Positions 1 through 64,000 of a stretch of 64,000 nt of DNA are shown here, one piece after another. The notes beneath the pieces are model-generated. The model worked only from the letters and a program-made list of their open reading frames with translations, made no database searches and was not told where the DNA came from. Position 1 is the first letter of the stretch, and the number at the start of each line of letters is the position of its first letter. The DNA is taken from contig JAFZNK010000333.1 of NCBI GenBank assembly GCA_017550965.1, positions 67,935 to 131,934 of the forward strand, in the 5' to 3' direction. Origin of the DNA: Thermoguttaceae bacterium (GTDB lineage Bacteria > Planctomycetota > Planctomycetia > Pirellulales > Thermoguttaceae). Made by a program: the position numbers and the translations under genes.

Positions 1-125
1 CATCTGAAAATATTGTCGTTCAACGCAACCATGAATTGCGTGATTAATAGGGCGATAAAGCCCTTTGTCCATAACGGCGGAGTCGTCGTTTCCGTAGCGT
101 TCTTTTGAATAAGGGACGCTTCCAT
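1..125 (-). CDS. LplT-like MFS transporter, N-terminal fragment (cut by window edge)
   Basis: Only the first 41 codons are in the window; the rest lies beyond base 1. The frame is open from an ATG at 125 to the edge. The visible start carries the pattern L-W-T-K-G followed by TQFMVALNDN, which is the first-helix signature of the LplT/Aas branch of the major facilitator superfamily (E. coli LplT has a similar L-W-S-K-G and QF..A..DN). These proteins flip lysophospholipids across the inner membrane or are fused to an acyltransferase that re-acylates them. A GAAGAG ribosome site lies about 8 bases before the ATG. The gene has its own promoter-like sequence at 287-315 and a palindromic site further upstream. 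The exact subfamily (transporter alone or fused to Aas) cannot be told from this fragment. Confidence 0.7.
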   Translation of the reverse strand, partial: MEASLIQKNATETTTPPLWTKGFIALLITQFMVALNDNIFR

Positions 126-286
126 GATAAACTCTTCAACGGTTATGTCGGTCGTGGACGAACGGGATTCCAAGTTACAAAGCGGCGGCTTTTCTCGGAA
201 TATGGTTCGTTGAATACAATAAAAACGGGGAGCGCGTTTAACAACTAAAACAGCTCTCAAACGCGCACTGCCCGAAGACTGAGTCT

Positions 287-315
287 ATATTAACGGTAAT
301 CTGGGAAAAAGACAA
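287..315 (-). promoter_or_regulatory. Candidate sigma-70 promoter of the LplT-like gene
   Basis: On the minus strand TTGTCT (310-315) and TAATAT (287-292) are separated by 17 bases. It lies about 160 bases before the ATG at 125 and just downstream of the 328-364 palindrome. Confidence 0.4.
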
Positions 316-327
316 TATTGATTAGCT

Positions 328-364
328 CTCATTGTGACATTTTTTAAAAAAATGTCACAATGAG
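328..364. promoter_or_regulatory. Perfect 18-bp inverted repeat containing TGACA-N13-TGTCA
   Basis: Two perfectly complementary 18-base arms (328-345 and 347-364) surround a single base. The core TGACA (335-339) and TGTCA (353-357) are exactly 13 bases apart, as at two other lipid loci in this window (41624-41646 and 42366-42388). It lies between rpoN, whose stop is at 433, and the promoter of the LplT-like gene. It could be an operator, or a terminator-like hairpin for rpoN, although no T-run follows directly. The 126-432 stretch holds nothing else that I recognise. Confidence 0.6.
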
Positions 365-432
365 CAAATGAAATAGACTTGTTTTTATAAGAATAATGAT
401 TTTTCTGATTATAACGACTTGGGCAAGATCCG

Positions 433-2259
433 TTACAAATGATTTCTCTGCATTTTTTTTCGAGCGCGGCTGTTGGGGATTTGAAGTCGATCACGGTGTT
501 CTTGAACTGTTTTGCGGCTAACGTCAATTTTATAACGTTCCCTTAAAACAGACGTAATTTGTTCGTCGCTTAACGGCTTGTTTTTATCTTCTTCTCCGAT
601 GATTTCTTGAATAACGTCCGCTACGTTTGCGCTTGTGACTTCTCCCGTTACCGCTTTGGGAAAGAACGTTTTAAACGCTATAAAACCTCTTGGCGTAGCC
701 ATCCATTTGTTGTTGCATGCTCTGGAAATCGTTGATGAATCCAAGCCTAGTTTGTCGGCTATTTGTTGTTGGGTCAGTGGTTTGGGAGTTGAAAACTGGT
801 CAGAAAAAAAAGTCTGTTGAAAATCGACGATCGCTTTAGCCACCCTCAGTATCGTAGAATTTCTATTACGCAACGCGTCAAGAAGAGCTTTAGCCTCTAG
901 TAATTGGCGACGTAAATATTCTTTTGTTTTTTGGTCGACTCTCTTAGAGAAGAGCATTTTTCGATATTCGGGGTTTAGTTCAACGTCTTGTTGGGATTCG
1001 TCCAGACGAGCGGTCCAGCGTCCGGGAAAGGTTTCTTCAACAACCACTTCAGGTTGAATAAAACGGTTTGGCACAATTCGCGGCGCAAACAACTCTTCCG
1101 GCGATGGGAAGAAAGGAAAAGGCTGGGAATATATTTGCGATAAAACGTTTTGGGATATTCCCGTCTTTTCAGACAACGCGCCTATTCTCTTCTTACAAAA
1201 GTCGTCAAAGTAATCGGAAATAATACGTTTCAATTCGTCCGGATAGAGCGCGTCAGGGCGAATTCGTAGTAAAAGACTCTCTCTTAGGTCATGAGCTCCT
1301 ACTCCGGACGGGTCAAGCGATTGCACGATTGCAAGCGCTTTTTCAGCTTTCTTTTTTTCCTCTTCGTTGGGAGTGTGAGGAAAAAGAGAGTTTAAAGGCG
1401 CGTCCGAAATTCTAACGAAATCGAGTTTGTCTAGAATTTTTTTAGCTTTTTCCCGTTCTTCTTTTGTCGTTTTTCTTCCAATGAGCAAGTCGAATTCTTC
1501 TCGTGCTAATCGACGGGAATATTTTGAGACTGATTCGACGTCGAAGTAATCGTCAAGAGCTTTTTTCATCTTGACACGACCGTCGTATGTGGACATGATT
1601 CCAAACATATCGTCAAATTCGTCGATTGTTTGTTCAGATTCTTCATCATAGTCTGGGTAAGCGACGACGTCTGAGGATATTGGAGAAGAGTAAACGTTGT
1701 CTGATCGAAAGTATCCGTGCGCGTCCAATGAGTCAATGATCTTTTTACACAAGTCGCGTATGTCAGAAGGAAGCGAAGAGTATTTACCGTCGAGGTTTAA
1801 CTGGCGAAGCAAGTGGTCATGGAGCGTTTCCTGAACGGATTCTTCAGGATCAAAAGACGGGTCGTCTGAAAAATCGATCGTCTGACGAATAAGTCGACTG
1901 GAAGGGGCGTAAGTGTTTTGGCGAAAAAAGTCAAAACCGTCTCCATCGTCGCCGTTCGTTTCAAAAGAAGCCGCGTCAGGCGACAAAGAGTTCACAGCCT
2001 CCGAATTAGGAGAACTACCGCCTGTTTCTGGCACGCCGTTGTCGGCAGGCTTTGAACGGCCCGTAATGAACACGTTTTCTTGAGATTCGATGTAAGCGTC
2101 GAGATCGTCGTTTGCACGTTCCAGAAGATTGGAAAACTGAATCTTCTTCTGCTGGGCGTAAAGCTCCTGCTTGAGCTTGTTCGCCTGCTTAATCGCGATT
2201 TTCCGTTCCTCGGATAGTCCTAAACCTAATCTTGGCGATTTGAACGAATCTGACGCCAT
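433..2259 (-). CDS. rpoN: RNA polymerase sigma-54 factor RpoN
   Basis: Alternative sigma factor that directs RNA polymerase to -24/-12 promoters and needs an AAA+ activator. The 608 residues are longer than the usual 450-500. The core-binding part is clear (LDPSGVGAHDLRESLLLRI around residue 315-335). It is followed by the C-terminal HTH (LTQQQIADKLGLDSSTISRA and a TPRG motif, about 490-535) and an RpoN box SRKTVQEHRD near residue 581, equivalent to the family's ARRTVAKYRE. The N-terminal activator-response region is unusual: the canonical Gln-rich MTPQLQQ-type segment is not visible. Roughly 100 residues of acidic, Ser-rich sequence separate it from the core-binding domain. An AAGGTG ribosome site precedes the ATG. 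I saw no convincing -24/-12 promoter in the window. Confidence 0.93.
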   Translation of the reverse strand: MASDSFKSPRLGLGLSEERKIAIKQANKLKQELYAQQKKIQFSNLLERANDDLDAYIESQENVFITGRSKPADNGVPETGGSSPNSEAVNSLSPDAASFETNGDDGDGFDFFRQNTYAPSSRLIRQTIDFSDDPSFDPEESVQETLHDHLLRQLNLDGKYSSLPSDIRDLCKKIIDSLDAHGYFRSDNVYSSPISSDVVAYPDYDEESEQTIDEFDDMFGIMSTYDGRVKMKKALDDYFDVESVSKYSRRLAREEFDLLIGRKTTKEEREKAKKILDKLDFVRISDAPLNSLFPHTPNEEEKKKAEKALAIVQSLDPSGVGAHDLRESLLLRIRPDALYPDELKRIISDYFDDFCKKRIGALSEKTGISQNVLSQIYSQPFPFFPSPEELFAPRIVPNRFIQPEVVVEETFPGRWTARLDESQQDVELNPEYRKMLFSKRVDQKTKEYLRRQLLEAKALLDALRNRNSTILRVAKAIVDFQQTFFSDQFSTPKPLTQQQIADKLGLDSSTISRACNNKWMATPRGFIAFKTFFPKAVTGEVTSANVADVIQEIIGEEDKNKPLSDEQITSVLRERYKIDVSRKTVQEHRDRLQIPNSRARKKMQRNHL

Positions 2260-2317
2260 AGGGCTTCACCTTAAAGTATTAAACGTGAACGACGTTATTT
2301 GTGGCAAAAATGTAATC

Positions 2318-3535
2318 CTATTGGCGGTTCTTTAACGATAAACTAGGACGAGACGATCCGAGTTGCGACGAGGAAGACGAAGACTGACTTTCGTCCGTTT
2401 TCACCTCACGTAAACCCGAGACCTGAACGGCGGCGCTATTTCGCGTACGACCTTGAACGGTTGCGTCATGTTGAACGGCAGACGTCCGTTTCGGCAAATC
2501 AGACGGGACTGTACGCAATCGACGCTTGACTGGCGCAAAAAGGTCGTCGATTTTTCGAGTCGCTTCTGAGACCATTGCGGCGATTCTTGCGTTAAGCAAC
2601 GAGTGAGCTACTAATATCGGGATTGCGACGAGTAGACCGTCAACCGTCGTAACGAGCGCGAAATAGATTCCATTAGCGAGATTTCGTCCCCCGGCGTCCG
2701 CAACGGCAAGTTCTCCAAATGTTGTAACCATACCTAAAACGGTGCCTAATAGTCCTAACATGGGCGCGACGTTGCCGATTAAAGAAAGAGGTTCGGTTTT
2801 GCGATACAAAACCGCTGTCTCTCGCGCTATTGCGTCCTCGACAGCTTTTTCAACGGCATTCCATTCTTGATCGGTCTCTCTCAATCCGGCGCCGACGATT
2901 CTCGCCATAAAGGAATCGTCGCTTTCCGTCAATTTCAAAGCTTTTTCGTATGTTCCGTTTGTTATCGCTGTCGAGAGCGCTTGTTCTAATTGGATTGGCG
3001 TAAACGACGATCGACGAAGCGTCAAACAAATCTTGATAATTAAGGAAACTGCCACGATCGAGCCCAAAAGCAGGATAACGCCAATCCAACCGCTTGCCAG
3101 AATTAAATCAACTAGCTTCGTTTTTTCGCGAGAAGTAACAGAAGACGATTGGTCAGAGGGTTCCTGCGTTGTAACAGGAGGGTAATCGGATTCCGAAGAA
3201 CTCGGGAAGGACTCGTTGTTTTCTCCTAGTTCTGATAGGTCGAGAGTTTCGTCTTGAGCATAAACGTTTTGGGTAAAATGAAACTCTGACCTGGCGATTT
3301 CGCCGACGGCGAAGTCGCTCCAAAACGTCCAAATAGTGAAGAGTAAGGCTACGCTGAGACCAAGCGTCAACGTTACTCTGTTGCAGGGAACAATTCTCTT
3401 CAAGTTCAAGGTTGACTCCGATTGGCGCAGACTGACAAACGTCGAAACGCCTCTAATAATTGCAAAAGGTAAATCAGTTAGTACGCGGGACCACGCGACG
3501 TTGAAGCGTCGCGCCCCCTTCACAGAAGACTCCAT
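2318..3535 (-). CDS. ExbB/TolQ/MotA-family proton channel protein
   Basis: Inner-membrane protein of 405 residues. There is a first hydrophobic segment near residues 55-75, then an acidic Ser-rich extracytoplasmic stretch (about 85-140). A transmembrane helix follows at about 143-170, then the signature MotA/TolQ/ExbB domain, including NVAPMLGLLGTVLGMVTTF (about 257-277) and a last helix near 290-312. The Ser-rich tail (SQSSSSSSQLGSSRPS) is probably disordered. Family members pair with ExbD/TolR to use the proton gradient for outer-membrane work. No ExbD/TolR gene is adjacent here, so the partner must lie elsewhere. The large extra N-terminal segment is typical of planctomycete ExbB-like proteins. 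A MotA role is less likely because no MotB lies nearby. It is divergent from pgk, with 171 bases between the starts. Confidence 0.8.
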   Translation of the reverse strand: MESSVKGARRFNVAWSRVLTDLPFAIIRGVSTFVSLRQSESTLNLKRIVPCNRVTLTLGLSVALLFTIWTFWSDFAVGEIARSEFHFTQNVYAQDETLDLSELGENNESFPSSSESDYPPVTTQEPSDQSSSVTSREKTKLVDLILASGWIGVILLLGSIVAVSLIIKICLTLRRSSFTPIQLEQALSTAITNGTYEKALKLTESDDSFMARIVGAGLRETDQEWNAVEKAVEDAIARETAVLYRKTEPLSLIGNVAPMLGLLGTVLGMVTTFGELAVADAGGRNLANGIYFALVTTVDGLLVAIPILVAHSLLNARIAAMVSEATRKIDDLFAPVKRRLRTVPSDLPKRTSAVQHDATVQGRTRNSAAVQVSGLREVKTDESQSSSSSSQLGSSRPSLSLKNRQ

Positions 3536-3706
3536 GCGCTTTATAATTATTATATTGCCTTGGCGTTTGTTTTAACAGCCGTTTTTTCGGAAAAACGCGA
3601 AGAAATGAAGATTTTTGAGAATTGTCCCCCGATCCCGTTCCGTCGGAATTCGACAGAACAAATCGGGATATTTTTAGAGGCACAGAACAGTTAGGAAGGT
3701 TTTGCA

Positions 3707-4894
3707 ATGGCGAAGAAAACGATCGCTGCCGTTGACGTTGCTGGGAAAAAGGTATTGATTCGCGTCGATTTTAACGTTCCTCTTGATGAAAATGGGAACA
3801 TCACTGACGACCGTCGTATCCGAATGGCTTTGCCGACAATTAAGAGCGTTCTTGAACGCGGCGGGAAAGTTATTTTGATGAGTCACCTTGGACGCCCGAA
3901 AGACGCTCCCGACGCTAAGTTTACGCTTCGTCCCGCGGCTGTTCGACTTGGCGAGTTGCTTCCGGGTACGAAAGTTGAGTTTGCGACGGACACTGTTGGC
4001 GAAGACGCGCAAGCGAAAGTCGCGGCTCTGGCTGATAATTCCGTCGTCGTGCTTGAAAACCTTCGTTTCCAGCCGGGCGAGAAGAAAGGTCTTCCTGAAT
4101 TTGCCGAGAAACTTGCCGCTTTTGCTGACGTTTACGTTAATGACGCTTTTGGAACGTGCCACCGAACTGACGCTTCCATGGTCGCCGTTCCTAACGCGAT
4201 GGTTGGAAAGCCTCGCGTGTGCGGTTTCCTTGTCGAAAAAGAGATTAAATATTTGACCGACGCTATTAGCGCTCCTCAGCGACCGTTTGTCGCGATTCTT
4301 GGCGGCGCGAAAGTGTCTGATAAAATAATGGTTATCAAGAATTTGCTAGGCGTTTGCGACAAAGTCTTGATCGGCGGCGCGATGGCTTACACGTTCTCGC
4401 TTGCTCAGGGCGGCAAAGTAGGCGGAAGCTTGGTCGAACCGGACAAGGTTGATCTTGCGAAGGAATTATTAGCTGCTGGCGGCGACAAACTTGTTCTTCC
4501 CGAAGACGTTCATTGCGGCGACGCTTTTAGCTCTGATTGTAACAAAGTGGTTGTGGCTGCCGGCGAGATTCCCGACGGTTACGAAGGGCTGGATATTGGT
4601 CCGAAAACCGCTGAAAAGTACGCCGACATTATCGCCGGCGCCAAGACTGTCGTCTGGAACGGTCCTATGGGCGTTTCTGAAATGCCTCCGTTTGATTTCG
4701 GCACAAAAACGGTCGCGCAGGCGGTTGCCGACAGCGGCGCGATCTCCATTATTGGAGGAGGCGACAGCGCGGCGGCAATACAAAAGCTTGGTTTTGCGGA
4801 TAAAGTGTCTCACGTTAGCACCGGCGGCGGCGCAAGCCTCGAGATGCTTGAAGGTAAGAAATTTGCCGCAGTTGAGTTGCTTGACGAAGTTTGA
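3707..4894 (+). CDS. pgk: Phosphoglycerate kinase
   Basis: Cytosolic glycolytic enzyme that converts 1,3-bisphosphoglycerate and ADP to 3-phosphoglycerate and ATP. The 395-residue length is standard. Diagnostic motifs are all present: [15 protein letters not shown] near residue 15, MSHLGRPK for substrate binding, [11 protein letters not shown] (about 200), WNGPMGVSE and the C-terminal nucleotide-binding [11 protein letters not shown]. An AGGAAGG-type ribosome site lies just before the ATG. It stands alone, followed by a 10-bp stem-loop overlapping the stop codon. Codon use is even and the gene appears highly expressed. Confidence 0.97.
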
Positions 4895-4919
4895 AACTAA
4901 ATCGGCAGGATTTAGTTTC
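4893..4919 (+). terminator. Stem-loop at the 3' end of pgk
   Basis: Ten-base arms (4893-4902 and 4910-4919) around a 7-base loop start inside the stop codon. No T-run follows, so it may stabilise the mRNA rather than terminate it. Confidence 0.35.
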
Positions 4920-5165
4920 TAAAATCGATAGGCCTTTGTTGTTCCGACGCGTCTTGTTTTTCTTTCAGCGCTTCTTTTGCGCGATTGACTTGACGCGTCG
5001 GAAGAATGACGACGGCAGGTGATCGTGTTTGCCGTCATGACGTTGAGTTCGTAGAAATGCGAACTTTTTTCGTTTTTATGTCGTCGGCGGTCGGCGTTGT
5101 TTCTTGACTTCTCGCAAGGCCTTTGAAGGGTTGAGCATTGTTTTTGAGGGTAGAGGGATACTATC

Positions 5166-6083
5166 ATGCGTTTTACCGGGATCGCGTTTGACGGCCGTTC
5201 TTCCTTAGCTGTTTGGAATGAACGTCGACAAGGTTGGACTCTAATTTCGGAGCTCTTAAAAGGTTGCGGCGATGGCTATGACAATATCTCTATTACGCAG
5301 CTTTTGTCTGATGAGTCGAGCGGTGAGCTTGGAAAAATCAGTTTCGCTGATATAAGCGCCGCTCTGGAAGACGTTGGAAACTGTCAAAGAAACGACGTTG
5401 GCGTTTATTGTCCTGGCGTAAATTGCGAATATGGGAGATTGTTTTCTTCTCCGCAAAAGCTCTTATGCGTGGGATTGAATTACGCCGATCATGCGAAAGA
5501 ATTTGGCGATCCTCTTCCGGACGAGCCCGTTATTTTTAATAAAGCTCCCAGCGCTCTTAGTTACTCGGGAGCTCCAATTATCCTTCCGAACCAATCGAAT
5601 CGCGTGGATTATGAAGGCGAATTGGTTGTCGTCGTAGGAAAAGAAGGACGTGACATACCCGAAGAGTTCGCCATGAATTATGTGGCCGGATACTGTTGTG
5701 GCAACGACGTTTCGGCAAGAGATTGGCAAAAAGACAAACCTGCGGGACAATGGTTTTTGGGCAAGTCGTTTGACACGTTTGCTCCCGTGGGACCTTGTTT
5801 TGTTACTGCGGACGAAGTTGTCGATCCCAACAATCTGAAAATTGAGACTCGACTCAACGGACAGGTTATGCAGTCGTCGAATACAAGTTGTTTTATTTTT
5901 AAGATAGACAGCTTAATTTCTTACTTGTCTCAAGTGATGACTTTGCATGTTGGCGACCTTATCTTTACCGGCACGCCAAACGGCGTTGGCGACGCGCGTA
6001 AACCGCCGGTTTACTTGAAGCGCGGCGACAGGGTTGAAATTAGCGTTGACAAAGTTGGAACATTGTCGAACGTCGTTTATTGA
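5166..6083 (+). CDS. Fumarylacetoacetate hydrolase family protein
   Basis: A 305-residue FAH-fold protein. The N-terminal third is poorly conserved. From about residue 100 the catalytic domain is clear: CVGLNYADHAKE, then the metal ligands in VDYEGELVVVVG, the NDVSARDWQ segment, the KSFDTFAPVGP loop and the FTGTPNGVGDARKPP segment near the end. Such enzymes bind Mg or Mn and cleave or decarboxylate beta-keto or enol acids, for example in aromatic-acid, pyruvate-type or sugar-acid catabolism. The real substrate cannot be read from the sequence. A GAGGGAT-type ribosome site precedes the ATG. The DtxR-type regulator begins 73 bases downstream and could be co-transcribed, but no functional link is obvious. 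Confidence 0.88.
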   Translation: MRFTGIAFDGRSSLAVWNERRQGWTLISELLKGCGDGYDNISITQLLSDESSGELGKISFADISAALEDVGNCQRNDVGVYCPGVNCEYGRLFSSPQKLLCVGLNYADHAKEFGDPLPDEPVIFNKAPSALSYSGAPIILPNQSNRVDYEGELVVVVGKEGRDIPEEFAMNYVAGYCCGNDVSARDWQKDKPAGQWFLGKSFDTFAPVGPCFVTADEVVDPNNLKIETRLNGQVMQSSNTSCFIFKIDSLISYLSQVMTLHVGDLIFTGTPNGVGDARKPPVYLKRGDRVEISVDKVGTLSNVVY

Positions 6084-6156
6084 TTAATCATTTTGAATTG
6101 GCGATCGGCGAGCTTTATTTGTTGTTTTCGCCTCAGGCAAGAGGAAAATACTTACC

Positions 6157-6930
6157 ATGGACGAATCACGCGAATTGACGCAAAGTCTTGAAGATTACCT
6201 GGAAGCGATATACAAACTCAATGAAACTGGAAAGCCGGTTCGCGGTAGTTATATTGCCAATTTACTTCAGGTAAAGCGTCCTTCAGTAACGAGCGCGTTA
6301 CGATCGTTGGAAGAAAAGGGGTATGTCGTCTATCAACGCTATGTGCCTATCACTCTTACGGAATTGGGCGAGAAAGAGGCGAAACGCGTCATTCGTCGGC
6401 ATAAGGCGATGGAGATTTTTTTGGAACGTATTTTGGGAGTCGACGTTCAAAGTTCAAAAGAATCCGCCTGTCGGCTTGAACATGCGATGAGCGACGAGGT
6501 TACAACGCGGCTTGTCGAATTTGTGGAATTTATCGACAGTTGTCCCCGCGTTGGGGCCTCTCTTTTTAGGCGGTCCGATTATCACTGTCGAGACAAGAAC
6601 AACGATCAGTACTGCGCAATGTGTATTCACGGGTGTCTCGACGAAATTGTTCACTCGGGACGCACCGTCGACTTATCGAGCGTGCATCGCGAATCAAAAT
6701 CGCTTCTTGACCTTTACCGCGATCATGAAACGATGATTTTAGTGCAAGTAGCCGATGAATTACGCGATTCTCCCGATTTTTCGCCAACTCATTGGCGTAC
6801 GAACAAAACAGTTCATATTCTCCCTAACGAGCCCTCGAACGATTCTGGCATTTTAGTCCAAATTGACGACCAGAAACGTCTTGTTTCCTTTGAAGACGCC
6901 GCAAAAATTGAGGTCATTCCTTGCGAATGA
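6157..6930 (+). CDS. DtxR/MntR-family metal-dependent transcriptional regulator
   Basis: A 257-residue regulator. The N-terminal winged helix (residues 5-65: LEDYLEAIYKL, VKRPSVTSALRSLEEKGYV) and the following dimerisation and metal-binding helices (RHKAMEIFLERILGVD, ACRLEHAMSDEV) are typical of DtxR/MntR, which repress metal uptake genes when bound to Fe or Mn. It has a Cys cluster around residues 128-166 (a Cys-Pro, then CRDKNNDQYCAMCIHGC), seen in a subset of the family and possibly a metal or Fe-S site. The last 60 residues resemble the SH3-like FeoA-type domain. No metal transporter is adjacent. An AAGAGGAAAA ribosome site lies before the ATG. Confidence 0.88.
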   Translation: MDESRELTQSLEDYLEAIYKLNETGKPVRGSYIANLLQVKRPSVTSALRSLEEKGYVVYQRYVPITLTELGEKEAKRVIRRHKAMEIFLERILGVDVQSSKESACRLEHAMSDEVTTRLVEFVEFIDSCPRVGASLFRRSDYHCRDKNNDQYCAMCIHGCLDEIVHSGRTVDLSSVHRESKSLLDLYRDHETMILVQVADELRDSPDFSPTHWRTNKTVHILPNEPSNDSGILVQIDDQKRLVSFEDAAKIEVIPCE

Positions 6931-6950
6931 GTCTGGCTTCTAAAGAACGA

Positions 6951-6984
6951 CGCCATACAGAGACGTTTCTCCTGTATGGCGTTT
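6951..6984. terminator. Stem-loop between convergent genes
   Basis: Ten-base perfect arms (6951-6960, 6972-6981) with an 11-base loop, followed by TTT. It lies between the convergent DtxR-type gene and the EIIA-type gene and probably serves the former. Confidence 0.55.
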
Positions 6985-7068
6985 GGGGAAGAAAGAGTTA
7001 ACGTCCTTTTTCTAACTTGACGACGGCGACTTATTCTTTGGACACGTCCGCCAATATTGGACGCACTT

Positions 7069-7773
7069 TCAAGACAACTCTTGTTCTGTTTTTCTGAAAA
7101 GATCAACAACCGCTTCGGCGTCAGGGCATTGGCGTAACTCGTCAAGGAATCCGGGCGTTTTAAGTGTTCGCGCTAACTTGCCAAGCGTTCTTAAATAGCT
7201 AACGTCTGTTTGACAACAGAGTAAGAAGAAGACGTCTGTTTCGTTCGCAAAACCGCCGCCAAAGGGGACGGGTTTTCTGGCGATTGCGAGCGTAAGAAAA
7301 TCGTCCGAGATAATGTCGGCTTGCGGACGGCGCGGATGCATGATAGCCACGCCATGATCAAGCGCAGTAGAGGCCATCTCTTCGCGTTCGAGCAGAGCTT
7401 TTGCCATCGCACCCGCGTCCCAAAGTTTTCCGACTTGTTCTGGGAGTTTTACTATTTCGTTAATAATCGAAGATTTCGTCTTGGCTGAGAATGAGAGATC
7501 AATCGTTTGGACGTCGAGAAGAGAAGCCAGCGAGACCTCTTCTTCCGATTCGCCAGAGGCGCGAGAAACGGCGTTTTCCAAATCGACGGTTTTGTCGATT
7601 TCGACTTGCGTCATTTCTTTTTCCATCCAGAGAACGACGTCGGCCAGGGCGAATACCCACTTGCCCTGAAATTTTCGACCCTTTAGGACGTCTTTTTCCG
7701 CTAACTTTTGAATCTCTTTTGCCGGACGATTAAGGAATTTTGCCAGTTCTTCAAGGGTGTAAACAGGTTGCAT
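7069..7773 (-). CDS. HTH-PTS EIIA (fructose/nitrogen type) fusion protein
   Basis: A 234-residue fusion of two domains. Residues 1-55 form an excisionase/MerR-like helix-turn-helix (YTLEELAKFLNRPAKEIQKL, then a GKWVF wing). Residues 85-230 form a PTS EIIA type-2 domain, recognisable from LDHGVAIMHPRRP, with H146 in the place of the phosphorylated His, and VPFGGGFANETDVFFLLC. EIIA-Ntr domains relay phosphate from EI/NPr in regulatory PTS systems. Joining one directly to a DNA-binding domain suggests phosphorylation-controlled DNA binding, but its targets are unknown. A GGAG ribosome site precedes the ATG. No PTS permease is nearby. Confidence 0.85.
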   Translation of the reverse strand: MQPVYTLEELAKFLNRPAKEIQKLAEKDVLKGRKFQGKWVFALADVVLWMEKEMTQVEIDKTVDLENAVSRASGESEEEVSLASLLDVQTIDLSFSAKTKSSIINEIVKLPEQVGKLWDAGAMAKALLEREEMASTALDHGVAIMHPRRPQADIISDDFLTLAIARKPVPFGGGFANETDVFFLLCCQTDVSYLRTLGKLARTLKTPGFLDELRQCPDAEAVVDLFRKTEQELS

Positions 7774-7912
7774 CTTAGGCTCCGTAAACGTCTTATTTTC
7801 ACTATCGCATTATGACTAGGCAGATTCTAACTATTTCATATAGTTTGACAAGAGCCTTTTTTTCTCTCGATCTTTTTGTTTCTAACTTCCGAATGAGTCG
7901 TTTCGAACAGGG

Positions 7913-7947
7913 CGTAAAAAAAGGAGGCCTTTCGACCTCCCCTTTGG
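7913..7947 (-). terminator. Intrinsic terminator of the TolC-type gene
   Basis: On the minus strand a GGAGG/CCTCC stem (7923-7927, 7936-7940), extendable with flanking pairs, is followed by seven T. Confidence 0.75.
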
Positions 7948-7976
7948 GACAATTTCATGTAAAGTCAGTCGTCTCG

Positions 7977-10031
7977 TTACTGGAGAATTTCAGGAATTCC
8001 GTTTGCCTGGTAACTGCCGACGCTGTTGGTTTCATACGCCGGGTACGAGTACTGCTGACTGGTTTCGGGCGTCGGTTCCGCGTAGGAGGAAGTCGCCGGT
8101 ACTGTCGGATCGGTTCCTTGAATTTGCGGATACGCTCCTCGGCTTATTACTTGCGGCGAAGTAAACGAGTAGTTGACGTATTTTCCAGCGTCGCGTTCGC
8201 GAGCTCTGCGCCAGGCGTCAAAGTAAGCTTTATTAGGCCAGGGACCTTCCGCCAAGGTAACGCCGTTGTATTCGAGCAACGAGCCCTTTCGATAATTCAA
8301 ATTGACGATCGACAGGTTGTAGTCGATGACGGTACGATAGTATCGAGTCTCGGCGTCCGCCAGTTCTTGTTGAGCTTGCAATACTTCGTAAAGCGTCGTT
8401 TTATTGAGATCGAAGGACGCTTCTACCGCGCGATACTGTTTACGAGCGGCGCGTAATACGGCGAGGTAATCCTCAATTAAACGATAGTTGCGTTCGACGT
8501 CGCGATACAAATCGCTAAGATTGTGAACCAACTCTAATTCCTGTTCCTGAAGGATTGCGCGTTCGCGTGCAAGGGCGAGTTCCGCGTTGCGAACGGCGGC
8601 CATTTCCCGTCTGAATCCCAACGTAATGGAGGAGGTTATTCCCAAGCCCCAATTCTGATAATCGCCGGAGGTCATGCTTCCGTAGGCGTTGCTCTTTTTG
8701 TTCGAGGAGTCAATGAGGTCATGACCAAGGCCGTGGAAACGATAGAGACCTTCTAAATCGACTTGGGGTTTCAGGTAGTTTCTTTGCGCGATCAATTCAA
8801 GTTCACGCTTTTTAACCGTCCACTTTTGTTTTCTAAGTTCGGGAGCTCGCGCCAAACCTTCCGCTACGATTTCTTCCCAGACGTATTTAACCTTTGCTAC
8901 CGTAGGTTCGTCAACTGGTTTGATGAGTCGTCCGTCGGTCGGGGCGATTCCTATCATGTAGCGGAGAAGTTGTTCGTTTTTATACAGGTTATTTTGAGCT
9001 TCTTGAGCCGAGACTTTGAACGACTGATAGTTCTTTTCAGCTTGCGCCAAGTTTTGGGCCGCGCCCTGGGTTCGTCCCAATTGACTTTGCGCGTCGACGT
9101 TTCGCCACTGGTTGAGAGCCGCTTCATATCCGGAAGCCGCGGCGTTTAAATTGCGATAAGCGTAGTAAAGATTCCAGTATGTTTCTTCAATATCTTGCAG
9201 CGTATTGCGAACTCCCATCTCAAAATCGACAAGAGCGATGTCCGTGTTAATCCGCGCGATTACGACGCCGTTGCTATTACCCATCGTTCCGTTGGGACCG
9301 GCGATCCGGTTGTATTCTACGCCGGCGCCTCGGAATAAAGGTTGGGTAAAACCGGCTTCAACGTACGAAGTCCAATCGGAACGCCAAAGTCGGCTGGTCG
9401 CGTCGCTGTCGTCGTATCCGAACCCCGTGCTCGCGTAAACGTTGCCGCCAGTGGCGACAGTTTTAGACAAGGTCGTTTGAAAAGTGCCTGAATCGGTGTG
9501 AGCCGCGACTGTGTCCAAATAGGCGTCTTTGTAGTTTCGAGGCGCGTCGGCATGCTGCCACGACGCGGTGGCGCTCCAAACTGCGTCAAATGCGGAAAGA
9601 GCCGCCTGGATGCCGGCAGTCGGATTAGATTCGATAATGGCCGGATCCCATACTGTCATTGCCGCGTTGGGCGAGGCCAGCAGAAGGGTAGGCGTTCCGC
9701 TAACGCCGTTCGCCCCGAAGTTAACTCCGCTGAGTTGGCGCAACACTTTACTGTTTTCCAACGCCATCTGACGTACTTCATCAAGCGTGAGAAGCCACTC
9801 TTCTTTCGGATCGGGATTGTCCAAGGTCAACGGGGCAAGGGCGTTTCTAACGTCGTCCAACGACGGAACGCACGTGTCCGGATATTCGATCCTGGTTTGC
9901 TCAGCTATGTACTTACTCTGAGCGTTTCCCCGCGGATGGAGAAATTTTGGTTGTTGCGGCTGGCACCCTGCTATCGCCGCGCTTATTAGGACGCCGATAA
10001 AGAGTGTCTTAATGTTAAAATGTCGATTCAT
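7977..10031 (-). CDS. TolC-family outer membrane efflux lipoprotein
   Basis: A 684-residue outer membrane channel protein. It begins with a lipoprotein signal peptide whose lipobox reads AAIAGC, cut before Cys-22 or so. Two repeats of the TolC/OEP fold follow. One contains VDFEMGVRNTLQDIEETYWNLYYAYRN and the long coiled-coil QAEKNYQSFKVSAQEAQNN. The other contains ALARERAILQEQELELVHNLSDLYRDVERNYRLIEDYL and TLYEVLQAQQELADAETRYYRTVIDYNLS. Partner efflux-pump genes (membrane fusion protein, RND or ABC pump) are not next to it. The C-terminal 70 residues are Pro/Ser/Tyr-rich and low complexity. The protein is longer than typical TolC (about 490). It probably exports small molecules or proteins. 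Confidence 0.9.
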   Translation of the reverse strand: MNRHFNIKTLFIGVLISAAIAGCQPQQPKFLHPRGNAQSKYIAEQTRIEYPDTCVPSLDDVRNALAPLTLDNPDPKEEWLLTLDEVRQMALENSKVLRQLSGVNFGANGVSGTPTLLLASPNAAMTVWDPAIIESNPTAGIQAALSAFDAVWSATASWQHADAPRNYKDAYLDTVAAHTDSGTFQTTLSKTVATGGNVYASTGFGYDDSDATSRLWRSDWTSYVEAGFTQPLFRGAGVEYNRIAGPNGTMGNSNGVVIARINTDIALVDFEMGVRNTLQDIEETYWNLYYAYRNLNAAASGYEAALNQWRNVDAQSQLGRTQGAAQNLAQAEKNYQSFKVSAQEAQNNLYKNEQLLRYMIGIAPTDGRLIKPVDEPTVAKVKYVWEEIVAEGLARAPELRKQKWTVKKRELELIAQRNYLKPQVDLEGLYRFHGLGHDLIDSSNKKSNAYGSMTSGDYQNWGLGITSSITLGFRREMAAVRNAELALARERAILQEQELELVHNLSDLYRDVERNYRLIEDYLAVLRAARKQYRAVEASFDLNKTTLYEVLQAQQELADAETRYYRTVIDYNLSIVNLNYRKGSLLEYNGVTLAEGPWPNKAYFDAWRRARERDAGKYVNYSFTSPQVISRGAYPQIQGTDPTVPATSSYAEPTPETSQQYSYPAYETNSVGSYQANGIPEILQ

Positions 10032-10134
10032 TGGATTGTCCCTGTCCGATTAAACGACTTGTTTCCGAAAAGCAGTGAGAAAAGATCGGACGGCTTGAGT
10101 CGTCGACGTATGCTTTACCCAACTGGCTAGGCAC

Positions 10135-10163
10135 ACGATAGTGATTTTTCTGACAAGTGTAAA
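10135..10163 (-). promoter_or_regulatory. Candidate promoter of the TolC-type gene
   Basis: Minus strand: TTTACA (10158-10163) and TATCGT (10135-10140) are separated by 17 bases, about 100 bases before the start codon. The rest of the 10032-10390 gap is AT-rich and I see no gene in it. Confidence 0.4.
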
Positions 10164-10392
10164 CCGCAAAAAAAGTATTTTTTATACGTCTACTATTCTC
10201 GTTATCGTCTTTACATTTGTTCTCATTAGCAAAATTGTAATTTTTTCAAGTTTTTTTGTATTTTTTCTCAAGAAGTGAGCGGACTTCGTGTATCTTAACA
10301 TGAAAAACTCTCAAATTTCTTATTTTAGAAAATGTGAAAATAGAAGTGCTTTAGAAGATTGCGTAAAAAGAAGAAACAAGTTAAGAACAGAT

Positions 10393-10430
10393 AAAAAAAG
10401 AGACGTTTCTCAAAACTCGAGAAACGTCTC
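10393..10430 (-). terminator. Intrinsic terminator of the DUF1080 gene
   Basis: Twelve-base perfect arms (10400-10411, 10419-10430) with a 7-base loop. On the minus strand the stem is followed by a run of seven T. Confidence 0.9.
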
Positions 10431-10459
10431 CCTCATTGTTAATTATGACTACAACAAAA

Positions 10460-11287
10460 TCAGTTGTAGTAATTCATGTGGTTTTGGCACGGAACAACGT
10501 TGGAATCCGGGATTTCGCGAACCCAGATATTACGGAACTGAGTCTTGTTGTTATGGTCCTGAATTTGGATGGGTTCTCGATCGGCATGGGGCTGGTATTG
10601 GGGAGTACGATGGAAGAAGGTATCTCCCTGAATTGCCCAATGATTTTGAACGACGCAACCGTTAAGAAGGACCGTGATGTAAGCGGGACGAATAACCTCG
10701 GCCACGAATTCATTACCGTTTTCATCCTTTTCAGTGCGAAGAATCGGACGAGTGAAAATGATATCGTAGGTTTGCCATTCAGTCGGTTTCTTAACGCAGT
10801 TAACATAGGGCGGGAACTGCTTGTAGATAGCTCCGCATTGCCCTTCAAAGTAAGTCTCGTTCTCATAGGAATCAAGAACTTGAAGTTCGTAGTGGTTCAT
10901 GAGGAAAATACCGCTGTTTCCGCGGGCCTGACTTCTTGCGTTCGGGTCGTCGACCGGCGGACACGCGAATTCGACGTGAAGCTGGCAGCTGCCAAAGGCC
11001 TTTTTGGTGAAAATCGCGCCAGTCCCAGGTTTGCAAGTCAAAACGCCGTCGGCGACGTCCCATTTTCCGCCGTTCCATTCGTCTAAGTTAGAACCGTCAA
11101 AAAGGACGATCGCGTCAGAAGGCGGGTCGGCTGGGGTTTCGCCGGGAGTGACAATCGGCGGTTCTTTCCAATCGATTCCCATACGGAAATCGCCGCCTCT
11201 GAATTCGTGATCTTGCGCGAACGCGACAGATGCGAAGGTCGCGACGCCTAAGCCAAGCATAAGAGCTAAGACGAATCGTTTCATCAA
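10460..11287 (-). CDS. Exported DUF1080 (3-keto-disaccharide hydrolase-like) protein
   Basis: A 275-residue exported protein. The signal peptide is clear (KRFVLALMLGLGVATFASVAFAQ, cut after residue 25 or so). The remaining chain is one DUF1080 concanavalin-like domain: AIVLFDGSNLDEWNGGKWDVADG, a GTGAIFTKKAFGSCQLHVEF strand pair, GNSGIFLMNHYELQVLDSY and a closing RNIWVREIP. Some relatives cleave 3-keto-glucosides made by Gfo/Idh-type dehydrogenases, and planctomycetes carry many copies. A metabolic partnership with the Gfo/Idh protein at 61.2 kb or the DUF6807 protein at 40.4 kb is possible but inferred. It has its own strong terminator and is divergent from glgB. Confidence 0.88.
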   Translation of the reverse strand: MMKRFVLALMLGLGVATFASVAFAQDHEFRGGDFRMGIDWKEPPIVTPGETPADPPSDAIVLFDGSNLDEWNGGKWDVADGVLTCKPGTGAIFTKKAFGSCQLHVEFACPPVDDPNARSQARGNSGIFLMNHYELQVLDSYENETYFEGQCGAIYKQFPPYVNCVKKPTEWQTYDIIFTRPILRTEKDENGNEFVAEVIRPAYITVLLNGCVVQNHWAIQGDTFFHRTPQYQPHADREPIQIQDHNNKTQFRNIWVREIPDSNVVPCQNHMNYYN

Positions 11288-11584
11288 TAATCTCCAATGT
11301 AAAGTGACGCGTCAGTGACGCAGGGGGGTGAACGCCGTTCTCAAAAGAACGGTTGGGATCTGTGTAAGATTCTACGGAAAAGGCAATTTGGGGTAGCGTT
11401 TTGCCCCGTTCCACAGAAGTTTACTCTATTATTTCCTCTTTTTTTTGAAAATCAAGAGCCTGCAAGACTGCGTTGATAGTTATTCTTTTTAACGGCTTTT
11501 GGAGAAACAGGGAGTGCGTTTGCTGAAGGTCTATGACGGACGCTTAAGCATATCGAGAAAAATACAAGTTTTGTTCAAATAGGG

Positions 11585-11613
11585 TTGAGAATTAAGGGAG
11601 CCAAGATTATACT
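11585..11613 (+). promoter_or_regulatory. Candidate promoter of glgB
   Basis: TTGAGA (11585-11590) and TATACT (11608-11613) are spaced by 17 bases. It lies in the 434-base gap between the divergent DUF1080 gene and glgB. The rest of that gap (11288-11584) shows nothing recognisable. Confidence 0.6.
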
Positions 11614-11721
11614 AAAAGGCACGGGATAGTTTTCGTTTACATGTGAAAATATGAAGACGGAGTATTGCCGCCTATAGAGATTTGGCGATTATTTGGGGTT
11701 TGGGAAAAGAGAGACTTTTTA

Positions 11722-13677
11722 ATGACGAACTACAACGAGAAACCGTTAGATTCTGCAAGTTTGGACGCCGGCGCTTTTTCGACTGTTCTTTCCGATTACG
11801 ACTTCTATTTGTTCGGAGAGGGAAAACATTGGCAAATGTACGAAAAGCTTGGCGCTCATTTTAGAATCGTCGACGGGGTCGTCGGCGTTAATTTTCTTGT
11901 GTGGGCGCCAAACGCTTCCAACGTCTCTGTCATTGGCGATTTCAACGACTGGGATAGTCGAAGAAACCCAATGCGCAAGCATTATCCTTCGGGTCTCTGG
12001 GAGGCGTTTGTTCCCGGAGTTTCAGAAGGCGCCAACTATAAATATCGGGTCGAGAGCAACGGCGAGATTACGGAACGCTCCGATCCCATCGGTTTTTTTG
12101 CCGAACAAGCTCCGAAGACGGCGTCTGTCGTCGTTAACTTAGACAAGTATCAATGGAACGACGGCGCATGGATGGAGAGCCGTGAGAAGAGCGCAAGTCA
12201 GTGGGAACGAAAGCCAATTTCTATCTATGAGGCGCACCTCGGAAGTTGGTTGCGTTCTGAGAAGACTCCGGATAAGAATCCAAATTATCGTGAAATAGCC
12301 GATCAACTTGTGGAATACGTAAAAAAACTAGGCTATACGCACGTTGAGTTTCTGCCAGTTGCCGAACATCCTCTTTTGGGTAGTTGGGGATATCAAGTTA
12401 TCGGCATGTTTTCGGTTACTAGTCGCTACGGTCGTCCTGAAGACTTTATGTACCTGGTCGACAAATTTCACCAGAATAATATTGGCGTTATTCTTGATTG
12501 GGTGCCCGCTCACTTTCCTAAAGACGGTCACGGACTGCGACGATTCGACGGAACGGCTCTTTACGAGTATGAAGATCCGCGTCTTGGAGAAAGACACGAT
12601 TGGGGGACCCTCGTCTTCAACTATTCGCGCAACGAAGTGCGTAACTATTTGGTCGCCAACGCGCTGTTTTGGCTCGATAAATATCACATCGACGGTTTGC
12701 GCGTCGACGCTGTCGCGTCTATGTTGTATTTGGATTATGGGCGCGAGAGCGGGGAGTGGTTGCCCAATAGATTCGGCGGGCGCGAAAACCTTGAAGCTGT
12801 TGAGTTTCTTAAAGAACTTAATGTTCAAACGCATTCTAAATACCCCGGAATTTTGACAATCGCCGAAGAATCGACAACATGGCCTGGGGTTTGTAAGTCT
12901 GTTAGCGACGGCGGACTTGGTTTTTCGATGAAATGGAACATGGGGTGGATGAACGACACCTTACGATATTGTCGAGAGGATCCGATCTATCGAAAATATC
13001 ATCACGATCAGATGACGTTCAGCTTTATGTACGCGTTTTCTGAAAAGTTCGTTTTACCCATTTCGCATGACGAGGTCGTACACGGCAAGGGCACGATTAT
13101 TGGGAACGCGCCCGGCGATTTGTGGCAAAAGTTCGCTTTGGCAAGATTGCTTTACAGCTATATGTGGGCTCATCCCGGAAAAAAACTATTGTTCATGGGC
13201 TGTGAGTTTGGGCAGTGGAAGGAATGGAATTTTAACGAATCTCTTGACTGGGGGCTGTTAAAGTATGACGACACTCATGGGGGATTACAGCGTTGCGTCA
13301 CGGATCTGAATAGAATTTATCGAAGGGAAAAAGCTTTTCACGACCTTGATTTCGTCTGGCAGGGTTTTGAATGGATTAATTGCAAAGATTGGGAGGAGAG
13401 TCTGTTTTCCTTTGTGAGAAAAGCAGAAGATCCGAGGGAACACATCGTTGTTGTGGCGAACTTTACTCCCGTGCCCCGACGCAAATTGGTTGGGGTCCCT
13501 GCAAACGTGGATTACCAAGAGATTTACTGCTCCGACGCTCCTTATTATGGTGGGAGCGGCGTTGGCAACGGTTTAGTTACGATACGCGACGTTCCCTGGG
13601 ACGATCGACCGCAGTCTATTGAAGTGTTGGCGCCTCCTCTTGGCGTTTCGTTTTTCAAGCCGATTTGGAAAGAATAA
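11722..13677 (+). CDS. glgB: 1,4-alpha-glucan branching enzyme
   Basis: Cytosolic GH13 enzyme of 651 residues that makes alpha-1,6 branches in glycogen. The N-terminal CBM48 domain (FLVWAPNASNVSVIGDFNDW) is followed by the catalytic barrel. Visible motifs are the nucleophile Asp in GLRVDAVASM, the acid Glu in ILTIAEESTTWPG and the transition-state region PISHDEVVHGKGT. The C-terminal all-beta domain is also present (HIVVVANFTPVPRR). The ATG at 11722 is chosen because an AAGAGAG site precedes it. An in-frame TTG at 11665 has no ribosome site. No other glycogen gene is adjacent. A stem-loop with T-run follows. Confidence 0.95.
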   Translation: MTNYNEKPLDSASLDAGAFSTVLSDYDFYLFGEGKHWQMYEKLGAHFRIVDGVVGVNFLVWAPNASNVSVIGDFNDWDSRRNPMRKHYPSGLWEAFVPGVSEGANYKYRVESNGEITERSDPIGFFAEQAPKTASVVVNLDKYQWNDGAWMESREKSASQWERKPISIYEAHLGSWLRSEKTPDKNPNYREIADQLVEYVKKLGYTHVEFLPVAEHPLLGSWGYQVIGMFSVTSRYGRPEDFMYLVDKFHQNNIGVILDWVPAHFPKDGHGLRRFDGTALYEYEDPRLGERHDWGTLVFNYSRNEVRNYLVANALFWLDKYHIDGLRVDAVASMLYLDYGRESGEWLPNRFGGRENLEAVEFLKELNVQTHSKYPGILTIAEESTTWPGVCKSVSDGGLGFSMKWNMGWMNDTLRYCREDPIYRKYHHDQMTFSFMYAFSEKFVLPISHDEVVHGKGTIIGNAPGDLWQKFALARLLYSYMWAHPGKKLLFMGCEFGQWKEWNFNESLDWGLLKYDDTHGGLQRCVTDLNRIYRREKAFHDLDFVWQGFEWINCKDWEESLFSFVRKAEDPREHIVVVANFTPVPRRKLVGVPANVDYQEIYCSDAPYYGGSGVGNGLVTIRDVPWDDRPQSIEVLAPPLGVSFFKPIWKE

Positions 13678-13785
13678 AGAGCGAGCGGGAGAGCCTTGTT
13701 AATTACGCTTTCTGATAATTGAGAACAGACGAAGAAAACGACTTTACGAGGAAATAATAGCGAGCCTTCCGGCTTTGCCGACTGT

Positions 13786-13818
13786 GTCGAGAGAGAGCCG
13801 GGGGGGCTCGACTTTTTT
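13786..13818 (+). terminator. Intrinsic terminator after glgB
   Basis: GTCGAG (13786-13791) and CTCGAC (13807-13812) close a G-rich loop and are followed by six T. Confidence 0.6.
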
Positions 13819-13916
13819 GAGTTTATTGCAATAATAAAGCATTATTTTACGCGGCGATTTACGCGTCGTAACCCTTATTGACTACCGACGTTGACGCATG
13901 AGAAGGGAGACTTTCG

Positions 13917-14759
13917 TTGAGATACGCCCTAATTAGCGATATTCACAGCAATCTTGAAGCGTTTCGTTCGACGCTTCAAGATATTGAAAAACAACAAGTT
14001 GACAAGATATGTTGCCTTGGCGATTTAGTTGGGTATGGTCCTAATCCCGTCGAGTGTGTCGACCTGATTCTTTCACTGAAGAAAAAGGGTAAGCTGGAGG
14101 TTTGTCTTCCCGGTAATCATGATCAGGCGGCGATTTTTGGCGCGGAAGGTTTCAACTACATGGCGCAAGACGCCATTGAATGGACTGGCGATTGTCTGGA
14201 GAGAAGCGGCGCAAAAGCTTCTGATCGATTAGATTTCCTGGGAGAAATTACGCAGCCGCAATCTCGTTTTTTCCAGAAGAACGAATTGCTTTTCGTGCAT
14301 GGTTCTCCAAGGAATTTTCTCAACGAGTACGTATTTGAGGAAGACGTCGAGGACTTTAAGAAGCTGGAGGATATTTTTTCCTACGTTTCTAAAAAGTTTT
14401 CCGCTAAATACTGTTTCATGGGACACACTCATGTGCCGGGCGTCTTCGTGAATAACAGAGACGGGGGGAAGTATGAGTATCATTCGCCAAAGGATATTCA
14501 AGACTCCTTTGACGGAAAGTTTAAGCTTGGCTCTGAGATGCTGCTGGTAAACGTCGGTTCGGTTGGACAACCGCGCGACGGTAATCCCCAGTCCTGCTAC
14601 GTCGTCTTGGACTATGAACCGGGCGGTTCCAATAACTATCTCGAGTATAAGCGTGTTGACTATGACGTCGCCAAGACGGTAGGGGAATTTGAGAGAGTGC
14701 GAAAATCATGCGATCGACTCCATATTTTCCTCTCTGAACGAATCAAAGACGGACGTTGA
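13917..14759 (+). CDS. Calcineurin-like metallophosphoesterase (YfcE-type)
   Basis: A 280-residue dinuclear-metal phosphoesterase. All metal ligands of the family are visible: D-I-H in LISDIHSN near residue 7, GD in CLGDLVGYGP (about 39), the GNHDQ motif near residue 63, a lone His in FVHGSPRNF and GHTHVPG (about 167). The start is a TTG at 13917 with an AAGGGAGA ribosome site 8 bases upstream. There is no better ATG. Close relatives hydrolyse phosphodiesters or act on proteins and nucleotides, and the sequence does not settle which. It is an isolated gene between glgB and yidC. Confidence 0.9.
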   Translation: MRYALISDIHSNLEAFRSTLQDIEKQQVDKICCLGDLVGYGPNPVECVDLILSLKKKGKLEVCLPGNHDQAAIFGAEGFNYMAQDAIEWTGDCLERSGAKASDRLDFLGEITQPQSRFFQKNELLFVHGSPRNFLNEYVFEEDVEDFKKLEDIFSYVSKKFSAKYCFMGHTHVPGVFVNNRDGGKYEYHSPKDIQDSFDGKFKLGSEMLLVNVGSVGQPRDGNPQSCYVVLDYEPGGSNNYLEYKRVDYDVAKTVGEFERVRKSCDRLHIFLSERIKDGR

Positions 14760-14957
14760 TTTCGGCGTTCTTTCTTTGTTTGCAGTTCTTTTGATTGTTT
14801 TTGAAGTCGTTGAAATATAATAGTTTATATTAATTGTGTCAAAAGAACGTTTTAGGACGGCGCGTCTTTACTTTATGCAAAAGAGAAATCGCTGTCTTCA
14901 AACGTTAAGAAAAGAGCGTTTCCTTTCTTTCTAAAGCGTTAGAACAGGCTTTTTTCG

Positions 14958-17900
14958 TTGAATGCCGTTTCTACGCGTTCATTTAGTTTTATGAGCGTAC
15001 CAAGACTTCCTCAGCGTATAGATCCACCTAAAATCCCAAATTCAATGCGGAAAGGCGCCGAACAACAAGAGCCCCCGAAATCGAATTTCTTCTTTATTCT
15101 GATGATGACATTTCTTGTCATCTGGACTTTTAGAGTTTTTCGTTCAGACGATAATGAACCGATTGTTGCAGACAAGGGAGATTCCATCGTCGACGTAGGG
15201 CCTGCGCCCGAGTTAACAGAAGACGTGTTGAAAACGCTTCCGAAAGATTTTCTTGAGGCGGCAGAGAGTTCGCAGACTCTTATCAAGCCGAGTTTTGTAA
15301 CGTTAGGATCTCTTGATCCTGAGAGTTCTTATCGCATGTTAGTTACGTTGTCCAATCGCGGCGCTTCGATAACGCGAGTGGAGCTGAACGAATCCGCCTA
15401 TATCGACAACAGCGATTCATCCGGCTATTTGGGCCAGATTATTGTCGACGAAACATTGGCAAACGACGAATCTCGCTTAGGCTTACTTGGCGTTTGCGCT
15501 CAGGCGGTGGGGGCTGGGACTCCAATTGATCTTGCAGGAATTAAATCTGGCGACCGAATTGTCTCCTTTACTGATTCCAAGGGAACGACAACGCAAATTA
15601 AAGAAATGATTGATTTGCGAGAAGCGTTGCTTAAGACAAAGCCCGGCGACAAGGTGAGGTTGGGCGTGTATAAAGCCGAGGTTCTTCAGGCAGAGACTTC
15701 GTATCTGGCAACCGCCCTAACTGCGGCAAAGACGTATATGAATAAGGCTTCCAAGCCTTTTGAAGACATTGGCTCTACTGAAACGCAAGCTATTGAGGAA
15801 GGTCATAATTCTGCTGACGTTGCCACAGAGATTGACGTCGAAGCTGTTGCCGATTCAAACGACGATTCTGTGTTAGTCGCGACGGATGCGGCTGAAAAGG
15901 ACGGTGTTAGGGAAGACGCTTTGGCCGATCAGAATCCGAGAGGTTTTGTCGAAGGACTGGGCGAACCCACGCAGGTTGAAGTCCAATTGACGCGAGCTCC
16001 GTTGTCAGTGTTGCGTCCCAGCGGTTTAGTTCGCGATTACGAGGACTATCTCGACATTGTCGGGTTGCAGGGGGGATATGTTGATTTTGGTGAAAATGAG
16101 AACAATTATCTTCGTAATTATGACAAAAAGGCTCCTCATGTTCGAAAAGTCAACAGCGAGCCCGCTTCGTTCTTAACGACCCTTGGCAGCATCGACGGGG
16201 AAAAAATCGCCAGCTGGGCGCCTGGTGAATCTTCGAATCGTCGTGAACTTAACGCGGACGCCGCAAGATCGCCTCTTCTTGACGCGGAATTGGCGGGCGT
16301 AAACCTACGCAACGGTTTTTGGGAATACGTTGCCGACGAGTCTTCTGACAGCGTCGCAGTTTTCAGAAAGATATTGTTAGAACGTCGTCTTGAAGTTACG
16401 AAAAAATACGAGCTTGTCCAGACGACAGAAAACGATAAAAAAGCTGGAAAGAAATCCGGGGATATTGAATCCCTGGAAGGTTCGTTAGGAAACGGACGCG
16501 CCTATCATTTAAAGTTGTCGTTTCAAGTTCGGAATATCGATCCCAATGTGGGACGAGTCGTGTCTTGTTTGACAGACGGACCGACAGGTTTGCCGCTCGA
16601 GGGAGCATGGTTTTCTGCGGGTCGTAAAACTGGGCCTAAAATGGGTTCATACGGTTTGCGCGATTTAGTGGTTTCCATTAACGACCGGAAAACTTTTAAC
16701 GTCATTTCCTGTTGGAATATTGCGCAGGGAAAGAGTTCTCAACAGAGCGACGAGATTAAATTGGATTTTCTCGGAGTCGACGGTCAATACTTTCAGTGTA
16801 CAGCGATTCCAAGTTCGACTATTGCCGACGAGCGTTATGCCTACGCTCCTATTCGCGTGGGTTCGCGTCTGGTCGAACATATGAATTTCACCGACGTGTC
16901 ATATCGTTTGAAAAGTTCAGACCAGAAATTGGCCCCTTACGGCCAGGAGGGAGACTCATACAGCCAGGAATTTACCGTCTTTGTCGGTCCTAAACAGCGC
17001 GACGTTATGGCCGATTACGGGCTTAGTAAAACGATTGTCTACGGTTGGTTTTGGTTCGTGTCGATACCGCTCTTGTGGATACTGCATTTCTTCCACGATT
17101 ATATGGTCTTCAATTATGGAATTGCCATTATGATGTTGACCGTTCTGGTTCGCTTGTGCCTGTTCCCATTAAGCAGAAAACAAGTGATGAGTTCGATGCG
17201 TATGCAACAACTCCAGCCTGAAATAGCAAAATTGAAGGAGAAATATAAGGATAATCCGCAAGAGATGATGACTGCGCAGCAAGCGCTCTTCAAAAAGTAC
17301 GGCGTTAATCCCTTGAGCGGCTGTCTGCCTATTTTCATTCAGATGCCTATTTTTATCGGGCTGTATCGCGCTCTTTCGATAGACGTTAACTTGTATGGAG
17401 CTCCTTTATTTGCCAAAAGCGTTAGATGGTGTTCCAATTTGGCCGCTCCGGATATGGCCGTTGACTGGAGTTCATTCTGGAATAGTATTGGATGGCCCGG
17501 CTTTAACATGAGCGGAAGAGGTTTTTTGTCGATGTTCTGTCTTGGGCCGTATTTCAACATACTACCCGTCGTGACTATCGCGCTCTTCCTAATTCAACAG
17601 AAACTTCTTGTTCCCCCGGTAGTAGGCGACGACGAACAGGCGCGTCAACAGCGATCTATGCGAAAAATGATGAATTTCATGATGATCTTCATGGGATTCA
17701 TGTTCTTTAAGGTTCCCAGCGGTCTTTGCGTTTATTTCATCGTCTCAAGCCTCTGGGGACTTTTGGAGAGAAAGCTTCTCCCCAAAAAGCAGACCGAGCT
17801 TGTTCCTGTCGCTTCTTTAGGCGAACCTGTTTCTCAAACAGCGACCGTTGCGGGGTTTGAGTCAAAAAAGGATAAACGTCGGTCGTTTGCGGCGACGGGA

Positions 17901-18101
17901 CGTTCTTATGAAGTTTATGAATTGAAACGCGATAAAAAGGGTCGACGTATTACTTCGAATCAGAATACGCAAAAAAAGAGTTCTTTGCGCGAATGGTGGA
18001 ACGAGGTCGTTGAACGAGCGAAGGAACAACAAAAGTTGGCTAAGGCCGAATACGAAGACCGCGGACGTTTCAAGAAGAAGGATAAGAAGCGTCGCCGATG
18101 A
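14958..18101 (+). CDS. yidC: Membrane protein insertase YidC with an inserted PDZ-like domain
   Basis: A 1047-residue insertase, about twice the usual size. After a cytoplasmic leader and a first helix (residues 44-61) comes the extracytoplasmic part. It includes a PDZ-like block at about 172-242 (SRLGLLGVCAQAV, AGIKSGDRIVSF, LREALLKTKPGDKVRLGVYK) and an acidic Ser/Asp-rich linker. The rest of the periplasmic YidC domain follows. The Oxa1-type insertase core (about 690-950) contains the cytoplasmic coiled loop, GCLPIFIQMPIFIGLYRAL and the helix MMNFMMIFMGFMFFKVPSGLCVYFIVSS. The very basic tail (RGRFKKKDKKRRR) probably binds ribosomes. The start could be the TTG at 14958 or the ATG at 14991. 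Neither has a strong ribosome site. Confidence 0.92.
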   Translation: MNAVSTRSFSFMSVPRLPQRIDPPKIPNSMRKGAEQQEPPKSNFFFILMMTFLVIWTFRVFRSDDNEPIVADKGDSIVDVGPAPELTEDVLKTLPKDFLEAAESSQTLIKPSFVTLGSLDPESSYRMLVTLSNRGASITRVELNESAYIDNSDSSGYLGQIIVDETLANDESRLGLLGVCAQAVGAGTPIDLAGIKSGDRIVSFTDSKGTTTQIKEMIDLREALLKTKPGDKVRLGVYKAEVLQAETSYLATALTAAKTYMNKASKPFEDIGSTETQAIEEGHNSADVATEIDVEAVADSNDDSVLVATDAAEKDGVREDALADQNPRGFVEGLGEPTQVEVQLTRAPLSVLRPSGLVRDYEDYLDIVGLQGGYVDFGENENNYLRNYDKKAPHVRKVNSEPASFLTTLGSIDGEKIASWAPGESSNRRELNADAARSPLLDAELAGVNLRNGFWEYVADESSDSVAVFRKILLERRLEVTKKYELVQTTENDKKAGKKSGDIESLEGSLGNGRAYHLKLSFQVRNIDPNVGRVVSCLTDGPTGLPLEGAWFSAGRKTGPKMGSYGLRDLVVSINDRKTFNVISCWNIAQGKSSQQSDEIKLDFLGVDGQYFQCTAIPSSTIADERYAYAPIRVGSRLVEHMNFTDVSYRLKSSDQKLAPYGQEGDSYSQEFTVFVGPKQRDVMADYGLSKTIVYGWFWFVSIPLLWILHFFHDYMVFNYGIAIMMLTVLVRLCLFPLSRKQVMSSMRMQQLQPEIAKLKEKYKDNPQEMMTAQQALFKKYGVNPLSGCLPIFIQMPIFIGLYRALSIDVNLYGAPLFAKSVRWCSNLAAPDMAVDWSSFWNSIGWPGFNMSGRGFLSMFCLGPYFNILPVVTIALFLIQQKLLVPPVVGDDEQARQQRSMRKMMNFMMIFMGFMFFKVPSGLCVYFIVSSLWGLLERKLLPKKQTELVPVASLGEPVSQTATVAGFESKKDKRRSFAATGRSYEVYELKRDKKGRRITSNQNTQKKSSLREWWNEVVERAKEQQKLAKAEYEDRGRFKKKDKKRRR

Positions 18102-18234
18102 GAGTTTGTTTCTCAACAATTGAGCAAAGAGGGGAATAATAGAGAGCCGTTCCAGATTCGAGCGGCTTTCTTTATGTCTGTTGACGTCTATATTAGACGA
18201 TATTTAAAAGGTCGATTAAGCCAAGGCTTTTCAT

Positions 18235-18780
18235 ATGAACGACGACTCCACGTTTTCTTCTTTTGAGAATAGATATGATTCTGACGAAATTGTTACTGCA
18301 AATCGTCCTCCTTTGAACATCGTGTTGTACGAACCCGAGATTGCCGCAAACACGGGAGCAGTGGGAAGAACATGCGTTGGATTGGGAGCTAAACTATGGT
18401 TAATCGAACCATTAGGATTCCAAATTGACGATCGTAAACTCAAGCGCGCCGGTCTCGATTATTGGACCTATCTTGATTGGGAAATTGTTCCTAATTGGAC
18501 GACGTTAAAAAAAAGGTTGACCGAAACGAACCATGTCGACGAATCAGAACTTCGTTTGTTTTACTTTTCTAAAAGCGCAAAACGAAGCTATGACGATATC
18601 CAATATCAGTTGGGCGACGCTTTTGTTTTTGGCGCAGAATCAAGAGGTTTGCCGACGTCTTTTATTGCCGACGATGAACGAGCTTTACGGATTCCGATCC
18701 GATCTCAAATTAGATCGTTAAACCTTTCTGTTAGCGTTGCAATAACCGCCTTTGAAGCAAGGCGTCAGTTGCGTTTCTGA
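18235..18780 (+). CDS. trmL: tRNA (cytidine/uridine-2'-O)-methyltransferase TrmL
   Basis: A 181-residue SPOUT methyltransferase. It has the YibK/TrmL pattern: NIVLYEPEIAANTGAVGRTC at the start, KRAGLDYW in the middle, and the knot motifs FGAESRGLP and RSLNLSVSVAITAFEA at the end. It methylates the ribose at wobble position 34 of some leucine tRNAs using S-adenosylmethionine. The length is normal, with about 20 extra N-terminal residues. The ATG at 18235 has only a weak upstream ribosome site. It is followed by the opposing tRNA-Ala pair. Confidence 0.9.
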   Translation: MNDDSTFSSFENRYDSDEIVTANRPPLNIVLYEPEIAANTGAVGRTCVGLGAKLWLIEPLGFQIDDRKLKRAGLDYWTYLDWEIVPNWTTLKKRLTETNHVDESELRLFYFSKSAKRSYDDIQYQLGDAFVFGAESRGLPTSFIADDERALRIPIRSQIRSLNLSVSVAITAFEARRQLRF

Positions 18781-18845
18781 AAAATTCTCCTGGGATTGTC
18801 GCAAAACCAGATCGTTGAGAGCAGAACGGCGAGAAGGGAACAAGA

Positions 18846-18872
18846 AAAGAAAAAAGCTCGGACAACCGAGCT
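18846..18872 (-). terminator. Intrinsic terminator of the tRNA-Ala pair
   Basis: Seven-base stem (18855-18861 and 18866-18872) with a 4-base loop. On the minus strand it is followed by TTTTTCTTTTC. Confidence 0.85.
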
Positions 18873-18879
18873 AAAAAAA

Positions 18880-18952
18880 TGGAGGATAACGGGTTCGAAC
18901 CGATGACCTCATGGCTGCCAGCCATGCGCTCTCCCAACTGAGCTAATCCCCC
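18880..18952 (-). tRNA. tRNA-Ala (anticodon GGC), second copy
   Basis: Complete cloverleaf of 73 bases on the minus strand. It has a 7-bp acceptor stem starting GGGGGAT, D arm GCTC..GAGC and anticodon stem CATGG/CCATG around the loop CTGGCAG. The T loop is TTCGAAC. The T stem has one T-T mismatch. The 3' CCA is not encoded. The sequence is identical to the copy at 18992-19064. Confidence 0.95.
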
Positions 18953-18991
18953 GAAGGAGCCGTTAAACGTTCGACAACTCTAAGCGGTAAA

Positions 18992-19064
18992 TGGAGGATA
19001 ACGGGTTCGAACCGATGACCTCATGGCTGCCAGCCATGCGCTCTCCCAACTGAGCTAATCCCCC
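18992..19064 (-). tRNA. tRNA-Ala (anticodon GGC), promoter-proximal copy
   Basis: Same 73-base cloverleaf as 18880-18952, 39 bases upstream of it in the transcription direction. The two form one transcription unit with the promoter at 19102-19129 and the terminator at 18846-18872. Confidence 0.95.
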
Positions 19065-19101
19065 GAATAAATCGAGCCGCTTACGCTCAAAGAACATGAG
19101 T

Positions 19102-19129
19102 ATTATATCAAAGCGTCGCCTCGAGTCAA
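19102..19129 (-). promoter_or_regulatory. Strong sigma-70 promoter of the tRNA-Ala operon
   Basis: Minus strand: TTGACT (19124-19129), 16-base spacer, consensus TATAAT (19102-19107). The predicted start is about 30 bases before the first tRNA. Confidence 0.85.
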
Positions 19130-19233
19130 CTCCTTTTTTTCGTTTTCTTAAAATAAGGCACGCTACATTCCAAGAGTGCAGAGATATTACCAAAAACGGT
19201 AGATACGCCAAAACAGAATGTTTCGAGAAGCGT

Positions 19234-19524
19234 TTAATTCGAATGATCCGATTTATTGGATCTTTCTAAGGCGTACATGTAGCGATCGCGTTCAAGTTTC
19301 GTCGCTTCGAGATCAAAAAGTAATCTTTTAATCAAATGATTCAACTCTTCGAAGCTCTTTTTGAAAAAACGCAAAGACAGAAAACGGTTTTGAAGGGCGC
19401 TATCCAAACGACGAACAATTGTTTCCAATTGGAGTCTCTGTTCGTCTGACAAATTGATCGTCTCAGAAAACATCACCAAGTCGTTGAGTTCGGCAGAAGA
19501 ATGACGAGAGTCAGAAGTAGGCAT
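19234..19524 (-). CDS. Small coiled-coil protein of unknown function
   Basis: A 96-residue protein that I do not recognise. It has no signal peptide or membrane helix. Residues 20-90 are heptad-like and predicted helical (LSDEQRLQLETIVRRLDSAL, FEELNHLIKRLLFDLEATKL), with alternating charged and hydrophobic positions, so a coiled-coil dimer is likely. A GAGAAGGA ribosome site precedes the ATG at the right distance, which supports it as a real gene. It lies between the tRNA-Ala promoter and a 692-base gap before the flagellar cluster. A link to either is not shown. Confidence 0.6.
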   Translation of the reverse strand: MPTSDSRHSSAELNDLVMFSETINLSDEQRLQLETIVRRLDSALQNRFLSLRFFKKSFEELNHLIKRLLFDLEATKLERDRYMYALERSNKSDHSN

Positions 19525-20216
19525 ATTAAATCCTTCTCAATAATGTTAATCTCGTGTTAGAATGCCGAAAAACCAAAAATGATTTCTAGCGTTCAACGTT
19601 TTGTTTTTGACAAGTTTCGGTTTAACCGATACGGAATGACCTGCGAGGTAATCGTCTAAAAACAACAACGCAAAAATGCGCCGACCTATAACCATATCAT
19701 TAGTCGTTAGGCCCAAGAGAATACTCTTGTAAGCGTTCTCGCATTAACGATATTCGCGTCGTCCAACCAACGACTGATTTCCCAATAGGAACGGAAAACT
19801 CATGTTAACGACAATTACGTCTGCGGTACTCGAGTAATACGCTTCTTCCGCAAAACTTTTGAGATTATATCACGATTTTTTAAAAAATAGCGATTTCAAA
19901 AAAAGAATTAAAGTTTTTTTGGTTTTTAAACGAGGGCCTTATCCTTCTATTCCTTATGACTTTTTTTATTTGCTTTTCTTGCTCATTTTGATATTTCGTT
20001 ACTATCGTTAAAACGCTCCTATTGCCACATTGGTTAAATCATGAAATTAACCATTTGGCTTGTTTTGTTCATTTTATGTATATTGACGATTTTGTTGTTT
20101 AGAACATTCGACACGTATAAAACGTCTTGATACGCAGTCGATTATTCGTTACGATAGCGCGTCGAATTGTTGGAAAAGAGCTTGGTTCGACTTAATTCGG
20201 CATAACGTCTTTATTC
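19525..20216. other. Long non-coding stretch before the fliFGHI cluster
   Basis: No credible gene on either strand. The sequence is AT-rich with homopolymer A and T runs (about 19870-19990). No -24/-12 sigma-54 site and no obvious tRNA or ncRNA motif was seen. A sigma-70-like pair lies near its right end (see 20127-20155). Confidence 0.5.
20127..20155 (+). promoter_or_regulatory. Candidate promoter of the fliFGHI cluster
   Basis: TTGATA (20127-20132) and TACGAT (20150-20155) with a 17-base spacer, about 60 bases before fliF. The match is moderate. Confidence 0.35.
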
Positions 20217-22718
20217 ATGGGAATACAAATGAAAACCAACGACAAAAAAATGAGGAATGTGACCTTATTGGCGTGCTTAGCGTTTCTCATCATTGCGACG
20301 CTTGGCGTTTTTATGTTTTGTCGTAGTCAACTTAAGCCTTCTGACGGTCTGAATGTTTATGTTTTCGACGGATGGGTCTATGGTCGGGAGGATCAGAAAA
20401 AGGCCTGCGCCGCTTTAGCGACTGCGGGACTTAGCGATTATACGTGGGAATCTGGCAGGCTTTCTGTGCCGTCCTGTTCTAAAAACGCATATCAATCCGT
20501 TCTTTCTAACGCAGGCGCATATCCAAAAGCTCCGAGTGAAATGAGGGGCGAAGCGTTGCGTCAAATGAGTCCCTTTGAGTCGGACTCTAAGACCAAAATG
20601 CGCGAATTGGACGCATGCGCGCTTCAGTTGGAACGGATGATAGAACAAATGCGGGGCGTCGAGTACGCGACTGTTGGAGTACGCGCTCGCAAAGAGGTCG
20701 TAGGTCTCTCCTCAAAGAATATCGTAACCGCTTCCGTCGGCGTTGCGGCAAAGGATGATTTTGAACTTGATTCCAACGCTTTAACCGCCATAACGATAAC
20801 GACTCAACGCTTGTTGGGAATAGAAGACAGTAAAAACGTAGCGATTCTTGATCTGAAAGAGGGAAAATCTTACCTGGGGTGCGACAACGTAAAAGAGCGT
20901 TGTGACGACCTAGCTCTTGTTTCTGAACGTGAATGGACGGAAAAATATTGGCGTAATAAATATTTAGAGGCTTTTTCAGACGTCGAAAACATTCGAGTGA
21001 CAGTAGACGTCGATCTTGTTAGAACTACTGAAAAAGCGGAGCTGAACAATGTTGGTTCCGCGACAGAAGCGGGGACTACGGGCAACTCGCACTTTTTAGT
21101 CAAAGAGCGTGATCCGGCGCTTCCCGTTCCCTGCGACAACGTCGACAAGGAAGAACGAATTCGAAATTCTCATGACGACGCCTCTTTTTCTAATTCGCAC
21201 GTTTTTCCCTGCGGTTTTGCTCAATTAGGGAATCCCAACGCTTCTCGTTCCCAAAATGCGCGAAAGAAACAATCTTCGATTTGGGCGATTGGCGAAGGTC
21301 TGGGGAAAGACGATACGAAGGAGCCCTTTAGTTTTGGTTCGTTATGCGATTTATTAAACTGCGTTAACGTAACTACTTCACAGAGTTGTTTGTCTTTGGC
21401 GTTGAACGATAGTTGCGACTATAGCGCTCAAACAGAGAAAACTCCCTCCTTGTTTATGGCGACTCCGAGATTAATCGAGGTTTCTGTCAATTCCTCTGAA
21501 ACAATTCCTCATATCGTCCCTCTCGACAATGAAAGCGTTTATTGTTCTTCTGGCGAAGTTGGTATTATCCCCTCAAATCCTGTAGTGAGCGGAAGAATTC
21601 GTCAGACTTATTTTTTGGAAGAAAAACCAGTTGAAGGAGATTCGACGAGTCATAACGATTCGTTCGAATTACGGTCAATTCTTGTTCACATATGGCTTCC
21701 CCGAACCTACGTTTCTCGAGCTGTTTCCCGATATTTGGGGCAGGAAACGTTTGCCGACAGTTCTGAAAGCGTTCGAGAAATGCTGGAAAGGCAGATGTTA
21801 GAGGAAACAAAGAGGGACGCGATTTCTATCTTTCGACCGACAAGCGAGAGATTAGGCTGGACAGACGAGATTCTTGCAAACTCTTTTATTATCGACGTTT
21901 ATTCCGACGCTGGTTTGCCGGAGGATAATTCAGAGCTTAGTTCGCAAGAAGTTCGAACAAGCGCAAAATTTGGATCGTTTTCTTTACCCGATTCCATTTA
22001 TTCTTTTGAGGAAAATGGCTCTGAGATTGAAGACGATTCAGCAGATCAGAGCTGGTCTGCCGCGACGGAGGACAGGGAAGACAGCGTAGAGAACAAGGAC
22101 TCTATAAAAACAAACGTCGATAATAACCGATATGGCGTTATTGCGAGCACTTCGGGAAAAGTCGCCGATCTCTCCACCTCCGTTACGGATAGCGAAAATG
22201 GTTTCCAGTACGTTGAGAACGAGTATGTCGCTCAGTTGAAGTCTTTTGCAGATATGATTTTAGACGTTGATTGGCAAGAACAAAAACAAGTTCTTACGAT
22301 AAGCGCCGCTTGTATTGTCGGATTTGCCTTTTTGGTCGGGATAGCGCGAATTGCGCTCTTTAGAAGACGTCAAATAATAGACGGCGGAGGCAGAGTCAAA
22401 CCAAAGAAATATGCTAAGGTTGAAAATAGAGGAAGAAAACCTCGTAAGTCTGTTCCTTATAAAACGCGCGACCATAATTCCTTCTTATCTGAACTGGATA
22501 ACGAATCATATGACGACGAGTTGGATGAGGAATTAGAGCGGTTAGCTTTTGAGTCTAAAAGAGAAAACAAGAGTGGAACGCTCGACAATAGCGTTGATCA
22601 TAAAAACGAACTAGAAGAGTTTTCAGACAAACGACGCAAGGCTTTAGAATTAATTTCTCGCTACCCTGAACGTGCCGCCGCTTCTTTGCAGGGCTGGGTG
22701 AAAGGTTCCAGTTTGTAG
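20217..22718 (+). CDS. fliF: Divergent FliF-like MS-ring protein
   Basis: An 833-residue membrane-ring protein (usual FliF about 550). The first helix is at about residues 14-35. A ring-building domain follows (DACALQLERMIEQMRGVEYATVGVRAR, then TAITITTQRLLGIEDSKNVAILDL). A long, low-conservation, Ser/Asn-rich middle and an acidic stretch near 600-650 come next. The second helix is near 695-715 (LTISAACIVGFAFLVGIARIALF). The tail ends in KALELISRYPERAAASLQGWVKG, which matches the FliG-binding motif at FliF C-termini. The fliG, fliH and fliI-like genes follow directly, in the canonical flagellar order. The assignment rests on this order, the topology and the tail. Start is ATG 20217 or 20229. 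Confidence 0.75.
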   Translation: MGIQMKTNDKKMRNVTLLACLAFLIIATLGVFMFCRSQLKPSDGLNVYVFDGWVYGREDQKKACAALATAGLSDYTWESGRLSVPSCSKNAYQSVLSNAGAYPKAPSEMRGEALRQMSPFESDSKTKMRELDACALQLERMIEQMRGVEYATVGVRARKEVVGLSSKNIVTASVGVAAKDDFELDSNALTAITITTQRLLGIEDSKNVAILDLKEGKSYLGCDNVKERCDDLALVSEREWTEKYWRNKYLEAFSDVENIRVTVDVDLVRTTEKAELNNVGSATEAGTTGNSHFLVKERDPALPVPCDNVDKEERIRNSHDDASFSNSHVFPCGFAQLGNPNASRSQNARKKQSSIWAIGEGLGKDDTKEPFSFGSLCDLLNCVNVTTSQSCLSLALNDSCDYSAQTEKTPSLFMATPRLIEVSVNSSETIPHIVPLDNESVYCSSGEVGIIPSNPVVSGRIRQTYFLEEKPVEGDSTSHNDSFELRSILVHIWLPRTYVSRAVSRYLGQETFADSSESVREMLERQMLEETKRDAISIFRPTSERLGWTDEILANSFIIDVYSDAGLPEDNSELSSQEVRTSAKFGSFSLPDSIYSFEENGSEIEDDSADQSWSAATEDREDSVENKDSIKTNVDNNRYGVIASTSGKVADLSTSVTDSENGFQYVENEYVAQLKSFADMILDVDWQEQKQVLTISAACIVGFAFLVGIARIALFRRRQIIDGGGRVKPKKYAKVENRGRKPRKSVPYKTRDHNSFLSELDNESYDDELDEELERLAFESKRENKSGTLDNSVDHKNELEEFSDKRRKALELISRYPERAAASLQGWVKGSSL

Positions 22719-22757
22719 TATCCTTTGCTTTTTTTAGAAAAGTGGAAGCGAGTATTA

Positions 22758-23372
22758 ATGAATAACTTTGGTAGAAAAGAAGAGAACTCTTTACGCGACG
22801 GCGCGAGAAAGGCCGCGCTTCTTCTTTCTATTCTTGATTCCGACGTCGTCGAAAAGTTATTGGCGTTATTCGATCCAAAGATCGTAGAAATAATTGTCGA
22901 CGAAGCAAAACGCGTTAAAGTAGAGCAAATATCTCTGGATGAAGTTGAGCCGATTGTTAATGAATTTTTGACGACTTTTGGCGTAGACGATCATGAACTT
23001 GCTTCTGTTTTACTCGGGGAAGCGAAACGGTCTTTGGGCGAGCGACTACAAAACGCTAGTCGTCATAATAGCAAGTCCGCCGTAGAAGGGAACGACGCTG
23101 AGCAAGTTCCTGTTTCTTCACTTGACGTTTTTGAGCCAGGCGGTTTAGCTCATGCGTTGCGAGGCGAGCGACCAACAATTGTCGCAAGCGTCCTCGGTTT
23201 AGTTTCGTCAAAACGCAGTCGACAGATAATGGAGTTATTTGCAAAAGGTTCCTCAAAAACGTTTGACGATAGAAGTCTGGCCGCCATTAAAAATTCCTCG
23301 TCCTTCTTAACGCCAAGTTCCGCTATGAAACGGTTGGAAAGCGTATTTTTCGAGCATATGTTAGAAAAATGA
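22758..23372 (+). CDS. fliG: FliG-like protein lacking the C-terminal torque domain
   Basis: A 204-residue protein. Normal FliG is about 330. The N-terminal domain that binds FliF is clear (RDGARKAALLLSILDSDVVEKLLALF, then DEVEPIVNEF). The middle-domain segment is recognisable (LRGERPTIVASVLGLVSSKRS, where flagellar FliG has an EHPQ-type motif). The chain ends after about one more helix pair, so the C-terminal domain with the charged torque helix that meets MotA is absent. No frameshift is visible: the next gene starts at the overlapping ATGA, so the short form looks native. Start ATG 22758 has a GGAAGCGAG site upstream. A more distant TTG at 22725 is possible. Confidence 0.75.
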   Translation: MNNFGRKEENSLRDGARKAALLLSILDSDVVEKLLALFDPKIVEIIVDEAKRVKVEQISLDEVEPIVNEFLTTFGVDDHELASVLLGEAKRSLGERLQNASRHNSKSAVEGNDAEQVPVSSLDVFEPGGLAHALRGERPTIVASVLGLVSSKRSRQIMELFAKGSSKTFDDRSLAAIKNSSSFLTPSSAMKRLESVFFEHMLEK

Positions 23373-24280
23373 GTACCGAAGATAGACACATCTTAAATAA
23401 TTCTGGAATTGGACAAGTTCCAGAATCGGTTAACGAGAGGACTGCTTGTGATTATTCGTGGGAGGGGAGAATCAATTCGACAGCAGACGACCCTCGTCAT
23501 AATTCAGACGCGTTCTTACAAGGAATTCGAATTGAAGCTCGTCGTGTTATAGACGACGCTCGTAAAGAGGTGGATTCGTTAAAAACAGAAGCCGAATCTG
23601 AATTACGAAGAGAACTGGCTTCCCTTGAAAAACGCGCGGCGGAGTTGGAAAGGGCGAGGAAGACTCTCGAATCTGATTTAGAAGAGTTGGAACAGCGACG
23701 AAACGCCTTGGAAAACGATACGTTTGAAAAAGCGCGAATCGACGGCTATAACGAAGGACTCGCAGCCGGAAAAGAAGACGGTTATAAACAGGGTGAAAAA
23801 AAGGCGCGCGAGCAATTGGAAACGCGCGTTGCGCAAGCTGTTGCGAGCAGAGTTCAGGAGACGAGCGAAGCGGCGTTAGAACCGTTGCGAAAATTGACGC
23901 ATGAAATGAGAAGCGCTCGTCAGTCTCTTCTTAAAAACTGGGAAGAGAACATTATGCAGATTGCCGCCGCGATCGCTTATCAAACAATTCTACGCGAACC
24001 TGCGATTATGAGGGAAGCTCCCCTCGAGTTGTTGCGAGAAGCGCTCGAGTTGGCGATGAATTGCGCTACCTTGAAAATTAGAATGAATCCAAACGACGTG
24101 AACGCTCTTAAAGATCAAATTCGAATTGTTTTGGAAGAGACTGGCAATTTGGCAAAGTCTGAAGTCGTTGCTGATCCAAAGATTACTCGAGGCGGATGCT
24201 TGATAGAAACGACTCTTGGCGTTGTCGACGAACGCTTGGAATCCAGACTCGAACGTATCGTCGCCGAATTATCGGAGTAG
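23369..24280 (+). CDS. fliH: FliH-like ATPase regulator
   Basis: A 303-residue protein that overlaps the fliG stop by 4 bases (ATGA), which implies translational coupling. The middle is a long charged coiled coil (residues about 55-150: ARKEVDSLKTEAESELRREL and on). The region with GLAAGKEDGYKQG resembles the GxxxG repeats of FliH. The C-terminal half has the FliH/SctL domain with the final GGCLIETTLGVVDERLESRL, which is diagnostic. FliH/SctL holds the export ATPase in check and docks it to the ring or sorting platform. Downstream fliI starts 37 bases after the stop. Confidence 0.85.
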   Translation: MSTEDRHILNNSGIGQVPESVNERTACDYSWEGRINSTADDPRHNSDAFLQGIRIEARRVIDDARKEVDSLKTEAESELRRELASLEKRAAELERARKTLESDLEELEQRRNALENDTFEKARIDGYNEGLAAGKEDGYKQGEKKAREQLETRVAQAVASRVQETSEAALEPLRKLTHEMRSARQSLLKNWEENIMQIAAAIAYQTILREPAIMREAPLELLREALELAMNCATLKIRMNPNDVNALKDQIRIVLEETGNLAKSEVVADPKITRGGCLIETTLGVVDERLESRLERIVAELSE

Positions 24281-24317
24281 AATTTTCAAGACGGTTGTAG
24301 AGAAGGGAATAATTACG

Positions 24318-25637
24318 TTGGACTCGTCGGTTTTCCTGAGCAACATCGTTGAGCAAATACAAAGTATCGCGCCTGCTCGAATTGTTGGGAGCGTTGTTCG
24401 CACAGAGGGAACGACTATTTCGGCGGTGGGATTCCCGGCGCCTATTGGCGCAATCGCGAAAGTGGAACGACGCGACGATTCAGAAGAATTGTTGGCTGAA
24501 GTCATAGGTTTTCGCGACAATCTTACCTTGTTGTATTCTTATTCCGAACTAACGGGCGTTCGTCGCGGCGCCAAAATTGAACTATCCAAGACGACTCCAT
24601 GGCTTGCTACTGGGAACGAGCTTTTAGGACGGGTTGTCGACGCGTTTGGACGCACTATTGATTCCGGTCCCGCTCCGGTTCTTACCTCGCGCGTTCGATA
24701 TGATCGGAAACCCCCGGAACCCTGCGCAAGACCACGAATAGAAACGCCTCTTTCGACCGGGGTGCGCGCGATCGACGCTCTACTGACCTGTGGACAGGGA
24801 CAGCGTATTGGCGTTTTTGCGGGCTCGGGAGTCGGAAAAAGCGTTACGCTTGGCATGATGACGCGATACACAGACGCCGACGTCGTTGTCGTTGGACTAA
24901 TAGGGGAACGAGGACGCGAAGTTAATGATTTTATTGAAAGGGAGTTGGGAACTGAAGGACGAAAGAAAAGCGTCGTCGTTGTTTCTACTTCCAGCGAACC
25001 TCCGCTGATGCGCGTTCGCGCCGCGTACGCCGCCATATCCATCGCAGAGTATTTCAGAGATCAGGGAAAGAACGTTCTTTTCCTGATGGATTCTCTAACC
25101 AGATTTGCTATGGCGCAGCGTGAAATTGGCTTGGCTGCCGGAGAACCCCCTACGTCGCGCGGGTACACTCCCAGCGTTTTTGCTTTACTTCCTCGTCTTG
25201 TTGAAAGAGCCGGACGAAGCGACGTCGGGAGCGTTACCGCGTTTTTTACCGTCCTTGTCGAGGGAGACGATAAACATGATCCTATATGCGACGCTGTTCG
25301 AGGTCTCTTGGACGGGCATATTTGGCTCTCGAGAAAATTGAGCGCACGAGGCTATTATCCCGCAATAGACGTTCTTGAAAGCGTTAGCCGATTAGCTCCG
25401 GACGTGTGTTCAAGGGAACATTGGGAACTGGCCAATGAAGTGCGGAAAATTTTAGGCGTTTACGCCGACGCGGAAGATTTGATTTCCGTCGGAGCCTACC
25501 GACGCGGAAGTTCCCCGGATATCGATCGCGCCATAGCGATGAAGCCTAAAATCGACGATTTTTTACGACAACAGATTTTTGAAAGTTCGACGTTTGACGA
25601 AACGTTGAAGGGGCTGAAATCATTATTTGTCGAGTAA
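24318..25637 (+). CDS. fliI: FliI/SctN-type type III export ATPase
   Basis: A 439-residue F1-beta-like ATPase of normal length. It has the Walker A motif AGSGVGKS (about residue 169), Walker B FLMDSLTRFA, GERGREV, the Pro-rich GEPPTSRGYTPSVFALLPRLVERAGR stretch and the C-terminal helical part. These are shared by flagellar FliI and injectisome SctN and are intact. The start is TTG 24318, with AGAAGGGA about 10 bases before it. A longer in-frame start inside fliH (24216) has no ribosome site. FliI unfolds and releases chaperoned export substrates at the cytoplasmic face. No fliJ follows: an inverted repeat terminator and the opposing pyrF come next. Confidence 0.92.
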   Translation: MDSSVFLSNIVEQIQSIAPARIVGSVVRTEGTTISAVGFPAPIGAIAKVERRDDSEELLAEVIGFRDNLTLLYSYSELTGVRRGAKIELSKTTPWLATGNELLGRVVDAFGRTIDSGPAPVLTSRVRYDRKPPEPCARPRIETPLSTGVRAIDALLTCGQGQRIGVFAGSGVGKSVTLGMMTRYTDADVVVVGLIGERGREVNDFIERELGTEGRKKSVVVVSTSSEPPLMRVRAAYAAISIAEYFRDQGKNVLFLMDSLTRFAMAQREIGLAAGEPPTSRGYTPSVFALLPRLVERAGRSDVGSVTAFFTVLVEGDDKHDPICDAVRGLLDGHIWLSRKLSARGYYPAIDVLESVSRLAPDVCSREHWELANEVRKILGVYADAEDLISVGAYRRGSSPDIDRAIAMKPKIDDFLRQQIFESSTFDETLKGLKSLFVE

Positions 25638-25707
25638 CCTATTCTAAGATTGAGACGAATCGAAGATATTTCTAATCGACCGTTTAAAAGACCGAGATTC
25701 TGAAGAC

Positions 25708-25746
25708 GACAAAAGCCAAGTCGAAAATACTCGACTTGGCTTTATG
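25708..25746. terminator. Bidirectional terminator between fliI and pyrF
   Basis: Thirteen-base perfect arms (25712-25724 and 25731-25743) around a 6-base loop, with T on one side and A-rich sequence on the other. Confidence 0.8.
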
Positions 25747-25778
25747 ACTGTAAAGGATTCGGAGGAATTGATTGCTAT

Positions 25779-26714
25779 TTAGAGGTTCCCGACAGTTGTT
25801 TCAGCGGCCAGCGCCTCGATCATGTCGCGAGTTGCCGCCTCGACCGCCTTTTCCCATTTGGCTTCCCCAAATTTTTCTTTGTAAGCGTCCGAGCGATGGG
25901 CAAAAATGATTCCTCGTGAATTATTGATAATAGCTCCAAGTCCATTTTGATCAAAAGCTCCGGCGACGTCCTTGGCGCCTCCCCCTTGACTGCCGTATCC
26001 GGGAACGAGAAACCAAACGTTAGGATTTGCCTCTCGGAGTTCTGACAGTTGGCTGGGCCAGGTCGCGCCTACAACTGCGCCAATGTTTCCATAACCGCAT
26101 TGAATATTCGTTTTTTCGACGCTTTCCGCCGCAAGTTGGGAAACGTAGTCGCCAACGTGACGATAGAGAGGTTTGCCGTCGATAACGAGATCTTGGAATT
26201 GCGTCCCGCCTTTATTGGAAGTCTTAACGAGAATAAACAGTCCGCCTCCGCGATTATTAGCGACGTCGACAAAAGGAATCAAACTGTCGTCGCCGAGGTA
26301 GGGGCTAACAGTCAGTGCGTCCGCTCCCCAAGGACTTGTTCCGGAAGGACCTATTAAGCCGTTGGCGTAGGCGGACGCCGTCGTGCCAATATCGTTGCGT
26401 TTGCCGTCGAGAATTACGAGCAGTCCTTTGGAAGAAGCGTACTGAATAACGTTGGCAAGACACTGCATCCCCTGAGGCCCGTACTGTTCAAAAAACGCCG
26501 CTTGAGGTTTGACGGCGGGGACGAGCGGGGAAACAACGTCGACGATTCCCTTACAGAACGTTTCGTAGACTTCGGCGACGTCTTGCAGATTAGTTTCGGA
26601 TTTATTTTGTTTAAGTCTTTCTGGAATCTGCGCCCAGCGTGGATCAAGACCAACGAGGACAGGCGTTTTTTTCTGACGAATTTGCGAGGCTAAACGATCG
26701 GAAAATGGCGACAA
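25779..26714 (-). CDS. pyrF: Orotidine 5'-phosphate decarboxylase (type 2)
   Basis: The last step of UMP synthesis: decarboxylation of OMP. The 311-residue length fits the type-2 family. Catalytic residues are visible in VILDGKRNDIGTTA (the D-K-x-x-D tetrad), and the usual FVDVANNRGGGLFILVKTSN and GAVVGATWP segments follow. The C-terminal loop GYGSQGGGAKD binds phosphate. The start is TTG 26714 with a GGAG site 9 bases upstream. No in-frame ATG fits. It has no pyrimidine genes beside it and is transcribed away from the YdjM-type gene. Confidence 0.93.
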   Translation of the reverse strand: MSPFSDRLASQIRQKKTPVLVGLDPRWAQIPERLKQNKSETNLQDVAEVYETFCKGIVDVVSPLVPAVKPQAAFFEQYGPQGMQCLANVIQYASSKGLLVILDGKRNDIGTTASAYANGLIGPSGTSPWGADALTVSPYLGDDSLIPFVDVANNRGGGLFILVKTSNKGGTQFQDLVIDGKPLYRHVGDYVSQLAAESVEKTNIQCGYGNIGAVVGATWPSQLSELREANPNVWFLVPGYGSQGGGAKDVAGAFDQNGLGAIINNSRGIIFAHRSDAYKEKFGEAKWEKAVEAATRDMIEALAAETTVGNL

Positions 26715-26814
26715 GACGTCTTCTCCTTTTTGAATGTCAAGTGAATTGATGATATGAATCTAAGGAATTAACAAAAAAGCATCGTTGTACGATTCTTGTT
26801 TTATCCTCATAAGG

Positions 26815-27912
26815 TTAGGGGGAAGAGGGTTCTTTTTCCTGGTTATTCATGCTGTCCCAATTTATGACGTCCAGTAGCGATACCTTTTCTTCCGTAGCGT
26901 CGTCCTGCGCTTTCGAACGTTGAGAACCCTTTTTAATAGAACCGGCGTCTTTTTTTTCGTCGCCGATGGCTAAAAGTTCTTCAAGTTCGCGCCATTTTTC
27001 GTTGTCTTCCTGGCCGGGAGAGAGAACGAGACGATTCTCCGCGACCCATTGGACGACTGAAAGGTCGAATTGTTTGGGATAGATGCGTTTTATTCTTTCA
27101 ACTGCTAATCGACCGTGAACTTCCGCCTGATCAACGTCGCCCATGTCGGCGAGAAAATCCTGAACGCCCATCGCGCAATGACCTAAAAACGCGGCCACGA
27201 CGTAGAAAATGATCGTCGTGCTCATGTGTTTATAGTCGATCAGTTTTAGCGCCGTTCCAAAGGAGTTTTTGATTCGGACAATTTGGAAGCGTTTTTTTCT
27301 TCGATAGGACGTCCTTCGGTTGCCGTACGACCTTCCGTATCCTTTGGAAGAGTTGTAGTCGTATGAATTATAGGCGTCGTTCGAATTTCGATATCGACTA
27401 CTTGAACCGCCCCCGTCCAAGACGCTGACGCTGTTAATCTCGTCAAGAGTTAAGTGGATAAGGACCCCAATAACGATAGAAGCCGCTTTGAAAAGACGCA
27501 GTTGGGTCGTGCCTGAAGAGAGAATAAAGATAAGTTCGCCTGCTATGACGGCAAACGGAATGCTGTGAAACATCCCTCGGTGGACGGTCATCTTCTTGAC
27601 AACGCCGCCTATTACGTATACGATGAAAAAGTAGACTGCCGCGCAGGTCGTGACGACGCCTTCCGGCTCAAGGTTGAAATCCCGGAGACGGCTTGCCAAC
27701 AGAAGAACGCACGTTCCTGAGATTGTCGTGATGCATCGACGATACGCCTTGCTCGTGTCGCTGTCAATGTCGGGAAGAACGCCCCCGAGCGCGCATAATA
27801 CCCCGCCAAACACCGCTTGAGGAACGGAAACGTTGTAAAAAAGCTTGGCCACGCAGCCCAGTCCGACGCCTGCGGCAGAACTCCAAGTGATATGCGTCTG
27901 ATAACCGGGCAT
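26815..27912 (-). CDS. YdjM-type membrane-bound metal-dependent hydrolase with a Ser/Tyr-rich insert
   Basis: A 365-residue membrane protein from the ATG at 27912, chosen because AAAGGGA lies 8 bases upstream. A longer frame to 28047 is not needed. The YdjM/LexA-binding family pattern is clear: THITWSS at the start, ALGGVLPDIDSD, VHRGMFHSIPFAV and HLTLDEINSV, with hydrophobic segments between. His and Asp in these motifs probably bind a metal. Between residues about 190 and 230 lies a Gly/Ser/Tyr/Asn-rich segment (SSRYRNSNDAYNSYDYNSSK). The C-terminal half is soluble and charged. The catalytic role is not established for the family. Confidence 0.78.
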   Translation of the reverse strand: MPGYQTHITWSSAAGVGLGCVAKLFYNVSVPQAVFGGVLCALGGVLPDIDSDTSKAYRRCITTISGTCVLLLASRLRDFNLEPEGVVTTCAAVYFFIVYVIGGVVKKMTVHRGMFHSIPFAVIAGELIFILSSGTTQLRLFKAASIVIGVLIHLTLDEINSVSVLDGGGSSSRYRNSNDAYNSYDYNSSKGYGRSYGNRRTSYRRKKRFQIVRIKNSFGTALKLIDYKHMSTTIIFYVVAAFLGHCAMGVQDFLADMGDVDQAEVHGRLAVERIKRIYPKQFDLSVVQWVAENRLVLSPGQEDNEKWRELEELLAIGDEKKDAGSIKKGSQRSKAQDDATEEKVSLLDVINWDSMNNQEKEPSSP

Positions 27913-28182
27913 TAAAGAGTCCCTTTGAATTAACAAATTTATGAAATGAATACCAACATTAGGAACGTTTGAAGCAAGAGTTCCGTCAAAAATGTAGGTA
28001 GAGCCATCGCCTGCCGTGAATATACACATTTTGATAAAGCGAGACAATAGGAACGTTTTTCGATATCCAGTCTAAACGTTAATTATTTTTAAAATTTGTT
28101 TGTAATAATTATATGTATTGGGCCGATTAAAAGAATAAGGATGGTTGTGTTTATTTTAACAATCCTGGAATGAAAAAGACCA

Positions 28183-29478
28183 ATGGAAAACATGAATCCC
28201 TTTGATATCGTCGTCTTGGCGATTCTCGTTTTGTCCGTTTTTTGGGGCGGAATGAGGGGCGTTATCGCCCAAATTGCGACGATTGTCTCATGGGGGCTTA
28301 GTTGGATTATTTCCGCTCGGTACTATACCGTCGTCGCGAAGATGTTGCCGTCGTCCGAGACGGGCAATACTATTGCGGCGCCGATAGTTACCTTCGCTGT
28401 TTGCGCAATCGCAATAGGCATTGCCTTTCGCTTTCTTAAGAAAATGGTTTCTTTGGCCGGGCTTAGAGAATTCGACCGTCAAGCGGGCGCGCTTTTTGGC
28501 GCTCTCAAAGGCGCTCTTTTATGTATGTTGATTACGTTCTTTGCCGTGATTATTAGCGATAGAACGCGAGATTTTGTCAATAACTCTAAAAGCGGTCCGT
28601 TTTTTGTATCGATCATTGGGCAAGTTCAGGAGTATTTTCCTGAATCTAAATTAAAGGACAAATTTAGGGAAATTGCCGTTCATAACAAGGAGGAAAAGGA
28701 GCAATCAGACTCTCTTGAGGCGCAAGTCGACAGTTTGAAAAATTATCTGAAATCCAGAGTTCTTTCGCAAGACGCGGCGGAGATTGTTGAAGAAGCCGAG
28801 ACGGAGACTGCTAAGGACGACGTTCGGTCGAACACGAGGCTTTCTTCTTTTCTTTCGAATATGAAAAGTATTCCCCAATTAGTCAGATCGGTTGCTACCG
28901 AAGGGACCAGGTCCGAGAACGTGAATATCGGAAGCGCGGCGATAAACGTGTCGAATTCTTCCGATTCTTCGATATATAGAAACGGCGCCTACGCAAACTC
29001 AGGAACCCGTATGTCGGATTCTTCCCCTTCGGACTACTATTATCCAACAGATTCGACGCAAGGAGAGAACGCGTTTGATTCCTTTGTAACGGCCTCGAGT
29101 AGTTTAGATGGCAACGCGTCAGGCGCTGACGAAGGTTTTTACGCAGGCTACGATCAGAGCGTTGGCGTTGCGACGGGGGCTTCTAACGCTTATCCGGGCG
29201 GGGACGCGGGCAATTATTCCGACGGTTCGTCAAGAAGCAGAGATTATTCCGGATCTACGTCATACTCAAGGGGAATTGGAACTGGCTTTTCCGCGTCCTC
29301 CCCTGACAGTTATTTGTCTAGCCGTAACGCTACTGCTTATCGAACGCAAGAGGACGGCTATTATGATACCGGCTCTCGAACTGCAAGTTCCAGGAATCGA
29401 CGGCGCCATTCTCGAACGGCGTCGAGCGTTCGTTTGGGTTCGTATAGCTATTCGTCGCCGTCCGGGGTTGACTATTAA
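28183..29478 (+). CDS. CvpA-family membrane protein with a long Ser/Tyr-rich tail
   Basis: A 431-residue membrane protein. The N-terminal 130 residues contain four hydrophobic helices and match CvpA (colicin V production family): FDIVVLAILVLSVFWGGMRGV, then GALFGALKGALLCMLITFFAV. The remaining 300 residues are soluble and disordered-looking, rich in Ser, Tyr, Gly and Asp with basic spots near the end (SSRNRRRHSRTASS). An atypically long tail for CvpA proteins, which average about 165 residues. The divergent YdjM-type gene also has a Tyr/Ser/Gly segment. Function unknown. Confidence 0.78.
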   Translation: MENMNPFDIVVLAILVLSVFWGGMRGVIAQIATIVSWGLSWIISARYYTVVAKMLPSSETGNTIAAPIVTFAVCAIAIGIAFRFLKKMVSLAGLREFDRQAGALFGALKGALLCMLITFFAVIISDRTRDFVNNSKSGPFFVSIIGQVQEYFPESKLKDKFREIAVHNKEEKEQSDSLEAQVDSLKNYLKSRVLSQDAAEIVEEAETETAKDDVRSNTRLSSFLSNMKSIPQLVRSVATEGTRSENVNIGSAAINVSNSSDSSIYRNGAYANSGTRMSDSSPSDYYYPTDSTQGENAFDSFVTASSSLDGNASGADEGFYAGYDQSVGVATGASNAYPGGDAGNYSDGSSRSRDYSGSTSYSRGIGTGFSASSPDSYLSSRNATAYRTQEDGYYDTGSRTASSRNRRRHSRTASSVRLGSYSYSSPSGVDY

Positions 29479-29531
29479 CCGCGTAAACCTCCTCTTCTAA
29501 ATTCTTATCTACGATGACGGGCGTTTGGGGT

Positions 29532-30425
29532 TCAGTCAGAAGCGATTTCGGCGCCGGGTGTTGACGACTGTTTTTTTTCAAGTCCGTATACGTCGGTAGT
29601 AAAAGGCTCTGCTTCAAGAAAGAGTTCTTCGATAAAAGTTTCTTCTTGCGGGCGTATCCACTGACTCCATGGCGCGTATAGAGGCGCGCAAACCGTCGTT
29701 TTTTGTTTGGTCGAAAAATCTACAAAGGTCAGTTCGCGAGCATGGAGGGCAATAGCGCGTTCGCGGCCGTCCTCATACTGTTTTCCAAAGGGAACTGACG
29801 AACCGTAGAGTTCGTCGCCAAGTAAAGGAAATCCGCGAGAAGAGCATTGAAGCCTGATTTGATGCGTTCTACCGGTTTCAAGTTGTATTTCTAACCATGT
29901 GGCGTTTTCCAAGCGTCCCAGCGTGCGAAAGTGCAAAACGGCTTCGCGAGCGTCAGGATGAATAGGCGGTATTAATTCAGCTTCTGCGCGTCCCGGTATT
30001 TTCCGCATATAGTCGTACCAGGTTCCCTCGTCTTCCGGAACAATTCCACTAACTAAAGCCCAGTATTTTTTGGAAACGCTTCGTTCTTCAAATTGATCAG
30101 ACAGTTTTCTTGCAGCGCGAGCATGCTTTGCAAAAACAAGAACGCCAGACGCCGGACGATCAAGTCGATGGGGAAGGCCGAGATACCTCTTTCCGGAACG
30201 ATTTTCGCGTCTATTCATATAGTCTTTAATCCGAGTTTCGATGGAATCAATCCCTATTGGCGCTTGGGTGAGAACTCCCGGCTGTTTGTTGACGATAATC
30301 GTGGGACCGACTTCATAGAGGATATGAAATCTGGGTTTTGCGTCAGGATTAGCCCATGCTGAATTGTCTGAGGCGACATTCGAATAGTTGGCGGAACCAG
30401 CGGCGTCGGGGGCGTGTTGCGTCAT
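29532..30425 (-). CDS. RluA-family pseudouridine synthase
   Basis: A 297-residue enzyme that isomerises uridine to pseudouridine in rRNA or tRNA. The active Asp is in HRLDRPASGVLVFAK (about residue 93-107). The other motifs follow, including ETGRTHQIRLQ, the GFPLLGDELYG loop and ALHARELTF. No S4 RNA-binding domain is present at the N-terminus, which has about 30 low-complexity residues instead, as in some RluA/RluC relatives. The target site cannot be told. The 3' end approaches the opposing CvpA-type gene, with 53 bases between the stops. Confidence 0.9.
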   Translation of the reverse strand: MTQHAPDAAGSANYSNVASDNSAWANPDAKPRFHILYEVGPTIIVNKQPGVLTQAPIGIDSIETRIKDYMNRRENRSGKRYLGLPHRLDRPASGVLVFAKHARAARKLSDQFEERSVSKKYWALVSGIVPEDEGTWYDYMRKIPGRAEAELIPPIHPDAREAVLHFRTLGRLENATWLEIQLETGRTHQIRLQCSSRGFPLLGDELYGSSVPFGKQYEDGRERAIALHARELTFVDFSTKQKTTVCAPLYAPWSQWIRPQEETFIEELFLEAEPFTTDVYGLEKKQSSTPGAEIASD

Positions 30426-30580
30426 GAGTATGAGGGCGATGCAGTTATAATTTAGGAACGACTAAAGGGGTGGGTAAGGATACGAAAACGCATCAAATTT
30501 TACCCGTTTTCAGAGAGACGTCGACCGTTTTGACTTATTTTCTGGCGGAAAAAGAAAAGGGAAAAAGGAATAATCCCCCC

Positions 30581-30608
30581 TTGTTAAAAAAGGAAAGCGT
30601 CGTATACT
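30581..30608 (+). promoter_or_regulatory. Promoter of tRNA-Ser
   Basis: TTGTTA (30581-30586), 16-base spacer, TATACT (30603-30608). The tRNA starts at 30624. Confidence 0.65.
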
Positions 30609-30623
30609 CACGACAATTCCTTT

Positions 30624-30705
30624 GGAGGATACGCGAACGGTTAGCAGTCTGACTCGAAATCAGATGCCGGGCAACCGGTTGAGGGTTCGAATCCCTTGTC
30701 CTCCG
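30624..30705 (+). tRNA. tRNA-Ser (anticodon CGA)
   Basis: Acceptor GGAGGAT/GTCCTCC, anticodon arm TCTGA-CTCGAAA-TCAGA and a long variable arm (CCGG-GCAA-CCGG). The T loop is TTCGAAT. The D stem is short and poorly paired. The discriminator is G and CCA is not encoded. Confidence 0.9.
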
Positions 30706-30740
30706 CTTTGCTTTTGAGGCGAAGTAAAAAATTCGATGAG

Positions 30741-30775
30741 AGCTCTTCCATCTGTGTGTTGGGAGAGCTTTTTTA
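30741..30775 (+). terminator. Intrinsic terminator of tRNA-Ser
   Basis: Nine-base arms (30741-30749, 30761-30769) with one G-T pair, followed by T6. Confidence 0.85.
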
Positions 30776-31139
30776 TTTGTTCCTGACGATTTTTCTTTTG
30801 TTGAAAGATTGGGGATTGTTCTTCGGCTTCCGTTGTCTTGCCTTGTTCGCCGACGGTTCATCGCATGCGACGTCGCTTTGGATTAAGAACTGGGAAATTG
30901 ACGTTTCTCTTGTCGATGACGACGAGATATGCGTTGTGTGTCTGACGTTATGTTATTAAATGTAAAATGGAAAACTATTTGGATTATGAGAATCGTTTTT
31001 ATGAAGCGGGGCCGGATGTTTTAAAAAGGTCTTTTTTCGTAGGGTAAAATGGGAAAAAAGGGCGATAGCCGATTGACAAAGGATTGAGAAAGTAAGAGAA
31101 TAATGGGGCGAAACGCACGTTTGGGCGCAAAATTTTGAC
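30776..31139. other. Intergenic stretch before the LutB-type gene
   Basis: No supported gene. A possible promoter for the next gene is TTGACA at 31073-31078 with a weak -10 (GAGAAT, 31096-31101). Confidence 0.35.
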
Positions 31140-32615
31140 GTGGAAAAGTCAGAATTGGCGACGTTTCGAGACGACGGCATTTTATATAGGGCTATTCATA
31201 TGGCGACGATTGAGACGGCTCTCCAAGGAGCTGAATTTTGGAAGGATAAAACGATTGAGTTAGCGGAGCCGGATAAAAACGCGTCGCCTTCGTTAGCTTT
31301 GACGGCTGAACAGAGTTCTCAATCTAGTTTGAGTTTGTGCTGGGGAATCGAACGTTGGCCTGAATGGCGTGAGGCTGCCAAGCAGATTAAAGACTACGCC
31401 TTGGCTCGTTTAGACGAAACGCTTGTTGAATTCGAGGCAAACCTTACGAAAAAAGGCGTGATTGTTCACTGGGCGAGAGACGCCGAAGAAGCAAATTCAA
31501 TAGTTCTTAAAATAGCCAAAGACCATGGCGTCAAAACTGTCGTTAAAGCAAAATCGATGGTTTCTGAGGAGATTGCTCTTAATAAAGCCTTTGAATCTGT
31601 CGGGATTCGCGCCCTTGAAACCGATCTGGGGGAATACATAGTTCAGCTACTCGGTCAGCGTCCCACGCATATTGTCACCCCGGCGACTCACTTAAGCGCT
31701 GAGGAGATAGGAAGAAAATTTGAAGAGAAATTGGGCGTTCCATATACGGCTGAGCATGAAAAATTGACGATGATTGCTCATGATCGTCTTCGCAAAGAGT
31801 TTGTTAACGCTGATATGGGCATGTCCGGCGCAAACTTTGGAATTGCAGACACCGGTTCTCTGTGTCTTGTTGAAAACGAGGGGAACATTGGTTTATCGAC
31901 AAGCGCGCCAAAAGTCCATGTCGCGCTTATTGGAATTGAAAAGATCATTCCCAAGGCAAAGTATTTGCCTCTCTTTTTAAACATGCTTCCTCGGATGGGG
32001 ACCGGTCAGAAGTTAACGTCCTACACCCATATTTTTAACGGGCCGACCGAAGGACGCGAGATGCACGTTGTCATTGTGAACAACGGACGTACTAACGCTT
32101 TAGCGTCTCCTGATACTCGCGGTGTGTTGCGATGTATTCGTTGCGGCGTCTGTATGACGAATTGCCCGGTTTACCGACAAGTTGGCGGATGGGCTTACGG
32201 TTGGGTTTATCCCGGCCCCCTTGGGGCGGTGTTGACTCCTCAACTGCTTGGATTGGAAAAAGCCGGCAAATTGCCGTTTGCATCGTCGTTATGCGGGGCT
32301 TGTTCCCAAATATGCCCTGTTAAAGTAGATTTGGCGCACCAGCTGGTAAGACTGCGAGCGAAGTCCATGGAGAAGCGCTCAGCTTCGCCTGCCTACTCAA
32401 AAGTCGACGCTTTGATGTGGAAGACCTTTTCCATTTTCATGATGACAAAATGTCGATATAAACTGATGATGTTCGGTGTTCGTCTTGGCGCAAAACTTGC
32501 TCCGATCTGTCCTAAGAGTTTGCATCCTTGGTTGTTGGGTCGTTGGACGCGTGGTCGAGAAATTCCCAAGTCGCCTGGAACGTTTAGGGATTGGTGGCGT
32601 AAGAATCGCCAGTGA
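31140..32615 (+). CDS. LutB/LldF-type lactate utilisation iron-sulfur protein
   Basis: A 491-residue Fe-S oxidoreductase subunit. The LUD domain is clear (residues about 60-350: VVKAKSMVSEEIALN, ETDLGEYIVQL, GANFGIADTGSL). Two Cys clusters follow: CIRCGVCMTNCPVY and LCGACSQICPVKVDL, which hold [4Fe-4S] clusters. In lactate utilisation LutA, LutB and LutC form a complex that oxidises L-lactate, but no lutA or lutC lies beside it here. Start is GTG 31140. ATG 31200 with AGGG upstream is an equally good alternative and would give 471 residues. Confidence 0.88.
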   Translation: MEKSELATFRDDGILYRAIHMATIETALQGAEFWKDKTIELAEPDKNASPSLALTAEQSSQSSLSLCWGIERWPEWREAAKQIKDYALARLDETLVEFEANLTKKGVIVHWARDAEEANSIVLKIAKDHGVKTVVKAKSMVSEEIALNKAFESVGIRALETDLGEYIVQLLGQRPTHIVTPATHLSAEEIGRKFEEKLGVPYTAEHEKLTMIAHDRLRKEFVNADMGMSGANFGIADTGSLCLVENEGNIGLSTSAPKVHVALIGIEKIIPKAKYLPLFLNMLPRMGTGQKLTSYTHIFNGPTEGREMHVVIVNNGRTNALASPDTRGVLRCIRCGVCMTNCPVYRQVGGWAYGWVYPGPLGAVLTPQLLGLEKAGKLPFASSLCGACSQICPVKVDLAHQLVRLRAKSMEKRSASPAYSKVDALMWKTFSIFMMTKCRYKLMMFGVRLGAKLAPICPKSLHPWLLGRWTRGREIPKSPGTFRDWWRKNRQ

Positions 32616-32630
32616 TCCCGAATGAGAAGC

Positions 32631-32669
32631 GGACGAGACGCGCGTATATCGTCGCGTTCTCGTCCTTTT
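32631..32669 (+). terminator. Intrinsic terminator of the LutB-type gene
   Basis: Twelve-pair stem with one bulge between 32631-32642 and 32653-32665, then TTTT and a second T-run. Confidence 0.7.
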
Positions 32670-32715
32670 GACTTTTTTGCGTTTTCGATCAAGCAGCCGA
32701 CGAGGGCGTCGTGTT

Positions 32716-33927
32716 ATGGATTATCGAAGTATTCTTTTGATTAGCGGCGTCTTGATTCTTTTAGTGTGTGCGACTGTGGTTGTCGCATATCTCAGGAAAC
32801 GGGCTATTGGGATCGACTCCGGCGTATTATCGACTTGTCGTTCTCGCGTTTATGCGTGGTGGTTTCTTTTTGGCGCTCTTACTTGCGCGGTTCTTTTAGG
32901 AACGATAGCTACTGTCGTTTTATTTGGAATTGTTTCTTTTTGGGCTCTTCGCGAGTATATGACGCTTACGCCCACGCGACCGGCGGACCATCGCACGCTA
33001 GTCGGCGTTTTTTTTCTTTTAACGCCCTTGCAATTTGTGTTGGTCGGCGTTGATTCGGAGTGGTTTTTTCAGTTTTTTCATGTTGAATCCAGTTTCGTCT
33101 ATTCCGTTTTGATTCCGTCTCTGGCTTTTTTGATACTTCCGGCGACAATCGCCGTTTCCGACGATCCAAAGTTCTTTCTTGAACGTATTGCAAAACTTCA
33201 AGTTGGGCTTTTGATTTGCGTATATTCTTTGAGTTTTGCGCCTGCTATTATGACGATGGAACTTCACGATCCCGCAAAGATTTCGTTATATGCTCCGGAG
33301 ATTCAGGCCGTTGATATTGAAGACAAGGTGTTAAAGCCGATAGAGGACGTCGTCGGCATGCAAAACGTAAATCGAGAAAACGAGGGAACGGACATAAAGG
33401 AAGGCGATAAGGAAATTGTCGATAGTTCCGATAAACTGGCGACTGTCCCGCGAGACGATACTGAAAAAGCGACCGACGCTCAGCTGAAGTCGCCCACTCC
33501 TCATAAGAAAACCCATCCCGTTAATTTAACGCTCCTCTTTGTTTTTGTGATTCTCACTCAGGTTAATGACGTCGCGCAGTATTTTTGGTCGCTGACTTTT
33601 CCGAAGCATAAAATAGCCTCTAACATCAATTCTAACAAGACTTCAGAGGGAGTCGCGCTTGGCGTGTTGACGACGGCTTTGGTCGCTGTAGCGTTTCTTT
33701 ACTTTACTCCTTTTGCCAACTGGCGACAAGCCGCGTTGGCCGGCGTTATTATCTCAATTATGGGATTTGCAGGGAATATGACGATAAGCGCAATCAAGAG
33801 AGATCAGGGGGTGGGAGAGTATGGCGAGTTAGTGGAAGGACATAGCGGCGTTTTAGATCGTATTGATTCGCTTTGTTTTGCCGCTCCTGTTTTCTATCAC
33901 TACGTACGGCTTTGTCTCAATCAATAA
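32716..33927 (+). CDS. cdsA: Phosphatidate cytidylyltransferase (CdsA-family)
   Basis: Integral membrane enzyme of 403 residues. It makes CDP-diacylglycerol from CTP and phosphatidic acid for phospholipid synthesis. The C-terminal signature is SAIKRDQGVGEYGELVEGHSG followed by VLDRIDSLCF. In the classical form the segment carries a K-D pair and PGHGG. Here the K-D is replaced by G-E and PGHGG by EGHSG, so activity or substrate use may differ. Between two hydrophobic segments (about residues 195-285) lies a charged, soluble, disordered insert. The ATG at 32716 has GAGGG upstream. A longer frame from 32668 is less likely. Confidence 0.82.
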   Translation: MDYRSILLISGVLILLVCATVVVAYLRKRAIGIDSGVLSTCRSRVYAWWFLFGALTCAVLLGTIATVVLFGIVSFWALREYMTLTPTRPADHRTLVGVFFLLTPLQFVLVGVDSEWFFQFFHVESSFVYSVLIPSLAFLILPATIAVSDDPKFFLERIAKLQVGLLICVYSLSFAPAIMTMELHDPAKISLYAPEIQAVDIEDKVLKPIEDVVGMQNVNRENEGTDIKEGDKEIVDSSDKLATVPRDDTEKATDAQLKSPTPHKKTHPVNLTLLFVFVILTQVNDVAQYFWSLTFPKHKIASNINSNKTSEGVALGVLTTALVAVAFLYFTPFANWRQAALAGVIISIMGFAGNMTISAIKRDQGVGEYGELVEGHSGVLDRIDSLCFAAPVFYHYVRLCLNQ

Positions 33928-33944
33928 CGCCTGCCTTAACGAAA

Positions 33945-33984
33945 GATAGAGACCGTGTGAAGGTATTCTTAACACGGCCTCTTG
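33945..33984. terminator. Stem-loop between convergent cdsA and the phosphodiesterase gene
   Basis: Eleven-base stem (AGAGACCGTGT against ACACGGCCTCT, one mismatch) with a 13-base loop. It has no strong T-run, so the terminator role is tentative. Confidence 0.4.
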
Positions 33985-34012
33985 GATTGAATTCATGAGA
34001 TTAGGGAAGCGA

Positions 34013-35659
34013 TTACTTCTCTCTGGTTTCCTTCGTGTAGTTTGGGTCAAGGGCGTTTAATTCCAACCCCTCGATTTCCGCCGCAGCCGGCCAATCTTTA
34101 GTGAAATAATTAACAAGCGGGAAGTCGACGCCGTCCTTTAAAAGCGATTTAATCTTTTCCGGATCGTCCGTTCCGAAATAGTTTGTGGTAATTCCTGCTT
34201 TTTTCAATATGGAAATGCATTCGGCGTCATATCCTGTGAATTGAATAAACTGACAGTTCCATGAAATAACTTTTTCGACAAGTTCTTTGTTTAGTTTGCC
34301 GTTAAGAAACGCGATTTTAACGTCGGGACAAACGGAACGAGCGTCGTCGATATCTTTCTTATTTTCACAACCTATGAAAGATTGAGCGAGTCGTCCCTTT
34401 TCAACGACGACTTTAGTTGCCGCCGCCGCAATTCCTTCTCCTGGTTTAATGTGAATATTGATCCAAATATTTCTGGGCAAACAATCAAGCGCTTCCTCGA
34501 ATGTGGGAACCTGAAGACCCGCAAATTTCGGATCATATTTTACTCCGGCGTCGAAAGAACGAATTTCTTCAAAGGTCAAATCTTTAACGTTCCCTTTTCC
34601 TGTCGTGGTACGATCGACAGTTAAGTCGTGCATAATGACGAGTTTTCCGTCTTTTGTGAGTTGAACGTCAAATTCAACTTGTTGCGCGCCGGCTTTTGCA
34701 GCGGCGACAAACGCGGGAATCGTATTTTCAGGAGCCAAGCCTTGATCGCCGCGGTGAGCGCAAAGCCCCTTCGAGGCCATTTTAGGCGGAGGAAGGAACG
34801 AGTCGGCTACTTGGAGATATTCGTCTTCAACTTGGTTAAGTTTAAATTGGTCAAATTCTTGAGTCGCGAACCAATCGTTGGAAAAGTAATTAACAAGCGG
34901 ATAGTCGATTCCGTCGTTGATAAGCTTTCGAATTTCGTCGGGATCGTCGGTCCCAAAATAGTTAATCTTTACGTTAGCAGCTTTTAACGCGGCGATTTGT
35001 TCTTTAGTGTAAGAACCCCAGAACTGAATGAAGTCGCATTTCCATTTAATCGTATTTTGTACGTATATTTCAGGGTTATCCTGGCGTTCCATGCAGCAAA
35101 TCTTAACTTCTGGACAAATCGCTCGAAGTTTGTTCATGTCTTTTTCTTCTGCGGCAAAGAAAGCCTGATGGAGTCTATTTTTTTCCATGACGATCTTCAA
35201 AGAGTCTTCGGCAATTCCTTCTTCGCCAGGTTTGATATGGACATTGATCCAAACGTTTCTGGGTAAACAATCCAACGCCTCCTCAAAGGTGGGAACTTTT
35301 ATGTCCTCATAAGGAAACGGACGATCCGAAACGACGTCAAAAGATCGAATCTCGTCAAACGTCAAGTCTTTGACCGCGCCTTTACCGTTAGTAGTGCGGT
35401 CGACCGTTTGATCGTGCATAATGACGAGTTTGCCGTCCTTAGTTTTCTGAACGTCCAGCTCAATTTGTTGGGCTCCGGCTTTTGCGGCTCCGACGAAAGC
35501 CGGAACAGTGTTTTCAGGACCAAGCGCTTGATCGCCACGGTGCGCGCAGAGTCCTCGTTCCGGCATTATTGGGTTTTGCGCCGACGCCTGATGAGACGAC
35601 GTAACAGACAACGAAAGAACTAAAAACAGTCCTGACAATAAACGCGGTGTTCTGGTCAT
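34013..35659 (-). CDS. Exported protein with two tandem glycerophosphodiester phosphodiesterase domains
   Basis: A 548-residue protein. The signal peptide (LLSGLFLVLSLSVTSSHQASA) is followed by two near-repeats of the GDPD domain, roughly residues 35-290 and 295-545. Both repeats keep the catalytic set: CAHRGDQ, PENT, an E-x-D in IELDVQ or VEFDVQ, and VIMHD(Q/L)TVDRTT. Both also keep the two-domain marker FPLVNYF or YPLVNYF at their ends. GDPD enzymes hydrolyse glycerophosphodiesters to glycerol-3-phosphate. Both copies look active. The start is ATG 35659 because its GGAGAAC site lies just upstream, inside the longer frame that starts with TTG 35674. Confidence 0.88.
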   Translation of the reverse strand: MTRTPRLLSGLFLVLSLSVTSSHQASAQNPIMPERGLCAHRGDQALGPENTVPAFVGAAKAGAQQIELDVQKTKDGKLVIMHDQTVDRTTNGKGAVKDLTFDEIRSFDVVSDRPFPYEDIKVPTFEEALDCLPRNVWINVHIKPGEEGIAEDSLKIVMEKNRLHQAFFAAEEKDMNKLRAICPEVKICCMERQDNPEIYVQNTIKWKCDFIQFWGSYTKEQIAALKAANVKINYFGTDDPDEIRKLINDGIDYPLVNYFSNDWFATQEFDQFKLNQVEDEYLQVADSFLPPPKMASKGLCAHRGDQGLAPENTIPAFVAAAKAGAQQVEFDVQLTKDGKLVIMHDLTVDRTTTGKGNVKDLTFEEIRSFDAGVKYDPKFAGLQVPTFEEALDCLPRNIWINIHIKPGEGIAAAATKVVVEKGRLAQSFIGCENKKDIDDARSVCPDVKIAFLNGKLNKELVEKVISWNCQFIQFTGYDAECISILKKAGITTNYFGTDDPEKIKSLLKDGVDFPLVNYFTKDWPAAAEIEGLELNALDPNYTKETREK

Positions 35660-35930
35660 CGATTTGTTCTCCAAACAATGTGATTTAAATACTTACATAC
35701 ATGGTAATAATAACAACTTTGTCAACTGTTGTTTCTTTATTTTAGCATGCCCAGAGACAAATGCCATCTCTTCTTTATGATATAGGAAAACAATTCGCTA
35801 AACGTTTGCGTTTTGTTTTATCTTCTCGTATACTGACGGTAGTTGATCGTTTGAAGGATAAAAACATTGAACAACGAGACTCCGCATACTGTCGTTTCGT
35901 TTTTTGTAAAGAATTAACAGGAGAAGTCAA

Positions 35931-38462
35931 ATGAATTTCTTGTCGTTTTTGAGCGCCGTCGTTATGAGCGTTACAAGCTGGACTCCGGTTAATGTGTCGC
36001 AATTTTGGGTGGAACCGGAAAAACCGTCCGTCATTTTATTCAACGCGGCCTCGGCTGATCAGAGCGAAGAGTCAAGTATTGAAGAAAAGATTCCTTATGA
36101 GTTTAAAACGACTGACGGAGAGTTCTTATGTCGCGGAGAGGGCGTTTTTGACGGTAAACTTCTGCGTGTCGAAGCCTCCTTGCCGCAAGGTTTTTTTGAG
36201 TTAGAACTACCTCAAACGGAGCAAACGTTTGGCGTCGCGTCGCAACCTGCGTTTTGTCCCGACGACGCTTTGCTTGCCAGCGAAGCCGCAAATAAAGACG
36301 ATTTACGCGTTCGTGACAACTTTTTTGGAATTGACGCCGCTTCAACTTGGCTTGTCAAAGACGATCAAGCGCGCGAAGATCTTATCCGTAACGCGAGACG
36401 AATTGGAATTGCGACTTACCGAGAACGTCTTAATTGGGGAAGAATCGAACCGGAAGAAGGCGTTTTCGATTGGGAGGGAGACAATCGCGCTGAGTTTGTT
36501 CGTAAGATTGCCCAAAAATACGATATGCCCGTTTTGGAACTCTTCCACTCCGCTCCTGATTGGACTGGGAAGATTGGAACTTATCCGTTGGACCTCATTA
36601 AGACCGCTGACAGTTGGGGAACTGTTGGCGAGCGTTGGAAACCGTATTGGAATTCGATTGAAGTATGGAACGAACCCGACATTTCATTTAGCGGTAATTT
36701 ACCGGCGGATCAATACGTTCCTATTTTGAAAACTGTTGGACAGGAATTTAAGCGACAAGGCGTCGACACGCCCGTTGTAGGCGGCATTATTGCGTCATTT
36801 CGCGACGATTTCATGGATTGTTTGGCTGAGAACGGGATTATTGACGCTTGCGATATATTTTCTTTTCATACGTACTGCCGCGCTTATGATATGGAGAGAA
36901 TCTCATTGCGATATCATTACTGGTTAGTCAAAAACAAAGCGGAATGGAAGCCGGTATGGATCACTGAATGTGGAAGGCCTTGGAAGAAGGGGACGAATCG
37001 ACCAAACAGGGAAGCCGATCTTGAAAGCGCGATTGATATTGTCCAGAAGGGAGTCGCTACGAAAGCGTTGGGCATAGACGCTTATTTTCCTTTTGTCTAC
37101 GTCTTTTACGAAGAAAACGACAACAATTTCGGCATGAGCGATCGTAATAACGCGCCCTTGAGGTCAAGCGCGGCTTATGCTCGTTCAATTTACTTACTTA
37201 GCGGAACTCGATGCGTTGGTAGTTGGGATATTGACGGCGTAGAACGTTCCTACGTTTTTGTCGATTCGCCCGCGAACAAAAAAATTGCCGTCCTCTACTC
37301 GAGAGATCGTAAGTTGGGCCGAACGATCCAGTTGCCCGTGAAACCAGTATTTGTCGAACGTGCCACTGGTGAAAAACTGGACGTAAATTCAAACAATGTC
37401 GTAGATTTTTCCGACGGGTTTTTATTTGTCGGTTTTTCTGGCGACGAGGAGATTTCCCTCCGAAAACCAAGCGAGGTCGATAAGGCCAGAAATTTGCGTC
37501 ATGCCGCGAACGTTAAACATGGTCCCGATCCTCGAAGAGACGATTCGATAGTTCTTCGTTATGCGTTCGATTCAGAACAAGTGTCTGTTAACGGAGGCGG
37601 ATATACAATCAAGGATTCTGACGCCGACGTTTTTACCGGAAGAATCAGCGTCTATAATTTTGGCGATAAAGTCCAAAATTTGCCTGTTCATGCAAAGGCT
37701 TTTGTGATGGACGAAGACGGCGAACTCAAAGAAATTGACAACGTGATTAAGGATATTGTTCAGAGCGTTGAAGTTGCCGCTCGCAGTTGTTCCGAAATTG
37801 AGTTTTTACTTGACGCTACCAACATCTCTCCGTTTAATTCTCCTACTTTGTTATTCGAAGTTGGGAACGAAGGACGATTATCGTTTAAATTGAGCCGCTC
37901 CGTAACCGAACAAAATTTTGACAGCGTTGTGAATACCGTTGCTCCTGTGGATTTATCGGATCTTTCGTGTTGGCGTAAAAACGCGTCTCACAATCATTCT
38001 TACGAGTTCAAAACCGATTCAGATAAATCGATTTGGGGATTTGATATCGAATTCGACGAGGGCGATAAGTGGGCCTATCCCGTTTATAAACTGCCTATTA
38101 ACGTTTCATCCGAGGACGTTCCATATTTGGAGACTTTGGATTCTGACGGAAACGACGTTAAAATAGAACTGTCGAAATTAAAAGGCATCGCTTTTTCAGT
38201 TAGGGCCTCCTCCGACGTTCCCGACGGTCTTGTTCGCGTTTTTTTCCACAATGAAAGAGGCGAATACTACTTCACTGCGTCCGGCGTTATGAAAACCGAC
38301 GGTAATAAACGTTTTATCACTGTTCCATACGATTCTTTAAACGCTTATGGCGGAACGCCCGATAGTTTCGATCCGTCGAGGATTCGAGCTGTTTCGATTG
38401 GAGGTAATTCAAAAGGGAAGAATCTAACTATTGAAGTCGAGCGCTTCTGCTTTTTCAATTGA
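35931..38462 (+). CDS. Clan GH-A glycoside hydrolase, GH39-like, exported
   Basis: An 843-residue protein. A short hydrophobic start (MNFLSFLSAVVMSVTSW) may be a signal peptide. The TIM-barrel part covers about residues 125-430. The acid/base Glu is E248 in VWNEP and the nucleophile is E346 in WITECG, spaced as in clan GH-A. The YRERLNWGRIEPEEG and FSFHTY motifs also fit. The C-terminal 400 residues contain beta-rich modules with no clear family, possibly carbohydrate-binding. The substrate (for example xyloside or arabinoside) cannot be read. The start is ATG 35931 with AACAGGAGAAG upstream. Strong terminator at 38471. Confidence 0.8.
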   Translation: MNFLSFLSAVVMSVTSWTPVNVSQFWVEPEKPSVILFNAASADQSEESSIEEKIPYEFKTTDGEFLCRGEGVFDGKLLRVEASLPQGFFELELPQTEQTFGVASQPAFCPDDALLASEAANKDDLRVRDNFFGIDAASTWLVKDDQAREDLIRNARRIGIATYRERLNWGRIEPEEGVFDWEGDNRAEFVRKIAQKYDMPVLELFHSAPDWTGKIGTYPLDLIKTADSWGTVGERWKPYWNSIEVWNEPDISFSGNLPADQYVPILKTVGQEFKRQGVDTPVVGGIIASFRDDFMDCLAENGIIDACDIFSFHTYCRAYDMERISLRYHYWLVKNKAEWKPVWITECGRPWKKGTNRPNREADLESAIDIVQKGVATKALGIDAYFPFVYVFYEENDNNFGMSDRNNAPLRSSAAYARSIYLLSGTRCVGSWDIDGVERSYVFVDSPANKKIAVLYSRDRKLGRTIQLPVKPVFVERATGEKLDVNSNNVVDFSDGFLFVGFSGDEEISLRKPSEVDKARNLRHAANVKHGPDPRRDDSIVLRYAFDSEQVSVNGGGYTIKDSDADVFTGRISVYNFGDKVQNLPVHAKAFVMDEDGELKEIDNVIKDIVQSVEVAARSCSEIEFLLDATNISPFNSPTLLFEVGNEGRLSFKLSRSVTEQNFDSVVNTVAPVDLSDLSCWRKNASHNHSYEFKTDSDKSIWGFDIEFDEGDKWAYPVYKLPINVSSEDVPYLETLDSDGNDVKIELSKLKGIAFSVRASSDVPDGLVRVFFHNERGEYYFTASGVMKTDGNKRFITVPYDSLNAYGGTPDSFDPSRIRAVSIGGNSKGKNLTIEVERFCFFN

Positions 38463-38470
38463 AGAACATG

Positions 38471-38526
38471 AACTTCCCGTTTGTTGGTCAATATAAGAAA
38501 CTGTCAACAAACGGGAAGTTTTTTGA
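38471..38526 (+). terminator. Strong intrinsic terminator of the glycosidase gene
   Basis: Sixteen-base perfect arms (38471-38486, 38505-38520) and an 18-base loop, followed by TTTTGATT. Confidence 0.85.
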
Positions 38527-38568
38527 TTATGTCAACATAATGTAACTTCTGTCGTGAAATTCGACATT

Positions 38569-39669
38569 TCAGAAATGACTGAAGTCGTATGTTTCTCGAT
38601 TGAGCGGACGACGCGTCGAGTAGTTTTTCTTGAGATCAATCCATAAAGGCGTTGAGCCGTCTCGCAAAGGAAAGCCCCAGATTTTTCCTTGATGAGAAAG
38701 ATTGTTAATGAGCGGTTCTCCTGCGCGATAACGGCGAACGTTTTCGCAATAAATATCGCAGACGTCGTCAAATCGCCAACCGATTTGTCCGGCAACGTGC
38801 GGCGTAATGATAACGTTTTCGAAATCCCAGAGGGGCGAATCAGGAGGAAGAGGTTCAGGGGAAGTAACGTCGGCGACAAATCCTCCAAGACGTTGCGACT
38901 CAAGAGAAGCTACGAGCGCGTCGGAGTCTACAAGGGGGCCTCGGGCAAGGTTGGCCAGAAGCGCCCCCCGTTTCATTTTGGCGAGACGGTCGACGTCAAA
39001 CAGACCTCTTGTTTCTGAATTTAGCGGCAATGATAAGAAGACCACGTCCGATTCTGCCAAGAGTTGATCCAGACGATCGGCGCTCCAAAGCTCTGCCACA
39101 TGCTTGGGTTTTGCGCTTGGAAAGAGATCCACGGCGAGGATCCTTCCAGCGAATGGAGAGACGACTTCTGAAAAACGCCTTCCAACTCCTCCGAAACCGA
39201 CGATTCCCACAGTCTTTGTTATTAAATCGAACGTAGGCTTTCTCTTGAATTTTCGATAATCCGGGTTGCCGTATTCAACGCGTTGATCATAGATGAACGA
39301 ACGTAAGTTGCGTCCCCAGGCTAGAATTAATGCAAGACCATGTTCTGCGACTTGATCGGCAAGGACTCCCGCAGCTGTCGTAATTCTAACGTCAGACTCT
39401 ATCGTTTCGGGAACCAGGCACCAATCCATACCCGCCGCAGAAGACTGAATCCATTGAAGTCTTTTTTGAGATATAATTTGCTTCCAGTTTACTGGAACTT
39501 TGGCGTGACCGCAAAAATAGTCGGCTTCCAACAACGCTTCCGCCACGTCGGATTGCCCGACATTGATAATGTTTAACGAAGAAGACCAAGCTTCGTCAAT
39601 ACGGGCGATCAACCGTTTTTCAACGGGTTCCGCTCGAAAACAGACGACAAGATTTTGTTTAGACAACAT
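38569..39669 (-). CDS. D-2-hydroxyacid dehydrogenase, NAD-binding
   Basis: A 366-residue cytosolic oxidoreductase. The NAD-binding Rossmann motif is GIVGFGGVGRRFSE (about residue 158). The catalytic trio is present: Arg in NLARGPLVDSDAL, Glu in the TSPEPLP segment and His in IITPHVAGQIG. The C-terminus extends about 55 residues beyond the usual end (LWIDLKKNYSTRRPLN). The start is ATG 39669 (MLSKQNLVVC), so it does not overlap ruvC. The frame upstream is open but overlaps ruvC and has no ribosome site. The exact substrate is unknown. Confidence 0.88.
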   Translation of the reverse strand: MLSKQNLVVCFRAEPVEKRLIARIDEAWSSSLNIINVGQSDVAEALLEADYFCGHAKVPVNWKQIISQKRLQWIQSSAAGMDWCLVPETIESDVRITTAAGVLADQVAEHGLALILAWGRNLRSFIYDQRVEYGNPDYRKFKRKPTFDLITKTVGIVGFGGVGRRFSEVVSPFAGRILAVDLFPSAKPKHVAELWSADRLDQLLAESDVVFLSLPLNSETRGLFDVDRLAKMKRGALLANLARGPLVDSDALVASLESQRLGGFVADVTSPEPLPPDSPLWDFENVIITPHVAGQIGWRFDDVCDIYCENVRRYRAGEPLINNLSHQGKIWGFPLRDGSTPLWIDLKKNYSTRRPLNRETYDFSHF

Positions 39670-39700
39670 TGTTTTGTTTATCGTTTTATAGTGATTATAA

Positions 39701-40354
39701 TCAAGTTTGATCTTTTCTTTTTTTACTTCTTGCTTGAGTTGGCGGCTTGAGAACCGATCCGAATCTCTGTGTTTGGCGCGCCTCCGTGAAATGACAAAAG
39801 GCAATTGCTATTGCGTCCGCTACGTCAGGAGGTTCCGGTAGACAAGGCAAGCGCAATTCTAATTGTACTGCTCGTTGTATTTGATCTTTGGGGGCGCGTC
39901 CGGCGCCTGTCATCGTTTTTTTAATCTTTGTCGCGGCGTAAGAAACTACCTCTATGCCCGATTGCTCGGCTGCAAGACAGATCGCTCCTCGAGCATGTCC
40001 CATGAGAATTGCCGTTTGTGGACGTTTGTACAGAGAATATAGCTGCTCTAACGCTAAAACGTCTGGATGATGAGTTTCGATAACTTCTACAACTCCGTCG
40101 TAGATATCTTTGATTCTGGCGGCAAGCGTTTTTCCAGAACTGCGAACCACACCCGCTTCCAGAAGTTTTGCGCGACCGGACGATATATCCAGAACCCCGT
40201 AGCCGGTAGTGTTCAACCCAGGATCGATTCCGAGAATGACTTTTTCAACTTTTCCCAATATTCTTTCGTACTCCGCTCGTTTGATGAACTGACGAGAAGC
40301 AAGAACGTCAAAATTCGACGACGACAGAAAAAACTCTCGGTTATTTTCTGTCAT
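39701..40354 (-). CDS. ruvC: Holliday junction resolvase RuvC
   Basis: Endonuclease of 217 residues that cuts Holliday junctions as a dimer, with RuvAB. The catalytic acids are visible: Asp in ILGIDPGLNTTGYG, Glu in DVLALEQLY and the Asp pair in PDVADAIAIAFCH. Two Lys-rich stretches bind DNA. The N-terminus has about 38 residues before the core (MTENNREFFLSSS) and the tail is basic. ruvA and ruvB are not nearby. The 2-hydroxyacid dehydrogenase start is 31 bases beyond its stop, with no clear promoter between. Confidence 0.93.
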   Translation of the reverse strand: MTENNREFFLSSSNFDVLASRQFIKRAEYERILGKVEKVILGIDPGLNTTGYGVLDISSGRAKLLEAGVVRSSGKTLAARIKDIYDGVVEVIETHHPDVLALEQLYSLYKRPQTAILMGHARGAICLAAEQSGIEVVSYAATKIKKTMTGAGRAPKDQIQRAVQLELRLPCLPEPPDVADAIAIAFCHFTEARQTQRFGSVLKPPTQARSKKRKDQT

Positions 40355-40395
40355 GCGTCGAATTTTGATCTGTCACATTGAACAAAAACGAGGAT

Positions 40396-41403
40396 TTAGG
40401 CGTACACCTCGTTCCAAAGAGCGCTGAGGTCGACGTCGTCTGGAGTTCCGGCGAAGACTACGATACGATAAACGCCCTTCAAAACTTCATCCTTCTTCCA
40501 ACTAAATCCATCTTCATTGAACAGGAAAGGCATCGGAGAGATATTGCCGTAATCGCGAGTGAACCACGGACAGTTCTCAAACGGTTCTTTAGGGGGACAA
40601 AGAACGGAAACGCCTTCGGTAATATCTGGATTGAATCGACGTTTTCCGTAGAAAGACATCCATTTTGCCGGTTTTCCGAAGGTGTCTTTTTCTCCAATAA
40701 CGCCCTCGCTACTGATCAAGGTTCCTCCCCCATGCGGGCAAAGATCCTGTTCGACGCGCACGCCAAAGAAGCCGTGATTGGTTTTCTCAATGTGAACGTC
40801 CGTAAGCATTTTCATAGAGAAATCCAGATCGAGGGTGTAGTAGTCGTCATTTTTCCACGTGAGAGTATACTTTCGCGTGTCTTCGATGATTGGATCCTGT
40901 TGAGGATGTTTCCAAACGCAGAGGTCGGTAAACTCGACTGTATCAACGTCTGCTTTTGTTAGTTTGAGATCGGTACTGAAGATTTGGCCTCTGTCCGCGC
41001 CCTCTTGCCAGTAGTTCCCGCCGTTTACCCTGTCTGCGCCCATAAAGACGGAACGATGGTGAGGCCAGGGTTGCGCCGATTCGCTGGTAACTGAAACGCG
41101 AGAAATCGGACCGGCCAAGGGGTAAATGTAAGGATACTTTTGGTTCGGATTAGTTCGATAAGCCGCGATCACCTGATTGTCTTTGCGAATCCAAAGAATC
41201 TTGTCGCAGAAATCCGGATAATACGAAGTGAAATGTTCAACCTGTCCATCTCCCCACTCGGGCTTAGGCTTTCCCGATTTTCCAGGGTAATTGACGGTGT
41301 TGAAATCTTTTGCGTCCGCGCCGAACGATTGGGAACTAATCGAAGCGGTCAGGCCTGTCGCCGCGAGAATACCCGCATTTTTAAAAAAATCGCGTCGTTG
41401 CAT
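40396..41403 (-). CDS. Tat-exported DUF6807 (PmoA-like) family protein
   Basis: A 335-residue exported protein. The start is ATG 41403, with AGGA 6-7 bases upstream; the longer frame to 41427 is less likely. The N-terminus is a Tat signal (QRRDFFKNAGILAATGLTAS), with R-R-D-F-F as the twin-arginine motif. The rest is a galactose mutarotase-like beta fold: the PHHRSVFMGAD motif is characteristic of the DUF6807/PmoA-like family, and the C-terminus has the usual GNISPMPFLFNEDGFSWKK. In planctomycetes these proteins accompany sugar-oxidation clusters. Function is not established. The gene stands 41 bases past the ruvC start. Confidence 0.8.
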   Translation of the reverse strand: MQRRDFFKNAGILAATGLTASISSQSFGADAKDFNTVNYPGKSGKPKPEWGDGQVEHFTSYYPDFCDKILWIRKDNQVIAAYRTNPNQKYPYIYPLAGPISRVSVTSESAQPWPHHRSVFMGADRVNGGNYWQEGADRGQIFSTDLKLTKADVDTVEFTDLCVWKHPQQDPIIEDTRKYTLTWKNDDYYTLDLDFSMKMLTDVHIEKTNHGFFGVRVEQDLCPHGGGTLISSEGVIGEKDTFGKPAKWMSFYGKRRFNPDITEGVSVLCPPKEPFENCPWFTRDYGNISPMPFLFNEDGFSWKKDEVLKGVYRIVVFAGTPDDVDLSALWNEVYA

Positions 41404-41614
41404 ATGAATCCTCGTGAAACTCTTCAATGATTACGATGGGTTTTTATGCGTTGAGGAACGATTGCTCAACGCCTTGTCGAGAGGGTGACGGTCTTTTAGC
41501 CGCGACCTTCAAACTAGAGTTTAGCATTGTGTTTTGGCGTTGTCAACAACAGGAAAAAGCCCTATTTTGAGACTGTGAGTTACGGATTCTGCAACGGTTT
41601 TCTCTTATGACAGC

Positions 41615-41642
41615 TTGACAACGTGACATTTTTTGCTAAAAT
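41615..41642 (+). promoter_or_regulatory. Strong sigma-70 promoter of rpmF
   Basis: TTGACA (41615-41620), 16-base spacer, TAAAAT (41637-41642). The palindromic site at 41624-41646 overlaps the spacer and the -10. Confidence 0.75.
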
Positions 41643-41646
41643 GTCA
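41624..41646. promoter_or_regulatory. Operator-like palindrome TGACA-N13-TGTCA over the rpmF promoter
   Basis: Nine-base arms (TGACATTTT and AAAATGTCA) with a 5-base spacer. It is the same half-site and spacing as at 335-357 and 42366-42388. Its position across the -10 suggests repression. Confidence 0.6.
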
Positions 41647-42080
41647 AAGTCGTCGGTGAGACGAAGCCTTGTTACGGGGCAAACATTTTTAATTTGCGAG
41701 ACTTAAGTCGTTTGATAGCTTTTCTGTGTTTTCGTCTTTGCCAGACGGAACGCGCTTTTGGCGTTCATACGAATCCTAGTTTGCGAGTTACGTGGCCGTT
41801 AAAACCCTTGCATTGTTTAAAAATTTGCGTTAAATCTTGTTGGAGTCGGTTGACGGAACAGCCTTTTGATTTAAGATAGAGCAAAATTTTTCGAATGAGA
41901 CGGCGGCGAAGCAGCGAGCGTAGGCGTGTCGCTGCAACCAGTCGGCCTGGCCGTTTAGAAAATAAAATGGCGACGTGCGCTCGTTTGGAGTAGAGCGTCG
42001 GTTGCGCGTGGCGTTTTCCTGACTCAGTTATGCGCGACGATATTGAGTTTTAACGAAGTTAACATAGGTAGGTTTTTAAG

Positions 42081-42260
42081 ATGGCAGTTCCGAAGAGAAA
42101 GCAAAGCAACGCCCGTACTGGCGCCCGTCGTTCGCACGATTTTAAAAAGCCCGTTCAAACGGTCGCTTGTCCTGATTGCAACAAGATGATTCAGCCTCAC
42201 ACCGTTTGCCCGAACTGCGGCCATTACATGCGTCGTGAAGTTATCGCGCAAGATAAGTGA
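42081..42260 (+). CDS. rpmF: 50S ribosomal protein bL32
   Basis: A 59-residue ribosomal protein. The start MAVPKRKQSNARTGARR is typical of bL32. The zinc ribbon is present: CPDCN and CPNCG form a four-Cys site. The usual neighbour plsX is not next to it, but the fatty-acid genes follow downstream, as in many bacteria. The ATG at 42081 has a GGTAGG-type site upstream. It is separately terminated at 42324-42352. Confidence 0.95.
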   Translation: MAVPKRKQSNARTGARRSHDFKKPVQTVACPDCNKMIQPHTVCPNCGHYMRREVIAQDK

Positions 42261-42323
42261 TTCAATTGTTGTGACGTTGGGTTCGGCGTTTTAGGCGTCG
42301 CGTGATCAGTTGCGACAGATTTT

Positions 42324-42352
42324 GGGGAATCGATAGCGATTCCCCTTTTTTT
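42324..42352 (+). terminator. Intrinsic terminator after rpmF
   Basis: Nine-base stem GGGGAATCG/CGATTCCCC (42324-42332, 42337-42345) with a 4-base loop and T7. It separates rpmF from fabD. Confidence 0.9.
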
Positions 42353-42365
42353 GCGCCGATCAATT

Positions 42366-42388
42366 TGACATTTTTTTAAATTTTGTCG
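42366..42388. promoter_or_regulatory. Third TGACA-N13-TGTCG site, upstream of fabD
   Basis: TGACA (42366-42370) and TGTCG (42384-42388) are 13 bases apart with AT-rich sequence between. It includes a TTGACA -35 at 42365-42370, but a good -10 at the right distance is missing. The inner arms are less symmetric than at the other two sites. Confidence 0.45.
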
Positions 42389-42541
42389 TTTTTTTTCAAT
42401 ATTGTCCATTTTTTCCGATTAGATCCCTTGATTTTGTGGGCTGATTTCTTCACAATGTAGGCGTTGCAAATCGGCGCTTGGGTTCAATTCCGTATTTGGG
42501 CATTTTGATGAATAATCCGGATTTCGTTAAAGGAAAGAAAG

Positions 42542-43438
42542 ATGGAAAAAACCGCGATTTTGTTTCCTGGGCAAGGCGCGCAGACCGTCGGGATGGGACG
42601 GGAACTTTATGATTCCAATGAAAACGTGCGCGAATTATATGCAAGGGCAAATGAAATTGTTGGTTACGATTTGGCAAAAATCTGTTTTGAAGGTCCGGCT
42701 GAATTGTTGGATACGACTGAACAGAGTCAGCCCGCTATTTTTTTAACGAGTTTAGCCGCGTTAGAGGGATTAAAGGAATCGGCGCCCGAGGCTCTGGCAA
42801 ATTGCGCGGCGACAACCGGACTTAGTCTTGGAGAATATACCGCCCTTGTGTTTGCGGGAGTCATGTCGTTTGAAGACGGTTTGAAACTGGTTCGGCTTCG
42901 AGGCCAAGCGATGCAAGAAGCGTCAAACGCGACTTCCAGCGGAATGGTAAGCGTCATAGGTTTGGAGGTTGACGTTGTTCAAGACCTTTGTGAAAAAGTA
43001 AACGATCCAGGCGTGCTGACGATTGCGAATTACCTTTGCCCGAAAAATTACGTTGCGTCTGGAACGCAAAGCGCTTGTGAGAAATTGGTTGATCTTGCGA
43101 CGGAAGCGGGCGCGATTAAGCTTGCGCCTCTGGCTGTTGCCGGAGCGTTCCATACTCCCATCATGGATCCAGCCGTTGAGATTATGCGACCGATTATTGA
43201 AGCGATGGAATTTAAAGCGCCGAGCGTGCCGTACATTAGTGGCGTCGACGCTAAGTTTCATGACGATCCGGAAGATATTAAACGTATTTTGATTCGTCAG
43301 ATATCTTCTTCTGTTTACTGGGAAGACTCTATGCGAGTTCTGTTGGCCGAGGGGATCAATTCGTTTTATGAAGTTGGGCCCGGACGCGTGCTCAGAGGTT
43401 TAATGAAGCGAATTGATCGTAAAGCAAAGTTGAATTGA
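42542..43438 (+). CDS. fabD: Malonyl-CoA:ACP transacylase
   Basis: A 298-residue cytosolic enzyme that loads malonyl groups onto ACP for fatty-acid synthesis. The N-terminus FPGQGAQTVGMGRELYD is diagnostic. The nucleophile Ser sits in TGLSLGEYTALV (GLSLG, as also in plant and some bacterial forms), and the catalytic His is in AGAFHTPIM. The C-terminus ends with the GPGRVLRGLMKRI stretch. An AAAGGAAAG ribosome site precedes the ATG. fabG follows after a gap with an attenuator-like hairpin. Confidence 0.95.
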   Translation: MEKTAILFPGQGAQTVGMGRELYDSNENVRELYARANEIVGYDLAKICFEGPAELLDTTEQSQPAIFLTSLAALEGLKESAPEALANCAATTGLSLGEYTALVFAGVMSFEDGLKLVRLRGQAMQEASNATSSGMVSVIGLEVDVVQDLCEKVNDPGVLTIANYLCPKNYVASGTQSACEKLVDLATEAGAIKLAPLAVAGAFHTPIMDPAVEIMRPIIEAMEFKAPSVPYISGVDAKFHDDPEDIKRILIRQISSSVYWEDSMRVLLAEGINSFYEVGPGRVLRGLMKRIDRKAKLN

Positions 43439-43461
43439 CGTTTCAAGTTAGAACACAATCG

Positions 43462-43499
43462 ACAAAAACGTTGGCATGAACGTTTTTGTTTTCGCTTTT
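43462..43499 (+). terminator. Terminator-like hairpin between fabD and fabG
   Basis: Eleven-base arms (43462-43472, 43479-43489) and a 6-base loop, followed by TTTCGCTTTTT. AT-rich, so it may be only a partial terminator within the operon. Confidence 0.5.
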
Positions 43500-43530
43500 T
43501 GACAATGTATTAGGAACGAGAGTTATAAAG

Positions 43531-44280
43531 ATGATTCAAGTCGATTTAACCGGTAAAAACGCCGTGGTTACCGGCGCGACTCGCGGTATTGGCCTTGGCG
43601 TGGCGAAAGCTCTTGCGAAGGCCGGCGCGGCTGTTGCTTGTATTGGCACCAATCAAGAAAAACTGACGGCGTCTGTGGAAGGTATCGTCGCAGACGGCGG
43701 AAATGCAAAAGCCTATATTTGCAACGTTGCAGACTCCGCCGCAGTTGCCGAAACGGCCAAAACGATTTTAGCCGATTTTGGTAAAATCGACATTCTGGTT
43801 AACAACGCCGGAATTACGCGCGATATGTTGATGAGGCGTATTACCGACGAGCAGTGGAACGACGTTATCAACGTTAATTTAAGCGGCACGTTTTATGTAA
43901 CTCGCGCTTTTGTCGAGTCTATGCGCAAAAGCAAGTGGGGACGCATCATTAATATCGCCAGTATTAGCGGTTTGATCGGGAATAAAGGACAGGCGAATTA
44001 TTCTGCTTCCAAAGCGGGCGTTATTGGTTTTACTCGAACGATTTCGAAGGAACTGGCCAATCGAAACATTACCGCTAACGCTATTTGTCCCGGCTTCATT
44101 GACACAGATATGACGGCGGTCCTGGATCCCATTTATATTCAGGGGTTGAAAGATCATATTCCTATGGGGCGTATTGGCGTTCCAGAAGATATTGCGAACG
44201 CAGTTTTGTTCTTCGCAAGTCCGGATTCTTCCTTCGTAACAGGGCAGATTCTGACGGTTGACGGCGGCATGATCTACTAG
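43531..44280 (+). CDS. fabG: 3-oxoacyl-ACP reductase
   Basis: NADPH-dependent SDR enzyme of 249 residues that reduces 3-oxoacyl-ACP. Motifs: cofactor-binding TGATRGIGLG, NNAG in DILVNNAGITRDM, the catalytic Ser/Tyr/Lys in IASISGLIGNKGQANYSASKAG, and the late VTGQILTVDGGM. The start is ATG 43531; the 15 extra upstream codons of the open frame lack similarity. A possible GAGAG site lies about 8 bases ahead. It is located between fabD and acpP, as in many fatty-acid operons. Confidence 0.95.
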   Translation: MIQVDLTGKNAVVTGATRGIGLGVAKALAKAGAAVACIGTNQEKLTASVEGIVADGGNAKAYICNVADSAAVAETAKTILADFGKIDILVNNAGITRDMLMRRITDEQWNDVINVNLSGTFYVTRAFVESMRKSKWGRIINIASISGLIGNKGQANYSASKAGVIGFTRTISKELANRNITANAICPGFIDTDMTAVLDPIYIQGLKDHIPMGRIGVPEDIANAVLFFASPDSSFVTGQILTVDGGMIY

Positions 44281-44486
44281 TGAGCGCGTTTCTCTCCGAT
44301 AAGGACGTTCTCATATTATCGTGTCGCTGACGCCAGATTATTCATTCCCGTGAGTTATTTGGCTGTCGACTTTGCATTCACATTGTACTTAAACTTTTAA
44401 CTTTGAGAAAATACCATATTTTCTCAGACGTTTATTTTGAAAGAAACGCTGCTGTTTGGCGTGACAACATTGAAAGGGATATAGTT

Positions 44487-44729
44487 ATGACTAAAGCTGA
44501 AGTCGAAGAAAAAGTCATCAAGATCATTAGCGAACAGCTTGGACGCGAAGCGGACACCATCTCTGGTTCGAGCGATATTTCCAACGACTTGGGCGCCGAT
44601 TCTTTGGATCAGGCCGAATTGATGATTGCTTTTGAAGAAGAATTTGACATCGATATCGACGAAGAGAGTTCTCAAAATATTACGACCGTTAACGACGTTG
44701 TTGAACAAATTTACAAACACATGTCGTGA
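44487..44729 (+). CDS. acpP: Acyl carrier protein
   Basis: An 80-residue, very acidic carrier protein. The phosphopantetheine attachment Ser is in DLGADSLDQAEL. The start at ATG 44487 is supported by an AAAGGGA site. It lies in the order fabD-fabG-acpP-fabF. An 11-pair stem-loop at 44780-44815 separates it from fabF. Confidence 0.97.
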   Translation: MTKAEVEEKVIKIISEQLGREADTISGSSDISNDLGADSLDQAELMIAFEEEFDIDIDEESSQNITTVNDVVEQIYKHMS

Positions 44730-44779
44730 TTCGATATAGACGCTCATGTTTCATTTGACGCGTTAAATTTAATTACGTC

Positions 44780-44815
44780 AGCTCCTTCTGTCTTTGTCAT
44801 AATGCAGAGGGAGCT
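44780..44815 (+). other. Stem-loop between acpP and fabF
   Basis: Eleven-base arms with one G-T pair (44780-44790, 44805-44815) and a 14-base loop, without a T-run. It could protect acpP mRNA ends and set the acpP to fabF ratio. Confidence 0.4.
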
Positions 44816-44849
44816 TACATGATTTTCTTTTTTCCTCTTTTGTGCCGCT

Positions 44850-46091
44850 ATGAAAAGACGTGTTGTCGTTACAGGTTTTGGGCTTGTTTCGCCGTTGGGG
44901 AACGAACCTGAGGTTGTATGGAAGCGATTGCTTGCGGGTGAAAGCGGCGTAACAAAGGTTGAAACGCCCGAGATGCAGATGTTTCGATCTAGAATCGCGG
45001 GTCAATGTCTTGATTTTAATCCTCTTCCTTATATTGAACCTAAGGACGTTAAAAAGGTTGATCGTTTTGCTCAATTTGCTCTAATTTCCGGTATTCAGGC
45101 AGTTGAACAGTCTGGAATAGATTTTTCTCGTGAGGATCCTTTTCGTTGCGCTTCTATTGTCGGTTGCGGAGTCGGGGGACTTGGGGAAATTGAACGACAA
45201 GACGAAAAACTCACAAAAAGCGGGCCTTCACGAATTTCGCCTTTTACGATTCCCAAAATAATGTTGAACGCCGCCAGCAGTCATTTGGCGATTCGTTACG
45301 GTCTTCACGGCGCTTCATATGGCGTAGCCACCGCTTGCGCAAGCGCAAACAACGCGATGATCGACGCTTACAAAGCTATTCGTGACGGCGACGTAGACGT
45401 TGTTTTGACTGGCGGGACGGAAGCTGCGTTGTCTAAATTGGGAATCGCCGGTTTTGGCGCGATGCATGCTCTTTCGGAAAGGAACGACGAGCCAGATAAA
45501 GCAAGTCGTCCTTTCGACGCTGATCGCGACGGATTTGTTCTTGGCGAGGGCGCCGGGATTCTCGTCTTTGAAGAGCTGGAACATGCTAAAAAGCGTCGCG
45601 CAGAGATTTTAGGAGAGTTTATCGGTTACGGGGTGACTTCCGACGCGTCTCACATTACCCAACCGGACGATCAGGGAATCTATGCTGGCGCGGCTATGGA
45701 AGCGACGCTCCGTTCCTCTGGAATTCTCCCCGAACAAGTCGACTATATCAACGCGCATGGAACGGCGACCTTACTGGGGGATGTAGCCGAGGTTGCGGCG
45801 ATCAAACGAGTGTTTGAAGGCACGTCCAAAAATTTGGCTATTTCCAGTACAAAAAGTTCGATAGGACATCTTCTAGGGGGAAGCGGCGGAGTCGAACTCA
45901 TTTTTTCACTGTTGGCAATTCGCGACAACGTCGCTCCGCCGACATTAAATCTTGAGCGTCCTGACGATGGATTTGATTTGGACTTTGTTCCCCTAACGTC
46001 AAAAGAGAAAAGAATCGATAGAGCCATTTCCAATAGTTTTGGTTTTGGCGGGCATAATGCGTGCGTCGCCGTTGCGCGCTTCATTGATTGA
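44850..46091 (+). CDS. fabF: 3-oxoacyl-ACP synthase II (FabF-type ketosynthase)
   Basis: A 413-residue condensing enzyme that elongates acyl-ACP with malonyl-ACP. The active Cys is in VATACASANNAM, and the two catalytic His are in NAHGTATLLGDVAE and KSSIGHLLGGSGGVE. The N-terminal KRRVVVTGFGLVSPLGN is typical. Length is normal for FabF. It closes the cluster; no fabH, fabA or fabZ is in the window. The ribosome site before the ATG is poor. Confidence 0.95.
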   Translation: MKRRVVVTGFGLVSPLGNEPEVVWKRLLAGESGVTKVETPEMQMFRSRIAGQCLDFNPLPYIEPKDVKKVDRFAQFALISGIQAVEQSGIDFSREDPFRCASIVGCGVGGLGEIERQDEKLTKSGPSRISPFTIPKIMLNAASSHLAIRYGLHGASYGVATACASANNAMIDAYKAIRDGDVDVVLTGGTEAALSKLGIAGFGAMHALSERNDEPDKASRPFDADRDGFVLGEGAGILVFEELEHAKKRRAEILGEFIGYGVTSDASHITQPDDQGIYAGAAMEATLRSSGILPEQVDYINAHGTATLLGDVAEVAAIKRVFEGTSKNLAISSTKSSIGHLLGGSGGVELIFSLLAIRDNVAPPTLNLERPDDGFDLDFVPLTSKEKRIDRAISNSFGFGGHNACVAVARFID

Positions 46092-46240
46092 GACTATACT
46101 ATAGTGTCATGGCGAGAGCGTTTCTTCGAAGGACGGACTCTCCGCCTCCCTTGGGGAGTTCGAGGATAATACGTAGTTTTTTCCTGCATTGTAGGGTTTT
46201 ATAAAGCGGCCGTTTGCTTAGCGATTAGGGATAGTTTTCC

Positions 46241-47110
46241 ATGGGTTCGACTCAAATAATGCATATCGGGCAATACCGATTGTTAAACGTTGTTTATACG
46301 GGACAAACAAGCCGGACCTGGCAAGCGTATGACGACCGAGCAAGACGTTACGTTGGTATTAAGACATTGCTACAGTCCGCTAGCCGTGATCGTCAGCAAG
46401 TGAGCATGCTGAAGTGGGAGTATAGTGTTGGCGCCAAACTTCATAGCGAGCGTATTGTTGATATTTTTGAATTTGGCGTATACAACAAATCTCCTTACAT
46501 TGTGATGGAATGGATTCCTGCGCCTAACGTTAAACAATATATGCAGAGGAGATACGAAAACTATTGCGTTTTTTTACCCAAAATGCTTCCGCAAATGGTT
46601 GAAGCTCTTGCGATTCTTCATGAGTCCGGTTGGGTACATCGCGATATTAAACCTGATAATTTTCTGTTTTCAGAGGAGGGCGGAGTTAAGCTGATCGATT
46701 TTGCATTAGCGAAGCCTATCAAGGGAAACCCTATCGCCAAGTTATTGGGTTTAAAGAGCGTGCCGCAGGGAACTCCCAGCTACATGGCGCCTGAACAGAT
46801 TATGGGAAAACAAATAGACGGGCGCGCCGATTTGTACAGCCTTGGTTGTACTTTTTTCGAAATTCTCGCGTCGCGGCCAACTTTTACGGGCGTTAATCAA
46901 AATGAATTGTTGCAAAAGCATATTTCAGCGTCCATTCCTTCTATTCGCGCGCGTAACAAAAACGTAACGCCCGAATTTTCCGCGTTATTGCAGCAAATGA
47001 TGGCTAAGAAACCGAACGATCGTCCGAAATCTGCGCGCGATTTGTTTTTAGCGTTGCGTAATGTCAAAATCTTCACGCGTCCTCCAAAAGAAGGGGATAG
47101 AGTGGACTGA
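46241..47110 (+). CDS. Ser/Thr protein kinase, soluble, with atypical motifs
   Basis: A 289-residue Hanks-type kinase without transmembrane or sensor domain. The catalytic loop HRDIKPDNFLF is intact (about residue 133), and the activation segment (GTPSYMAPEQI) and the RADLYSLGC motif fit. The Mg-binding DFG is DFA (LIDFALAKP), and the Gly-rich loop is degenerate (VVYTGQTSRTWQA, only one Gly). The ATP Lys in YVGIKTL is present. So ATP binding may be altered, although the full catalytic loop argues against a dead kinase. A CTT repeat follows the stop codon and then a strong terminator. Not linked to fabF by any shown logic. Confidence 0.85.
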   Translation: MGSTQIMHIGQYRLLNVVYTGQTSRTWQAYDDRARRYVGIKTLLQSASRDRQQVSMLKWEYSVGAKLHSERIVDIFEFGVYNKSPYIVMEWIPAPNVKQYMQRRYENYCVFLPKMLPQMVEALAILHESGWVHRDIKPDNFLFSEEGGVKLIDFALAKPIKGNPIAKLLGLKSVPQGTPSYMAPEQIMGKQIDGRADLYSLGCTFFEILASRPTFTGVNQNELLQKHISASIPSIRARNKNVTPEFSALLQQMMAKKPNDRPKSARDLFLALRNVKIFTRPPKEGDRVD

Positions 47111-47111
47111 G

Positions 47112-47132
47112 CTTCTTCTTCTTCTTCTTCTT
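47112..47132. repeat. (CTT)7 microsatellite
   Basis: Seven CTT units right after the kinase stop codon, before its terminator. Non-coding. Confidence 0.9.
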
Positions 47133-47151
47133 CTCCACCTTAAAACTTACA

Positions 47152-47200
47152 AAAACCTGAATTGGAACAGAACTCGTTCCAATTCAGGTTTTGTTTTTTG
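47152..47200 (+). terminator. Strong intrinsic terminator of the kinase gene
   Basis: Seventeen-base perfect arms (47152-47168, 47176-47192) and a 7-base loop, ending in a T-rich run (47191-47199). Confidence 0.9.
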
Positions 47201-47212
47201 TCTCTTTCCTGG

Positions 47213-47240
47213 TTGACGAAAAATGAAAACAAGGTAGAAT
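47213..47240 (+). promoter_or_regulatory. Promoter of rpsB-tsf
   Basis: TTGACG (47213-47218), 16-base spacer, TAGAAT (47235-47240). Predicted start near 47247, leaving a 220-base leader. Confidence 0.65.
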
Positions 47241-47261
47241 CAAGCAAGTTTGTTTCGACTA

Positions 47262-47318
47262 TGTCCGTCTTGCCGTGCGCGCGCACGGGGCGGACTAGAC
47301 AGGGCGCCGTATGTCGGA
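47262..47318 (+). promoter_or_regulatory. Structured region in the rpsB leader
   Basis: A nested structure: a 16-base perfect palindrome CCGTGCGCGCGCACGG inside a GTCCG/CGGAC stem, followed by a GTCGGAC-type repeat. It lies in the leader of rpsB and may be an autoregulatory binding site for S2 (inference). Confidence 0.45.
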
Positions 47319-47466
47319 CGCAGCGCTCTGAGTTTTGTAGTTCCGACGATATTGCTCGTTGATAGCGGGCAAACAGATTGTTTGTCGTCTAAACGTCGTA
47401 TGGTCATCTTCTTCTTTAAGAAGTTTTCGTAACGATGTGCCGAAAGACGATGAAGGAAGGAAAAGT

Positions 47467-48228
47467 ATGGCCGACGCCCCTCTTTCTATTAAAGCTCTGA
47501 TCGAATCTGGCGTTCACTTTGGACACCGCGCTAGTCTTTGGAATCCTAAGATGCGTCCGTATGTTTACGGTCGCCGTAAGCTGATTCACATTATTGACGT
47601 TCGTGAAACGGTTCGCGGGATTCTTCGCGCGCGCAAGTATCTCAAACAAGTCGCCTCCGAAGGCAATTTGGTTCTCTTTGTCGGAACTAAACGTCAAGCG
47701 TCCGAAACGATTGAGGCTCAAGCGACGCGTTGCGGCATGCCGTTCATTGCCGAGCGTTGGCTTGGCGGTACGTTGACTAACTTCGAAACGATTCGTAGCC
47801 GTCTCCGTCGTCTCGAAGAACTTGAAAAGATTATGCAGGGCGAACTTCTTGCGACGTATTCCAAGAAAATGCAGGCATCTTTAAGCCGCGAATATCGTAA
47901 GATGTATCGCAATTTGAACGGTTTGCGCAATATGGATCGTTATCCGACCGCCATGGTCGTCGTTGATCCTCGTAAAGAAAAGAACGCTGTTCGTGAAGCC
48001 CGCAAACTTGGCGTGGTTTCAATCGCTCTCATCGACACGGACTCCGATCCGGACGACGTCGACCTTCCGATTCCTGGAAACGACGATTCGATTCGTTCGA
48101 TTGATCTCGTGATTTCTTACCTCGCCGACGCCGTTATTGAGGGCGTTAAAGAAAGTGAAGCGAGCAAGTACAGCGAAACCCCTGCTGACGCCGCCGCAGA
48201 CGAAAAGGCTGCCGTCGACGCCGAATGA
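47467..48228 (+). CDS. rpsB: 30S ribosomal protein uS2
   Basis: Ribosomal protein of 253 residues. Its characteristic motifs include [17 protein letters not shown] at the start, [30 protein letters not shown] and [15 protein letters not shown]. The acidic Ala/Asp tail is normal. The start is ATG 47467, with GAAGGAAGG upstream. The longer open frame from 47359 lies in the leader. tsf follows after 147 bases, the classical rpsB-tsf pair. Confidence 0.96.
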
Positions 48229-48375
48229 AACGCTTTTGGTTTTTCTCGTAGAGCAGGCGTGTTTGATTGACTTAAAACGCGCCTGTCTTGATTTCGTGAA
48301 CCTCAATTCTTTTCTTCATAGAAGAGGCGTTTCGTTCTAAATCAAGTTGAAAGAAGATAATATAGGAGATATATA

Positions 48376-49185
48376 ATGGCTGAAATTACCGCCGCTATGG
48401 TTAAATCGCTTCGCGAAAAGACTCAATTGCCGATGATGGAATGCAAAAAAGCGCTTGTACAGTCTGAGGGCGATGAAGAAAAGGCTATCGAAATTCTTCG
48501 TAAGTCTGGAAAAGCGAAGATGAGCGGTCGTACTGACCGTGAAACGGCTGAAGGCCGTATTGAAGTTTTCAAAGGTTCAAACGGCGCAACGGCGATGATT
48601 GAAATTCAATGCGAATCCGCTCCCGTGGCGACAAATTCGCAGTTTGTCGAGTTGGCTAAGAATCTTGCGAAACAACTTGCAGAAGGTCCTGGGGCGGCGA
48701 CGCCTGAGGAGTTGTTAGCTCAAGGCGATCTTCAGCTTCAATTTGACGACCTGATGAACAAAATTCGTGAAGTCTTCAAGCTTAAGAGAATCGTTCGCGT
48801 TGAGGGTTCTGTTGGTTCGTACGTTCATCATGACGCGAAGACCGGCGTTCTTCTTGAAGTCGAAGGTTCTAACGATGAAGTTGCCAACCAAATTTGCATG
48901 CAAATTTGCGCGATGCGTCCGCAAGCGGTTAGTTCCGACGATCTGGATCCCGAGGTGTTGAAGAAGGAACGTGAGATTGCCGAGGAACAAACTCGTAACG
49001 CAAACGCCGGCAAACCGGACAATATTATTGCGAAGATTGTCGACGGTCGCGTTAAGGCCGTTCTTAAGGAAATCTGCCTTGTCGACCAAGCGTTCATCAT
49101 GGATTCCAGTAAGTCCGTTGGACAAGTTGCCCAGGAAGGCGGACTCAAGCTTAAGAAGTTCTATCGCTGGGGCGTTGGTTGCTGA
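48376..49185 (+). CDS. tsf: Elongation factor Ts
   Basis: A 269-residue guanine-nucleotide exchange factor for EF-Tu. The N-terminal UBA-like part (VKSLREKTQLPMMECKKALV) and the dimerisation core (EIQCESAPVATNSQFVEL) are typical. The C-terminal module is present (LVDQAFIMDSSKSVGQVA). A TAGGAGATATA ribosome site precedes the ATG. It shares the rpsB promoter. The rpsB-tsf gap contains a CAGGCG...CGCCTG stem without T-run (48259-48290). A strong terminator follows. Confidence 0.95.
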   Translation: MAEITAAMVKSLREKTQLPMMECKKALVQSEGDEEKAIEILRKSGKAKMSGRTDRETAEGRIEVFKGSNGATAMIEIQCESAPVATNSQFVELAKNLAKQLAEGPGAATPEELLAQGDLQLQFDDLMNKIREVFKLKRIVRVEGSVGSYVHHDAKTGVLLEVEGSNDEVANQICMQICAMRPQAVSSDDLDPEVLKKEREIAEEQTRNANAGKPDNIIAKIVDGRVKAVLKEICLVDQAFIMDSSKSVGQVAQEGGLKLKKFYRWGVGC

Positions 49186-49218
49186 TTGTCGGCGTTAGCC
49201 TTTACGTTCTAAATTATT

Positions 49219-49255
49219 CGCCAAGAGATTTTCGCTCTTGGCGATTCTTTTTCTT
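49219..49255 (+). terminator. Intrinsic terminator after tsf
   Basis: Nine-base arms (49219-49227, 49235-49243), 7-base loop, then ATTCTTTTTCTT. Confidence 0.85.
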
Positions 49256-49372
49256 GAAATGACAATCTTCTTCCCCGTCTTTTCAAAAACGAACGTTCTT
49301 TTATAATCAACGCGGCAAATGAGATTGTGTTAAGGGAATGGGGAACGATAATTTCGTTGTTTGGGGAGACTT

Positions 49373-52300
49373 ATGTCTAGTTCTTTTTTTTCTTCATTGA
49401 AACGGAAGATTCTTGCGAGCGACTCTGTTCAGCGTACGCTACAAGCTGTTAACGTAGGCGAATCCGTCGTTTGGAACGGATGTGTCGGCAGTTCCGCCGC
49501 ATTGCTTGGTTCCACGTTGTCGGAACATACTAATCGTACTATTTTGGTTGTTGTTTCAAAAGTCGCGCTTGTTGAAAGAGCCGCTTCTGATTGGAAATTG
49601 TTTACCGACGCGCCAGTTTTGACCTTTCCGCTTCTTTCGACTTCCTCATTGGACAATTCCGACGAAATATTCTTGTCGGAAGACGCCGATTTTGGTACGA
49701 GACTTAGCGTTTTGAAAGCTTTGGATAAACGCGCTTCTTCTATTAAAACTGCCGACGCTTCTTCTGACGAGTCGACTTGCGGCCAATCCGAACGCGCGCC
49801 GGTAGTGATTGCCTCACTTGCCGCGTTGACTCAACCCGTCCCTTCGATTGATCAAGTCGTTGACGACACGATCTCCCTGAAAGTGGGCGACGAATATGGG
49901 CTTGATAATTTATTGCAATGGCTTTCAGAAGGGGCTTTTCACGCGACCACTTCTGTTGAACTCCCTGGCGAATATTCTGCTCGCGGTCATATTGTCGACA
50001 TATATGCCGTCGATTGGGATTATCCCATTCGTATAGAATTTTTTGGTGACGCAATTGAGTCGATTCGCAGTTTTGACATTGCCGATCAACGTTCGCTTGA
50101 ACAAAAGGAGAATACTGATATTTCACGTCTTCGCACGCGTACGGCGGCGGAGGGACGATTTGTCGATCGTCTTCCAGAAGATTCGTTAATTCTTTTTTAT
50201 GAAACAGATCAAATAATTGGGGAAACAACAAGGTTAATCTCTGAACGCCAACATGGAGATACTAAAGGATTTGCAGTTTCCGATATTGTCAACGAGCTCT
50301 ATCGTCGTCCCACTGTTCATGCCGTTAGCGTTGCAAGCGGAACAGAATTAGCAAGTGTGTCGATTGACGTAAATTTTTATTCTGTCGCTCGCTTGCAGGG
50401 CGATTTGACCCACGTCGAAAACGCTTTAAACGAAATTGACGGCGAACAAATAGACATTATTTGCGCCTCGGAAGCTGAGATTCGCCGCCTGGAGGAAACG
50501 TTTGCTCTTACCAAACCGTCAAGGGAGGGAAGAATTGCCTACGAGTTAGGGGCTCTTGCCGAAGGTTTTGAATGGAGAGAGGGTAAGCGTCTGCTCATAG
50601 GTTCTGATCAATTATTTGGACGTTCGATTTCTCGGCGTTCTAAGACCGTTCAGACCAAAAAGTTGAGCAAAACGGTCGATTCTTTTCTTGAATTAACCTC
50701 TGGAGATTTAGTAATACATGTTGAACGCGGTCTGGCGCGATTTGTCGGCATTGAAACGATCAAAAAAGCAAATCAACTGGAAGATCATTTAAAATTAGAA
50801 TTTGCCAATAAAACTTTTCTGTATGTGCCCGCTTCAAAAATTGGCAAGATTCAGCGTTATATTGGTTCCGGAAAAACGATACCTAAACTTGCCAGTTTGA
50901 AAGGAACTGCCTGGAGCAAACAAAAGAAAGACGTTCAGGAAGCTATATGCGAGCTAGCTGCAGAAATGATCGAGTTACAGGCGAAACGCGAAGCCTGGGA
51001 GGGATTGGCCTTTCCGGAAGACGGGCCATGGCAACGCGATTTTGAATCAATGTTTCCCTATCGCGAAACAGACGATCAACTAACCGCAATTGAAGCTATT
51101 AAAAAAGACATGGAACGTACTCGTCCGATGGATAGACTTCTTTGCGGAGACGTCGGATTCGGTAAAACAGAAGTGGCCCTTCGAGCCGCTTTTAAGGCAG
51201 TGGAGGCCGGTTTTCAGGTGGCGATGTTGGCGCCGACCACCGTGTTAGTCGAACAACATTATCGAACGTTTTCAGATAGAGTAGCTCCTTTTCCTATTAG
51301 AGTCGCTTCTCTATCGAGATATTCTTCAAAAGCAAATCAGGCCGCCACGATAGAAAAACTGAAATCCGGGGAAATTGATATTGTAATCGGCACTCATAGA
51401 ATAATACAAAAGGACGTTCAATTTAAGAAGTTAGGTCTTGTAATAATCGATGAGGAACAGAAATTTGGCGTTCGACATAAAGAGCAATTGAAAAAATTTA
51501 AGTCGATGGTAGACGTGTTAACGTTGACCGCGACGCCAATTCCCAGGACTTTACATTTTTCTTTGATTGGAATTCGCGACGTTTCCAATCTTTCGACTCC
51601 GCCCGCCGATAGGTTGCCGGTGGAGACGAGGGTCTTGCGTTTTAACCAAGATATTGTTCGGAACGCCGTTTTACGCGAATTAAACCGCGGCGGACAGATA
51701 TATTATCTTCATAATCGCGTTTTTGATATTGAAGAAAAGGCGGCGCAATTGCGTCGAATAGCGCCAGAGGCTCGAATTCGGGTCGGTCATGCGCAGATGA
51801 GTTCCGCAGAACTCGAATCGACGATGCGTGATTTCGTTCTCAAGCGCTTTGATATGTTAGTTTGCACTACTATTGTCGAAAGCGGACTAGACATTCCAAA
51901 TGCAAACACGATTTTCATTGATCAGTCAAATCGGTTCGGTTTGGCGGAATTACATCAGTTGAGAGGGCGCGTTGGACGTGAGAAGAGACAAGCTTATTGC
52001 TATTTAATGCTTGACGCGAATCAGACGTTAAGTCAAGACGCGGCAAAACGTTTGCATGCGTTAGAAGAATATGACAAACTGGGGTCCGGATTCCAAATTG
52101 CTATGAAGGACCTTGAAATTCGCGGAGCCGGAAATATCCTCGGCACGCGTCAGAGCGGTCATATCGCCACAATAGGATATGAAATGTATTGTGAGTTTTT
52201 GGAGGACGCAATTCGCGTATTGAAAAAACAACCTCAAAAGCTTCGCGTAGACGTTGAAATTGATTTGCCGGTAAGCGCGCTTTTGTCTGACGAATATATA

Positions 52301-52882
52301 CCCGATTCACGCGCTAAAATAGGTTTTTATCGACGGTTGGACCGCGTAACGAAAATTGAAGAGATCGTGGAATTACGCAATGAATTGACGGATCGCTTTG
52401 GCGTTCTCACGCCCGAGGCCGAGCGTTTGTTCGTTTTAGCTCAAATTCGATTGTCAGCCTTCGAGTATCGAGTGAAGACCGTTCAAATGGAACAATTCGA
52501 AGGTCTCCTCTCATCTTGCAGTAAAATGTTGGCGATAACGTTTCGCGTCCAGAGTCTGATGTACAAGTTGCGAAGCAGATTAGAAAAGCGTAATGTTTCT
52601 ATGCGACTCGTTGAATCAGAGCAAGGTATTTTTAAGGGCTATATTGATATTCCCAAAGTTTTCTTTGATTCAAAGGGAAACGTCTATGAAGACGAAATTC
52701 TCGCCTATGCTTTAAGACTTTTTAGCGTTAAAGATTACGCTAAAAGCGACGCCGAGCGTTTTTCGGAACAGCGTTTAGAAATGACAGAAGACGAGACTAA
52801 CGCAGATAATACGAAACCTCAGTCCAGCGCTCCTCCATTAAGCTCGGCTTTAAAACGAGTCAAACAGAATAAAAAAAGTTGA
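49373..52882 (+). CDS. mfd: Transcription-repair coupling factor Mfd
   Basis: A 1169-residue ATP-dependent DNA translocase that pushes stalled RNA polymerase off DNA and recruits UvrA. The order is as usual. A UvrB-like N-part (LPGEYSARGHIVDIYAVDWD) comes first, then the RNA-polymerase-interaction region with DLVIHVERGLARFVG, and superfamily-2 helicase motifs. The Walker A is GDVGFGKTE (about residue 594) and DEEQ sits near 692. The motif VIESGLDIPNANT-like segment (TTIVESGLDIPNAN) and the TRG region (HQLRGRVGR) follow, then the C-terminal TRCF domain. The ATG at 49373 has GGGGAG 7 bases ahead; TTG 49361 is a weaker option. Confidence 0.96.
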   Translation: MSSSFFSSLKRKILASDSVQRTLQAVNVGESVVWNGCVGSSAALLGSTLSEHTNRTILVVVSKVALVERAASDWKLFTDAPVLTFPLLSTSSLDNSDEIFLSEDADFGTRLSVLKALDKRASSIKTADASSDESTCGQSERAPVVIASLAALTQPVPSIDQVVDDTISLKVGDEYGLDNLLQWLSEGAFHATTSVELPGEYSARGHIVDIYAVDWDYPIRIEFFGDAIESIRSFDIADQRSLEQKENTDISRLRTRTAAEGRFVDRLPEDSLILFYETDQIIGETTRLISERQHGDTKGFAVSDIVNELYRRPTVHAVSVASGTELASVSIDVNFYSVARLQGDLTHVENALNEIDGEQIDIICASEAEIRRLEETFALTKPSREGRIAYELGALAEGFEWREGKRLLIGSDQLFGRSISRRSKTVQTKKLSKTVDSFLELTSGDLVIHVERGLARFVGIETIKKANQLEDHLKLEFANKTFLYVPASKIGKIQRYIGSGKTIPKLASLKGTAWSKQKKDVQEAICELAAEMIELQAKREAWEGLAFPEDGPWQRDFESMFPYRETDDQLTAIEAIKKDMERTRPMDRLLCGDVGFGKTEVALRAAFKAVEAGFQVAMLAPTTVLVEQHYRTFSDRVAPFPIRVASLSRYSSKANQAATIEKLKSGEIDIVIGTHRIIQKDVQFKKLGLVIIDEEQKFGVRHKEQLKKFKSMVDVLTLTATPIPRTLHFSLIGIRDVSNLSTPPADRLPVETRVLRFNQDIVRNAVLRELNRGGQIYYLHNRVFDIEEKAAQLRRIAPEARIRVGHAQMSSAELESTMRDFVLKRFDMLVCTTIVESGLDIPNANTIFIDQSNRFGLAELHQLRGRVGREKRQAYCYLMLDANQTLSQDAAKRLHALEEYDKLGSGFQIAMKDLEIRGAGNILGTRQSGHIATIGYEMYCEFLEDAIRVLKKQPQKLRVDVEIDLPVSALLSDEYIPDSRAKIGFYRRLDRVTKIEEIVELRNELTDRFGVLTPEAERLFVLAQIRLSAFEYRVKTVQMEQFEGLLSSCSKMLAITFRVQSLMYKLRSRLEKRNVSMRLVESEQGIFKGYIDIPKVFFDSKGNVYEDEILAYALRLFSVKDYAKSDAERFSEQRLEMTEDETNADNTKPQSSAPPLSSALKRVKQNKKS

Positions 52883-53049
52883 TCGTTTTTCTGGATTGTC
52901 GCATCTTCGGCATTTCCGTATCTTGACGCCTGTTCTTCAAAAAGATAACAAGCAAAGAAATAAGGAAACTTGAGGCGCTCGTTTTAATTGTGACGCGTGC
53001 GAAATAGACAGAGAGGGGGTTCCATGTGAGAATCATTCTGCGATTAGAT

Positions 53050-53100
53050 AAATTAAAAGCGCAATCTTCCCTTAAGACCAATTCAAGGAAGATTGCGCTT
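53050..53100 (-). terminator. Intrinsic terminator of the 53.1 kb gene
   Basis: Fourteen-base arms (53057-53070, 53087-53100). The minus strand continues TTAATTT. The loop is 16 bases. Confidence 0.7.
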
Positions 53101-53117
53101 GAAATTGTGTAAATCGT

Positions 53118-54296
53118 TTATAAGTCTCGAGGATTAATAAACTTCCCCTTGGGACGAAGAACGTTTGCGTTTGTTTCAGCGTTCCGTTGTCGAGCGCTAT
53201 CTTTCGTCCCGTTGGAAATAGAATTAACGACAGTTTCGTCAGGTTGAACGAATGTCGGTTCGCCCTCTAAAGGCTGCAATTCGGCGTCGGCCGTATTTCT
53301 GGTCGACGTTTTTTGTGTCGTTGTTTTTTTTGAGGGAAATGAAATATTTCCAGACGCAGGCAGACGTACGATTTCTGTCGAAATAAACGATCTTTCAGAG
53401 ATTTGCAACGCATTAGGTCTAACCGGTAATGATTCCGGAGCAGTTTTTTCCGAAGCTAAGTCGACAACAGGAGTTGTTTGTCGATTCGAGCGTATATTAG
53501 GCAATCCCGTAACAACCCCATTGTTTCTGGAAGGAAGCTTTTCTTCGAATAGTGAAGATTTGGTTTTGCCATTCAGGAATTTTGGAGTTTCGCCGGCTGT
53601 TTGGCGTATGGGATAGCGTTTAGGAAATTCTTTGGGCGTTGCCGGCTCTTCGTCTTTTAGTTGAGGAAGTTGAAGATCTTCTGCCGGAGGTCGATTGACA
53701 GCAAGATATTGATTCAGTTCTTCTATTCTCTGTTCAATTTCTAACGCCGATTTTTCAGATTCGGCGTTTGGCGTTGTGGCGGAGATAGATTCGTCGTCTT
53801 GTTTGAAAAGCAATTCGTTCGTTTGCAGCTCTTCTTTTTCTAAGGCTGGACTTTGTCGCCGCGGAACCGAATAGGCATATTGCGGGGCGTGTTGAAGCGT
53901 TTGTGAAATTAGTCGGTTATTTTCTAAGTTTTGTCGGGTTTGTGCGTTGGAAGGAAACGTTCGATAGTAATCATACGCATTTCGGCGGGGTGAAAACGCG
54001 AATCTAGGTTTTGAAACTCTTTGTCTGGAATTGCCAAGCAATAACGCAGACCATATTTCGGAAGTCGTCGGTCTTGCTGAAACAGATTCGCTAACCTGTT
54101 CGTTATTTGACGCCTGTTCTGGAATCTTTTGCGTGCGGTCGTTTACATGACGTTCGACGCTCATAAATCGATCGTTGCCGATCGGAGTTTGTGGATTCTG
54201 TGCATGAGCTTGTTTGAACTGAATGGAAAACGACGCCAGGAGCGCTCCAACCAGAAATACCCGGTTAATATTTGACCAAGTTTTCGAGAATGTCAT
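53118..54296 (-). CDS. Exported protein of unknown function, low complexity
   Basis: A 392-residue protein that I do not recognise. A clear signal peptide (RVFLVGALLASFSIQFKQAHA) covers about residues 12-32. The remainder is Pro/Ser/Glu/Arg-rich with no evident domain. It has repeated R-S/P-type short motifs and long polar stretches, so it is likely disordered and lies in the periplasm or at the cell surface. A strong terminator lies downstream and the ATG has an AGGTTT-like weak ribosome site. It may be part of the planctomycete cell envelope, but no evidence decides this. Confidence 0.65.
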   Translation of the reverse strand: MTFSKTWSNINRVFLVGALLASFSIQFKQAHAQNPQTPIGNDRFMSVERHVNDRTQKIPEQASNNEQVSESVSARPTTSEIWSALLLGNSRQRVSKPRFAFSPRRNAYDYYRTFPSNAQTRQNLENNRLISQTLQHAPQYAYSVPRRQSPALEKEELQTNELLFKQDDESISATTPNAESEKSALEIEQRIEELNQYLAVNRPPAEDLQLPQLKDEEPATPKEFPKRYPIRQTAGETPKFLNGKTKSSLFEEKLPSRNNGVVTGLPNIRSNRQTTPVVDLASEKTAPESLPVRPNALQISERSFISTEIVRLPASGNISFPSKKTTTQKTSTRNTADAELQPLEGEPTFVQPDETVVNSISNGTKDSARQRNAETNANVLRPKGKFINPRDL

Positions 54297-54521
54297 ATAA
54301 ACCTCGATCTAATCGTCGCTGGAACGTCTATGAAGGACGAACCTCGAAGAATCATTTAACGATTTCTTTTTAACGACCAATCATGCGACTCTTGTCTGAA
54401 ACGCGCGTTGGAACGTTGTTTCAGACTCTCGTTTTTGAAAAAGGATGGACCGGCTTTAATTTGTCATGTTTTTCGGTAGGCTCTTGCTATTGATTCTGCT
54501 GGAGAACAAAGCGTCTTTACC

Positions 54522-55178
54522 TTACCGTGTTCGGAAGAAACCTGAATCAATCAGCTGAGGATCGGCCGGCTTGCCATTAACCCCTTCTGCAGGTTGTTGC
54601 ATTTGGAGAGGAGCGTTTTGAAGCCCTTCGTTGAGTCTCGCGCACGTCCAAAAAGCAATTTCTCCATCTTGAACAAGAAGGTCTCTTTCGTTTGCGCCGG
54701 GAAGTGCGTAAACCAAAACGATTCCCGTATTAATTTCCGCTACATAAACGAACGATTGGGATAAATTACCGACGGAACCGACGTTCCTTGTGTCAGTTTC
54801 GCCTGTAACCATGAGGAACTTCGGCGCGGTAGGAACGGAGACGTTGAATTGCTCGGCCGTTTTAACAAGGTCGCCCTTTAGATTTCGCGAAAACAATTTC
54901 TGAAACGAAGGGGCGGAACGCGAAATGACCGCAGCAGACAAACGTCCGCTTTGCGAGTCAAGATAGTACATTGCCTCAATGTTCGCCCCAAACGCCCCCG
55001 TTGCGACAATAACTCCGTCGCTTTCGCTCGAAGCCGAAGCAAAAACCGGAATCGGGAGATTGGCGCTCGATAAAGCGTTTTCCTGCTCGGAAACGCGAGT
55101 TCCAAGCATATAACCTCCAACAGCCAAGCTTAACGACAGTATTGCAACGCCCAGACCAAATAAGATTGATTGTTTCAT
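54522..55178 (-). CDS. Membrane-anchored protein of unknown function
   Basis: A 218-residue protein that I do not recognise. Residues 4-25 (SILFGLGVAILSLSLAVGGYML) are one N-terminal helix with no cleavage site, so the protein is probably anchored in the inner membrane with its C-terminal part outside. The rest is a compact beta-rich block of about 150 residues, with YYLDSQSGRLSAAVISRS and SFVYVAEINTGIVLVYALPG, that might be a small beta-propeller-like or signalling domain. Similar short proteins occur in planctomycetes with no known role. The gene stands alone, 225 bases before the 53 kb exported protein and divergent from gltA. Confidence 0.6.
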   Translation of the reverse strand: MKQSILFGLGVAILSLSLAVGGYMLGTRVSEQENALSSANLPIPVFASASSESDGVIVATGAFGANIEAMYYLDSQSGRLSAAVISRSAPSFQKLFSRNLKGDLVKTAEQFNVSVPTAPKFLMVTGETDTRNVGSVGNLSQSFVYVAEINTGIVLVYALPGANERDLLVQDGEIAFWTCARLNEGLQNAPLQMQQPAEGVNGKPADPQLIDSGFFRTR

Positions 55179-55699
55179 CTTGACATCCGTTTAGGTTTAC
55201 TAACTCAGGACTGTTAAACGCCCCTCAAATACGTTTTTTAGTTGATTAAACGCGTTCGTTAGATAAAAGCGCAACGAACGACGCTTGCCGGAGGATAGCT
55301 TTTTTACGTTTTGACGTCTAGACGAGTTTAATCCGTAATTTGCAAAACTTAACAAAACGGTTTAACTTCTTTTTTGCATGTTTGGAGGCGGAGATAGAGA
55401 CTTTTGGAAACAGTATGTGTAATGAAAGAATTGGCGTGAAATGATACTGTTGAATGAATAATTAGAAAGTATTATGTATAAGTATCAGTTATACAGTGAG
55501 AAATTTAGTATAATTTTAGAATATTGTCCTTTTCAAATAAAGGCGACGTTTTATAATGTCGGGCTGTGTGTAGATGGTGATCGCGAGCGCTTGTAAGATG
55601 AAGATTGTGACGCTTGAGAGTTGTGTTTTAGCGTGATTTTCATCCAAAACGTCGGGAGCGAGCGAATCGCTCCTCTTTAACGAAACGTAGGAGACGAAT
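55179..55699. other. 521-base divergent region upstream of gltA
   Basis: No gene. A TATAAT lies at 55509-55514 and could be the -10 of gltA, but a matching -35 at 17 bases is poor. The rest is AT-rich. Confidence 0.35.
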
Positions 55700-56998
55700 A
55701 TGTCCGACTTATCAGATTCGGCAAAACTTCTTATTGACGGCAAGACGATCGATCTGAACGTTTATACCGGAGTTGAAGGCGAACGTTCTATCGACGTTAC
55801 TTCGTTGTTTAAGGATCATGGATTGACGACGTACGATCCGTCCTTGGGCAATACCGCAATTTGCCGAAGTTCGATCACCTATATTGACGGAGAACGCGGA
55901 GTACTTCGTTATCGTGGAATTCCGATTGAACAGTTTGATCGTCCGAAACCTAATTATATTGAGGTAGCATGGGCGCTGATATTCGGCCGTCTACCTGATG
56001 ATGAGGAGTTGTCGCAATTTCGCGAAATGCTAACCAGGCATGAACTCCTTCACGAAGGATTGAGTAATCAATTTATGGCGCTTCCCGTCGACGCGCCGCC
56101 GATGGCGATTTTGTCCGCTATGATTAGCATGATGGCATGTTATCATAAGGAGTTTTTGCTTCTTGAAGACGAAAAGTCGTTGATGGGCGCCGCCGCTCGG
56201 TTGATTAGTAAAATTCGTACGATTGCCGCGTTTACTCATCGTAGGGCTATGGGGTTGCCGTTTATCTATCCTGATCCGAGTTTACGATATTGCGCCAATT
56301 TCCTGCATATGATGTTTTCGTTGCCTTATAAGCAGTTTGACGTTTCGGAGGAAATGGAGGACGCGCTTAATTTGGTCTTCATTTTGCACGCAGACCATGA
56401 ACAAAATTGTAGCGCCAGCGCTGTGAGAGTCGTCTGTTCGGCTCAGGCGAACTTGTTCGCTTCGTGTAGCGCCGGCGTAAACGCCCTTTGGGGGCCTTTG
56501 CATGGCGGCGCAAACGTTAAAGTCATGGAAATGCTTGAGGCTATATATCGCGGAGGATATCGGCCAGAAGACTGTATTGCCGCGGCAAAGGATAAAAACG
56601 ACTCCTTTCGGCTTTACGGATTTGGGCATCGTGTGTATCGAAATTACGATCCGCGCGCCAAGATATTAAAAACTGCTTGCGATCGATTGTTTAAGACCCT
56701 GAAGCGTAACGATCCGTTGTTGGACATTGCCAGAAAGTTGGAAGAACTTGCGTTGAAGGATCCCTATTTCGTCGATCGAAAATTGTATCCGAACGTCGAT
56801 TTCTACAGCGGGATTTTACTTAGAGCAATGGGAATTCCGACGGATATGTTTACCGTCATGTTTGCCATCGGACGTCTTCCCGGTTGGATTGCCCAATGGA
56901 AGGAACAACATTTTGCAGAAGGCGGCAAAATCATTCGTCCGCGTCAATTGTACGTAGGGAATCCCAAAACAGACTATATCGAAATGGAAAAACGCTGA
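55700..56998 (+). CDS. gltA: Citrate synthase
   Basis: A 432-residue TCA-cycle enzyme that condenses acetyl-CoA and oxaloacetate. The N-terminal type-II signature (YDPSLGNTAICRSSITYIDG, RYRGIPIEQF) matches the longer bacterial form. Catalytic His and Asp are seen in HADHEQNCSASAVRV, PLHGGANVKVME and GFGHRVYRNYDPR. A TAGGAG site precedes the ATG. The gene is monocistronic. Confidence 0.96.
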   Translation: MSDLSDSAKLLIDGKTIDLNVYTGVEGERSIDVTSLFKDHGLTTYDPSLGNTAICRSSITYIDGERGVLRYRGIPIEQFDRPKPNYIEVAWALIFGRLPDDEELSQFREMLTRHELLHEGLSNQFMALPVDAPPMAILSAMISMMACYHKEFLLLEDEKSLMGAAARLISKIRTIAAFTHRRAMGLPFIYPDPSLRYCANFLHMMFSLPYKQFDVSEEMEDALNLVFILHADHEQNCSASAVRVVCSAQANLFASCSAGVNALWGPLHGGANVKVMEMLEAIYRGGYRPEDCIAAAKDKNDSFRLYGFGHRVYRNYDPRAKILKTACDRLFKTLKRNDPLLDIARKLEELALKDPYFVDRKLYPNVDFYSGILLRAMGIPTDMFTVMFAIGRLPGWIAQWKEQHFAEGGKIIRPRQLYVGNPKTDYIEMEKR

Positions 56999-57222
56999 AT
57001 TGGATTTCTTCGATCCAATAACGTTTTCTATTCAAAGGGGCGGCGAACTTGTTTTTGCCGTCCCTCGTTGTATGGCGGCTTGGGGTTCTGTCCAAAGATA
57101 TATTGCTTTTTCTCCTTTTTTTTTGTAGATTCTCTCCGATTGGTCGAGTTGTTTGGAAAATTCTTTGGACGGCTTCGCTTCGCGTTTAACGACTCTGCGA
57201 CTTTTAGGAACGTTTAAATAAT

Positions 57223-57339
57223 ATGACTGGCGCAAAAAAGAATTCCAAATCCGGAAAGAGTTCTCGTACGCCAGCCAGAGTTAACGCAGGCAAACGCAAA
57301 CATATTAACAACCTTTGGACGTTCTATTTAGATTCGTAA
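57223..57339 (+). CDS. Small basic protein (38 residues), unknown
   Basis: A short open frame of 38 residues. It is Lys/Arg/Ser-rich over the first 26 residues (KKNSKSGKSSRTPARV and GKRKH) and ends with a hydrophobic-acidic tail (WTFYLDS). An AGGA lies about 15 bases upstream, too far for a good site. The stop at 57337 lies 7 bases before the start of the toroid gene, so it could be a coupled leader peptide. Evidence is weak, but the composition looks coding-like. Confidence 0.35.
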   Translation: MTGAKKNSKSGKSSRTPARVNAGKRKHINNLWTFYLDS

Positions 57340-57345
57340 AACGTC

Positions 57346-59175
57346 TTGTTTGACGAATACCCCGTTGTTTTATCGCCCGAAGACGGTTTGGATAGGTCCG
57401 GTGTTGTTTTTCAGACGAACAAATCTTTTAACACGGTCGTTAGCGACGAAAGTGACAACTCTGATAGTAATTCAGACAGTTCGGAAGAAGAATCAGGGTG
57501 GCGTAATCTCGGCGTCTGGCAGTTCTTCCTGCGCGTAGCCTTATCGCGACAGAATATAAGCGCTTCTGTCAGTATTCTTGTCCATGCAATTGTTATCTTG
57601 ATATTGTTTTCTATCATTATCTCGACGAAGGTTGGGACACTAGGCAATTCAACTCTGTTTAGTTTTTCCAGCGAAGCGGCCGAGGATTTGAGTTTTGTTA
57701 ATTCCGAGGGTGAAACCCTCGACGATAACGTTGAATTAGACGTTTCGCCCGAATTTCTAAGTTCTGACGCCGAACAAACGCTTGATAGAGAAATCGACGA
57801 ACAGCACACTCGAGCTTTTTCAGAAGAAACTCATTTGAACACCGATTCTTCCAACGTTGACGACATTGATAATATTTTACCTCGCGCCGATGAATTGGGG
57901 GGTGGAATTCCGTTTTATTCAAAGAAGGGTTCAACCGATAACCGTACCCCAGGAGGAAGAAGTAAGGGCGTTCCCGGCAGACAAGGAGACGTTACGAAAG
58001 AGAGCGAGGACGCTGTCGAACGGGGACTTGATTGGCTTGCGCGGCACCAATTGCCGGACGGCGGTTGGTCGTTTGATCTCACTGAAAAGGATTCTAACGG
58101 GCGTGAAGGCGCATGCGGAGGACAGTGTTCTAACTCCACAAGCACGTCCGGAGGGAACGTCTACAAACGGGGATTGCATCCGAGTCGAATGGCGGCGACA
58201 GCGATAGCTCTGTTGCCGTTTTTGGGAGCCGGATATACTCATACGGACTCAAATCAGTACCAAAAGACTGTCGCCGCCGGATTGCGTTATCTCGAGTACA
58301 ACGCTGTAATTTCTGAGGAAAACGAAGTTGATTTTCGAGCCGGATTTGATCAGGACGGAGCGGCGTATGTGCAAGCTCTCGTTGTGTTGACGTTTTGTGA
58401 AGCGTACGAGATGACGAAAGATCCCAATTTAAAGTCGCTGGCGCAGGGAGGATTGAAGAAGATCGAGAACTCCCAGCTTAATGACGGAGGTTGGCGCTAT
58501 TATTTTCCTGGGGATTTAGGATTCCATGCAAATGTTCCCGGAGACACGTCCGTTCTGGGATGGCAGATGTTGGCGCTCCGATCGGGCGTTTCCGCCGGTT
58601 TTTCGATTAACCCGTCAGTCGCGTATCGCGCGGGCAATTTTCTTGATCTTGTCATGTCTAAGGACTCGCGGATGTATCGTTATCAACCGGGGTCGAAAGA
58701 AAATAAGTCAGAAACGTGGGGCACGACTGCCGTAGGCGTCCTGATTCGCGAGTATTTGGGATGGGAACCCGGCAATTCGCAACTTGACGCCGGAATAGAC
58801 CAAATCGCGAGTTGGATAGACGACGCCGATTCTATATGGCAAAAGGTTAAAAAAGGTTCTCGAACTGAAAAAACAAGGAATGGAACGTTGACCTTTTTTC
58901 GCGACGATCGGCTCGTTTACAATCTTTACTTTTCGTACTACGCGGCGCTTGCGCTTCATCACTATGGCGGGAAGACATGGCAGAGGCATTTTGCTAAACA
59001 ACGAGATTTTTTGGTGGAAACCCAGTCTCGCGGCGGCGCTTTTGGCAATTCCTGCGAAAGGGGTAGTTGGTTGTTTTACGACAAGTATATGAACGACGGA
59101 GGAAGATTGCTCAACACGTCGCTTGCGATACTGATATTAGAGACTCCTTATCGTTATTTGCCAATGTATCAATAA
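57346..59175 (+). CDS. Membrane-anchored prenyltransferase/squalene-oxidase repeat (alpha/alpha-toroid) protein
   Basis: A 609-residue protein. An acidic N-terminal part (residues 1-50) comes before one transmembrane helix (about 65-90: SASVSILVHAIVILILFSIII). A Ser/Glu-rich linker then leads to the toroid part (about 220-600). This has repeated helix-turn motifs such as AVERGLDWLARHQLPDGGW and KKIENSQLNDGGWRYYF. Such proteins are common in planctomycetes. They resemble terpene cyclases, but the catalytic DxDD motif was not seen, so they may be scaffold or binding proteins outside the membrane. The start is TTG 57346 with no clear ribosome site, likely coupled to the small ORF upstream. Confidence 0.78.
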   Translation: MFDEYPVVLSPEDGLDRSGVVFQTNKSFNTVVSDESDNSDSNSDSSEEESGWRNLGVWQFFLRVALSRQNISASVSILVHAIVILILFSIIISTKVGTLGNSTLFSFSSEAAEDLSFVNSEGETLDDNVELDVSPEFLSSDAEQTLDREIDEQHTRAFSEETHLNTDSSNVDDIDNILPRADELGGGIPFYSKKGSTDNRTPGGRSKGVPGRQGDVTKESEDAVERGLDWLARHQLPDGGWSFDLTEKDSNGREGACGGQCSNSTSTSGGNVYKRGLHPSRMAATAIALLPFLGAGYTHTDSNQYQKTVAAGLRYLEYNAVISEENEVDFRAGFDQDGAAYVQALVVLTFCEAYEMTKDPNLKSLAQGGLKKIENSQLNDGGWRYYFPGDLGFHANVPGDTSVLGWQMLALRSGVSAGFSINPSVAYRAGNFLDLVMSKDSRMYRYQPGSKENKSETWGTTAVGVLIREYLGWEPGNSQLDAGIDQIASWIDDADSIWQKVKKGSRTEKTRNGTLTFFRDDRLVYNLYFSYYAALALHHYGGKTWQRHFAKQRDFLVETQSRGGAFGNSCERGSWLFYDKYMNDGGRLLNTSLAILILETPYRYLPMYQ

Positions 59176-59368
59176 TTGTCAGAGAAAAGACAAGGGTGTT
59201 AAAATAGAAAAATTACATAAATAATATAAAACTTGTGAATTGATCTACCATTTTTATTTTTTTTTGTTAAAATGCAGTAATGCTTGACCGTTGGAAGTTT
59301 GTATAGTTTTCGTTTGTTGAAAACGACGAGCAGACGGTTCACAGGAATTGATAGCGAGGATAGTTGTG

Positions 59369-60286
59369 ATGAGCAAAAACTCCTTTTGTGGCGTAATCTG
59401 CGTTTTGCTTTTTGCGTTAGTTACACAGACAGCTTTTAGCGCCGATAAAGACAGGTATGCTGTGGCGAACATTTGGGAAGCAGGCAGTTATACATTAAGG
59501 CAGGATTGTTTCATTTCTCTGATAACCTCCGTCGACAAAAAAGTCGCTTCACGCGACCAAACGCAGGTCTTGTTCACATGGCACGCCGACGTTTCTGAAT
59601 TGGAGGACGGCGGGATTCAGAAGATGAATCTTCAAGCTTCGCGTGTGATGCTTCGTTACGACTCCAACGATGAAGAATTGGCGTTCTTCGACAGTTCTAA
59701 CGAGGGCGCTAACAACGATTTTGTTAAAGAAGTTTTTCGTCGTTTTACAAGCGCGTCTGTTGAAGTCGTTTTTAAGAACGGCGAAATTGAAAACGTTTCT
59801 GTTAAAAAAGACGTTTGGGAAGGTTTCGAACCGGAAGCCGAGGATGAGAAAGCCTTTTTTGAACGCTTCCAAGCGCTGTTAACCAAAGAAACGTTTAAAC
59901 AAATTTTTGATCCTTTCTGCTGGGTTGCGAATCAAGAGGAAGTCTCGGTTAAAGACAAATGGTCTAACGACGTTATTACAACTGTTCAGGGAGTTGGAGA
60001 TCAGAACCTGACATGGGACTGTAAGTTGGATTCGGTTAAAAAGAGCGGATCTTCGACATTTGCAAACGTTGTCGCAGACAGCGCGCTTGAAGTCAAAGTC
60101 AACGATCTTTTAACCGCAAACCTCAAGGCGAATCTTAAAGTTAAATTCAATACAAGAATTGGCTCGCCTGTTGAGCTTGAATCGAGAACAACCGTGACTG
60201 CCGTTAAGAAGAGCGAAAATACGGAAGAACCGGAAAAGAATATCGTCGCGCTTCAGCGAAATAATTTGACGGTTGCCAGGAGATAG
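59369..60286 (+). CDS. Exported protein of unknown function (DUF6263-like)
   Basis: A 305-residue exported protein. The signal peptide (FCGVICVLLFALVTQTAFSA) ends near residue 25. The rest is a soluble beta-rich domain with no catalytic motif visible, and I do not recognise a characterised family. Weak similarity to DUF6263-type proteins is an impression only. The start is ATG 59369, with GAGGA 9 bases ahead; the longer TTG frame begins at 59348. Its 3' end contains the greA promoter. Confidence 0.65.
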   Translation: MSKNSFCGVICVLLFALVTQTAFSADKDRYAVANIWEAGSYTLRQDCFISLITSVDKKVASRDQTQVLFTWHADVSELEDGGIQKMNLQASRVMLRYDSNDEELAFFDSSNEGANNDFVKEVFRRFTSASVEVVFKNGEIENVSVKKDVWEGFEPEAEDEKAFFERFQALLTKETFKQIFDPFCWVANQEEVSVKDKWSNDVITTVQGVGDQNLTWDCKLDSVKKSGSSTFANVVADSALEVKVNDLLTANLKANLKVKFNTRIGSPVELESRTTVTAVKKSENTEEPEKNIVALQRNNLTVARR

Positions 60287-60300
60287 AACTGTTGTATAAT
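60273..60300 (+). promoter_or_regulatory. Promoter of greA
   Basis: TTGCCA (60273-60278), 16-base spacer, TATAAT (60295-60300). It sits at the 3' end of the preceding gene and leaves a leader of about 210 bases. Confidence 0.6.
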
Positions 60301-60448
60301 ACCTCTTGCGGCTGAGTTCAGGTTTGTTCAAAGCTGAAACGGTCGGCGACGCTCGTTTTGGCGTTGTGACAAAGGCGTGGTTCAGTGTTGCGCTGTTCAA
60401 CTTAGCCTGTTTTTTGAAAGCATACTTACCGCCGTATATTTTTCTATA

Positions 60449-60480
60449 AGGCGCGCGTTGTTGGACGCGCGCCTTTTGCT
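60449..60480 (+). terminator. Terminator-like hairpin in the greA leader
   Basis: Ten-base arms AGGCGCGCGT/ACGCGCGCCT (60449-60458, 60465-60474), 6-base loop, then TTTTGC. It lies 40 bases before the greA start. It is GC-rich, with a short T-run, so it may attenuate transcription. Confidence 0.55.
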
Positions 60481-60514
60481 ATCTGAAAAATGCGAGAAAG
60501 GAAATATTAAAGTC

Positions 60515-60994
60515 ATGTCCGATCCAATTCCAATGACCAGCGAGGGATACGCTCGTTTGAAGAAGGAAATAGAACGCCTGGAAAACGTTGAAAAACCGCC
60601 GATTCTCGAACGTATCGCGGCTGCTCGCGAAGAAGGCGATCTTAGCGAAAACGCCGAATATCACGGCGCGCGTGAGTCGTTGGCGTTGCTTAAAGCTAAA
60701 ATCGAAGATCTTAGAGATCGTATTGCGCGGGCTCAGATCATTGATCCTTCGGAGATGCCCCAGGACGAAATTCGCTTTGGAGCTACGGTTGTTGTAAAGC
60801 GTTTGAGAGATAAAAAAGAAATAACATATACGCTGGTAGGCGCCGGCGAAGAAGATTTTGAAACGGGAAAGATTCTTTGCACGTGTCCGCTGGCGCAAAG
60901 TTTTCTTGGCAAAAAAGTCGGCGAGACCGCCGAATTTAAATCGGCAAGAGGCGTTCAAAAGTACGAAATTTTAAGAATCAATTACGATTTTTAG
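60515..60994 (+). CDS. greA: Transcription elongation factor GreA
   Basis: A 159-residue factor that rescues backtracked RNA polymerase by stimulating cleavage of the nascent RNA. The N-terminal coiled coil has the acidic tip (AREEGDLSENAEY) with the two functional acidic residues, followed by the C-terminal FKBP-like domain (SFLGKKVGETAEFK). The start is ATG 60515 with AGAAAGGAAA upstream. A longer open frame exists but includes the hairpin. Confidence 0.96.
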   Translation: MSDPIPMTSEGYARLKKEIERLENVEKPPILERIAAAREEGDLSENAEYHGARESLALLKAKIEDLRDRIARAQIIDPSEMPQDEIRFGATVVVKRLRDKKEITYTLVGAGEEDFETGKILCTCPLAQSFLGKKVGETAEFKSARGVQKYEILRINYDF

Positions 60995-61007
60995 AGGGGA
61001 GTTGGCT

Positions 61008-61040
61008 CAACGTTTCGACAATCCGCGTCTCGAAACGTTG
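61008..61040. other. Stem-loop after greA
   Basis: Eleven-base perfect arms (61008-61018, 61030-61040), 11-base loop, no T-run. Confidence 0.5.
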
Positions 61041-61118
61041 CCTGCGAAACGCCGACTTCTCGACAGATTGTTACTCTTGTAGACTAATATATTTGAGATT
61101 AGCGTCCCCCCACGGTCA

Positions 61119-61160
61119 CAACGAGCGTCTTTCTTTCCGGAAAGGCGCTCGTTGAGTTTT
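61119..61160 (+). terminator. Intrinsic terminator between greA and the Gfo/Idh gene
   Basis: Fifteen-pair stem (61119-61133, 61140-61154, one G-T pair), 6-base loop, then AGTTTTC. Confidence 0.7.
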
Positions 61161-61217
61161 CAGGTCAAAAACTGAAACTGAAAAAAGCCCAAATAGTTTT
61201 GTTTATGCTTACGCGAT

Positions 61218-62552
61218 TCATACTTCCCAACCGGGGCGAACGTATTGTTTAAAGTACTCGTCAGCTTTTGGACAATTAACGGCGGTCATCGTCTTTTCGT
61301 CGTATTCTAGTTTTTGGCCGCAACGATAGGCAAAACAACCGAGTAAAACCGTTTCTGCAATTTTCCCGGAATACTCAAAACGGCAAGTGGTGGAGCCTTC
61401 TTCCGTTCCTTTGCCTTTCTTAATGGCGTCAATCCATTCCGCATGGTGTCCGAGCGACTTAGGAATCGATTGAGTCGGTCTTTCAAAAGATTCAAATTTT
61501 TCTTTTGGCAAAAGCGCGTGTTCGTAGTAGGTCGAAAATAAGATTCCGTCGGTTCCAAAGAATAAGACTCCGGCTCCAATATTGTCCAGTCCTAACTCTT
61601 TCAAGCATTCGGGACGCGCTTGTCCGTCTTGCCACGAGAGGGTAAGAGATTCTGAACTTCCAGGAAGGGCAGGAAACACATACTTTGCCGTCAAATCGTA
61701 ACCGCACATTTCTTCGTCGACGGGATTTGGAGACGTCGTTTCGACGGAAATTGGCGCAGATTTATCCAATCCAAGCGCCCAGTATGGCAAATCGAGGTAA
61801 TGACAACCCATGTCGCCCATTGCCCCGTTTCCAAAGTCCCAATACATGCGCCATGTTCCGGGGATGAATCGTGGATCATAATCACGTTCAGCGGCGGGGC
61901 CAAGCCATACGTCCCAATTGATTTCAGGAGGGCACGGCGTTTTTTCGGCAGGCTTAGGCTTGCCGATGTAGCGATTTGAACACCAGATTTTGACGTCTTT
62001 AACAGTTCCAATCGCTCCCGCCTGAATAAGTTCGACAACGCGACGGTAGTTGTCTTCCGCGTGAATCTGCGTGCCCATCTGAGTAACTAAGTTCTTTTCC
62101 TTAGCGACTTGTCTCATCCGTCGGATTTGGTACAGGTCGTGACCGAGCGGTTTCTCGGAATAACAGTGCAGTCCCAATTTCATTCCCGCGATTGCGGCGA
62201 CCGCATGCGTATGATCAGGCGTCGCCACCACGATAGCGTCGAGTTTCGCTCCAACTTTATCCAGCATTTCACGGAAATCGGTAAACATTTGGGCGTCGGG
62301 ATGTTGAGCTTTAGCGGCGTCGAGGTTGCGTTGATCGGCGTCGCACAAGGCAATTTGGTTTTCGCCGGAACAACCCTTCACGCTAAACGCTCCTTGTCGC
62401 GCAATTCCGACGTGAGCAATGTTTATTTTAGAAGAGGGTGCGGCGTCTTGAGCAATCATAGGCGACGGGAAGCTCTTAAGAGGAAGAACGCCCATTCCAA
62501 CGCCAAGAACGCTTGCTTTGAGAAATTCGCGACGAACAATACTTCTTTTCAT
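61218..62552 (-). CDS. Tat-exported Gfo/Idh/MocA-family oxidoreductase
   Basis: A 444-residue protein. The N-terminus is a Tat signal: VRREFLKASVLGVGMGVLPL with an RRxFLK-like twin-arginine motif. The Rossmann domain follows (ALCDADQRNLDAAK), with ATPDHTHAV and the EKPLGHDLYQIRRM motif. In this family the EKP Lys is catalytic. The C-terminal domain has GNGAMGDMGCHYLDLPYWAL. It is NAD(P)-dependent, acting on a sugar or glycoside outside the cytoplasm. The planctomycete set of such enzymes is often joined with DUF1080 proteins, but here they are 50 kb apart. It has a clear promoter at 62608-62636. Confidence 0.9.
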   Translation of the reverse strand: MKRSIVRREFLKASVLGVGMGVLPLKSFPSPMIAQDAAPSSKINIAHVGIARQGAFSVKGCSGENQIALCDADQRNLDAAKAQHPDAQMFTDFREMLDKVGAKLDAIVVATPDHTHAVAAIAGMKLGLHCYSEKPLGHDLYQIRRMRQVAKEKNLVTQMGTQIHAEDNYRRVVELIQAGAIGTVKDVKIWCSNRYIGKPKPAEKTPCPPEINWDVWLGPAAERDYDPRFIPGTWRMYWDFGNGAMGDMGCHYLDLPYWALGLDKSAPISVETTSPNPVDEEMCGYDLTAKYVFPALPGSSESLTLSWQDGQARPECLKELGLDNIGAGVLFFGTDGILFSTYYEHALLPKEKFESFERPTQSIPKSLGHHAEWIDAIKKGKGTEEGSTTCRFEYSGKIAETVLLGCFAYRCGQKLEYDEKTMTAVNCPKADEYFKQYVRPGWEV

Positions 62553-62607
62553 TGAATCGCTCCTAAAAGGATTTCGAAGGGGTAGAGGAGGAACTTACCG
62601 ATACGCG

Positions 62608-62636
62608 ATTGTATCAGAGTTGTTTTGAGATTTCAA
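62608..62636 (-). promoter_or_regulatory. Promoter of the Gfo/Idh gene
   Basis: Minus strand TTGAAA (62631-62636), 17-base spacer, TACAAT (62608-62613). The rest of the gap (62637-62952) has no recognisable gene or promoter for the plus-strand gene. Confidence 0.65.
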
Positions 62637-62952
62637 GAAGTTTTTTATACTTGAACTTTCGACGAACGGTTTCGTTATTGTTTTGATCAGAAAATATATT
62701 GCTCGTCGACTGGAATATCGTTACCATACGAAGAAGACGCGCTAAAACGTTTGTTAATCGATGGTTCGTCGTTGTCATTTGAGGGCGTTTAGAAGTTGTA
62801 CGACGTTTTTCCGTCGTGAATCGTTTGAGGTAGAGAGAAGACGTTTGTTGTTTTAACAAAGACGTAGTTACGTGTGATTGACGACGCAGACGCGTTTTGC
62901 TTACGCGGATACTATGCGTAAATTGCTTCGTCTCAAAAAGAAGGACTTTCGT

Positions 62953-64000
62953 ATGAGTAATAGTTTTGAAAGCGCGTTCAAGAACGACGTCTCAAAAGCG
63001 TTTCGCTTGGACGCTCCGCCTGACGCGACGACCACAATTGGCGGAAAGTCTTACGTCTATTTTGGCGGCGACGGATATCTTGGGCTTCAATCGGATCCGA
63101 GTATGATTTCTGCCGCTTGTAACGCGGCGTTGAAATACGGATTGGGCTCTGCGACTTCGCGTAATTGTTTTACCGCCGCTCCAGTCCAGGAAGTCGAGCA
63201 AAACGCCGCGTTGTTTCTGGGAACGTCAAAAGCGTACTATGTACTGGACGAGGCGAATATCGCCGATTTGTTTCTATTGGCTCTATCTAATTCCTTTGAA
63301 CGAGCTTTCGTCGACGAAGAATGTTTTTCGTTTTGGAATTTGCGTTTCAAGTGTTTGAACGGTATGAAATCAAGCGACGGTAGTTTGAACAGGAAGGAAT
63401 TAATTTCTTTTAAACATTGCGATCCCAATTCATTGCGAGATCTTTTGGATCGAGAATTAAACGTTGGCGAGCGCCCTCTCTTAATCACTGACGGCGTCTT
63501 TACGAATTCAGGATCGATCGCCCCGCTGAGAGAATATGACGCCGTCCTTAAGGAATATGGCGCGTCGTCTATTTTGGTTGACGATTCCCATGGAATTGGA
63601 GTCTTAGGAGCAAACGGAAAAGGTTCGTTAGAGTATTTCAATTTTGATTTGACACGAGTCAATCAAACGGGGCGGGAGCTAATTTTTGATTCACAAAACG
63701 ACAATTCGTCTTCATTTGCCGATTTATGCGGAGACAATTCTATAGATTGTTCCGTAAGTTCTGGGAAAAAACCGATTTCTTCGCGATGTGATTTATATAT
63801 GTTTGCTTCGTTAGCGAAAGCGATCGGCGGGTTTGGCGTGATTGCCGCGGGAAGCGATTTGTTTATCGAAAAACTTATGGAATGTAATCAGACTTGTTAC
63901 GCCGTTCCGCCCAACGCGATTGCCGCCGCGTCTGCTTATAGCCTCAGTCAGATAGAGAAGTTACATAAGCGACGTGTTGATTTACAGGAAAACGTGCGTT
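62953..64000 (+). CDS. PLP-dependent alpha-oxoamine synthase (KBL/BioF/SPT family), N-terminal part
   Basis: The frame is open from ATG 62953 to the window end (349 residues visible); the C-terminus is cut off. The alpha-oxoamine synthase pattern is present: FGGDGYLGLQSDP, GLGSATSRNCFTA, the PLP-site VDDSHGIGVLG (about 208-218) and the Schiff-base Lys in FASLAKAIGGFG (about 285). This family makes 8-amino-7-oxononanoate, 2-amino-3-ketobutyrate or sphinganine precursors; which one is not shown. Between the DDSHG and the Lys motif lies an insert of about 45 residues, polar and Ser/Asp/Cys-rich, which is unusual. The -AAGGACTTTCGT- before the ATG contains an AAGGA ribosome site. Confidence 0.8.
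   Translation, partial: MSNSFESAFKNDVSKAFRLDAPPDATTTIGGKSYVYFGGDGYLGLQSDPSMISAACNAALKYGLGSATSRNCFTAAPVQEVEQNAALFLGTSKAYYVLDEANIADLFLLALSNSFERAFVDEECFSFWNLRFKCLNGMKSSDGSLNRKELISFKHCDPNSLRDLLDRELNVGERPLLITDGVFTNSGSIAPLREYDAVLKEYGASSILVDDSHGIGVLGANGKGSLEYFNFDLTRVNQTGRELIFDSQNDNSSSFADLCGDNSIDCSVSSGKKPISSRCDLYMFASLAKAIGGFGVIAAGSDLFIEKLMECNQTCYAVPPNAIAAASAYSLSQIEKLHKRRVDLQENVR

Follow-up and report, generated by a model that had tools for sequence, protein, structure and literature searches.

Export systems derived from the flagellum but found without flagella are already known from Myxococcales (Abby and Rocha, 2012, PMC3459982) and Lysobacter (PMC7277350). The non-flagellar type III secretion system (T3SS) called 'Myxo' resembles the planctomycete systems described here, as it is devoid of motility elements, an outer-membrane channel and a needle, has long been conserved and was formerly regarded as a relic (Abby and Rocha, 2012, PMC3459982). 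However, it forms one early branch of the injectisome lineage, whereas the planctomycete systems have retained, next to fliF, fliH, and fliI, a paralogue of FliG, and several of them branch within planctomycete flagellar families.

In Lysobacter enzymogenes, export genes of a flagellar-type T3SS have likewise outlived the flagella and taken on a new function. Flagellin export and an effect on twitching were shown for this species, whereas a trimmed FliG or FlhB is not reported in the abstract of that article (PMC7277350). Furthermore, Salmonella strains lacking rod and hook and carrying an FlhB without its C-terminal cleaved domain (delta-CCD) share both features, but these are laboratory mutants, which also required the absence of Fluke and an elevated flagellar regulon, while the planctomycete state is natural and repeated (PMC13344023). 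Finally, the non-flagellated Chlamydia pneumoniae from the same superphylum has homologues of the flagellar export proteins FliF, FliI, and FlhA. The Chlamydiae also have an injectisome, however, and the abstract of this source does not report a short FliG together with a FliP/FliQ/FlhB gate (PMC2830194). Order-wide retention, a torque-less FliG2, repeated FlhB truncation and a two-domain FliG were not found to be described in the open-access literature searched.

The fliF-fliG-fliH-fliI locus and its source genome

The locus lies in the window, i.e., the whole stretch of 64,000 nucleotides that was analyzed, of a member of the Thermoguttaceae, which are assigned to the order Pirellulales (PMC11929135). 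The source genome is a 4.83-Mb draft of 344 contigs with a completeness of 89.7%, and most of the genomes used for comparison are draft MAGs. Records with the same FliG type are named 'Thermoguttaceae bacterium', 'Planctomycetaceae' or 'uncultured planctomycete', several of them originating from goat or deer rectum or buffalo cecum. The cluster and its downstream end comprise the following features:

20217-22718, plus strand: fliF, 833 amino acids, YscJ/FliF domain at residues 58-213 (Pfam YscJ_FliF, 41.4 bits)
22758-23372, plus strand: fliG of the FliG2 type, 204 amino acids from the ATG, FliG_N and middle domain only
23369-24280, plus strand: fliH, 303 amino acids, ATPase regulator/stator (Pfam FliH, 80.7 bits)
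24318-25637, plus strand: fliI, 439 amino acids, export ATPase of the FliI/SctN family with strong Pfam domains
25712-25743, no strand: 13-bp perfect inverted repeat between the convergent genes fliI and pyrF, possible two-way terminator

All four reading frames are open, and fliG and fliH overlap by four bases (ATGA), so that the order and spacing given in an earlier note on this DNA were confirmed from the ORFs together with Pfam and NCBIfam. An alternative TTG start at 22725 would extend FliG to 215 amino acids, and the TTG at 24318 is preferred as start of fliI, based on the comparison with genome G005, over position 24216 of the ORF listing. No fliJ adjoins fliI, as had been stated before, and the gene order of the cluster is retained across the genus. 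The cluster is immediately preceded by a tandem pair of tRNA-Ala(ggc) genes (18880-19064). The bidirectional terminator claimed for the end of the region is represented by the perfect inverted repeat, but the terminator scan gave it no score, so it remains merely plausible.

The unusual length and the acidic, serine-rich middle part ascribed to FliF were borne out. It has two hydrophobic stretches, around residues 11-39 and 690-717, which are about 650 residues apart, and the intervening periplasmic part is acidic and Ser-rich towards its C-terminal side. The FliG-binding-like motif at the C-terminus, PERAAASLQGWVK, can be aligned by eye to the tails of the relatives. PF08345, the M-ring C-terminal domain, was undetected by Pfam in the window FliF. 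It exceeded the cut-off in none of the rod-less FliF proteins tested and was present in the sole flagellated one, and due to this single positive its loss is a lead and not a rule.

The only domain found in FliF is the one shared with SctJ, and FliI matches the SctN model with 544 bits, below the cut-off, which would also fit a true injectisome of the Sct family resembling flagellar parts; a search for secretin or needle was not made. This explanation is very improbable, as flagellar models fit FliI and FliH better, FliG, FliH, and FliO are present, and rod-less gates of a comparable kind branch within flagellated families. For FliI, no specific model, flagellar or SctN, reaches its own cut-off, and no tree with SctN references was calculated.

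The genome check proposed in the earlier note succeeded for flhA, flhB, fliP, fliQ, and two SpoA proteins, besides which the source genome encodes FliO. FlhA is split over two contig ends, its parts spanning profile positions 2-332 and 341-656. One SpoA protein is FliN-like, and the other, cut by a contig end, may be FliM-like. However, neither FliR nor FliJ was found in about 1 Mb of loci (G000 and about 0.85 Mb of G005), and no genome-wide search for the FliR family was performed. Weak FliR matches in the genus (23-40 bits) were rejected as cross-matches to FliQ. Since FliR is needed for the known gate, its absence from the part searched counts against an export function.

With a fragmented and incomplete source genome, one might suspect an ordinary flagellum, the remaining genes of which were not assembled. 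This is already contradicted and hardly credible, because FliG_C, rod/hook (Flg_bb_rod), flagellin, and MotB (MotB_plug) are lacking in all 20 genomes of the genus, the source genome and 19 others, whereas most flagellated relatives score positive in identical searches. A second full-length fliG with a flagellar gene set, which would have refuted the earlier note, is thereby not in evidence in these genomes.

The short FliG and its paralogue FliG1

In the window FliG, FliG_N was detected above its cut-off with 26.6 bits and FliG_M with 20.6 bits, under its cut-off of 25, and FliG_C gave no Pfam match. A profile built from 14 FliG proteins of the genus aligns with the N and middle domains of solved FliG chains and ends near chain residue 185. 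The AlphaFold2 model of FliG has a mean pLDDT of 72 and a pTM of 0.41, which leaves the placement of the domains unsure. It was matched to the N domain 5tdy (Z 6.1, 2.1 Å over 60 residues) and to the middle domains 3usw (Z 6.2) and 4fq0 (Z 5.7). Such Z values are modest for helical domains, and the weight lies in the independent FliG entries which fill most of the top ranks with the right residues. Weak Foldseek matches of the model to non-FliG structures were disregarded. Despite the low Pfam score, the identity of the middle domain is supported by the profile and, as far as a predicted structure allows, by the model. Thus, the two-domain FliG without a torque domain described in the earlier note stands, and the structure prediction suggested there agrees with it.

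The short FliG was identified in 16 of the 20 genus genomes, two copies being cut by contig ends. Complete copies have a length of 182-248 residues and a common domain end, with an identity of about 30% within the genus. A frameshift or misassembly of fliG, the second possible refutation, can be ruled out, because the same truncation recurs in the genus members with a complete gene. The FliM-binding EHPQ motif is degenerate and FliG is fast-evolving, both of which count against an export apparatus.

Flagellated members of the order possess two FliG proteins, a canonical FliG1, whose gene does not adjoin fliF, and a more diverged FliG2. For G042, the paralogues are located at L115 4185-5411 and L116 8988-10025, with FliG2 adjoining fliF. 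For the residue numbering we used the sequence of E. coli FliG, in which K264, R281, D288, D289, and R297 sit at their literature positions. In the alignment to this sequence, the charged torque set is retained in FliG1 of 13/13 genomes. The Lys264 position is changed in all 17 FliG2 proteins that retain a C-terminal domain, also in flagellated species, and the full set was found in none of them. FliG2 of the rod-less genomes outside the genus comprises all three domains, and FliF-FliG fusions with FliG_M and a weak FliG_C occur in G038 (L112 6858-8759) and G081 (L172 2840-4759).

Judged from these alignments, the short FliG of the genus is a descendant of the fliF-linked FliG2 which shed an already torque-less domain. 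The torque-competent FliG1 goes when the flagellum goes. The earlier note had suggested that a ring lacking a rotor face could be used for secretion instead of swimming. This needs one correction: the torque residues of FliG2 are lost already in flagellated relatives, so rotor-face loss alone did not make the motor an exporter. Loss of the torque domain came last and did not cause the change, and loss of the FlhB switch domain is the stronger sign of a conversion to an exporter.

FlhB truncation and retention of the export gate

The FlhB locus of G000 lies at L155 7157-8005. FlhB of the source genome covers positions 1-240 of the 335-position profile and stops before the cleavage site. In a first survey, all rod-less FlhB proteins matched only to about position 240, whereas flagellated ones matched to the end. 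Of the rod-bearing genomes sampled that have FlhB, every one (28/28) retains an intact cleavage motif (27 with N-P-T-E, one with N-P-T-H). By comparison, the domain is missing from FlhB in 27 of the 37 rod-less genomes, the motif is altered in nine, and it is intact in one (G173); G065 (NPAE), one of the nine, still has the Asn-Pro pair. The Fisher comparison of both groups is not corrected for shared ancestry. No separate C-terminal FlhB fragment was found near the truncated genes using a 28-sequence profile with a working positive control; one match with an E of 0.3 was disregarded, and for G023 only 126 bases downstream were covered.

In a tree of FliP, FliQ, FliR, and the membrane part of FlhB, truncated forms of FlhB are located beside full-length ones within the families f1, f2, f3, f14, and f16, which demonstrates the flagellar descent of several rod-less systems. 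The supported branches force at least five losses of the domain, and a common origin of them all is rejected (p-AU 7e-58). The long branches of the window genus, G041, G043, and G192 could not be placed safely in this tree. When rod loss and FlhB truncation were compared in independent pairs by a sign test, the median p was 0.25, the number of pairs being too small.

Across the order, 247 genomes were surveyed, all with a completeness of at least 90% except for the window's own. Rod proteins were observed in 157 and FliP in 240 of them. By hand count, FliP is present in 153/157 rod-bearing and 87/90 rod-less genomes, although some rod-less calls are assembly gaps, e.g., G031 and G173, whose relatives have rods. 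As FliP is equally frequent with or without a rod, the export gate is retained independently of the flagellum. Two FliP genes are found in some genomes, among them G046, G055, G078, G140, and G154.

The pairwise dN/dS values are 0.02 for FliI (one pair), 0.11 for FliH, and 0.11-0.28 for FlhB. For FliG, three pairs gave 0.15-0.21 and two close pairs, in which the linker is variable, gave 0.56-0.64; several of the dS estimates are close to saturation. The strongest constraint acts on FliI, which has an identity of 80-84% across the genus members compared. The genes are intact and under purifying selection.

The divergence of FliG, with a dN/dS of up to 0.64 in a close pair, the FliR missing from the partial search and the scattering of the genes over several contigs could also indicate a decaying remnant, in which flagellar genes without function are being lost. 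This seems unlikely, since the low dN/dS and the conserved FliI argue against it, as do the four open genes of the window, the gene order kept across the genus and the presence of FliP in rod-less genomes at the frequency of flagellated ones.

A second possibility is a non-secretory role of the flagellar proteins in regulation, as a scaffold or in powering, e.g., type IV pili. According to the Lysobacter source, flhA, flhB, fliI, and fliR affect twitching, but fliP and fliQ do not (PMC7277350), which is compatible with the strong constraint on FliI and the unfound FliR here. The same source, however, reports that this system still exported heterologous flagellin, and in the planctomycetes FliP, FliQ, and the transmembrane region of FlhB are conserved together with FliO. 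A role outside of secretion is therefore rather doubtful, even if slightly less so than decay.

Proposed function and candidate accessory genes

With the gate genes present, the genes intact and purifying selection acting on them, the device for export derived from a flagellum that the earlier note preferred over a remnant remains the best-supported reading. The cluster is probably the base of a flagellum-derived type III export apparatus which was kept after loss of the flagellum, secretion being inferred. In this apparatus, FliF would anchor the ring, the two-domain FliG would join FliF to the FliM/FliN-like proteins, and FliH and FliI would load the FlhA/FlhB/FliP/FliQ gate encoded elsewhere. 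The cytoplasmic domain of FlhA may receive substrates delivered by chaperones, which would then pass across the inner membrane. In the absence of FliG_C, MotB, rod, and hook, it can neither rotate nor assemble a flagellum. Since FlhB is cut just before the cleavage site, it cannot switch from early to late substrates, and one fixed mode is expected. Most likely, the apparatus exports in a single mode and carries substrates of unknown identity over the inner membrane; that it secretes at all, its fixed 'late' mode, the identity of its substrates and their destination, periplasm or surface, are inferred.

In Salmonella without rod, hook, and Fluke, deletion of the FlhB-CCD leads to FliK-independent secretion of a late substrate into the periplasm (PMC13344023). 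The planctomycete systems, having no rod or hook and no switch domain while keeping the cytoplasmic part of FlhA, are a natural parallel to these mutants, i.e., natural counterparts of FlhB variants made in the laboratory. However, late secretion in Salmonella with FlhB lacking the CCD was far weaker when the flagellar regulon was not overexpressed (PMC13344023), which counts against export in one mode. The export reading is further weakened because neither a substrate nor a chaperone nor an outer-membrane exit could be identified and FliJ was not found.

As many relatives retained the stripped export machine independently, it probably has a second, unknown job. It can tentatively be proposed, short of being probable, that in members of the order a single export gate serves two machines, a flagellum with FliG1 and a non-rotating base with FliG2. 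Upon loss of the flagellum the second machine would stay, the FlhB switch would be lost convergently, and FliG2 and FliF would be reshaped further in gut Thermoguttaceae. If true, the step from a flagellum to a secretion system would have been taken here in nature, independently and repeatedly. This step is usually inferred from one ancient event, but here a change of the same kind occurred several times in one order and is seen at different stages, so that extant lineages reveal the order of losses: rod, filament, MotB, and FliG1 are gone, the FlhB motif is eroded or its domain deleted, and FliG is trimmed in one genus. The findings also predict that common planctomycetes of gut and water have a cellular structure or secreted protein that is still unknown.

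One further gene was examined as a possible partner of the cluster:

19234-19524, minus strand: gene of a 96-amino-acid coiled-coil protein, divergent from fliF, at the same place across the genus

The protein carries an FDLEATRRERD-like motif and was not found in the other loci examined. Modeled as a possible chaperone, it forms one long helix, which offers no fold to compare. It is a candidate accessory factor without an assigned function.

Elsewhere in the source genome, a trypsin-like protein with a C-terminal membrane segment is encoded directly upstream of flhA (L001 2-1246).
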